A DNA stretch of 36,060 bases from Deltaproteobacteria bacterium (GCA_031264465.1 JAISDX010000135.1:1-36060); one strand, 5' to 3'. Positions 1 to 36,060 are shown, numbered from the stretch's first letter. Numbers and translations are program-made. The notes: generated by a model not told the origin, from the sequence alone.

Positions 1-1
1 T

Positions 2-583
2 CCGGTAACCGAAGTGGAAGGGCCCGGCAAACGCGCCTGCCTCTGGGTGCAGGGATGTTCCATCCGGTGTAAAGGCTGCATGGTGCCGCATACATGGAAG
101 AGGTCGGAAGGAAAACCGGCACATGTCAATGATCTGTTGCGCCGGATAACCTCGAATCGGGAAATTGAAGGGCTGACGGTTCTGGGCGGCGAACCGATGG
201 ATCAGGCCGAAGCGTTGTTGCCCTTGCTGACCGGCGTGAAGGACGCTGGTTTGTCCCTGCTCGTATTTACCGGATATAAACGGGAGCAAATCCGGGACGC
301 CGCGGGGGAAAAAATCATCGCCCTGTGCGACATTCTTGTCGACGGCCCGTACATGCGGGAGCATACCGACTTTTCGCGTCCCTGGATAGGCTCCGCAAAC
401 CAGCAAATTCGTTTTTTGACGGAGAGATACGCCCATTTAAAAGAGCGGTTGTTGTCCGGAAAACAAAAGATAGAAGTTCGTGTTTCCACCGACGGAGCAG
501 TGAAAATCAACGGACTATTGCCGGAAGATTTGTTGGAGGAGTTGCGGCGCGAACTGTCAGGGCGCCAGAGATATGATGATTGA
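2..583 (+). CDS. Radical SAM activase-like protein (NrdG-type), 5' end outside window
   Basis: The reading frame is open from the window edge, and the visible part is about 194 codons. It has the radical-SAM cluster motif CSIRCKGC (CxxxCxxC) close to its visible start, preceded by GPGKRACLWVQGC. That resembles the start of NrdG-type ribonucleotide reductase activases and other single-4Fe-4S radical SAM proteins. A GGEPMDQ motif (SAM-binding GGE) follows about 45 residues later. These proteins cleave S-adenosylmethionine to make a glycyl radical on a partner enzyme, or modify peptides. A GTG at position 14 could be a start, but homologues have about 15-20 residues before the cysteine motif, so the true start is probably upstream of the window. 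The partner is not visible, so anaerobic RNR activase is one possibility and a peptide-modifying enzyme another. The family is clear; the substrate is not. Confidence 0.8.
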   Translation, partial: PVTEVEGPGKRACLWVQGCSIRCKGCMVPHTWKRSEGKPAHVNDLLRRITSNREIEGLTVLGGEPMDQAEALLPLLTGVKDAGLSLLVFTGYKREQIRDAAGEKIIALCDILVDGPYMREHTDFSRPWIGSANQQIRFLTERYAHLKERLLSGKQKIEVRVSTDGAVKINGLLPEDLLEELRRELSGRQRYDD

Positions 584-721
584 ACAGGGTTAAACAAAGA
601 TCTGCCCATTCTTGCATCCCGTGGGTTATGCTCTGGGCATAAAACACCGGCACAGAGCCACAATCAAGGAGGACCGTTTACACAAAGTTATGGGCACCCC
701 CACAGTATCCCGATCTTGCCG

Positions 722-1261
722 TTATATATTTTCGCCGAGTTTTTTCGCCTGCTCCAGTTCCGCGCGTCCATCTATCTCGCCCGGATTATGCAAGCGCGGC
801 GCGATGATGATCCCGGCTTCCTCCCATTTCTGATAGGCGCATAGCTGCCGGAACATGGAAATGGAGGGCGCGGCCGCGGCATCGGTTGCGTCGCCGCAGG
901 TCATCAATAGAACGGTGCGTTTGACGGCCATCCCTTCCTCAAGCAAGGCGAAAAAACGGTCAACGGCCAGCTTGAGCTGGGCGCTGACGCCGAAATAGTA
1001 CACGGGCGACGTGAGCGCCAGCGCATCAGCCGTGCAAAGCCCGTCCAGTATGGGCGGCATATCGTCCTTCTGGACACAGACGCCCTTATGCTTGAAGCAA
1101 TATCCACAGCCGCGGCAGCCGCCGATTGTCAAACCGGCGACCTTGAAAAGCGAAACCTGATGGCCTGCGGTCTTTGCGCCCTCAATGAACGCTTCCGTCA
1201 GCCGATTCGTGTTTCCTACATTACGCGGAGAACCCGACAGAACAACAATGCGCTTACTCAT
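722..1261 (-). CDS. Flavodoxin-fold NADPH-dependent FMN reductase family protein
   Basis: The 179-residue protein starts with a Rossmann-like strand and the FMN phosphate loop SGSPRNVGNTNRL (residues about 9-21), typical of the NADPH-dependent FMN reductase / iron-sulfur flavoprotein family. A cysteine set GGCRGCGYC followed by a fourth Cys (VCVQKDDM) sits where Isf-like proteins carry a compact cysteine motif. The motif may hold an iron-sulfur cluster, although many family members have the cysteines without proof of one. TSPVYYFGVSAQLKLAVDR is the usual FMN-contacting segment. The start is supported by GGAGG seven bases upstream of the ATG. The likely role is cytoplasmic electron transfer or quinone/flavin reduction in an anaerobe; the substrate is unknown. 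It is transcribed toward the radical SAM gene, and the 138-bp gap between them shows no clear terminator. Confidence 0.85.
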   Translation of the reverse strand: MSKRIVVLSGSPRNVGNTNRLTEAFIEGAKTAGHQVSLFKVAGLTIGGCRGCGYCFKHKGVCVQKDDMPPILDGLCTADALALTSPVYYFGVSAQLKLAVDRFFALLEEGMAVKRTVLLMTCGDATDAAAAPSISMFRQLCAYQKWEEAGIIIAPRLHNPGEIDGRAELEQAKKLGENI

Positions 1262-1351
1262 GATTTATCCTCCCTGACGTAACGTCTGTAGCGCAATTTT
1301 GCCGAAAGCGGGTATGGAGAGCAAGAAAAATGTGATAAGGGAACGGTTCCA

Positions 1352-1401
1352 GAAAAAGCTCGGCCAGCTTTTCCCGGTAGAGTACCGGGAAAAGCTGGCC
1401 G
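1352..1401 (-). terminator. Rho-independent terminator of panC-metK
   Basis: A perfect 19-bp inverted repeat (arms 1361-1379 and 1383-1401) encloses a 3-base loop. Read on the minus strand, the hairpin follows the metK stop codon by about 48 bases and is followed by AGCTTTTTCT, giving a run of five T. The plus-strand side has no T run directly after the stem, so it should work mainly for metK. The stem is unusually long and has no mismatches. Confidence 0.85.
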
Positions 1402-1449
1402 CTTACGGTCTTTTACGCTTGCGTTTGTCGTTTAACGGCGCTTCGCTCT

Positions 1450-2622
1450 CTAAGCCTTGGTGGCGGCGAGCAGGTCGTTGATCTTGTCGGTCTTTTCCCA
1501 GGTGAATTCCGGCAACTCGCGGCCGAAGTGGCCGTAGCAGGAAGTCTTCTGGTAAATGGGACGCTTGAGGTCAAGGTCGCGCACGATAAAGTAGGGGCGC
1601 ATGTCGAACACGTCTTTCACGGCCTTGGTGAGCGTTTCGTCGTTGACCTTGCCGGTGCCCAGCGAGGAGCAGAGCACGGAAACCGGCTCGGCCACGCCGA
1701 TGCAGTAGGCGATTTGCACTTCGCACTGGCTGGCCAGGCCGGACGCCACCACGTTCTTGGCAATGTAGCGGGCCATGTAGGCGCCGGAACGGTCCACCTT
1801 GGAGGGATCCTTGCCGGAAAAAGCGCCGCCGCCGTGGTGCCCCATGCCGCCGTAAGTGTCCTGGATGATTTTGCGGCCGGTCAGGCCGGCGTCGCCCATG
1901 GGGCCGCCCACCACGAAGCGCCCGGTGGCGTTGATAAAAATCTTGGCGTCCTGCGGGTTGAACAGGTTCTGCGGCAGGGTGGGGATGATCACTTTTTGGG
2001 TGATATCTTCAATAATCTGTTCCTGCGGGATATCCGGGGCGTGCTGGCTGGAAACCACCACGTTGTCGATATGGCAGGGCTTGCCGTTTTCGTAAACGAA
2101 CGAAAGCTGGGTTTTGCCGTCCGGGCGCAGGTAGGGGATGACCTTGTCCTGGCGGGCGCGGGTCAAGGCCAGGGAAAGCTGGTGCGCCCAATAGATCGGG
2201 GCGGGCATGAGCGTGGGGGTTTCGGTGCAGGCGAAGCCGAACATCATGCCCTGGTCGCCGGCGCCCTGGTCTTCGGGCTTCTTGCGGGAAACGCCCTGGT
2301 TGATGTCCTGGGACTGCTTGCCGATGGCGGCGATAACCGCGCAGGTCTGCCAGTCGAAGCCCATGTCGGAGCTGTCGTAACCGATTTTTTTGATGGTTTC
2401 GCGCACGATGGTGGGCAGGTCGGCGTAGCCGGCGGTGGTAATTTCGCCGGCGATTACGGCCAGACCGGTGGTGAGCAGGGTTTCGCAGGCGACATGCGAT
2501 TCCAGGTCTTCTTCAAAAAGCGCATCAAGAACGGCGTCGGAAATCTGGTCGGCGATTTTGTCCGGGTGCCCTTCGGTTACGGATTCGGAAGTGAAATGGT
2601 ATTTTCCTTTTACTGGGAACAT
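1450..2622 (-). CDS. metK: S-adenosylmethionine synthase (methionine adenosyltransferase)
   Basis: MetK makes S-adenosylmethionine from methionine and ATP in the cytoplasm. The 390-residue protein has the usual family length. It shows the N-terminal GHPDK signature (residues 18-22), the [10 protein letters not shown] hexapeptide-type motif in the central domain and the glycine-rich [16 protein letters not shown] segment that binds the polyphosphate. The start is fixed by AGGAG five bases before the ATG. It lies 68 bases downstream of panC on the same strand and is probably co-transcribed with it. The leader is too short for a SAM riboswitch, and none was seen. A strong terminator follows. Confidence 0.98.
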
Positions 2623-2690
2623 GAGTACTCCTGTTTAGCGGTCTGTGCGCCAACGTTGTTTCGCGCCGGCACGGTTGGTGTCAAAAAAAA

Positions 2691-3536
2691 TTATCCCAGG
2701 GACATGTTGTCGATAAGCCTGGCCTTGCCCAGATACACGGCGGTGATCATGCGGGTGTCGGTCCTGGCCAGTGGCTGCGCTTCCAGTGTGTCCGGGTGCA
2801 CCAGTTCCAGGTAATCCACCCGGCCCTGCGGCAGGTTGTCCAGCCAGTAATCCAAAATGCATTTTTCCAGCTTGGCGGCGCTGCGTTCGCCTGCGGCGAA
2901 GCGGGCGCGCGCCGCGTGCAGGCCCTGGCTGATCTGGGCCGCGGCAAAGCGCTCTTTCGGGGTCAGATAGCTGTTGCGCGAGCTCATGGCCAGACCGTCC
3001 GCTTCGCGCACGAGCGGCCCGCCGACAATTTGCACGGGCAGGTTTAAATCTTCGGCCATACGCTTGATGATGGTAAGCTGCTGCCAGTCCTTTTCCCCAA
3101 AAAAGGCAAAATCCGGGGTGCAGATGTTGAACAGCTTGAGCACCACGGTGCAGACGCCTTTAAAATGGGTGGGGCGGGTTTTCCCGCAGAGCGTTTCGGA
3201 AAGCGAGGGCACGCTCACCCAGGTGCCGAAGTGCAATGGGTACATTTCCCTCGAGCTGGGCGTAAAGAGCAGGTCGACGCCGTTTTCCCCGGCCATGGCC
3301 CGGTCGCGTTCCGGGTCGCGCGGGTAACTGCCCAAGTCTTCGGCGGGGCCGAACTGCGAAGGGTTGACGAACAGCGAAACCACCACCTTGTCGGCTTTTT
3401 CGCGGGCGGCCTGCATCAGGCTGACATGGCCCTGGTGAAAAAAACCCATGGTGGGCACCAGCGCCACGCTTTGGCCGGCCTTGCGCCAAGCGGCGCACTG
3501 TTCCTGAACGGATCGGGGAGCGGAGGAAATCATCAT
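2691..3536 (-). CDS. panC: Pantothenate synthetase (pantoate--beta-alanine ligase)
   Basis: PanC condenses pantoate and beta-alanine with ATP to give pantothenate, the precursor of coenzyme A. The 281 residues match the family length. Visible motifs are VPTMGFFHQGHVSL with the nucleotidyl-transferase HxGH signature (H34, H37), FGEKDWQQL, and the late SSRNSYL segment that corresponds to the KMSKS-like loop. The gene starts with two consecutive ATG codons (3536 and 3533). Neither has a strong Shine-Dalgarno sequence, so the start is uncertain by one codon. It is the first gene of a probable panC-metK unit. The upstream 229 bp are shared with the divergent peptidase-like gene. Confidence 0.97.
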   Translation of the reverse strand: MMISSAPRSVQEQCAAWRKAGQSVALVPTMGFFHQGHVSLMQAAREKADKVVVSLFVNPSQFGPAEDLGSYPRDPERDRAMAGENGVDLLFTPSSREMYPLHFGTWVSVPSLSETLCGKTRPTHFKGVCTVVLKLFNICTPDFAFFGEKDWQQLTIIKRMAEDLNLPVQIVGGPLVREADGLAMSSRNSYLTPKERFAAAQISQGLHAARARFAAGERSAAKLEKCILDYWLDNLPQGRVDYLELVHPDTLEAQPLARTDTRMITAVYLGKARLIDNMSLG

Positions 3537-3687
3537 ATCAATAAATCCGTATATGCTGTTTTGTTAAAAAGGGTTTACTATGCCAAAATCGTAATGTCCA
3601 GCACTATTTGGGTTTTGTCCACAAAAAACGTGATAAACCGGCACCTGAAAAGGAAAAAAAGGCGTTCGGGTCCGGTGCGGAAAATTA

Positions 3688-3716
3688 TTTTTTTCCGCTT
3701 TCAAGTCGGCTATAGT
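3688..3716 (+). promoter_or_regulatory. Possible weak promoter for the peptidase-like gene
   Basis: TATAGT (3711-3716) is a good -10 match, but the hexamer 17 bases upstream is only a T run (TTTTTT). It lies about 50 bases before the chosen ATG, in the 229-bp region between divergent genes. The call rests mostly on the -10 element. Confidence 0.25.
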
Positions 3717-3765
3717 GAGCGGAGCGAACCCGGACTCCGCGCACCCGAACACTGCGAACGTAAAC

Positions 3766-4623
3766 ATGAAAGCATACCACCAGGGACAACTGGATTTTTG
3801 CTGCGCCATTTACGCCTTCATCAACGCTCTCAAGCTGGTGGCCGGTTTCGGCTTGGCCGACGGGCGGCGCATCCTCGGGGAAACGTTGCGGGAAATTTCC
3901 GCCCGCCCGGCCCTGTGGGAGCCGTTTCTTGACAACAATACCGACCACTACTGGGTGGTCCGTTATCTTTTGGGCCGCTATTGCCGCAGCGGGCGCTTCG
4001 CCTGCCGGGCCGCCTTTTTGCCGCAGGCTCCCCTGGACGGGGCGGAACGGCGCGAATTGCGCCGGCAACGGGAGCAGGGAGAGCATTCGCTGAAGCTTTA
4101 CGGGGCTACCGACCACGAACTGGGCATCTGGCTTGGCCTGCACACGCCCGAGGAATTGGACCTGGATACGCTGGAGCGCGATATCCTTTACCGGCGCGAA
4201 AGCGGCGAGGCCGGCCAGTCCGGCCAGCCCGGGCGCATGTGCCCCAGCGAGCGGGAGCTGCGCTGGCCAATGGAAGAACTCTGGCCGCTTTTGCAAAGCT
4301 GGCTGCCGTTGCGGCGCCTGTTCGGCGGGCTGAGCGGCTTCGGCCCGCCCGGCGCGCCCGGCGGAGAAGGCGGCCAGCAAACACGTTGCCTGTTGCTGCG
4401 CTTCCACCGCTACCTATACATGGAAACCCTCCCGGTGGTTTCGCACTGGAGCACCGGGCGCGAGTTTGCCGGCGACGTGCTGCATCTTTTTGACTGCACG
4501 GCCGACAAAGAGGCCATCCACAGCCTGTCGTTCCGGGAAACAGCCGCCAGCCCCGCGCAACTGGGCGCGGGCCGGCTGCTGCAACTGGAGCCGGATTCCC
4601 TGGTGTTTATAGAAAAAGTTTGA
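3766..4623 (+). CDS. Papain-like (C39-like) putative cysteine peptidase
   Basis: The 285-residue protein is not one I can name. Its start, YHQGQLDFCCAIYAFINAL (Q6/Q8, C12/C13), fits the oxyanion-hole Gln and nucleophile Cys of papain-like or C39-like cysteine peptidases. Near the C-terminus VVSHW (H227), then HLFDCT (D243), fits the catalytic His and Asp. The order Q-C-H-D is what this fold requires. There is no signal peptide, no TM segment and no ABC-transporter domain, so it looks like a free-standing cytoplasmic enzyme. The middle (roughly residues 70-205) is rich in Glu, Arg, Gly and Pro and has no recognised motif. The ATG at 3766 was preferred to an upstream GTG at 3715 because the catalytic region follows it at once; no good ribosome-binding site supports either. 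It converges on the PLP-fold gene with no gap. Confidence 0.6.
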   Translation: MKAYHQGQLDFCCAIYAFINALKLVAGFGLADGRRILGETLREISARPALWEPFLDNNTDHYWVVRYLLGRYCRSGRFACRAAFLPQAPLDGAERRELRRQREQGEHSLKLYGATDHELGIWLGLHTPEELDLDTLERDILYRRESGEAGQSGQPGRMCPSERELRWPMEELWPLLQSWLPLRRLFGGLSGFGPPGAPGGEGGQQTRCLLLRFHRYLYMETLPVVSHWSTGREFAGDVLHLFDCTADKEAIHSLSFRETAASPAQLGAGRLLQLEPDSLVFIEKV

Positions 4624-5898
4624 TCAAGCCGGCAGGCACGCGCTGCCCAAATCCACAAGCAAGGGGTCGCGCTCGCCGTCCGGCGCCAGCCGGGAGGGGA
4701 ATTCCCGCAGCCCGTGTTCCGGGCCGAGCAGGAGCACGTGCCCGGTCTTTTCAATCCAGCCTTCACTCCGCAGACGGACTACGGCGGCCAGGGTGGCGGC
4801 GCTGCTGCGGCTGGCGATAACGCCTTCCCGCTCGGCCAGCCTGGCCTTGGCCGCCTCCATTTCGCGTTCCGTGACCGCCACGGCGCAGCCCAGGCTCTTG
4901 TAAATGGCATCCAGCACAAAAGCCGCGCTCTGGCTGTCAAAGGACAGGGCTTCCTCTTCGCGGGTGGGTTCCCGTTTGCCGCTTTCCCGCGCGTATTCGT
5001 ACGCCGGCGTGGGCGGGGACACAATTTCCTTCTTTTTTTCCTTCCAGCCCGTGACCACCGGGTGCCAATCCTCGCTCTGCACGGCCACCAGGCGGGGCAG
5101 GGCGGGGGGAATCCAGCCCAGGGCCTGCATTTCGCGCAGCCCGCGATACAGGCCGCGGAACATGCCGTCCCGGTCCACCGGGCAGACAATGGTGGCCGGT
5201 ATTTCCCACTTGAAGCTCTCGGCCACCTCAAAAGCCAGGGTTTTCCAGCCTTCCATGGCCATGGGGTCGTGCGTGGAAAGCACATGGTACCAGCCATGGG
5301 CGGCGGCGCTGCGCGCCATCAGTTTTTCGGCTTCGACCATGTCGCCGTCATGCAGGTACAGGCGGGCGCCCGTGGCCAGAATGCCGGCCCTGAACTGCGG
5401 CAGCATGCTGCCCCGATAGGACAGGAGCACCAGATTCAGCCCGGCATAGGCGGCGTAGCAGGCCCAGGCGTAGGCCTCGGTCAAGTTGGCGTGCACCGCC
5501 AGGGTACGGACGCCGCTCTCCAGGGCGCGGGACACGCACACGGCGGCCGCGCGGGAGCGGAAAGTGGAAAACGGCAGGACGCTTTCGTCCTTGAGATACA
5601 GATAGTCCAGCCCCAGTTCGGCGCCGAGGCGCTTGAGCGGCAGCACCGGCGTACCGCCCTCGCCCCGGGTCACCATGTTGCTGGCGTCGCGAATGGGCAA
5701 CAGCTCGGAAAAGCGCCAGATAGTGGGGGCGCGCCGGAGCAGGTCTTCTTTTTTCAGATACTGGCGGATGCTGTCGTAGTCGTAATCGATAAGCAGCATG
5801 CCGGCGCAGCGGGGGCAGAGCTTGGGCTGGGGCTCCTGGTCGGGCGGGAAGGGAAACGTCCTGCCGCACTTGAAGCAGCGAAAACCTTTGATGTACAT
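4624..5898 (-). CDS. Threonine-synthase-like PLP-fold protein lacking the Schiff-base lysine
   Basis: The 424-residue protein has the N-terminal zinc ribbon (C8, C11, C28, C31) and overall order of bacterial threonine synthases: WRFSELLP, a GEGGTPVLPL segment (about 80-88), LKDES, AYAWACYAAYAGL, and a late EHGL resembling the TGHGLK region. However, the segment normally reading NPTGSFKDRG is LPFSTFRSRA, with Arg114 (codon CGC, 5557-5559) in place of the PLP-binding lysine. The glycine-rich phosphate loop is also replaced by PVDRDGMFRGLYRG. These changes lie in one intact frame with typical base composition, so sequencing error is unlikely. It may be a non-catalytic or repurposed paralogue. 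Active threonine synthase should be encoded elsewhere. It is downstream of, but separated by a terminator from, fba-gap. Confidence 0.8.
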   Translation of the reverse strand: MYIKGFRCFKCGRTFPFPPDQEPQPKLCPRCAGMLLIDYDYDSIRQYLKKEDLLRRAPTIWRFSELLPIRDASNMVTRGEGGTPVLPLKRLGAELGLDYLYLKDESVLPFSTFRSRAAAVCVSRALESGVRTLAVHANLTEAYAWACYAAYAGLNLVLLSYRGSMLPQFRAGILATGARLYLHDGDMVEAEKLMARSAAAHGWYHVLSTHDPMAMEGWKTLAFEVAESFKWEIPATIVCPVDRDGMFRGLYRGLREMQALGWIPPALPRLVAVQSEDWHPVVTGWKEKKKEIVSPPTPAYEYARESGKREPTREEEALSFDSQSAAFVLDAIYKSLGCAVAVTEREMEAAKARLAEREGVIASRSSAATLAAVVRLRSEGWIEKTGHVLLLGPEHGLREFPSRLAPDGERDPLLVDLGSACLPA

Positions 5899-5936
5899 AA
5901 GCGTCCTCGGGTTTGAACGCCCATTAAAACAAATGG

Positions 5937-5969
5937 GCCGGTATCGCCCTTTTAACAGGCAATACCGGC
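5937..5969 (-). terminator. Terminator downstream of fba-gap
   Basis: On the minus strand, GCCGGTATTGCC and GGCGATACCGGC form a 12-bp stem with one wobble pair, 26 bases after the gap stop codon. A T-rich stretch (ATTTGTTTTAAT) follows after a few bases. It is not a textbook uninterrupted T tract but is well placed to end fba-gap transcription before the threonine-synthase-like gene. Confidence 0.65.
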
Positions 5970-5994
5970 TTTATCAACTTTGTTATGACCGGGC

Positions 5995-6996
5995 TTACAG
6001 GGATTTGCCCACCATGCGGCACAGCCGGGCCAATTGGTTGGTGAAACCGTTTTCGTTGTCGTACCAGATGATCAGCTTGAGCATGTTGCCGTTCATGACG
6101 GCGGTAAGCTTGGAATCGACCACGCCGCCGTGGGTGTCGCCGTTGAAGTCGATGGAAACCAGGGGTTCTTCGCAGTAGCCCAGGTTGTCCTTGAGGCTGG
6201 TTTCGGAAGCCTTTTTCAGGGCGGCGTTAACTTCTTCCACGGTGGCCGGCTTGAGCAGTTCGCAGGTCAGGTCGACCATGGAGACGTTGGCGGTGGGCAC
6301 GCGTACGGCCAGGCCGTCCAGCTTGCCTTTAAGTTCCGGAATGACCAGGCCGATGGCCTTGGCCGCGCCGGTGCTGGTGGGGATCATGGAAAGAGCGGCG
6401 GCGCGGGCGCGGCGCGGGTCCTTGTGGGTGCCGTCCTGCAGACGCTGGTCCATGGTGTAGGAGTGCACGGTGGTCATCAGGCCGCATTTGATGCCGAAGG
6501 CGTCGTTGATCACCTTGGCGGCCGGGGCCAGACAGTTGGTGGTGCAGGAAGCGGCGGAAATGATGTTGTGCCTGGCCGGGTCATACTTCTTGTCGTTAAC
6601 TCCCATGACCACGGTCAGGTCCAATTCGCTCTTGCCGGGCGCGCTGAGAATGGCTTTTTTGGCGCCGCAGGCGAGGTGCCGGCCCAGGCCTTCCGCATCG
6701 GTAATGGTGCCGGTGTTGTCCACCACCAGATCGATGTTCAGGTCCTTCCATTTCCATTCGCCGGGTTTTTCGCGGGTGACCAGCACCATGCGGCCGTTCA
6801 CCACCAGGCCGTCGTCGGACGCTTCCACAGTGCCGTCAAAACGGCCGTGCACGGAGTCGTACTTGAAAAGATGGGCCAGGGACTTGTTGTCGGCCCGGGC
6901 GTTGATGGCCACAATCTGGTCGGCCTTGTCGTTGGCCATAACGCGCAACAGGCAGCGACCGATGCGTCCGAAACCGTTTAAAGCGATGCGGGACAT
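5995..6996 (-). CDS. gap: Type I glyceraldehyde-3-phosphate dehydrogenase
   Basis: This enzyme oxidises glyceraldehyde-3-phosphate to 1,3-bisphosphoglycerate with NAD(P), or runs in reverse in gluconeogenesis. The 333-residue length is standard. The N-terminal NGFGRIGR (residues 7-14) is the dinucleotide-binding motif, SAASCTTNCLAP carries the catalytic Cys (C151), and HSYTMDQ provides the partner histidine. WYDNENGF near the C-terminus is also conserved. An AGAGAGG sequence lies upstream of the ATG. It sits 25 bases after fba on the same strand, so the two are probably one transcript. Confidence 0.98.
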   Translation of the reverse strand: MSRIALNGFGRIGRCLLRVMANDKADQIVAINARADNKSLAHLFKYDSVHGRFDGTVEASDDGLVVNGRMVLVTREKPGEWKWKDLNIDLVVDNTGTITDAEGLGRHLACGAKKAILSAPGKSELDLTVVMGVNDKKYDPARHNIISAASCTTNCLAPAAKVINDAFGIKCGLMTTVHSYTMDQRLQDGTHKDPRRARAAALSMIPTSTGAAKAIGLVIPELKGKLDGLAVRVPTANVSMVDLTCELLKPATVEEVNAALKKASETSLKDNLGYCEEPLVSIDFNGDTHGGVVDSKLTAVMNGNMLKLIIWYDNENGFTNQLARLCRMVGKSL

Positions 6997-7021
6997 AATA
7001 TTTTACCTCTCTGAAGTTTTC

Positions 7022-7945
7022 TTAAATTTTATTGGAGCAGCCCAGCACGTTTTTAATCTTGCGCCGCACCATGTCTTTAACCGCCTGGCGGGCCGGTTTG
7101 AGATAGTCGCGCGGGTCGAACTTTTCCGGGTTTTCGGCCAGGTACTTGCGGATATTGGCGGTCATGGCCAGGCGGATGTCCGAGTCGATGTTGATTTTGC
7201 ACACGCCGAGTTTCGCGGCGCGGCGCAGCAGGTCTTCCGGCACGCCCTTGGCTCCGCCCAGTTTGGCGCCGTACTTGTTGCCCATGTCCACAAATTCCTG
7301 CGGCACGCTGGAGGCGCCGTGCAGCACCAGGGGGTAGCCGGGCATGAGCCCGGTTATTTTTTCCAGGCGGTCAAAGTCCAGTTTGGCTTCGCCGGTGAAC
7401 TTGTAGGCGCCGTGGCTGGTGCCGATGGCAATGGCCAGCGAGTCGCAACCGGTGCGCTTCACAAAATCCACGGCCTGGTCCGGGTCGGTGTAGACGGAGA
7501 CTTCCGAGCTCACATGCTCTTCCACGCCGGCCAGTTTCCCGAGTTCGGCTTCCACCCACACGCCCCGGGCATGGGCGTATTCCACCACCTGCCTGGTGAC
7601 GGCGATATTTTCCGCATAAGGCAGGTGTGAACCGTCAATCATGACGGAGGTAAAGCCGCCGTCAATGCAATCCTTGCACAGTTGGAAGTCGGGGCCGTGG
7701 TCCAGGTGCAGGCAGATGGGCAGATCGCTTTCGGCCAGAGCCGCTTCCACCAGCTTTACGATGTAAGTCTGCCCGGCGTACTTGCGGGCTCCGGCCGAAA
7801 CCTGGAGGATGAGCGGGGCCTGTTCCTCGGCGGCGGCGGCCACGATGCCCTGGATGATTTCCATGTTGTTGACGTTGAAGGCGCCGACGGCATAGCCTTC
7901 TTTGTAGGCTCGATCAAACATTTCCTTGGGACCGACTACAGGCAT
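7022..7945 (-). CDS. fba: Class II fructose-bisphosphate aldolase
   Basis: Class II (zinc) aldolase interconverts fructose-1,6-bisphosphate with dihydroxyacetone phosphate and glyceraldehyde-3-phosphate. Motifs: HLDHGPD (residues 80-86, catalytic Asp82 and zinc ligand His83), the GGFTSVMIDGSHLP segment, EAELGKLAG, IAIGTSHGAYK with a zinc-ligand His, and LHGASSVP. The ATG at 7945 was chosen because AGGAGG lies eight bases upstream; this gives 307 residues. A longer frame would add 14 unlikely residues. It is the first gene of a probable fba-gap operon. The 197 bp upstream show no promoter I would defend. Confidence 0.97.
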   Translation of the reverse strand: MPVVGPKEMFDRAYKEGYAVGAFNVNNMEIIQGIVAAAAEEQAPLILQVSAGARKYAGQTYIVKLVEAALAESDLPICLHLDHGPDFQLCKDCIDGGFTSVMIDGSHLPYAENIAVTRQVVEYAHARGVWVEAELGKLAGVEEHVSSEVSVYTDPDQAVDFVKRTGCDSLAIAIGTSHGAYKFTGEAKLDFDRLEKITGLMPGYPLVLHGASSVPQEFVDMGNKYGAKLGGAKGVPEDLLRRAAKLGVCKINIDSDIRLAMTANIRKYLAENPEKFDPRDYLKPARQAVKDMVRRKIKNVLGCSNKI

Positions 7946-8142
7946 GGCGAGAACCTCCTGCTGATATATGCCTGAAAAAAGTACCAAACTCCGCTCAGGG
8001 TGAATTAACCCAGGAAAAACGCTGGAATCCGGGCGGAGGCGGAATCACTCGGGGTAACTCCTCAAGCATAAGCGAGAGGGCAGAAAAAGGGAAGCTGTAT
8101 TAACTGTTTTATAAGGAATTAACCGGCAGGGCGCGGGCAGAA

Positions 8143-8748
8143 TCAGGCAACGCCAAGTTTTTCCGCCAGCTCTTTGCATTCCTGGTGCCGGAAACAATCG
8201 AGCGAATGGTCGTTCACCAGGCCGGCCGCCTGCATGTGGGCGTAAATGACGGTAGGCCCGAGGAACTTGAAGCCGCGCTTTTTCAGATCCTGGGAAAGTT
8301 TTTCGGCCAGCGGCGTTACCGGCGGCACGTCCTCAACCCCGCGCCGCCGCCCGTCGATCACCCGGCCGCCGATAAAGTCCCAAATATAGGAGACGAACGA
8401 ACCGTAAGCCTTTTGCACTTCGATGAAACAGGCCGCATTGCTGATGGCGGATTCTATTTTTTTCCGGTTGCGCACGATGGAAGCATCCAGCAACAGGCGC
8501 TCCACGTCGGCCGGGGTGAATCTTGCCACCCGGCGCGGGTCGAACCCGGCAAAGGCGCGGCGGTAGCCCTGGCGCTTGCGCAGGATGGTAAGCCAGGAAA
8601 GGCCGGCCTGGGCCGCTTCCAGGGTAAGGAATTCGAACTGGCGATTATCGTCCAGTACCGGCACGCCCCATTCCTGGTCGTGGTAGTCCAGCATTTCCGG
8701 GGAGCGCGTCCAGGCGCAGCGAATGATAGCGGGCTGAATATTTGTCAC
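8143..8748 (-). CDS. tag: DNA-3-methyladenine glycosylase I
   Basis: Tag removes 3-methyladenine from alkylated DNA to start base-excision repair. The 201-residue protein has the family start RCAW (C11), YHDQEWGVP (H23) and the C-terminal HSLDC pair (H181, C185). These match the four zinc ligands of E. coli Tag in order and spacing. [21 protein letters not shown] is the typical helix-hairpin-helix region. It starts with GTG, which overlaps the stop of the upstream ABC ATPase gene (GTGA), so translation is probably coupled. Its place in an amino-acid transporter operon has no obvious functional reason. Confidence 0.95.
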
Positions 8749-9476
8749 AGGATCTGATCCAAAAAGGCCTTGGTGCGTTCGTGCCTGGGGTTGCTGAACA
8801 GTTCGCCCGGACTGCTGTCCTCGATAATCACGCCGTTGTCCATGAAAATGACCCGATCGGCCACTTCTCGGGCAAAACCCATTTCGTGGGTCACCACCAG
8901 CATGGTCATGCCGCCCTTGGCCAGTTTGCGCATGGCGTCCAGCACCTCGCCCACCATTTCCGGGTCCAGGGCCGAGGTGGGCTCGTCAAAGAGCATCACC
9001 TTGGGGTCCATGGCCAGGGCGCGGGCAATGGCCACGCGCTGCTGCTGCCCGCCCGAGAGCTGGTCCGGGGAGGCGGAATGCTTTTCGGCAATGCCCACGC
9101 TTTCAAGGAGCGCCATGGCCCGGCGCTCGGCTTCGGTTTTTTTGCGGTGGCGCACGGCGAGTTGGGCCAAGGTGACGTTCTCCAGTACGGAAAGATGCGG
9201 GAACAGGTTGAAAGACTGGAACACCATGCCCACTTCGGCCCGGATGGCGTTGATGTCGCATTTCGGGTCGAGCGCGTTTTTGTCTTCAATGAAAATGTCG
9301 CCGCCTTCGGCGTACTCCAGGCGGTTCACGCAACGCAGCAGCGTGGACTTGCCGGAGCCGGAAGGTCCGATAATGACCACGGTTTCGCCCTTGTGCACGT
9401 CCAGGTCGATGGATTTCAGGGCATGCAGGGTGGCGGGGTGGTAAAAGAATTTGTTGAGTTTGCGTATTTTGATCAT
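8745..9476 (-). CDS. Polar amino acid ABC transporter ATP-binding protein (GlnQ family)
   Basis: This 243-residue ATPase powers uptake through the membrane partner encoded just upstream. Walker A is GPSGSGKS (about residues 37-44), the Q-loop follows in [10 protein letters not shown], the ABC signature is LSGGQQQR, Walker B is VMLFDEP with TSALDPE, and the switch His is in VVTHEMGFA. Length and sequence fit the GlnQ/HisP family of polar amino-acid importers. The ATG overlaps the permease stop codon by four bases (ATGA), and its own end overlaps tag. The substrate is probably glutamine or glutamate-like, but no binding protein gene is nearby to show it. Confidence 0.95.
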
Positions 9477-10474
9477 CGGCGTACCGCCCGGCGTTCAAGA
9501 TATTGCACGAAAATTGAGAGCGTGAAGGTCAGCACCAGGTAGAGCAGGGCGCAGGTGAACCACAGTTCCAGGGGCTGCACCGAGGAAGTGACGGCCTCGC
9601 GCGTGGCTTTGGTCAGCTCGCGAATGGCCATGACGCCCAGGAGCGAAGAGTCCTTGATCAGGCTGATGAACTGCCCGGCCAGAGGCGGCATGATGCGGCG
9701 CAGGGCCTGCGGCAGCACCACTTTGCGCATGCACTGGCCGTAGGTCATGCCCAGGGAACGGGCGGCCTCGGTCTGCCCCCGGTGCACCGACTGGATGCCG
9801 GCCCGCACGATTTCCGCGACATAGGCCCCGGTAAAGATGGCCAAGGCGATAACGCCGTACCACAGGGCCGGAATGCGCGGCAGCCCGGCCTGGGCCAGGA
9901 GTTCGTCCACCAGCACCCCGACCACGAAATACCAGATGAAAATCTGGACCATGAGCGGGGTGCCGCGTATGAGCTCGACGTATATTATGGCCCACCAGCG
10001 CGGGGCCGGATTTTCCGAAACCCGGGCCAAGCCGAACAGTATCCCCACGGCAATGCCGATGATGATGGCCAAAAAGCTCACCTGGAGCGTAATCCACAAC
10101 CCTTCCAGCAAAATGCCCGGCGCGCGGTACTCGTAGCGGGCCAGCGCGTCGCCGTAATAGACGGTGCTGCCCGCATCCAGGAGGACGTTGGCGTCCTTGG
10201 GCAGCGCGATGTCGTGCTCGGCGTTGTATTCATCCCGGATGACGATTTTGGAGGCGTCCACGGCCAGGACCTGTCCGTCAAACTCGCTGTTCAGGTCGCG
10301 CTCGTCGACAATCCAGAAGTACTGCGGCACCCGCCCCCATTGCCAGATATATTCCACCTTGGTGGTGGCGTACCACAAAAAGACGAGCACGGCCGCGACG
10401 GTAATGGCGAAGACGAAGCGCCAGAAATATGTATAGCCTTTGGTTTTGGGCTTATCCAGGCCGGTATAGCGCAT
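9473..10474 (-). CDS. Amino acid ABC transporter permease with an inserted extracytoplasmic domain
   Basis: The start at 10474 has AAGGAAG five bases upstream and gives 333 residues; a longer frame would add 23 unlikely residues. One TM helix (about residues 17-36) is followed by roughly 85 polar residues, then by the BPD_transp_1 permease domain (from [13 protein letters not shown]) with its EAA loop ([28 protein letters not shown] region). Typical HisM/GlnP permeases have about 220 residues, so the N-terminal helix plus insert is extra. The insert looks beta-rich ([19 protein letters not shown]) and should lie outside the inner membrane. It could help capture substrate or contact a binding protein. 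The operon contains no substrate-binding protein and only one permease. Confidence 0.92.
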
Positions 10475-10516
10475 GGGGCTTCCTTGGTAAGGTTGTCGGT
10501 GGCGTTTGCTTAACTG

Positions 10517-10545
10517 CTGATAGCATACGAATGCTGGCGGCACAA
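10517..10545 (-). promoter_or_regulatory. Possible sigma-70 promoter of the ABC transporter-tag operon
   Basis: TTGTGC (10540-10545) and TATCAG (10517-10522) on the minus strand are 17 bases apart and lie about 45 bases before the permease start. The matches are 3/6 and 4/6, so this is only a plausible candidate. A preceding terminator makes an independent promoter here likely. Confidence 0.35.
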
Positions 10546-10552
10546 CAGGGCA

Positions 10553-10583
10553 AAAATTTAGGGGGGCGCTCCGCGCGCCCCCC
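10553..10583 (-). terminator. Strong rho-independent terminator of cstA
   Basis: A 9-bp all-GC stem (GGGGGGCGC at 10561-10569 with GCGCCCCCC at 10575-10583) with a 5-base loop is followed on the minus strand by TAAATTTTT. It starts 11 bases after the cstA stop codon and separates cstA from the ABC operon. Confidence 0.92.
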
Positions 10584-10594
10584 TGAGTCGTCTT

Positions 10595-12433
10595 TTATTC
10601 TTGCGCCAGCATCTTCACATTTTCACCATAAGCGTCCTTGATGGTGGTCTTGATGCCGATGAGCTGCCCCCACTTGCGGAAAGCCCCAAAGAAGATGCAA
10701 ACCATGAAGCCCATGACCACGCAGGCCATGCTCGCCAACAGATACTGCCCATTGGGCAGGTAGCTGGTGGTCACCTGCAGGTAGCCGGCCCAGAAGGTCA
10801 CGGCCGCCATGGCCAGGCCGGGTATGGCCGTGCACAGGGCGTACTTGCCCCGGTTCATGCGCAGCAGCATGGTGGTGCCCACAATCAGGGCGCAGGCCGC
10901 CAGGAGCTGGTTGCTCAGACCGAACAGCGGCCAGATGCTGCTGATGTTGCCGGTGTAGACCAAATACCCCCAGGCCCCGGTAAAGAGGGCGCTGGTAATG
11001 ATCACGCCGGGCATCCACTCCTTGTCGTTGAACTTGGGCACGGCCTGGCCGATGAGTTCCTGCAAAAAGAAACGGCCCACCCGGGTGCCGGCGTCAATGG
11101 CCGTCAGGATGAACACGGCTTCAAACATGACCGCGAAGTTGTACCAGTAGCCCATGAGCTGGTCCATGTACGGGATTTTGTGGAAAATGTGGGCCATGCC
11201 CACGGCCAGCGAAACCGCGCCGCCGGTGCGGCCGGCCAGATCGATGCCGATGTGTTCGGCGAAGTAGGGCAAATCCGCCGGGGCCAGGCCCGGGTTGGCG
11301 GCCACCAGGGCGTCGTAGGCGGCCTTGGGGGCGTTGATGGCGAAGTAGTCGCCGGGCACCAGGGTACAGGCGGCGATGAGCGCCATCATGGCCACAAAGC
11401 CTTCAGTCAGCATGGCCCCGTAACCCACGAACAGCACTTCCCGTTCCTTGCCGATCATCTTTGGGGTGGTGCCGGTACCGATAATGGAGTGAAAGCCTGA
11501 AATGGCCCCGCAGGCGATGGTGATGAAAATAAAGGGCAGCACCGGCCCGCCGATGACCGGCCCGCCGCCGTGAATGAACTGGGTGAGGGGCGGCATCATC
11601 AGGTCGGGCCGCACGAACACGATGCCGATGGCCAGCATCAGGATGGTGCCGAGCTTGAGGTAGGTGGAAAGGTAGTCGCGCGGCACCAGCAGCAGCCAGA
11701 CAGGCAACACCGAGGCGAAAAAGCCGTATACCGGAATGGCCAGGGCCAGGGAGTTGCGGTCCCAGTCGAACATCCAGCCCAGGGAGTCGGGCTGCATGAG
11801 CGAATGGCCGGACAGGATGGCCGCCACCAGCAGGCCGACCCCGACGAGGCTGCCCAGGGAAACGCCGCCCCGCCGACGCATGATGATGCCCATGAGCACG
11901 GCGATGGGCAGGGTGGAAATTACGATGAAGAGCGACCAGGGCGCGTTGTGCATGGCGCTTACGCAGGCCAGGGAAAGGCCGGCCAGGGTCAGGATCAGGA
12001 TGAACAATATGCCGAAGGCGGCAATGGTGCCGGTAACCGGCCCGATTTCATTGCGGGCGATGGTGGCCAGGCTTTGCCCCTTGTGCCGGACGGAAGCGAA
12101 CAAAATGACCATGTCATGCACGGCCCCGGCCAGCACGCAGCCGACCAGGATCCAAAGCGCGCCGGGCAGAAATCCGAATTGGGCGGCCAGCACCGGCCCC
12201 ACCAGCGGCCCGGCGGCCGCGATGGCCGCGAAATGATGCCCGAACAGCACTTTTTCGTTGGTGGCCACGTAGTCTTTGCCATCGGCGTATTTTACAGCCG
12301 GAGTGGCCCGGTTGTTGTCCAGCCGCAGCACCTTGTTAGCCAGGAAAATGCCGTAAAGGCGGTAGCCGATGGCAAAAACGCACAGCGTCCCAAAAACCAG
12401 AGTTAAAGCGTTCATACCGGTCAAAGCGTCCAT
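10595..12433 (-). CDS. cstA: Carbon starvation protein A family transporter (CstA/BtsT)
   Basis: This is a 612-residue polytopic membrane protein of the CstA family. Members import peptides, or pyruvate by proton symport in the BtsT branch. Helices run through the whole length. Conserved family features are GYRLYGIFLA at the start, VLFGHHFAAIAAAGPLVGP, AGAVHDMVILFASVRHKGQSL, GFHSIIGTGTTPKMI and the C-terminal block with SNQLLAACALIVGTTMLLR. The ATG at 12433 was chosen because AAAGGAG lies eight bases upstream; a longer frame would place that ribosome-binding site inside the coding sequence. It is monocistronic, with its own promoter and strong terminator. No LytS/LytT-type pyruvate-sensing two-component pair is in the window. 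Peptide versus pyruvate cannot be decided from the sequence. Confidence 0.95.
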   Translation of the reverse strand: MDALTGMNALTLVFGTLCVFAIGYRLYGIFLANKVLRLDNNRATPAVKYADGKDYVATNEKVLFGHHFAAIAAAGPLVGPVLAAQFGFLPGALWILVGCVLAGAVHDMVILFASVRHKGQSLATIARNEIGPVTGTIAAFGILFILILTLAGLSLACVSAMHNAPWSLFIVISTLPIAVLMGIIMRRRGGVSLGSLVGVGLLVAAILSGHSLMQPDSLGWMFDWDRNSLALAIPVYGFFASVLPVWLLLVPRDYLSTYLKLGTILMLAIGIVFVRPDLMMPPLTQFIHGGGPVIGGPVLPFIFITIACGAISGFHSIIGTGTTPKMIGKEREVLFVGYGAMLTEGFVAMMALIAACTLVPGDYFAINAPKAAYDALVAANPGLAPADLPYFAEHIGIDLAGRTGGAVSLAVGMAHIFHKIPYMDQLMGYWYNFAVMFEAVFILTAIDAGTRVGRFFLQELIGQAVPKFNDKEWMPGVIITSALFTGAWGYLVYTGNISSIWPLFGLSNQLLAACALIVGTTMLLRMNRGKYALCTAIPGLAMAAVTFWAGYLQVTTSYLPNGQYLLASMACVVMGFMVCIFFGAFRKWGQLIGIKTTIKDAYGENVKMLAQE

Positions 12434-12524
12434 TATCAGTACTCCTTTATCCAAAGAAGATTCGTTGGAAGTTGCGCTCCATCACGGGGCTGGGTAGCGG
12501 AGAAACAGTCCCTAAGGGCGTCCA

Positions 12525-12553
12525 TTTATAGCACAAGTTTTCAGATTTGTCGC
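12525..12553 (-). promoter_or_regulatory. Sigma-70 promoter of cstA
   Basis: GCGACA (12548-12553, 4/6) and TATAAA (12525-12530, 5/6) on the minus strand are separated by exactly 17 bases. Transcription would start near 12518, giving an untranslated leader of about 85 bases. Confidence 0.6.
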
Positions 12554-12662
12554 CAAATAGCAAAATTGACCGAACCAACTGAAAGTTCATTTTTACCCGA
12601 CAAATAAGGATTAATAATATCCATATGTTGCCATTATCAACTCGTGTGATGGCGGGAAAAAG

Positions 12663-12694
12663 CCGGGCTTCCGCCAGTCCTGGCGCCGGCCCGG
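12663..12694. repeat. Imperfect inverted repeat (nested stem-loop)
   Basis: Outer arms CCGGGC (12663-12668) and GCCCGG (12689-12694) enclose inner arms CGCCA (12672-12676) and TGGCG (12681-12685) with a 4-base loop. No T run follows on either strand, so it is not a typical terminator. It could be an operator, a REP-like element, or an RNA structure in a 5' leader. Confidence 0.45.
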
Positions 12695-12790
12695 ACGCCG
12701 GCAAAAATAAATTGCGCGCTTTTTGCGGGCGGCCTGCCCATTCCGGTTGAATTTGTTTTGAACTCGGCTTCTTTTGTAGTAAAAAGCGAA

Positions 12791-13318
12791 ATGGTAACTA
12801 TGAAAATCAAATATATTCTCTGCATAATCGCCGGAGTGTTTCTCGTGTTGTTCGTCATTACCCGGAGCGAAAGCGGCGGGAGCAATGTTTACGGCGTAAA
12901 CGAGCGGGTGTTCCTGCCCGAAGTGAGCACCGCCAGCATCAAGGCCAAGCTGGATACCGGCGCCCTGACCTCGTCGCTCGGGGCGGACGATATCGAACTG
13001 TTCCAGAAAGACGGCCGCGACTGGGTGCGCTTCACCCCCCAGATAAAGGACGCCCGGCGCCTGGAGCGCCCCCTGGCCCGGCACAGCGAAATCAAGCGCC
13101 GGGTGGCTGAAACCGACGAGGAATACGAGTCGGACAAACGCCCGGTGGTGCTTCTGGAAATCTGTTTTGCCGGCAAAAAATACAGCATGGAGGTCAATCT
13201 TGCCGACCGGTCGCGTTTCAACTACCCCCTGCTTCTCGGCCGCGCTTCCCTGGTCGAGTTCGGGGCGCTGGTGGACCCGGCCCGTGAATACACCATCACC
13301 CCGAGCTGCGGTTCATGA
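12791..13318 (+). CDS. Retropepsin-like / putative ATP-dependent zinc protease (PF05618 family), membrane-anchored
   Basis: The protein has about 175 residues. A hydrophobic segment near the N-terminus (KYILCIIAGVFLVLFVI) is a signal sequence or anchor, so the rest should face the periplasm. After it, IKAKLDTGALTSSLGA contains the DTGA motif that gives PF05618 its relation to aspartic retropepsins. NYPLLLGRASL near the end matches the second conserved block. The family was named a zinc protease, but the DTGA motif argues for an aspartic-type fold. The start is uncertain: ATG at 12791 or 12800, both with weak ribosome-binding sites, while a TTG at 12758 is less likely. It is the first of three overlapping genes (ATGA with the next) and belongs with the inactive-transglutaminase 7TM protein and ATP-grasp ligase that follow. 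Confidence 0.88.
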   Translation: MVTMKIKYILCIIAGVFLVLFVITRSESGGSNVYGVNERVFLPEVSTASIKAKLDTGALTSSLGADDIELFQKDGRDWVRFTPQIKDARRLERPLARHSEIKRRVAETDEEYESDKRPVVLLEICFAGKKYSMEVNLADRSRFNYPLLLGRASLVEFGALVDPAREYTITPSCGS

Positions 13319-14835
13319 ACAACTCCAACCACCTGAAAATTCTGGCCGTAATTCTGGCCCTGCTCGGCGTGGGAATTACCGCCTACCAGATTTTCGCCCT
13401 CAAAACCCCGCTTACGGAAACGGAGCACGTGTCGCTCTGGACCGTGGATACCCGCATCACTTTTGACGTGCGCGGCGAAGCCAGACCGGTGGAACTGCGC
13501 TTTTACCTGCCGCCCGTTTCCGGCGCCTACCAGCTCTCCAACGAGCTGTTCATCGCCAACGGCTACGGCCAGAGCCTGTTTGACGACGGGCAGAACCGCC
13601 TGGTGGTCTGGACCGCCCGCAAGGTCAGCGGCCCGCAGACGCTGTTTTACCGGATGAACTTGGCCAAGGCCTCCGTCCCGCCCCCGGACGTCCCAGGCGA
13701 AACTTGGCGCGCCCCCATGCCCGTAGACGAGGTGGACAAGGTTGCCGTGGATACGCTTTTGGACGAAATCCGGCAAAAATCGGCCGACACCATCAGTTTT
13801 ATAACCACGGCCGTGCAGACGGTGCACGAGCCGCACAACCCCAACGTGAAGCTCCTGCTCGGCCCGGACGAAACGCCGCTCCGCCGCATGCAGGTGCTGG
13901 AACTGCTGCTGTCGCAGGCGCACATTCCCATCCAGGCGGCGCACACGCTCCGTCTGACTGCGGGCAAGCAGGAGCCGGAACTGTGGATGCGCAGCTACAT
14001 AGATTCCACCAGGCATTCCGACGCCGACTGGTACTATTTCAATCAGGCGACCTACACCAAGGGCCTGCCGCCGGAGCGGCTGCTCTGGTGGACGGGCGAC
14101 GAATCGCTTATCCGGGCCAGTGGAGCCAGGGCCCAGGCGGATTTCCGCCTCGACCGCAACGAGCTTACCGCGCGCAGTTTGGAAGAAGTGACCGGCAGCG
14201 GCAACTTTTCGTTGTACAGCCTGCCTCTTTCCACCCAGTACGCCTACCGGCTGATGCTGATGATCCCGTTCGGGGTGTTCATCATCCTGATCCTGCGCAA
14301 CATTGTGGGGCTGGAAACTTTGGGCACGTTCGCCCCGGTGCTGATCGCCCTGGCTTTTCGCGAAACCGGGCTGGCTTTCGGGCTGGTCTTCTTTACCTTG
14401 ATCGTCTCCACGGGCCTCCTGCTGCGGGCTTACCTGGAGCAACTGAAGCTGCAGATGCTGCCGCGCCTGTCCGTGGTGCTCTCGTTCGTGATCCTGCTGA
14501 TTATCGCCGCCAGCCTGCTCTGCTACAAGCTCGGCTTTGACGCCGGTCTTTCCATCACCCTGTTCCCCATGGTCATTCTCACCATGGTGATCGAGCGCGT
14601 CTCCGTCACCTGGGAAGAGCGGGGCGGCTACCATGCCTTCCGGGTGTCGCTGGGCACCATGGCGGCGGCGGCCGTGGTTTACGTGGCGCTGAACATTCAA
14701 TCCCTGGCCTACCTTGTGTTCACCTTCCCGGCCATACTCCTGGTGCTGGTGTCCGTCATGCTCGGCGTCGGACGCTACCGCGGCTACCGTTTGACCGAGC
14801 TGGCCCGCTTCAAGGACCTGATAAGGAGAGGTTGA
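13315..14835 (+). CDS. Inactive transglutaminase domain fused to seven TM helices (PF14400/PF14402)
   Basis: This 506-residue protein has an N-terminal TM helix (about 8-28) and a large extracytoplasmic region (about 35-300) that corresponds to the inactive transglutaminase-like domain. A C-terminal block of about seven helices follows from RLMLMIPFGVFIILIL to the end. NIVGLETLGTFAPVLIALAF is a characteristic start of the 7TM part. No Cys-His-Asp transglutaminase triad was recognised, in line with the family name. It overlaps the upstream gene by ATGA, and its TGA overlaps the next ATG, so all three proteins are probably translated together. A membrane scaffold or receptor role with the neighbouring peptidase-like and ligase-like proteins is inferred from conserved gene order; the biochemical function is not established here. 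Confidence 0.9.
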   Translation: MNNSNHLKILAVILALLGVGITAYQIFALKTPLTETEHVSLWTVDTRITFDVRGEARPVELRFYLPPVSGAYQLSNELFIANGYGQSLFDDGQNRLVVWTARKVSGPQTLFYRMNLAKASVPPPDVPGETWRAPMPVDEVDKVAVDTLLDEIRQKSADTISFITTAVQTVHEPHNPNVKLLLGPDETPLRRMQVLELLLSQAHIPIQAAHTLRLTAGKQEPELWMRSYIDSTRHSDADWYYFNQATYTKGLPPERLLWWTGDESLIRASGARAQADFRLDRNELTARSLEEVTGSGNFSLYSLPLSTQYAYRLMLMIPFGVFIILILRNIVGLETLGTFAPVLIALAFRETGLAFGLVFFTLIVSTGLLLRAYLEQLKLQMLPRLSVVLSFVILLIIAASLLCYKLGFDAGLSITLFPMVILTMVIERVSVTWEERGGYHAFRVSLGTMAAAAVVYVALNIQSLAYLVFTFPAILLVLVSVMLGVGRYRGYRLTELARFKDLIRRG

Positions 14836-15821
14836 TGTTCTCCATGGCACGAACCTGGCGCGCTCTCAAAGAACGCGGTATCATGGGGATAAACCAGCGC
14901 AACGCCGATTATATCGTCAAATATAACCAGCGCCGCTATTACCCCTTGGTGGACAACAAAATCCTCACCAAGCAGCGGGCTCTGGCCTGGGGCATCAGCG
15001 TGCCCGAGCTGTACGCCGTGCTCGAAAGCGAGCACCAGATCCGCAACCTGGACCGGATTCTCGGCGATTATGCCGATTTTGTAATCAAACCGGCCCAGGG
15101 CTCGGGCGGCGACGGCATTGCGGTAATTGCCGGCAAGTTCGACGAAACCCGCTACAAGACCGTTTCCGGCCGGATTGTCGGCTATGCCGAGCTGCAGTAC
15201 CAAATTTCCAACATCCTCACCGGCCTTTATTCTCTGGGCGGCGCCCGGGACAAGGCCATGATCGAGTACCGGGTGCGCCCCGACCCGGTATTCAGCTCCA
15301 TTTCGTACGAAGGCGTGCCGGACATCCGCATCATCGTGCTCATGGGCTATCCGGTCATGGCCATGCTGCGGCTGCCCACCCGCCAGTCCAACGGCAAGGC
15401 CAACCTGCACCAGGGGGCCATTGGCGTGGGCATTGATCTGGCCGGCGGCACCACGCTGAACGGCACCTGGCTGAACGAGAAAATAGACCGCCACCCGGAT
15501 ACCGCCGTCAAGGTTTCCGGCATCAGCATACCGCTTTGGGAAAAGTTCATTCACCTGGCCACCAACTGCTACGAGCTGGTAAACCTTGGCTATATAGGGG
15601 TGGATCTGGTGCTGGACGAAACCCTGGGTCCGCTGATTCTGGAGTTGAACGCCCGGCCGGGGCTGAGCATCCAGATTGCCAACGACGCCGGCCTGTACGC
15701 CCGCACCCGGCTGGTGGAAGAGCGGCTGGCCAGGCGGGCCAAGGCCGGCCAGGGGCCGGAGGGACCGGAAGAGCGCATTGAATTTTCGCAGCGTTTCCTT
15801 AGAACAATACCCTTGGGATAG
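14835..15821 (+). CDS. RimK-related alpha-L-glutamate ligase-like ATP-grasp protein
   Basis: The 328-residue protein starts at ATG 14835, with AAGGAG six bases upstream and overlapping the previous stop. It shows ATP-grasp features: the lysine and glycine-rich loop in DFVIKPAQGSGGDGIAVI, DIRIIVLMG, and the metal-binding acidic/Asn set in LILELNARPGLSIQIAN. This is the alpha-L-glutamate-ligase-related family (TIGR02291), regularly encoded beside PF05618 and 7TM partners. It probably joins an amino acid or similar group to a peptide or small molecule using ATP, in the cytoplasm. The acceptor is unknown. It ends 12 bases before the convergent acyl-CoA synthetase gene. Confidence 0.92.
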   Translation: MFSMARTWRALKERGIMGINQRNADYIVKYNQRRYYPLVDNKILTKQRALAWGISVPELYAVLESEHQIRNLDRILGDYADFVIKPAQGSGGDGIAVIAGKFDETRYKTVSGRIVGYAELQYQISNILTGLYSLGGARDKAMIEYRVRPDPVFSSISYEGVPDIRIIVLMGYPVMAMLRLPTRQSNGKANLHQGAIGVGIDLAGGTTLNGTWLNEKIDRHPDTAVKVSGISIPLWEKFIHLATNCYELVNLGYIGVDLVLDETLGPLILELNARPGLSIQIANDAGLYARTRLVEERLARRAKAGQGPEGPEERIEFSQRFLRTIPLG

Positions 15822-15833
15822 CTTCCAGGGTTT

Positions 15834-17555
15834 TTAATCCTGCGCGTCTGGCGACGCGCCTTTTTCAGCGCGTTTCTGCAATTCCTCGTTCAGGATGATG
15901 CGGCGCAAAATTTTGCCCACGGCCGATTTGGGCAACTCCGAACGAAACTCCACCCGGCGCGGCACCTTGTAGCTGGCCAGTTTTTTGCGGCAGTGGGCGA
16001 TAACTTCTTCCTTGGTCGGGGTTTCTCCCGGCTTGGGGACCACGAAGGCTTTCAGGGTTTCGCCGCGCGTGCCGTGCGGCAGGCCCACGGTGATGGCTTC
16101 GAACACTTTCGGGTGGTCGGCCAGCACTTCGTCTATTTCGCGCGGATAGACGTTGTAGCCGTTGACGATGTACATGTCTTTCTTGCGGTCCACGATATAA
16201 TAGAAGCCGTCTTCGTCCACGCGGGCGATGTCGCCGGTGTAGAGCCAGCCGTTGCGGATGGCCCCGGCGGTTTCGTCCGGGTTGTTCCAGTAGCCGAGCA
16301 TCACCTGCGGCCCGCGCACCACCAGTTCGCCCGGCACTCCGACCGGCATCTCGATGTTGCCCAGCTCCATGTCCACGATTTTTGCCTCGGTAAAGGGGAT
16401 GGGTTCGCCGATGGAGCCGTGGCGGGTCGGCCCTTTCGGGGGGATAAGCGGGTTCAGGTGCGTTACCGGCGAGGCTTCGGTTAGCCCGTAGCCCTCGATG
16501 ATGCGGGCGGCGGTAAGCTTTTGAAATTCCTCAAACTTGCTCACCGGCATGGCCGCCGAGCCGGAAACGCAATAATGTATGCAGGTGAGGTCGTAGTTGC
16601 TGACGTTTTTTTGCTGCATGAGCGAAATGTACAGGGAGGGCGCCCCGGGAAAGACGGTGGGCTTGCGCTTTTTGATGATTTCCAGCACGTCCATGGGCGC
16701 ATAGCGCGGCACCAGGATAACCGAGGCGGAAATGCTGGTGGGCACCAGGAGGCAGACGATCAGCCCGTAAACGTGAAAAAACGGCAGGATGGCCACGAAG
16801 GTATGCTGGTAGTCCGCATCCGCCATCTCCAGCTTGGTCTTAATCTGAAAGGCCTGGGCGGTCAGGTTGTAATGCGTGAGCATCACCCCCTTGGAAACGC
16901 CGGTGGTCCCGCCGGTATATTGCAGGAGCGCCAGACTGGCGGCCGGGTTTTCCACCTGGCACGAATAGCGTTCGGCTCCGGCGGCCAGGCTGCTCCAGGG
17001 GAACACCGCCTGTCCGTCAAACGGGACTTTGGGCTGGCTTTTCCCGCGCCGGTTTTTGAACTCCAGCATCTTGTTGTAAGGAAAGGCAAGGCCTTCGGAA
17101 ATACGGGTGACAAAGACTTTTTCCAGGGGCACCTTGCCGCGCAAGGGCGCTATTCTGCTCCAGAGCATGTCCAGGGTAATCAGAAAGCGGGCTCCGCTGT
17201 CGGCAAGATGGTGGGTGAGCTCTTTTTCCATGTACAGCGGGTTGGTCATGACCACCACGCCGCCGGCTTTGAGCACTCCCCAGAAGGCAAAGACGGCCTG
17301 CGGCAGGTTGGGCAGCATGACGGCCACCCGGTCGCCGGGGTTCAGCCCGTGCCGGCGCAGGCCTGCGGCAATGCGTTCGGCTTGTTCCTGGAGTTTGCGG
17401 TAGGAAACCCGGCGTTTGTGAAAAAAAAGAGCCGTGCGGCGCGGGGTGTCGCGCACGGCGCGATCCAGCAGATCGCCCAGGGAAGAGGGCGGAATCAGGG
17501 CGGTATAGTCGGTCTGGCCCGCACCAGGGCCGGCCGGCTGTTCGTCAAGCGGCAT
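15834..17555 (-). CDS. Long-chain fatty acid--CoA ligase / AMP-forming acyl-CoA synthetase
   Basis: This 573-residue AMP-binding enzyme activates a carboxylic acid to the acyl-adenylate and then to acyl-CoA. The P-loop-like motif YTGGTTGVSKGVMLTH, the YGLTEASPV motif, YTGDIARVDEDGFYYIVDRKKDM with the hinge and INGYNVYPREIDEVL-like sequence, and the C-terminal catalytic lysine motif PKSAVGKILRR are all present, so it should be active. Overall it resembles FadD-type long-chain ligases. The start at 17555 has AGAGGA five bases upstream; a longer frame would add 33 residues. It is divergent from an IclR-family regulator, which may control it. Chain-length preference cannot be read from the sequence. 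Confidence 0.93.
   Translation of the reverse strand: MPLDEQPAGPGAGQTDYTALIPPSSLGDLLDRAVRDTPRRTALFFHKRRVSYRKLQEQAERIAAGLRRHGLNPGDRVAVMLPNLPQAVFAFWGVLKAGGVVVMTNPLYMEKELTHHLADSGARFLITLDMLWSRIAPLRGKVPLEKVFVTRISEGLAFPYNKMLEFKNRRGKSQPKVPFDGQAVFPWSSLAAGAERYSCQVENPAASLALLQYTGGTTGVSKGVMLTHYNLTAQAFQIKTKLEMADADYQHTFVAILPFFHVYGLIVCLLVPTSISASVILVPRYAPMDVLEIIKKRKPTVFPGAPSLYISLMQQKNVSNYDLTCIHYCVSGSAAMPVSKFEEFQKLTAARIIEGYGLTEASPVTHLNPLIPPKGPTRHGSIGEPIPFTEAKIVDMELGNIEMPVGVPGELVVRGPQVMLGYWNNPDETAGAIRNGWLYTGDIARVDEDGFYYIVDRKKDMYIVNGYNVYPREIDEVLADHPKVFEAITVGLPHGTRGETLKAFVVPKPGETPTKEEVIAHCRKKLASYKVPRRVEFRSELPKSAVGKILRRIILNEELQKRAEKGASPDAQD
15842..15865 (+). terminator. Terminator of the PF05618 operon, inside the end of the convergent gene
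   Basis: GCGCGTC (15842-15848) and GACGCGC (15853-15859) form a 7-bp stem with a 4-base loop, followed by C and five T. It lies 20 bases after the ATP-grasp stop codon and overlaps the last codons of the acyl-CoA synthetase gene on the other strand. Confidence 0.8.
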
Positions 17556-17788
17556 GTGTTCCTCTTTGTTGCTGGATAGAAGGTCCGCCGTAAGGCCGGG
17601 CCTGGGGCTCAAATTTGGCAAGCATGGCTTATCAATAAAAAGCGGCGCTGTCACGCAATGCTTGCAGCGGGTCGCGTAAAAATTTATTGCGGCAGTACGC
17701 CAGAAGAGGCATAAGTGCTGGACGAGGCGGGCGGGAGCCCGGTAGCCGGCGGCCGGAGCGACGCCCGGGCCGCATTTGGAGATGCGTG

Positions 17789-18577
17789 ATGAAAAAAGAA
17801 AATATGAGCGAAGGCAATTCCATCCAGTCGGTGGAGCGGGCCATGCAGATCCTCGAACTGCTCTGCATGGCCAACGAGCCGCTGAGTGTCATTGAAATCA
17901 GCCAGAAAGTGGGAGTGAACCGGACCACGGTTTACGGCATACTGAACACTTTTGTGAAAATGAATTACGCCGAGCGCGGCAAGGCGCGCGGCAAGTTTGT
18001 CGATTCATACAAAGTGTTCATGCTGGGTTCGGCTTATCAGCGCAAGCTGGCGCTGCCGCGCCAGGCGGCGGTCTACCTGAACAATCTGTTTTACAAATAC
18101 CAGAACGCTTCCGTTCGGCTGGCCATGAAATATGGCCCGGGCGCCTACGTGATTGTGGACGCCAAGGAAGCCGGGCGTTCAGCCATCATCAGGGCCGGCG
18201 AAATCATTCCGCTGCACGCCGCCGCCATGGGAAAGGCCATTTTGGCTTTCCAGCCGGAGGAGGAAATTGAGCTTTTTTTGTCCGGCGGACCGCTGTGCCG
18301 CTATACTTCAACCACTTTGACCGCGCCGGAGCAACTGCGGGAAGAGTTGGCCAAAACCAGAACCCGGGGCTACGCTACGGATGACGGCGAATACCTGGAC
18401 AATACTTTTTGCATGGCTTTCCCGGTGCGTAACTCGAGCGGCCAGGTATTCGCGGCCATGAGCGTTTCCAGCAACAAGAACAATATTGTGGATAATTTGT
18501 CCGAGCTCATCCTGGACGGGCTGGAGAACAGCAAGGCGCTGTCAAAGGAGTTGGGCTGGCGGGTCACGCCGGGCTAG
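17789..18577 (+). CDS. IclR family transcriptional regulator
   Basis: The 263-residue protein has the IclR layout. An N-terminal winged helix-turn-helix (SVERAMQILELLCMANEPLS to TTVYGILNTFVKMNY, about residues 12-60) is followed by an effector-binding domain including RAGEIIPLHAAAMGKAILA and the late GYATDDGEYLDNTFCMAFPV segment. The ATG at 17789 is preferred because GGAG lies about seven bases upstream and the DNA-binding domain follows; an upstream extension of 34 residues is arginine/glycine-rich and unlike the family. It is divergent from the acyl-CoA synthetase gene. IclR proteins often regulate adjacent genes for carboxylic-acid or aromatic catabolism, so that gene is the first candidate target. 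No clear operator was recognised in the 233-bp shared region. Confidence 0.93.
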   Translation: MKKENMSEGNSIQSVERAMQILELLCMANEPLSVIEISQKVGVNRTTVYGILNTFVKMNYAERGKARGKFVDSYKVFMLGSAYQRKLALPRQAAVYLNNLFYKYQNASVRLAMKYGPGAYVIVDAKEAGRSAIIRAGEIIPLHAAAMGKAILAFQPEEEIELFLSGGPLCRYTSTTLTAPEQLREELAKTRTRGYATDDGEYLDNTFCMAFPVRNSSGQVFAAMSVSSNKNNIVDNLSELILDGLENSKALSKELGWRVTPG

Positions 18578-18720
18578 GGAAGCGCTGCTTAATGGTTTTT
18601 TGCTCCCTGGCCGCGTCAGGCCCGCCCCGGGCGAAGCTCATGTATGTCTTACAATTCGCTCCGCCCGGAACTCGGTTGCCGGAGCAGGGCCTGCCAGGAA
18701 CAAAAATTCTTATTGATCAG

Positions 18721-18742
18721 CCTTTCCTCAGGCTTTCCTCAG
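18721..18742. repeat. Tandem 11-bp repeat across the ssb stop codon
   Basis: CCTTTCCTCAG (18721-18731) is followed directly by GCTTTCCTCAG (18732-18742), which differs at one base. The second copy contains the ssb stop (TGA on the minus strand, 18739-18741). The coding end (DDVPF) is intact, so the duplication lies essentially in the 3' untranslated part. No strong terminator was seen in the 161 bp between ssb and the IclR gene. Confidence 0.6.
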
Positions 18743-19269
18743 AACGGCACGTCGTCCATGCCGCTGGCTTCGGAGGGGAAGGCCGGCCCCAGGTCGTCCA
18801 TGGCGTCGGTCTGCGGCCGGGGCGGCTGGCGCTGCCCGCCGCCTTGTCCGCCGCTGCGCTGGTATCCGCCGCCCTGGCCGCCGTTCTGGCCGCGCGGAGC
18901 CTCAAAGCCGCCCTCTTCGTTGCCGCCCTGGCCGCCGCCGCTGCCCTTGCGGTCGAGAAACTGCACCCGCTGGGCCTTAATTTCCGTGGTGTAGCGGTCC
19001 TGCCCGTTCTGATCCTGCCATTTGCGGGTTTGCAGGCTCCCTTCCACGTACACCAAGCTCCCTTTGGCCAGGTAGGTCTTGCAATTTTCAGCCTGGCGCT
19101 GGAACACCACCACCGTGTGCCATTCCGCCCGGTCCACCTTGTTGCCGTCGCGGTCCACGTAGGATTCGTCCGTGGCCAGGCGCAGGTTGGCAATGGGGGT
19201 ACCGTTGGCGGCGTAGCGTATTTCCGGGTCTTTTCCCAGCCTTCCGATGAGCATAACTTTATTCAGCAT
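18739..19269 (-). CDS. ssb: Single-stranded DNA-binding protein
   Basis: Ssb coats single-stranded DNA in replication, recombination and repair. The 177-residue protein has an N-terminal OB-fold (MLNKVMLIGRLGKDPEIRY to about residue 108), then a Gly/Gln/Arg-rich flexible linker, and the acidic tip MDDVPF that recruits partner proteins. The ATG at 19269 has GAGGG six bases upstream; a longer frame would extend into the spacer and the PBP1A gene. It lies 31 bases after the PBP1A gene on the same strand, so the two may share a transcript. Confidence 0.97.
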   Translation of the reverse strand: MLNKVMLIGRLGKDPEIRYAANGTPIANLRLATDESYVDRDGNKVDRAEWHTVVVFQRQAENCKTYLAKGSLVYVEGSLQTRKWQDQNGQDRYTTEIKAQRVQFLDRKGSGGGQGGNEEGGFEAPRGQNGGQGGGYQRSGGQGGGQRQPPRPQTDAMDDLGPAFPSEASGMDDVPF

Positions 19270-19300
19270 TTGAACCCTCGCGATATTATTGTTAACAAAA

Positions 19301-21778
19301 TTATTGTTTAAAAAGATCTTCGGCGCTGCCCAGGTCGTCCTCGCCGCGTTTGAGCGGCGCGCCGGAAACCACCCTGGGTTCGCTGCCTTCCACAAAAGGC
19401 AGCGACACGATTTTTTCGGAGAATTCACCGGCCAGAAAACCGTTTGTTTCGTCAACGTTCAAGAGCCTCACCCCGGGCGGCGTCCTGAAGTCATCCTCGG
19501 GGTAGAGTTCCTCCACCTGCCGACGGTAATCAACGAAAATGGGCACGGCCACGCGCGAGCCGGTTTCCAGCACGCCCAGCGGCTTGTTGTTGTCAAAGCC
19601 CACATACACGGTGCTCACCAGGTAGGGGGTAAAGCCGATGAACCAGGCATCGTGCTCCTCGTTGGTGGTGCCGGTCTTGCCGCCCACGGCCCGCTTCAAC
19701 ACCTTGGCCCGGAAGCCGGTGCCGTTCTGCACCGCGTCCTTGAGCAGCCGGCTCATGATATAGGCGGTTTGCGGCGTGATGGCCGGCACTTTTTCCGGGC
19801 GGAAATTGACCACGGTGCGGCCCCAACTGTCCTCGATGCGGATCACCGTGCGCGGGCGCACCCGGGTGCCGCCGTTGGCGAAAGCGGTGTAGACCTCGGT
19901 CATGGTCATGGGCGTCACGGCGTAGGAGCCCAGGCTGATGGACAGGTCGGGCGGAATGTCGCCTTCGATGCCCAGGGCGTGAGCCCGCTCGATGATCGCG
20001 GAGACGCCGATGCTCTGGGCCAGACGGATGGTGCAGAGGTTGCGCGACTTGACCAGGGCGGTGCGCAACAGGATTGGCCCGTAGAAAATGCCGTCAAAGT
20101 TGGAAGGGCGCCACAATTCCGGGCCGGAGCCGGGCGTGCGCGGCGCGCCGGTGGACATTTCGCTCACCACCGGAGCGTCGTTGATCATGGAGGCGGCGGT
20201 AAAGCCCTGGTCCAGGGCGGCGGAATAAACCACCGGTTTGAAGGACGAACCCGGCTGCCTTTTCGCCCGGGTGGCCCGGTTGAAATGGTTGCCGGGCGGC
20301 GGGGTATAGCCGCCAACCAGGGCCACGATGTCGCCGGTTTCCGTTTCTTCGGAAACCAGGGCGCCGTCCACTTCGGGAATTTGCTCCAGGCACAGAGCCA
20401 GACTGGTTTCCGGAGTCGCTTGGTCGGAGGCGTAGGCTTTATGCTGCGCTCCGGCCGGAGCGCCCAGCGGGTTCAGCGTGCCCTGGCCGCCCACGGCGGA
20501 AACCCAGACAATGTCGCCCACGGCCAGCACCTTGTCCGGGGTGCGCACCTGGCCGGGCGCGCCGTTCGAGCGCTTGGGGTCGGGCACCCGGCACCATTCC
20601 ATAAGCTTGGCGCTGATGCCGCCCTGGTAGGCGCCCAGGCGCACCTGGGCTTCTTTGGCGTCAACCTTGACCACCACGGCCTTTACCCAGCCGGCGTCAT
20701 CAAGAAACTGCGGTTCAAAAGGATTTTTTTCCAGCCAGGCGGGAATTTCCTCGGGCGGAATCCGGCTTTCCGGGCCATGCCAGCCCTGGCGCTTGCTGGT
20801 TTCCAGAATGCCCTTGCGCAGGGCGATTTCCGCCGCTTCCTGGTGCGGGCGGTCCATGCTGGTGTAAATATGCAGCCCGGCGTTGTACAGGGCTTCACGC
20901 CCGAAGCGTTCCAGCGGCAGGTTCAGATCGCGCACGTTCTGCTCGCTCAAAAAGCGGGTGAGTTCGCGCTCCACCTCTTCCTTGTACCAGGCGCCGGTTT
21001 TGGGCGGTTCGGGCAGGCTGGCGTAAAGCAGGGGCGCGGCCATGGCCGCGTCGTGCGCGGTCTGGTCGATCATCCCTTCCTCCAGCATGCGGCGCAGCAC
21101 GTAACGCTGTCTGGACTTGGTGGTTTCCGGGTCGGCGTAGGGGTTCACCTTGGAGGGCGATTGCGGCAGCCCGGCCAGCACCGCCGCTTCGGCCAGGGTC
21201 AGGTCTTCCACGTGCTTGGCAAAGTAGGTGCGGGCGGCCGATTCCACCCCGTAGGCCCCGCTGCCCAGGTAAATCTGGTTCAGGTAGATATTGAGGATGT
21301 CTTCCTTGCTTAAGTAGCTTTCCAGCCGGTAAGACAGGATCGCTTCCTTGAGCTTGCGGGTGTAGCTTTTTTCCGGGGTGAGCAAAATGCGCTTCACCAC
21401 CTGTTGGGTGATGGTGCTGCCGCCCTCGTTGCTGTTGCCGGAAAGGGTGTTTTTGATGAAAGCGCGCAAAATGGCCTTGAAGCTGATGCCGTCATGCTCG
21501 AAAAAGCTGGCGTCTTCGGCGGCCACGAACGCTTGCCACAAATGGTCGGGCATCTGGCTCAAAGCGACCAGAAAGCGCTTTTCGTCATAAAAATAGCCGA
21601 TAATGCTACCGTCGCGGGCGTACACGGTGGTCACCTGCGGCGGGCGATAGTCGGAAACTCTGGTGTAGCTGGGCAAATCGCGCGATACCCAGAAAATGAC
21701 CCCGGTGAGCGTGATCGCTCCAAGGATACCCAGGATTACCAGGGCGATAAGGCCCCGGAAGAGTATTTTTCGCTTCAT
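19301..21778 (-). CDS. mrcA: Bifunctional penicillin-binding protein 1A (glycosyltransferase/transpeptidase)
   Basis: This class A PBP polymerises and cross-links peptidoglycan outside the inner membrane. The 825 residues show a TM anchor (about 9-31). The GT51 glycosyltransferase domain has EDASFFEHDG (catalytic Glu88), GGSTITQQ (119-126) and the LNQIYLGSGAYGVESAA region. An OB-like insert lies at about 365-435. The transpeptidase domain carries all three active-site motifs: SSFK (S511-K514), SRN (578-580) and KTG (700-702). Length and insert match PBP1A rather than PBP1B. The start ATG has only a weak ribosome-binding site. It is followed closely by ssb and preceded by a candidate promoter. 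Confidence 0.95.
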   Translation of the reverse strand: MKRKILFRGLIALVILGILGAITLTGVIFWVSRDLPSYTRVSDYRPPQVTTVYARDGSIIGYFYDEKRFLVALSQMPDHLWQAFVAAEDASFFEHDGISFKAILRAFIKNTLSGNSNEGGSTITQQVVKRILLTPEKSYTRKLKEAILSYRLESYLSKEDILNIYLNQIYLGSGAYGVESAARTYFAKHVEDLTLAEAAVLAGLPQSPSKVNPYADPETTKSRQRYVLRRMLEEGMIDQTAHDAAMAAPLLYASLPEPPKTGAWYKEEVERELTRFLSEQNVRDLNLPLERFGREALYNAGLHIYTSMDRPHQEAAEIALRKGILETSKRQGWHGPESRIPPEEIPAWLEKNPFEPQFLDDAGWVKAVVVKVDAKEAQVRLGAYQGGISAKLMEWCRVPDPKRSNGAPGQVRTPDKVLAVGDIVWVSAVGGQGTLNPLGAPAGAQHKAYASDQATPETSLALCLEQIPEVDGALVSEETETGDIVALVGGYTPPPGNHFNRATRAKRQPGSSFKPVVYSAALDQGFTAASMINDAPVVSEMSTGAPRTPGSGPELWRPSNFDGIFYGPILLRTALVKSRNLCTIRLAQSIGVSAIIERAHALGIEGDIPPDLSISLGSYAVTPMTMTEVYTAFANGGTRVRPRTVIRIEDSWGRTVVNFRPEKVPAITPQTAYIMSRLLKDAVQNGTGFRAKVLKRAVGGKTGTTNEEHDAWFIGFTPYLVSTVYVGFDNNKPLGVLETGSRVAVPIFVDYRRQVEELYPEDDFRTPPGVRLLNVDETNGFLAGEFSEKIVSLPFVEGSEPRVVSGAPLKRGEDDLGSAEDLFKQ

Positions 21779-21870
21779 AAATTTTCTGCTTCCAGATATT
21801 GGGCCTGTCCGCCGTCCGTAGCCCCACAGGCAAAAACGATCCGGATTTCGGGCGGCTCGGGCAAAGACCT

Positions 21871-21899
21871 TTCATACATGTTAATACGAAAAGCTTCAA
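21871..21899 (-). promoter_or_regulatory. Candidate sigma-70 promoter of PBP1A-ssb
   Basis: TTGAAG (21894-21899) and TATGAA (21871-21876) on the minus strand are 17 bases apart, each matching 4/6. They lie about 95 bases upstream of the PBP1A start, in the 151-bp gap after the YkgJ-like gene. Confidence 0.4.
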
Positions 21900-21929
21900 C
21901 CTTACAATTAAAGCAGTTTTGTCGCGGGC

Positions 21930-22538
21930 CTACAGCCCCCAATCGCGGCGCAGCGCCTTGTATAATTCCAGCACCCCGGCTTCGCTGGCGCCGAAAGCCC
22001 GCAGCAGGTCGCGCGGGGAGCGACTTTCTAGAACGGCCAGGCAATCGGGCGGGGCAAAGGCGGCCAGCCGTTTCCGCTGCACCCATAACGGAAACAGGCG
22101 GCAGAACCAGGGTCTGGCTTCGCGCGGCAGGCAGCAGCCCTGCGGGGTGAGGCAGACGCAGCTTCCGTCCGGGCGCAGGTTTATGCGCCGGTGGCGGCCG
22201 CCGGCCGGGTAGGCCGCCGCCAGGCGCTCCGCTTCGTCCGGGAAAATCTCCAGCATGGCCTTGATGAAGGCCGGACTGTTGAGCGTCTCGCTGGAAAGGC
22301 TCCCGGCCGGTTTCCCGGGCGCAGTCGGCAAAGCGGCGGCGGCGGCTTCCAGGCGGGCGCGCTCGGCTTCGGACAGGGGAAAGTGCTCGCCTTCCCACCC
22401 CGGCCCTTCGCTGCCGGCATCTTCAGCGGGACGCATGCGGCAGCAGGTGGGAAAGCGGGCGGCGCAGCGCGCGCAGACTGGTTGATGGCCGGTCCCGTGG
22501 GCGGCCGCGCGGGATGGGGCGGTTTTTTCTTCGGGCAT
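21930..22538 (-). CDS. YkgJ-type cysteine cluster protein (putative zinc/iron chelating)
   Basis: The 202-residue protein has two cysteine groups: CARCAARFPTCC near residue 22 and, after an alpha-helical Ala/Glu-rich stretch, GSCVCLTPQGCCLPREARPWFCRLFP. This arrangement is typical of the YkgJ / CxxCxxCC family, thought to bind zinc or an iron-sulfur cluster. The biochemical role is not known for most members. There is no signal peptide or TM segment. The start ATG has AGGA seven bases upstream. It is divergent from kdsB and upstream of PBP1A on the same strand, with no evident functional tie. Confidence 0.82.
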   Translation of the reverse strand: MPEEKTAPSRAAAHGTGHQPVCARCAARFPTCCRMRPAEDAGSEGPGWEGEHFPLSEAERARLEAAAAALPTAPGKPAGSLSSETLNSPAFIKAMLEIFPDEAERLAAAYPAGGRHRRINLRPDGSCVCLTPQGCCLPREARPWFCRLFPLWVQRKRLAAFAPPDCLAVLESRSPRDLLRAFGASEAGVLELYKALRRDWGL

Positions 22539-22675
22539 GATTTTTTCCTGTCAGTCAACCTATCAAATAGTCAGACAAAACAGAAGGACAAGCTTTTGCC
22601 GGTCCCCCAAGGGCCGGTGTGCCCAAAATTGGAAGCCGCCCTTGATATCGGGCAGAGCATGAGGTAGGTAATTGT

Positions 22676-23437
22676 ATGCGCAACCTTCCCACCTGTCATG
22701 GCATCATCCCGGCCCGTTACGGCTCGACCCGCTTTCCGGGCAAGGCCCTCGCCCATATCGAAGGCAAACCCATGTTCTGGCATGTCTGGTCGCGCGCTTC
22801 GCAGTGCTCGGACCTGACCTCGGTCAGCCTGGCCACCGACGACCGGCGCATCGCCAGCGCGGCCGAAGAGCTGGGCGTGCCGGTGGTCATGACCTCCACC
22901 GAACACCAGAGCGGCGCGGACCGCGTTTTTGAAGCGGCCTCCATCCTGAAGCTGCCGGAGGATTCGGTCATCGTGGACATCCAGGGCGACGAGCCGGTCC
23001 TGCGGCCGCACATGCTCGGCGAGTTGCTGCGCCCCTTTTTCGCCGCGGACGGGGCTCTGGTGCGGGTGTCCACCCTGGCCCGGCCCATTTCCGCCCAAGA
23101 GGCCGCGCTGCCCGACCGGGTTAAAGTGGTGCGCGACGCCGCCGGCAACGCCCTTTATTTTTCCCGTTCGCCCATCCCTTACGCCCGGGACGGGGAAAGC
23201 GCCTTTGACTACCTGGTGCACATCGGCCTGTACGCTTTCCGTTACGAGGCCATGCGTATATTTACCTCTCTGGGGCCGTCCTTGCTGGAGCGGGCGGAAA
23301 AGCTGGAACAGCTCCGGCTTTTGGAGAACGGCATAGCAATCCGGGTTGAACTGACCGAAGGCCGCAGCCTGGGCGTGGACAGCCCGGGAGATCTGACGGA
23401 AGTAAACCGCGTACTGCAAGAAGAAAAGCAAAGCTGA
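22676..23437 (+). CDS. kdsB: 3-deoxy-manno-octulosonate cytidylyltransferase (CMP-KDO synthetase)
   Basis: KdsB activates KDO with CTP for transfer onto lipid A, so it marks an LPS-making Gram-negative cell. The 253-residue protein has the nucleotide-binding start [16 protein letters not shown] (residues about 10-25), [18 protein letters not shown] with the metal-binding Asp, and [21 protein letters not shown] is also conserved. The gene begins a plus-strand run with a TPR protein and a response regulator. The ribosome-binding site (GAGGTAGG) is somewhat far from the ATG. Confidence 0.97.
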
Positions 23438-23449
23438 AACGCTTCAAGG
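23438..23449 (+). repeat. Partial copy of a stop-codon-adjacent repeat
   Basis: AACGCTTCAAGG starts on the base after the kdsB TGA. Its first eleven bases equal the start of the full stem-loop at 24258, but the second arm is missing and is replaced by the ribosome-binding site of the next gene. Confidence 0.5.
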
Positions 23450-23459
23450 AAGGGTAAAC

Positions 23460-24257
23460 ATGTCAAAAGGGTTGTTTGATGCGCGACGCAAGCTCAGCAG
23501 CGTGGCCGCCCTGGTGCGTCAGGACAAGCCGCTGAACGCGGCGCAAGCCCTGTTTGACGGCTTGCAGGCCATGTTGCGCGAGCCGCTCTTGAAATCCGAA
23601 AAAGCGGAGTTCGCCCGCTTTGTGGAAAACGCGGTGCGGGAAATCAACTACAACAAGCAAATCCAGGCCCAGTTCAGCATTCAACTGCCCTATGCCCCGG
23701 GCGAGGAAAGCGCGCTGCTCGACAACGTCAAGCTCCTGCTGGACACCCTGGAAGGCCTGGCCGTGGACGAGGCCGACAAAGCCTTGCAGGAACGCGAAGC
23801 CAGCAAGAAGGCGCGTTTTGTCGAGGCCATGGAGCTTTTGGTCGCCGGCAAAGCCGAAGAAGGCAAAAAAATATTTAAAAGCCTGGCCGCCGAATATTAT
23901 GACGACGCCGGCTTGATGGTAGAGGCCTCCGAAGCACTGGAAAAAGCCGGCCACCTGGAAGAGGCCGTAATTTACATGGAAAAGGCGCGGTTCCTGGTGA
24001 AGGACGACGTTTACATCCTGAACAAGCTCGGCATTTTCTACCGCAAGGCGGGGCGCCGGGAGGAGTCGGAAAAAATGTTTCTGGCCGCCGGAGCGCGCAC
24101 CCCGGACGACCCGTACCTGCTCTTCAACAAGGGGCGGCTGTACCTGGACTGGCAGCGCTGGAGCGAGTGCCTGGCCGCCGCCAAGGCGGCCCTGGCCCTG
24201 CAGCCAGACTTTGAAGAAGCGCGGAAAATGGCCGGTTACGCGGCCAAGAGAGTTTAG
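23460..24257 (+). CDS. Tetratricopeptide repeat protein
   Basis: The 265-residue protein is helical throughout. Its C-terminal half (about residues 135-260) contains degenerate TPR units recognisable by alternating Ala/Gly/Tyr/Pro positions, for example AEEGKKIFKSLAAEYYDDAGLM-like, HLEEAVIYMEKARFLVKDDV and DPYLLFNKGRLYLDWQRWSEC. There is no signal peptide or TM helix, so it is probably a cytoplasmic scaffold. AAGGAAGG precedes the ATG. It lies 22 bases after kdsB and just upstream of the sigma-54 activator, which suggests co-transcription. Whether it interacts with that regulator is only a guess. I do not recognise a specific family. Confidence 0.8.
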   Translation: MSKGLFDARRKLSSVAALVRQDKPLNAAQALFDGLQAMLREPLLKSEKAEFARFVENAVREINYNKQIQAQFSIQLPYAPGEESALLDNVKLLLDTLEGLAVDEADKALQEREASKKARFVEAMELLVAGKAEEGKKIFKSLAAEYYDDAGLMVEASEALEKAGHLEEAVIYMEKARFLVKDDVYILNKLGIFYRKAGRREESEKMFLAAGARTPDDPYLLFNKGRLYLDWQRWSECLAAAKAALALQPDFEEARKMAGYAAKRV

Positions 24258-24278
24258 AACGCTTCAAGCGTGAAGCGC
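24258..24278 (+). repeat. Stop-codon-adjacent stem-loop repeat (copy 2)
   Basis: Directly after the TAG of the TPR gene, CGCTTCA and TGAAGCG form a 7-bp stem around the loop AGCG. There is no T run, so it is not a standard terminator. The 12-base core TTCAAGCGTGAA occurs again at 29598. Confidence 0.6.
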
Positions 24279-24299
24279 TCCCGCGGAATGGATTTGGAC

Positions 24300-25724
<1,425 letters not shown>

Positions 25725-25763
25725 AAAAGGGGCCGCTACAGCCACTCTTGTCGAATCAAACCG

Positions 25764-26555
25764 TCATTTGCCCCGACTGAAAAAATCCCTGGCCTGGTCC
25801 AGAAAGTCCTTTTCCTCTTCTTTCCGCTGCTCCTCGGCCCGTTTGGCTTCCATTTCCTCGCGCTGCGCCCAGTTCAGCATCACCTGGCCCATGTCGCCGG
25901 CAATGGTGGCGGTCAGGGCGTAAATCGGGTCGGAAGGGGTCTTGTTGCGGGTTTTGAACACCACGTAGTCGTTGCTGCTCGGTTTTTCGATGCTGGCGGC
26001 CTGGGTCATGGACCAGACCAGGAGCCCGGAGCTGACGTCATAGGCCTCGAGCTGGATGGCCAGGTTGCTCTGGGCCACGGTGCCGCCGGCCAGAATATTC
26101 ATCACGTAGCCGCCCACCACCATGTCCGCCCCCCGGGCCTTGGCCAGGCGCAGGGCCATATCCGGCCGGAACGGGCCGCGCTCGGGCATGAACTCCATGT
26201 ACTGGAAAACGTTCATGGAGGCCCAGGTCTGCCAGAACAGCTTGCTCACTCCGTAGCCGGCCATTTCCGGGTCGGACATGGGCTGGGTCACCCGGAAGGG
26301 CAGGAACAGCACCTTCAGGCTGGGCGCGTCGCTGGAGGGGCGCACATGCACCACCGGCGGCTCGCGCACCACGGACACTTCCGAAATTATCACCGGCGGG
26401 TTCAGCAGTTCCCAGTGCGTGGAAGTATTGGAAGAGCAGCCGCTCAAGTTGACCAGCAGGAACAGAGCAAGCAGCACGATAAAAGGCGGAGCCGCTTTTT
26501 TGAGATTATGGCTCAGACTGACGCGCGGCTCGTTTTTTTGGGTATAGGCGGGCAT
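25764..26555 (-). CDS. Lipoprotein with a CsgG/FlgO/LpoB-like alpha-beta domain
   Basis: A 263-residue protein with a positively charged start, a hydrophobic stretch (about 23-36) and the lipobox LSGC (Cys40), so it should be lipid-anchored. The mature part (VLFLPFRVTQ, an ALRLAKARGADMVVGGYV segment, then AIQLEAYDVSSGLLVWS) has the strand-helix order of periplasmic proteins related to FlgO, CsgG or the PBP activator LpoB. These pair a stress-prone sensor/assembly fold with outer-membrane machinery. A charged Glu/Arg/Lys-rich helix ends the protein. AGGAG lies five bases before the ATG. It is divergent from the haem sensor gene. I cannot assign a specific function. Confidence 0.75.
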   Translation of the reverse strand: MPAYTQKNEPRVSLSHNLKKAAPPFIVLLALFLLVNLSGCSSNTSTHWELLNPPVIISEVSVVREPPVVHVRPSSDAPSLKVLFLPFRVTQPMSDPEMAGYGVSKLFWQTWASMNVFQYMEFMPERGPFRPDMALRLAKARGADMVVGGYVMNILAGGTVAQSNLAIQLEAYDVSSGLLVWSMTQAASIEKPSSNDYVVFKTRNKTPSDPIYALTATIAGDMGQVMLNWAQREEMEAKRAEEQRKEEEKDFLDQARDFFSRGK

Positions 26556-26660
26556 GGTCGCTCCTGGATGCGGCCGCGTCCCGGAAATTTTGTCCCGGGC
26601 GTAGGGCGCAACGGTATTTTGACCGTACTAAGCAAGATTGGTGCCTATCGGGCAAAAACC

Positions 26661-26689
26661 TTGCCGTACGGGGTATTGGCAGGTATGGT
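26661..26689 (+). promoter_or_regulatory. Candidate sigma-70 promoter of the sensor-cytochrome operon
   Basis: TTGCCG (26661-26666) and TATGGT (26684-26689) are 17 bases apart, each matching 4/6, about 90 bases before the sensor start. No sigma-54 (-24/-12) element was found in the 224-bp divergent region. Confidence 0.35.
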
Positions 26690-26779
26690 ATTTTCGCTGA
26701 GCGTATTTCTTCGGCCGGGTGACGGTTTTTTGTCCGGGTATGACGGCTGGAAACAGGGGCCGGAAAACAGGGGAAAGTA

Positions 26780-29074
26780 TTGAAAAGATCTCTGCCCGCG
26801 CAATTTTTGCTGGGCGCGTTCATTTCCGTGTCGGTCTTGCTGCTGGCCGCTGTGTTCCTGGAAGCAAACCGAGACCGCGCCGTCCTGCTGCGCCAGTTTG
26901 ACCGCACGGCCAGGCGTAACGCCTCCCTGCTCCTGCACTCCATCGAACAGCCTATGGCGCGCGGCGACGACGCCGGCACGGCCGCCGAGTTCGGCAAAAT
27001 CGCCGAAAAATTTCCCGGCCTGCATTTCTCCATCGCCTCGTTCAACGGTCTGATTACCTATTCCACCCGGCCGTCCGAAATCAGGGCCCGGGTGGAAGAG
27101 GCGCACTCCGGCAGCCTTGGCCGGAGCTACCTGGACGCGCTGGACGGGCGCTTTTCCGGCCCGGACGGAGCCGCGGCCGGGCAATCCGGCGGGCAGACCG
27201 AAAACGGGGTGTTTACCAGGCTGATCAAAAAAGACGGACGCAACCAGGTCATGCTGCTGGCCCCCATCGACAACCGGCCCGAATGCTACCATTGCCACGG
27301 CTGGACGCAGCCGGTGCTGGGCGCGGCCGCCCTGTTCACGGACGTGGAGGAGGAGCTTGCCGCCTTCAGCCGGCAGAGCCTGGCTCTGGGCGGCTACGCG
27401 CTGATCTTGGCCGGTTTTGTCACGGGCGTTCTTTATTTTTTCATGCGCCGCCGCTTTTTCCGGCGCCTGGATCTCCTGACTGCGCGGGCCGGGCGCATCT
27501 CGGACTGGGAAGAGGCGCCGGTTGAAGCCGCCGGCTCCGGCGCGGAACAGGCCAAAGACCCGGCTGCGGCGGACCCGCTGGATCATGCCAGCCAGAGCCT
27601 GGAAAAAGTCTCCCGGGTTATGGAACATCTGGATTTTCTGGAAAGCGTGCTGGAGTCGCTCCCCCTGGCCGTGGCGGTTTGCAACGTGCAGGGCCGGGTC
27701 GCCTTTGTCAGCCGGGCTTTCATTAACCTCCTGGGGAAAAGCGGCGAAACGCGCGAAGCTCTCCTGGGACGTCCCCTGGCCGAGTTGGTTTACGGCCAGC
27801 CGCACGCCCAGTCCGTGTTCGCCCGGATGCTGCGCGACAAGTCCGCCAATGCGGGCCAGGGCCTGGAGGAAAGCCTGACCGCGCCGGGCGGGGAAAAGTT
27901 GCGGCTGCGCCTGGACGCGGCCCTGGTTTACGCCGGCTCGGCCATGCCGGGCGCGCCGCTTACCCGCATGCGGCCGGAAATTATCGGCCAGCCGGAACTT
28001 ATGGGAATATTGTGTATTTTTCGGGAAATATCCGTAGAAAAACGCGCCCGCGCAGCCCTGGAAGCGCGCGAAGCCGAACTGCGTGAGCTGTATTGCAACG
28101 CCGGCCTGATTCTGGCCAAGCTGCGCGAGGCCGCGTCCGCCTTGGCTGGGCGCCTGGAACAGGCGCGTGAGGCCGCGGCCGGGCAGCAGGCGGAGGGCCG
28201 CTCGGAAGTGCCGGCCCTTCAGCGCTTGGGCGCCGTCCTGAACAAACTGGCCGGGCATTGGAGCGAGTTTATGGAACAGACCCGGCAGCGGCGGCAGGCG
28301 GCCCAGGCCGGCAACGAGGATTTGCGCGCCCTGGGCGAGGCCGTGCAGCAGTTGGGCCGCACCGTGCTGCGTTTCCGGGAGGAGGCCGGAGCTCTGGAAG
28401 AATGCGGGCGCGCCTTTATCGATAAAGCGCAGTCCAGCCGGGAAGTGGCCGACCAAATTAACCTGATGGCTCTGGATGCGGCCCTGGAGGCCGCCGCCGC
28501 CGGCATCAGCCCGCTGAGCGCCTCCGGAGCGCGGGCCTGGAAGAAGGCGGAGGAAGGCGCCACGGAAGTGCTCGCCCTGTTCGGCGGCGAAGCGCGCCGG
28601 GGGCGGCCGCGCGCGGGCGGGAGCCCGGCCGCCAACCTGGCGGCGGCGGCCGTGCTGGGTGCTCTGGTGGACCGCTTGCGCGCCCTGGCCGACGTCTCCG
28701 GCCAGGCGGCGGAAGAGCTGAAAAAAGGACTGCTCGTCCTGAGCGAGCGCGGCAAAAACAGCCGGGAAGCGGCCGAGGCTTCAGCCGGGCACATGGACGA
28801 GGTTATCCGCCTGTTGCTCAGCGGCGATGAAAATTTTTTCAGGCGGATGGCACAGTTGGACGCCCTGCTGGCCAAAGGGGCCGAGGTGGAAGCCGAGCTT
28901 CAGGAGCGACTGGCCAAGGGCGAAGTCCTTGACCGCGAAGCCGCCGGGAACGGCGCCATGGCTCAGCGGACCCTGCAAGCCATACAAAGCGCCGAGGCGT
29001 CCGCCGCCGCCCTCCTGAACGTGATTGACCGGATGGAGGAAGTGTTCTCCATGGGCCGGGGGGTGGAAAAATGA
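26780..29074 (+). CDS. Membrane sensor with periplasmic haem-c site, PAS domain and degenerate chemoreceptor domain
   Basis: The 764-residue protein starts at TTG; no other start fits between the upstream in-frame stop and here, and AGGGG is six bases upstream. TM1 is about 8-28 and TM2 about 202-222. The periplasmic domain between them carries one CxxCH haem-c motif, CYHCH (residues 169-173), just before TM2. A PAS domain follows at about 286-420, then a long Ala/Glu/Arg-rich coiled coil. VADQINLMALDAALEAAAAG (556-575) plainly descends from the chemoreceptor tip, but the expected AARAGE and GRGFAVVA residues that contact CheA/CheW are absent. A c-type haem redox/oxygen sensor of this type is known in Desulfovibrio (DcrA). 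This one may signal by another route. It overlaps the tetrahaem cytochrome gene by ATGA. Confidence 0.85.
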   Translation: MKRSLPAQFLLGAFISVSVLLLAAVFLEANRDRAVLLRQFDRTARRNASLLLHSIEQPMARGDDAGTAAEFGKIAEKFPGLHFSIASFNGLITYSTRPSEIRARVEEAHSGSLGRSYLDALDGRFSGPDGAAAGQSGGQTENGVFTRLIKKDGRNQVMLLAPIDNRPECYHCHGWTQPVLGAAALFTDVEEELAAFSRQSLALGGYALILAGFVTGVLYFFMRRRFFRRLDLLTARAGRISDWEEAPVEAAGSGAEQAKDPAAADPLDHASQSLEKVSRVMEHLDFLESVLESLPLAVAVCNVQGRVAFVSRAFINLLGKSGETREALLGRPLAELVYGQPHAQSVFARMLRDKSANAGQGLEESLTAPGGEKLRLRLDAALVYAGSAMPGAPLTRMRPEIIGQPELMGILCIFREISVEKRARAALEAREAELRELYCNAGLILAKLREAASALAGRLEQAREAAAGQQAEGRSEVPALQRLGAVLNKLAGHWSEFMEQTRQRRQAAQAGNEDLRALGEAVQQLGRTVLRFREEAGALEECGRAFIDKAQSSREVADQINLMALDAALEAAAAGISPLSASGARAWKKAEEGATEVLALFGGEARRGRPRAGGSPAANLAAAAVLGALVDRLRALADVSGQAAEELKKGLLVLSERGKNSREAAEASAGHMDEVIRLLLSGDENFFRRMAQLDALLAKGAEVEAELQERLAKGEVLDREAAGNGAMAQRTLQAIQSAEASAAALLNVIDRMEEVFSMGRGVEK

Positions 29075-29592
29075 AGCATTGGCTGCCGTCAGGCGTGGCC
29101 TTCTGCGCCCTGAACCTGATTCTGATCTTCAGTCTGGCGCCGGGAGCCGGAGCGGCGGCCGGCTATGTCGGTTCCGCCACCTGCGGCTCCTGCCACCAGG
29201 GAGAATACCGGGTGTTCCAGAGCGCTTCCAAAAAGGCCCATACCCGCCGCCAGGTGGAAAAACTGCTGCCCAAGCTCAGCGGCGAGGAGCAGACCACCTG
29301 CTTTAGCTGTCACGCCACCGGCTACGGCAAGCCGGGCGGCTTTGTCAGCTACGCCCAAACCCCGGAACTGGGCGATATCGGCTGCGAGACCTGCCATGGG
29401 CCGGGGGCGGCCCACGTTGCTTTGCAGCGGCGCGATGCCGACACGGAAGCGGAAGTTGCGGAAACGGGCGAGTCGAGTGGCGCGGCGGTCATCAGCCCGC
29501 TGCTCGTCCGCCGTCCCGCCACGGAAGTTTGCCAGGATTGCCACACGCTGGAGCGCGGCGGGGTACCGCCGCGTTACAGCGGCGCCCATTAG
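29071..29592 (+). CDS. Periplasmic tetrahaem cytochrome c (cytochrome c554-like)
   Basis: A 173-residue secreted protein. An N-terminal signal peptide (hydrophobic about 9-22, likely cleaved near AGAAA, 26-30) is followed by four CxxCH haem-binding motifs: CGSCH (38-42), CFSCH (77-81), CETCH (105-109) and CQDCH (154-158). The spacing, and phrases such as YVGSATCGSCHQGEY and GCETCHGPGAAH, resemble the cytochrome c554 / multihaem family. It should carry electrons in the periplasm. Its ATG overlaps the sensor stop codon (ATGA), so both are made from one message. It is likely a redox partner or reporter for the sensor haem, which is inference. Confidence 0.92.
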   Translation: MKHWLPSGVAFCALNLILIFSLAPGAGAAAGYVGSATCGSCHQGEYRVFQSASKKAHTRRQVEKLLPKLSGEEQTTCFSCHATGYGKPGGFVSYAQTPELGDIGCETCHGPGAAHVALQRRDADTEAEVAETGESSGAAVISPLLVRRPATEVCQDCHTLERGGVPPRYSGAH

Positions 29593-29616
29593 GGCGTTTC
29601 AAGCGTGAAATGCGCC
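29593..29616 (+). repeat. Stop-codon-adjacent stem-loop repeat (copy 3)
   Basis: Directly after the cytochrome TAG. GGCG and CGCC form an outer stem, TTTCA and TGAAA an inner stem, with a two-base bulge and the loop AGCG, the same loop as the copy at 24258. No T run follows. Confidence 0.6.
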
Positions 29617-29643
29617 AGTAACCCTGCCGAAAAGGAGAATGAG

Positions 29644-30603
29644 GTGTTATCCGGAAAGAGAGCCGTTTATTATATGTGCAACAGCGAAGGGCGCCAGGGG
29701 CTGGTTTCCCGCAAGGTCTGGAGCCTCCTGGCGGAAAAGGGCGGCACGGCCGCGGCCGGTTTTTCCTTTCAGGGGGCGGAAGTACTCAAACAGCGGGACG
29801 AGCGGGGCAACGAGTATTATTTCGTGCCCACCGAAGTGCCGGTCTGCCTGGATTATCCAAAATACCTGCCGGAAATGAACGGGCATTTCGGCGCTTTTGA
29901 TATCGCCGGCATGGTCACTTGGCATGAAGGCGGCAGCGCGCCGCCGAAAGTGCTCACCGTCCATTCCATAGGCGACGTCAAGGCCGGGGTTTACGGCCCC
30001 ACCAACCCGGTTTACAGCCGTAATCTGTTGCGCGCCATGGCAAGGGGGCGGGCCGCCTTCGGGCTGGATGAGTACGAAGTTATGACCGAGGCCACGCACT
30101 GGTCCGGCAGCCACGTTTCCGGCACTCCGGCCGAACTGATGCGGCAATTTCCGGTGCCCATGCTGGATATAGAAGTTGGCAGCGCGCCGGGCGGCTGGGA
30201 CAATCCCGAGGCCTGCCGGGCCCTGGCTGAAGCTCTGCTTCAGGTATTTGACAGCGACGAAAAGCGTCTGCGCAATATTTTGTGCCTGGGCGGCACCCAC
30301 TTTGAAGCGAATTTTTCACAGGCGGTGTTCACGGACTGGCAAACGGGCGAGGGCGCCGAGACTTTCGGCGTGTCGCACGTCCTGGCAAACCAGTGGCTGG
30401 TTTCCGGCGAGTATGAGAAGGAGCGCGGCCTGGCTTTTGCCAGCGCGGCGGTCGAGGCCATTGCCGGCGGCATTGAAGCCGTCGCCTTTCACGACAAGCT
30501 GAAAGGCTGCTACAAAGATTTGGCCCGGGCTTTGGGCGAAAAATACGGGGTGCCGATTCTCAAGCACCAGCGGCTCAGGAACCCGGCTGAAATTCAGTGG
30601 TAA
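29644..30603 (+). CDS. DTD2/GEK1-type D-aminoacyl-tRNA deacylase-like protein
   Basis: Proteins of this family (PF04414; archaeal DtdA and plant GEK1) hydrolyse D-amino acids wrongly attached to tRNA. Visible motifs, numbered from GTG 29644 (319 residues): VLTVHSIGD (103-111), TEATHWSG (148-155), MLDIEVGSAPGGWDNPEA (173-190), CLGGTHFEANFS (214-225) and FGVSHVLANQ (241-250). These follow the order of archaeal DTD2 (EATHHGP, EIGSTEEEW, GGGHY, GHI). Several residues differ from the archaeal form, so it is a divergent relative. GGAG six bases before GTG supports this start; an ATG at 29605 would sit inside the repeat element. It is the last gene of a run behind the cytochrome, ended by a strong terminator. 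Confidence 0.78.
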   Translation: MLSGKRAVYYMCNSEGRQGLVSRKVWSLLAEKGGTAAAGFSFQGAEVLKQRDERGNEYYFVPTEVPVCLDYPKYLPEMNGHFGAFDIAGMVTWHEGGSAPPKVLTVHSIGDVKAGVYGPTNPVYSRNLLRAMARGRAAFGLDEYEVMTEATHWSGSHVSGTPAELMRQFPVPMLDIEVGSAPGGWDNPEACRALAEALLQVFDSDEKRLRNILCLGGTHFEANFSQAVFTDWQTGEGAETFGVSHVLANQWLVSGEYEKERGLAFASAAVEAIAGGIEAVAFHDKLKGCYKDLARALGEKYGVPILKHQRLRNPAEIQW

Positions 30604-30632
30604 GAAAAAAGGAGGCGCAAGCCTCTTTTTTT
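30604..30632. terminator. Bidirectional rho-independent terminator
   Basis: GAGGC (30612-30616) and GCCTC (30621-30625) form a stem with loop GCAA. Seven T (30626-30632) follow on the plus strand, and an A6 tract (30605-30610) gives the T run on the other. It ends both the deacylase gene and the minus-strand trmI unit. Confidence 0.88.
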
Positions 30633-30642
30633 CTTACCCAGC

Positions 30643-30969
30643 TCAGGCCAGGTTCAGGTCAACGCCGAACAACTCGGCCACCTTGCCGGCCAGGCGGCCG
30701 ACTTCGTCCGGGGCGTCGCTGTTGAAAAAACGGTTGATATCGTCCGGGTTCACCAGACCGGCGTCGTATTCCAGGGTGGCGGAACGGCTGAAGATGTTAA
30801 AGCTGGCCTCCAGCAGGGCCGGGCTTTTATGCCCGCGTCCGAGTGACATCAGTTCCCTGGCCGCCGGGCGCTGCAATATGGCCAGGCTCAGCTTCAACTG
30901 GAGCAGGCCGGGCTCGTGCCGGGAAATGGAGATGCAGTCACGTAAATCCAGAAGATCATGTACGGTCAT
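30643..30969 (-). CDS. Small protein with possible HMA-like ferredoxin fold
   Basis: A 108-residue protein I cannot name. It starts MTVHDLLDLRDCISISRHEPGLL; the phrase ISRHEPGLLQLKLSL resembles the PGRLRLR strand found in HMA-type domains associated with cation transport, and the hydrophobic pattern would allow a beta-alpha-beta-beta-alpha-beta fold. The metal-binding CxxC of true HMA domains is missing. SATLEYDAGLVNPDDINRFF would be the second half. It has AGGA upstream, lies 20 bases after trmI, and is probably co-transcribed with it. Confidence 0.6.
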   Translation of the reverse strand: MTVHDLLDLRDCISISRHEPGLLQLKLSLAILQRPAARELMSLGRGHKSPALLEASFNIFSRSATLEYDAGLVNPDDINRFFNSDAPDEVGRLAGKVAELFGVDLNLA

Positions 30970-30989
30970 ATTGTATCCTGTCAGTAAAT

Positions 30990-31862
30990 TCAGCAGTCCG
31001 GGTTATCCAGTTCACCGGTCAGGCCCAGCCTTTCCTGGCGGGCCGCTTCCTGCTTGCGCTCGCGCGTGCCTTTGGGCTTGAGGCTTTCAAAAGTTTCGGA
31101 ACGGCGCTGCTGCCGGGCGAACACCAAAAAGCCGGTGTGGGCGATCATGCGGTCTTCCGGGCGCAGGCGGTCGGCCACCGGCTTCCAGCGGCGCACCAGA
31201 ATTTCCTCCACTTCCACGTCGTCAAAAGGTCCTTGCTCCAGGCCGCGCAACAGTTGTCCCACCTGGTCAACAGTGGGCAGCAGAAAGGCCAGGGGCGCGC
31301 CCGGTTTTACCGCCCGGTTCACCTGGTCCAGATATTCCCAGGGCGTGCGCACATCCAGGAAGAGTGCGTCGGCGTCGGTCTGTTCGAAGCCGTCGGCAAT
31401 GTCCCGCTGGTAGCGGGTTACGTTCTGCCCCAGCCCGGCCCATTCCAGGTTGCGTTTGTTCAGTTTGTAAAATTCTTCCCGCGTCTCGTAGGTGTAAACC
31501 TGGCCGCGCTCGCCGGAAAACCAGGACAAAGCCATGGTCAGGCTGCCGGAGCCGGAGCCGGCCTCGATTACCCTGGCGCCGTTGCCTACGCCCAGGCGGA
31601 TGCAGATATAGGCGATGTCCTTGGGGTAGATAATCTGGGTCTGGCGCTTCAGGCCGCGCACCAGGTCGTACAGGCCCGGCCGTTTCAGCCGGTATGGCAC
31701 GCCCTGGTGGGTGGGCACTTCGCTGCCGAACTCGGCCTCGGCCAGGGAGGCGGCGCTGATTACCCCGTCGCCGCAGTGAATATCCTGCCCTTCTTCCAGG
31801 CGGCGCAGGCAGCGCTTGCCTTTGGGGCTGACCAGTATGAACAGTTCGCCGTATGCGGGCAT
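30990..31862 (-). CDS. trmI: tRNA (adenine-58-N1)-methyltransferase
   Basis: TrmI methylates A58 in the T-loop of tRNA using SAM. The 290-residue protein has an N-terminal beta-rich domain, then a Rossmann methyltransferase fold with IEAGSGSGSLTMALSW (motif I), YTYETREEFYKLNKRNLE and DALFLDVRTPWEYLD (motif IV). VKPGAPLAFLLPTVDQVGQLL is typical of TrmI. AAGGA precedes the ATG. It is followed by the small HMA-like gene. Confidence 0.94.
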   Translation of the reverse strand: MPAYGELFILVSPKGKRCLRRLEEGQDIHCGDGVISAASLAEAEFGSEVPTHQGVPYRLKRPGLYDLVRGLKRQTQIIYPKDIAYICIRLGVGNGARVIEAGSGSGSLTMALSWFSGERGQVYTYETREEFYKLNKRNLEWAGLGQNVTRYQRDIADGFEQTDADALFLDVRTPWEYLDQVNRAVKPGAPLAFLLPTVDQVGQLLRGLEQGPFDDVEVEEILVRRWKPVADRLRPEDRMIAHTGFLVFARQQRRSETFESLKPKGTRERKQEAARQERLGLTGELDNPDC

Positions 31863-31980
31863 TAAAAAATCCTTCAGGTTGCGGTGGAAACGGATTTACG
31901 GCCGCAAAAGGCCGGCCGGCAATGCAGCCTGCTCTATAGCAGAAGCCGCTCCTCCAGTCTAATATATAAAAATTCAGCGG

Positions 31981-32009
31981 TTGATTTCCAGCCGGCATTA
32001 AATTAAATT
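31981..32009 (+). promoter_or_regulatory. Candidate promoter of the DHH gene
   Basis: TTGATT (31981-31986) and TAAATT (32004-32009) are 17 bases apart, each matching 4/6, in an AT-rich stretch of an otherwise GC-rich window. Transcription would start near 32016, about 26 bases before the start codon. Confidence 0.45.
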
Positions 32010-32041
32010 ATCGGGATAAGCACAGATGAATGGGAGGTTAT

Positions 32042-32953
32042 ATGCGCCTTGTTACGCGTTCGGATTTTGACGGCCTGGTGTGCGCCGTTCTGCTCAAGTA
32101 CATCGGCCTGATTGACGATTATAAATTCGCCCATCCCAAAGACTTGCAGGACGGCATCATCGAGATCGGCCCCAACGACGTGCTGGCCAACGTGCCCTAT
32201 GTCAAAGGCTGCGCCCTGTGGTTCGACCATCACGCCAGCGAAGGCGAACGCCTGGGCCAGGTCAAGGTGGAAGGCAGCGTCAAGCTCCTGCCCAGTTGCG
32301 CCCGGGTAATCTGGGAGTATTACGGCGGCCGCGGCAAATTTCCGGCTTCTTTAAACCCCATGCTGGAAGGCGTGGACAAGGTGGACAGCGCGCAGCTCAC
32401 CTCCAAGGACATCCTCGACCCCGAAGACTGGGTGCTGCTCGGCTATATCATGGACCCGCGCACCGGTCTGGGCCGTTATAAAGATTATCGCATCGGCAAC
32501 TACCAGCTCATGCTGGACATGATTGACTACTGCTCCCGCATGACCGCCGAGGAAATCCTCAACGTGCCGGACGTGCGCGAGCGCACCATGCGCTATTTCG
32601 ACCAGCAGGACCTGTTCGTGAAAATGCTGGAAAGGTGCTCCAGGTTGGAAGGGAACGTGCTGGTCATCGACTTGCGCCACGAGCCGGAAATTTACTCCGG
32701 CAACCGCTTTCTCTCCTACGCTCTCTATCCGGAATGCAACGTGAGCGTGCAGGTGATCTGGGGCCTGAACAAGCAGAACGTGGTGTTGACCGTGGGCCGC
32801 TCCATTCTGGACCGTTCCGGCAAGGTGGACATAGGCAGCCTGATGCTCAAGCATGGCGGCGGCGGGCATCCGCAGGTCGGCACTTGCCAGGTGCCCGTCG
32901 AACAGGCGGAAGCCGTCCTCAAGGACGTTGTCGCCGCGTTGCGCGACAAGTAA
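32042..32953 (+). CDS. DHH-family phosphoesterase (exopolyphosphatase-like)
   Basis: A 303-residue protein with the DHH superfamily metal motifs: SDFDG (D8, D10), FDHHAS (D62, H63, H64) and VDKVDSAQ. A C-terminal DHHA1-type domain includes the GGGGHP loop. Members cleave phosphodiester or pyrophosphate bonds (RecJ, nano-RNase, c-di-AMP phosphodiesterase, pyrophosphatase). This one is closest in layout to exopolyphosphatase-like proteins, but the substrate cannot be told. The ATG at 32042 follows GGGAGG by four bases, which decides against the earlier ATG at 32030. A terminator follows at 33021. Confidence 0.88.
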   Translation: MRLVTRSDFDGLVCAVLLKYIGLIDDYKFAHPKDLQDGIIEIGPNDVLANVPYVKGCALWFDHHASEGERLGQVKVEGSVKLLPSCARVIWEYYGGRGKFPASLNPMLEGVDKVDSAQLTSKDILDPEDWVLLGYIMDPRTGLGRYKDYRIGNYQLMLDMIDYCSRMTAEEILNVPDVRERTMRYFDQQDLFVKMLERCSRLEGNVLVIDLRHEPEIYSGNRFLSYALYPECNVSVQVIWGLNKQNVVLTVGRSILDRSGKVDIGSLMLKHGGGGHPQVGTCQVPVEQAEAVLKDVVAALRDK

Positions 32954-33020
32954 TTCCGTACTGACGCCAAGAGGCCACGGCATCTGACGCGGAAGGCGTG
33001 AAAGTGCAAAGTATTTTACA

Positions 33021-33047
33021 GGCACGTCTTTCCGGCGTGCCTTTTTT
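33021..33047 (+). terminator. Rho-independent terminator of the DHH gene
   Basis: GGCACG (33021-33026) and CGTGCC (33036-33041) form a 6-bp stem with a 9-base loop, followed by six T, about 68 bases after the stop codon. It lies 40 bases before the next gene, which must have a promoter close by or rely on read-through. Confidence 0.85.
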
Positions 33048-33086
33048 CGCTCGCGGCGGCGCGGAAGCCTGAATGGAGACGGATGA

Positions 33087-33350
33087 ATGGAAACCAGAGT
33101 GGCGATAATCGGGATCATCGTGGAAGATCCGGGCATCACCCCCCGCCTGAACGAACTGCTCAGCCAGTACGGCGAATACATCATCGGGCGCATGGGCCTG
33201 CCTTACCGGGCGCGCGGCATCAATGTGATCAGCGTCATCTTGGACGCGCCGCAGGACGTGATCAGCGCGCTTTCCGGCAAGCTGGGCATGCTGCCCAACG
33301 TTTCCGGCAAAACCATCTATTCCAGGCTGAGCAAGGGAAGCGAGGGATAA
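33087..33350 (+). CDS. TM1266-family iron-only hydrogenase system regulator
   Basis: The 87-residue protein fits the putative [FeFe]-hydrogenase system regulator family (TIGR03959), a small ACT-like/ferredoxin-fold domain. The diagnostic stretch IIGRMGLPYRARGINVISVILD, followed by SALSGKLGMLP and a final VSGKT, is well kept. Members are usually encoded beside hydE, hydF, hydG or hydrogenase structural genes, but none is in this window. It may act as a ligand-binding regulator; no DNA-binding domain is visible. GGAG lies eight bases before the ATG. The next gene begins one base after its stop codon. Confidence 0.88.
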   Translation: METRVAIIGIIVEDPGITPRLNELLSQYGEYIIGRMGLPYRARGINVISVILDAPQDVISALSGKLGMLPNVSGKTIYSRLSKGSEG

Positions 33351-33351
33351 A

Positions 33352-34734
33352 GTGATTCCGCCGGTTATGTTTGATCTATTCAAAGCGAAACTGGTTACGG
33401 CCCGCCAGGCGCGACTATGGCCTTATTGCGCGGTCCTCGTCTGTTTTGCCGCCGTGTTCTTACGTTTCCCCGGCGAGTGGGATTCAGATACCGTTAACCA
33501 GAACTCGCAAATGGTGTTTGGCAACTATCGTGACTGGCACCCGCCGCTGTTCGCGGCTTTCTGGAGTTTGCTGAATACCGGCTGGAATGCGGTAACCGGT
33601 ATGGATTATACCGGTTCAGGCGTGCTGTATGTGGCGCATGCCGTGATGCTTTGGGCCGGCCTCGCCCTGTTGATAAGGGCCGGGAGTTCGTTTTTCCTCA
33701 AGTTTGTTGAAAAGGAGCAATGGAAACTGCTGGCGGTTTTAGCCGCCCTGATTTTCTTCGGTTTGTTTGAAATGGTCCCGGTGACCCGGTTCGCTTTTAA
33801 AGACACGGCCATGATGGCGTCCTACATTCTGGCTTTGGGCATAATGTTGAACATGCCGCGCGGCGGCTTTTCCAGGTGGGCGGCGGGCCTGGGCTGCCTG
33901 CTGCTCCTGTTTTACGGCACGGGTGTGAGGCACAACGCTATTTTTGCGCTGCTGCCCCTGCTTGCTTTGTTTGTTAATACGCTCCGCCCCGCCATGCGCC
34001 TGCGCCTGCTTGTCCCTCTGGTGTTTCTGATTTGGGCCGGGATGCTGGCCGGCATCAATCTGTTAACCTACGATGTCTTAAAAGCGAAAAAAGAATATTC
34101 GCTGCAAGAAATTATCTTCACTGATTACTGGAGAATCAACTACGCCACCGATACCTACGACCCGCCTCCGGTACCAGGCGGCAAGCCTTGGGGTGCTCTC
34201 ACTGAGGACGTGTTTTTTAAGTTTTATAATAAAAAACCCATATATATCGGGTCATCTTTCCAGTTTGTGCATGCCTACTATGGTAGTGAAGAGGCTGTGC
34301 CGCTGCGTTATGATTTTTCTGCCAACCCGGAAGATTTTAAACTGCTGCAAAAAGCCTGGCTAAGCAAAGTTAAAAATAATCTGGGCGTGTACATAAGTTT
34401 TCACAAAGAAATATTTGTAACTTTGCTGCGCGAATACTCCTTCATGGGCCTTTCCGGCGCCGTCTTTTTTGTATTCGGAATATTAATATCAATAGCGGGG
34501 GCGGTTCGTTTACTAAAGAGGGCGAGCGTGAACCCCACACCGTATTTGATAGCTTTTTCAGGGCTGTTGTATGTGTTGCCGTATATAGTTGCAGTACCGG
34601 CCATACAGCGCCGGTACCTGTTCTGGTTTTTCTTTGCGACTTTCTTGAGCGTGGTTTGGCTGGCCATACTTTTTGCGTCTAAATACAGAGTGATCAGAGA
34701 CCGGTCCGATACAGCCTATAGCAACAACAACTAG
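33352..34734 (+). CDS. Polytopic membrane protein, possible GT-C-type glycosyltransferase
   Basis: The 460-residue protein has about ten hydrophobic helices (the first about 20-38, the last about 430-448) and a large soluble loop at about 245-355. RFPGEWDSDTVNQNSQM followed by DWHPPLFAAFW early in the chain resembles the acidic loop and WHPP element near the active site of GT-C lipid-linked glycosyltransferases. The assignment is based on that and on topology, not on a recognised family. It starts at GTG, with GAGGG five bases upstream, one base after the hydrogenase regulator stop. It is convergent with gtrA/gtrB, the usual partners of such an enzyme. Base composition becomes more AT-rich in its second half, which could reflect transfer. 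Confidence 0.65.
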   Translation: MIPPVMFDLFKAKLVTARQARLWPYCAVLVCFAAVFLRFPGEWDSDTVNQNSQMVFGNYRDWHPPLFAAFWSLLNTGWNAVTGMDYTGSGVLYVAHAVMLWAGLALLIRAGSSFFLKFVEKEQWKLLAVLAALIFFGLFEMVPVTRFAFKDTAMMASYILALGIMLNMPRGGFSRWAAGLGCLLLLFYGTGVRHNAIFALLPLLALFVNTLRPAMRLRLLVPLVFLIWAGMLAGINLLTYDVLKAKKEYSLQEIIFTDYWRINYATDTYDPPPVPGGKPWGALTEDVFFKFYNKKPIYIGSSFQFVHAYYGSEEAVPLRYDFSANPEDFKLLQKAWLSKVKNNLGVYISFHKEIFVTLLREYSFMGLSGAVFFVFGILISIAGAVRLLKRASVNPTPYLIAFSGLLYVLPYIVAVPAIQRRYLFWFFFATFLSVVWLAILFASKYRVIRDRSDTAYSNNN

Positions 34735-34753
34735 ACAACCGGCAGCCGGAGCT

Positions 34754-35245
34754 TCAGCCGCCACGGGTTTGGCTTTGGAGCAGGGCGCTAAAACGCTTTT
34801 TAATGCCCACGTTAAAACTCAAATATTTGTGCGCCAGAAATGAATAGAAGGTTGTCAGCCCAACGGAGATAACGTGTGCCGTCAACTTGGCGGACAGCGA
34901 GAAACTTCCGATAGCTAATGAAGCAAACCCGGCCCAGAGCAGGACGAGCAGGAGGAGTTTGGCTAAAACCGCGGTAAGGAGAACCCCAAAACCCGCCACC
35001 AGAAAAAACGTCCAAAACTGCTCCAGCAGGCTGCGATTGCGGAAACTGAAATTAAACGCATAGTTCAGGGAAAAATTGACGGCAATGCCGCAGACCGCGC
35101 CCGCTGAAACCGCAACGGAGTACGGCATGACTCCATTATCGCGGTAAAGCAGCCAGCCTGTAAGAATGCTTATAATCGCGGCGCAGCCTCCAAAAGCGAG
35201 AAATATGAGGAATTGCCTGCTAAAAAAATCGTCTAAAATTTTCAT
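34754..35245 (-). CDS. GtrA family membrane protein
   Basis: A 163-residue protein with four hydrophobic helices, matching the GtrA family (PF04138): FLAFGGCAAIISILTGWLLY, the FSLNYAFNFSFRN motif between helices two and three, and YSFLAHKYLSF near the end. In gtr systems GtrA is thought to help move the undecaprenyl-phosphate-linked sugar made by GtrB across the inner membrane. It is ten bases downstream of the GtrB-like gene. The ribosome-binding site is weak. Confidence 0.9.
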   Translation of the reverse strand: MKILDDFFSRQFLIFLAFGGCAAIISILTGWLLYRDNGVMPYSVAVSAGAVCGIAVNFSLNYAFNFSFRNRSLLEQFWTFFLVAGFGVLLTAVLAKLLLLVLLWAGFASLAIGSFSLSAKLTAHVISVGLTTFYSFLAHKYLSFNVGIKKRFSALLQSQTRGG

Positions 35246-35255
35246 CGTACCACTG

Positions 35256-36060
35256 CTAGTAAATGCACCTTGTACAGTTTTTTATTATTCTTTCAATATC
35301 CATGCGCCGCGCATATGCTTGAGAATCCAGCAACAGCCCGATGCACAGGAAGATCACTGAAACGATCATAATCCCCACCGCCAGAACAGCCAAAGGTAAA
35401 TGCAGTATATAGCCTGTGGTCAACCATTCATAAATAACAGGCAAACCGCAAAGCAGGCCGAGCAGGGCGAGAAAGCCGGAAATAATCCCAAAAAAATATA
35501 GCGGCTTATAATATCGGAACAAGCTCGATATGGTCATAACAACCTTCAATCCATCCAGGTAGGTGCTGAGCTTGGAAAAGCTGCCTGCCGGCCGATCCTG
35601 ATAATGCACCGGGATTTCAACAACACGGAGCCGGAAATTGGCGGCGAACATGCTCATATCCGTCTCCAGCTGAAAGCCGGAGACGAGAAGCGGGTAGGTT
35701 TGAACAAAAACACGGCTGAAAGCCCGGTAGCCGCTCATAACATCAACAAAGTTCGTGCCGCAGGTAAAATTTACCAGCCGCTGGACCAGCCCGTTGCCAA
35801 GGTTATGAAAGCGGCGCTTGTTTTCCTGCTTGTAAAGGCCAAGGGAATGCCGGTCGCCAACGGCCATATCGGCTTTGTTGTCCACAACCGGAGCGATCAA
35901 TTTGGCGAGATCGTCAGCGGAATATGTCATGTCAGCATCAACCATCACATATACATCCGCATCTATTTCTAAAAAAGCCCGTCGAACCGCATGCCCCTTA
36001 CCCTGGGCCGGCTCTTTTATTATTGAACCTCGGACGCCAAAATTCGCAAATACTTTTTCA
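35256..36060 (-). CDS. GtrB-like family 2 glycosyltransferase, N-terminus outside window
   Basis: The minus-strand frame is open to the right edge of the window, so the gene starts beyond position 36060 and an internal GTG at 35948 is not the start. The visible part has EPAQGKGHAVRRAF and the DxD-type metal site VDADMTY, then a glycosyltransferase 2 C-half and two TM helices (PLYFFGIISGFLALLGLLCG and PLAVLAVGIMIVSVIFLCIG regions). That layout fits GtrB/DPM1-like enzymes that load a sugar on undecaprenyl phosphate. It is followed at ten bases by gtrA. The sequence is more AT-rich than the left part of the window. Confidence 0.88.
   Translation of the reverse strand, partial: EKVFANFGVRGSIIKEPAQGKGHAVRRAFLEIDADVYVMVDADMTYSADDLAKLIAPVVDNKADMAVGDRHSLGLYKQENKRRFHNLGNGLVQRLVNFTCGTNFVDVMSGYRAFSRVFVQTYPLLVSGFQLETDMSMFAANFRLRVVEIPVHYQDRPAGSFSKLSTYLDGLKVVMTISSLFRYYKPLYFFGIISGFLALLGLLCGLPVIYEWLTTGYILHLPLAVLAVGIMIVSVIFLCIGLLLDSQAYARRMDIERIIKNCTRCIY

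Follow-up and report, generated by a model that had tools for sequence, protein, structure and literature searches.

Periplasmic haem-c chemoreceptors have a contested input, for which oxygen, redox potential and diatomic gases have all been argued; DcrA, for instance, is a haem-c MCP that senses oxygen or redox potential. In the stretch of DNA analysed here (36,060 nucleotides from a Deltaproteobacteria bacterium, GCA_031264465.1, JAISDX010000135.1:1-36060; hereafter the window), the gene for a haem-c sensor with a degenerate chemoreceptor tip overlaps the gene for a secreted tetrahaem cytochrome c. This arrangement raises the question of whether the pairing with the cytochrome and the loss of the tip belong together, as the first-pass annotation of the sequence had proposed, and of what such a sensor now does.

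The sensor and its haem-c domain

The sensor gene is preceded by an AGGGGA-like ribosome site, and the features of its input half are the following.

26780..29074, + strand: haem-c sensor gene, 764 aa, TTG start
26954..26956, + strand: Met59, aligned with Met60 of GSU0935
27284..27298, + strand: CYHCH haem-c attachment motif, residues 169-173, inside an invariant C-x-H-C-H-G block
27626..27931, + strand: cytoplasmic PAS domain, approximately residues 283-384 (Pfam PAS_9)

The order of domains is a first transmembrane helix, a periplasmic haem-c PAS-like domain, a second transmembrane helix, a PAS domain and a degenerate MCP coiled-coil hairpin. Hydrophobic segments were found at approximately residues 8-28 and 203-222, and the CxxCH motif lies between these two helices on the periplasmic side, as in haem-c PAS-like sensors. 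PAS_9 scored 31.6 bits over residues 296-383. An AlphaFold model computed from a two-sequence alignment was discarded as too poor (pLDDT 41.5).

When the single window sequence was compared with the PDB, the sole matches, both weak, were GSU0582 (3b47, E 0.12) and GSU0935 (3b42, E 0.6) of Geobacter sulfurreducens. A profile of the periplasmic region built from 20 family sequences matched the same two proteins (3b42, 4e-5; 3b47, 5e-4), and also two designed helical proteins, the latter through the N-terminal helical part only. The profile alignment pairs His173 with His144, the CxxCH histidine of GSU0935, and the Met59 stretch is weak but collinear; according to PMC8396549, Met60 of GSU0935 is the distal haem ligand. 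These similarities suggest that the window sensor domain carries a covalently attached haem c and that it has the haem-c PAS-like periplasmic domain common to both Geobacter proteins, although its score against PF21563 (13.4-15.1 bits) is under the Pfam cut-off of 27, which four relatives (L069, L073, L082 and L083; L and G numbers are our labels for loci and genomes) do pass.

The same source describes DcrA of Desulfovibrio vulgaris as having a periplasmic c-type haem domain, a cytoplasmic PAS domain without haem and an MCP output. Compared with this description, the intact sensors of the family (about 670-690 aa) have the DcrA architecture, whereas the window sensor departs from it in its degenerate tip and in the lack of a recognisable HAMP; it also has a linked cytochrome, of which that description of DcrA in PMC8396549 makes no mention.

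A tetrahaem cytochrome gene overlaps the sensor gene

The gene that follows encodes a cytochrome with four haem-attachment motifs.

29071..29592, + strand: secreted cytochrome of the c554 type with four haems, 173 aa, overlapping the sensor gene by ATGA
29182..29196, + strand: haem 1, CGSCH, CxxCH at residue 38
29299..29313, + strand: haem 2, CFSCH, CxxCH at residue 77
29383..29397, + strand: haem 3, CETCH, CxxCH at residue 105
29530..29544, + strand: haem 4, CQDCH, CxxCH at residue 154

Its N-terminus is signal-peptide-like, and the protein belongs to the c554 type by its four CxxCH motifs and its match to Pfam Cytochrome_C554 (PF13435; 64.9 bits, 1.3e-17, cut-off 20.8). Among PDB entries, cytochrome c554 (1bvb, 4.4e-9) is the nearest in sequence, and the likeness spans the first three haems; however, the window type forms a distinct subfamily, tied to haem-c sensors and marked by an invariant H115 and a C-terminal His. 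The 61 distinct homologues have four CxxCH motifs and H115 in common, and His is the very last residue in 60 of them, the exception being cut by the end of its locus. In the window cytochrome, H115 and His173 (29587-29589) are the sole near-invariant histidines outside the CxxCH motifs; the C-terminal His, with H115, is therefore likely to be a haem ligand. In L003, a relative from the window's genus with an intact tip, the fourth haem motif of the cytochrome (3555-4037) is CX3CH (CVVFCH).

The open reading frames and the Pfam scores of both genes agree with the first-pass description of a two-helix sensor with CxxCH at residues 169-173, a PAS domain and an MCP-like coiled coil, followed through an ATGA overlap by a secreted protein with four CxxCH motifs.

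The sensor-cytochrome pair across genomes

We sought conserved pairs in 149 genomes of the family to which the window's genome belongs, and found them. A sensor match was present in 103 of these genomes and a cytochrome match in 93; among the matches listed, 114 of 130 cytochromes adjoin a sensor match (within 2.5 kb, same strand), in 90 of the 149 genomes. The cytochrome gene comes first in 109 of these 114 pairs, and the five sensor-first pairs, again among the matches listed, are confined to the window's genus and genus g31, where the genes overlap by 4 nt in the window, L002, L003 and L006, and by 1 nt in L004. The window pair is of the same kind, with adjacent genes on one strand and a cytochrome of this specific subfamily. 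A search of genome contigs for related loci gave one, L031, whose sensor and cytochrome sequences are the same as those of G063:C98.

In a second sample of 297 genomes drawn across the phylum, haem-c profile matches occurred in 107. Outside the family, a cytochrome was adjacent on the same strand at 23 of the 28 strong haem-c loci (E < 1e-28), in contrast with 3 of the 20 weaker haem-c sensors; the cytochrome therefore belongs to one particular haem-c-domain subfamily. Together with the low PF21563 score, this scarcity of adjoining cytochromes among more distant haem-c sensors separates the window sensor from GSU0582 and GSU0935. The outputs found in this subfamily are MCP domains or hybrid histidine kinases with receiver domains, which makes this an input module with exchangeable outputs. 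Pairs with a hybrid histidine kinase and the same cytochrome were located in other families of the phylum (L065 1643-4345, L068 1909-5229 and L069 2532-5228).

A chance neighbourhood of the two genes is ruled out by the adjacency counts in the family (among the matches listed) and by the difference between strong and weaker loci outside it. The pair, of which the window holds one member, is conserved, ancient and widespread, and probably serves as a redox-input module.

Eight of the 16 cytochrome homologues that have no listed sensor match were inspected, and some stand alone, such as L087 and L088; in L092 the cytochrome is overlapped by a protein that has both CxxCH and an MCP tip and seems to be a sensor matching more weakly than the listed ones. 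The stand-alone paralogues at L087 2388-2861 and L090 1830-2573 lie near a response-regulator-like gene, with no adjoining haem-c sensor. A second MCP-like match without a haem domain was observed near the pair in three genomes (G044:C1 389573-390652, G002:C31 184656-186005 and G045:C1 2023413-2024681).

Erosion of the chemoreceptor tip

The output half of the window sensor was compared with that of its relatives, and three segments can be distinguished.

28445..28504, + strand: ascending end of the MCP hairpin tip, VADQINLMALDAALEAAAAG, in which residues that do not vary among relatives are changed from Asn to Asp and from Arg to Ala
28505..28657, + strand: insert of about 46-51 residues, GC-rich and in frame, replacing the short GDAGRGFAVVA turn of relatives (borders approximate, dependent on the alignment)
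28658..29071, + strand: descending arm, recognisable at VDRLRALADVSGQA, then diverged coiled coil (alignment with relatives)

The segment has the same ancestry as the classical MCP signalling domain (PF00015), and the ascending and descending arms can still be recognised on either side of the tip. It differs from that domain in the insert at the turn, in a HAMP that is no longer recognisable and in its MCPsignal score, which at 14.5 bits over residues 554-575 is under the Pfam gathering score of 34.6 bits. The canonical CheA/CheW-contacting tip, NAAxEAARAGExGRGFAVVAxEVR, is absent from the window sensor: N561, L562, L565 and E570 are kept in the ascending arm, and the conserved Arg and GRGFAVVA are gone. 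A frameshift or assembly error hiding the tip was considered and rejected, since the other two frames of 28430-28760 contain no tip motif; independent tip changes in three related genomes also oppose it.

The residues kept at the 40 positions of the tip number 29 in L002, 21 in the window, 16 in L036 and 11 in L006, against 38-40 in relatives outside this clade. MCPsignal gave 96.8 bits for L002, 25.0 for L036 and no match for L006/L031, against 144-188 for four intact relatives, and HAMP fades across the same set (L002, window, L036, L006/L031). Of the four clade members, the window, L002 and L036 still have a PAS domain; L006/L031 have neither PAS nor HAMP, and retain the haem domain and the cytochrome. 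Because L002 is still above the MCPsignal cut-off, the loss of the tip is graded and not clean.

The tip is intact in 27 of the 31 family sensors in which it can be read, L003, of the window's genus, and L004, of genus g31, being among them. Eroded tips were found only in the window (L001), L002, L006/L031 and L036, all in the window's genus, for which the sample consists of only five readable sensors, all from draft genomes, with L036 cut by a contig end. In a tree of the periplasmic region alone, drawn with a midpoint root, the four eroded sensors make up one side of a branch with support 100/99. As read from these alignments, the tip was lost later than the pair arose, within a single clade of this genus and separately from the pairing, and the 27 intact tips rule out tip loss as a feature of the pair.

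The first-pass annotation was thus right that the MCP-like segment has lost its normal tip, as seen in the 21 of 40 residues kept, the Pfam score and the replaced turn. Its view that pairing and tip loss belong together has to be abandoned, given that an intact MCP tip, or a histidine kinase, nearly always accompanies the cytochrome, L003 being an intact case within the same genus; the tip is not degenerate throughout the homologues of the pair. It had also named intact-tip homologues with separate cytochromes as evidence against its reading: intact tips were indeed found, but the cytochromes are not separate.

Met occupies position 59 in 18 of the 20 family members compared. L002 and L006 have Leu there instead, as does another eroded relative, L036. 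Since Leu replaces the distal Met in three of the four clade sensors, the haem switch may be changing too.

Conservation of the input and output regions

Identity within the eroded clade was compared with that among intact pairs, and was 42% against 39% for the periplasmic region and 53% against 52% for the cytochrome, whereas the values for the tip core were 38% against 97% and those for the hairpin 21% against 55%. The frames are open in all four eroded lineages, with end-branch lengths of 0.6-1.4 changes per site. These identities, and open frames at such long branches, suggest that selection continues on the periplasmic pair and has been lost on the kinase contact. A periplasmic redox function with the cytochrome is most likely still under selection in the window's lineage. 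Input and output have thus come apart naturally in this clade: the tip is no longer constrained, sensor and cytochrome are constrained as before, and the clade can therefore reveal whether the haem domain performs a function by itself.

Proposed mechanism and present function

We propose that the secreted tetrahaem cytochrome would connect the cytochrome pool of the periplasm with the sensor's single haem c by electron exchange, and that the redox state and Met/His ligation of this haem would set the conformation of the membrane-anchored PAS-like domain. Redox-linked ligation as the determinant of conformation is taken from the Geobacter domains, as described in PMC8396549. In most relatives this conformation would drive an ordinary chemoreceptor hairpin (CheA/CheW), or a hybrid histidine kinase in some of the genomes. 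Erosion of HAMP and of the kinase-contact tip in the window's lineage has most likely taken the protein out of the chemotaxis array. Since the trimer contacts and the CheA/CheW determinants are located close to the hairpin tip (PMC4692393), there is a further reason to regard the array link as most likely lost.

We therefore consider it likely that the pair is a conserved redox-input module and that the window sensor has no array coupling and keeps its periplasmic redox function. From the comparisons above we infer that cytochrome and sensor exchange electrons, that CheA/CheW are no longer bound and what function remains; the window pair probably works without steering swimming. The redox module outside the usual array that the first-pass annotation envisaged survives in part: the haem-c redox-type sensor, the linked tetrahaem cytochrome and a tip unfit for normal CheA/CheW contact stand, but the tie between tip loss and pairing does not, as most family sensors have intact tips (27 of 31).

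As to what the remaining function is, we tentatively entertain that the sensor is an electron-transfer protein, in which the membrane-anchored haem docks the cytochrome and the cytoplasmic part is merely a dimerising coiled coil. HAMP and tip have lost the constraint that the periplasmic domain and the cytochrome retain, the Met to which the redox-linked ligand switch is attributed is missing from three of the four clade members, and PAS is dispensable in L006/L031, whose retained haem domain and cytochrome somewhat favour a periplasmic role. However, the window protein keeps Met59 and a recognisable PAS domain, which favours continued signalling; a cytoplasmic part of about 540 residues would be costly as a mere anchor, and no quinone site is apparent in an anchor with one haem.

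Continued signalling would call for a new partner, to which PAS and the long coiled coil would pass on the redox state, for example a system with the NtrX-type regulator encoded in the window.

24270-25724: NtrX-type sigma-54 response regulator, two genes upstream of the sensor

We regard this as rather unlikely. It is in keeping with the PAS domain retained by three of the four clade members, with a frame that stays open and a long helical C-terminus that persists despite great divergence, and with the order regulator-lipoprotein-sensor-cytochrome kept in G034 and G063. This order was not seen in G123, where the regulator is not beside the sensor, and L006/L031 do without PAS and HAMP yet still have the haem domain and the cytochrome. 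Response regulators, moreover, require a kinase: none was found among the window proteins scanned, as the first-pass annotation had noted, nor beside the NtrX-type regulator.

Ordinary decay, in which a changed lifestyle would have set the receptor on the path to a pseudogene and the window would capture an intermediate stage, seems unlikely. The graded erosion of tip and output domains over L002, the window, L036 and L006/L031, the GC-rich low-complexity insert at the tip and the smaller genome (2.27 Mb) would be expected from it, but frames are open in four lineages at branch lengths of 0.6-1.4, periplasmic and cytochrome identities are not below those of intact pairs, the gene overlap is kept and the genome's other chemoreceptors are intact. 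It is improbable that the odd hairpin still joins the chemotaxis array, perhaps in trimers mixed with normal receptors, since, despite N561, L562, L565 and E570 in its ascending arm and the 29 of 40 tip residues kept by L002, it lacks the conserved Arg and GRGFAVVA, has about 46-51 residues at the turn close to where trimer contacts and CheA/CheW determinants lie (PMC4692393), and scores 14.5 bits in a genome with six canonical tips elsewhere.

Within the preferred reading, that of a redox-input module uncoupled from the array, a more specific scenario can be offered as a conjecture: the clade's chemoreceptor may have turned from a signal transducer into a membrane-anchored periplasmic redox or electron-transfer protein, or into one that conveys redox state to a new partner. 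Selection would have preserved its haem domain and the cytochrome after the loss of the tip and, in one member, of HAMP and PAS as well. DcrA-type haem-c chemoreceptors would then read the redox state of their own, dedicated cytochrome and not a small molecule. That the cytochrome adjoins a well-defined sensor subfamily, across many families of the phylum and with different outputs, suggests electron exchange as the input, and the dedicated cytochrome supplies a protein with which this can be tested. Haem-c chemoreceptors are known (DcrA, GSU0582 and GSU0935), but in the open-access papers searched, which leave out most subscription papers, we found no description of the adjacent tetrahaem cytochrome as the constant partner of one subfamily of them, no paper on a cytochrome-sensor pair, and nothing on tip-less chemoreceptors of this type or on a clade with eroded output.

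Genomic context

The same genome encodes five CheW-domain proteins, one of them with a CheA-sized frame, a flagellin and ten other MCP matches, and all six of these with readable tips are canonical; genome-wide loss of chemotaxis was accordingly rejected as the cause of the erosion. It also encodes c3-type cytochromes and Ccm-type cytochrome-c assembly proteins. The intact-tip pair of G084 occupies a different genomic place. Of the window's other genes, those read have housekeeping roles (MetK, GapA, fructose-bisphosphate aldolase, CstA, an AMP-binding synthetase, PBP1A, and KdsB-like and TrmI-like proteins, the latter a methyltransferase). Between the cytochrome and the TrmI-like gene, at 29605-30603, the window has a D-aminoacyl-tRNA deacylase-like gene (PF04414, 93 bits) that is absent from this place in G034.
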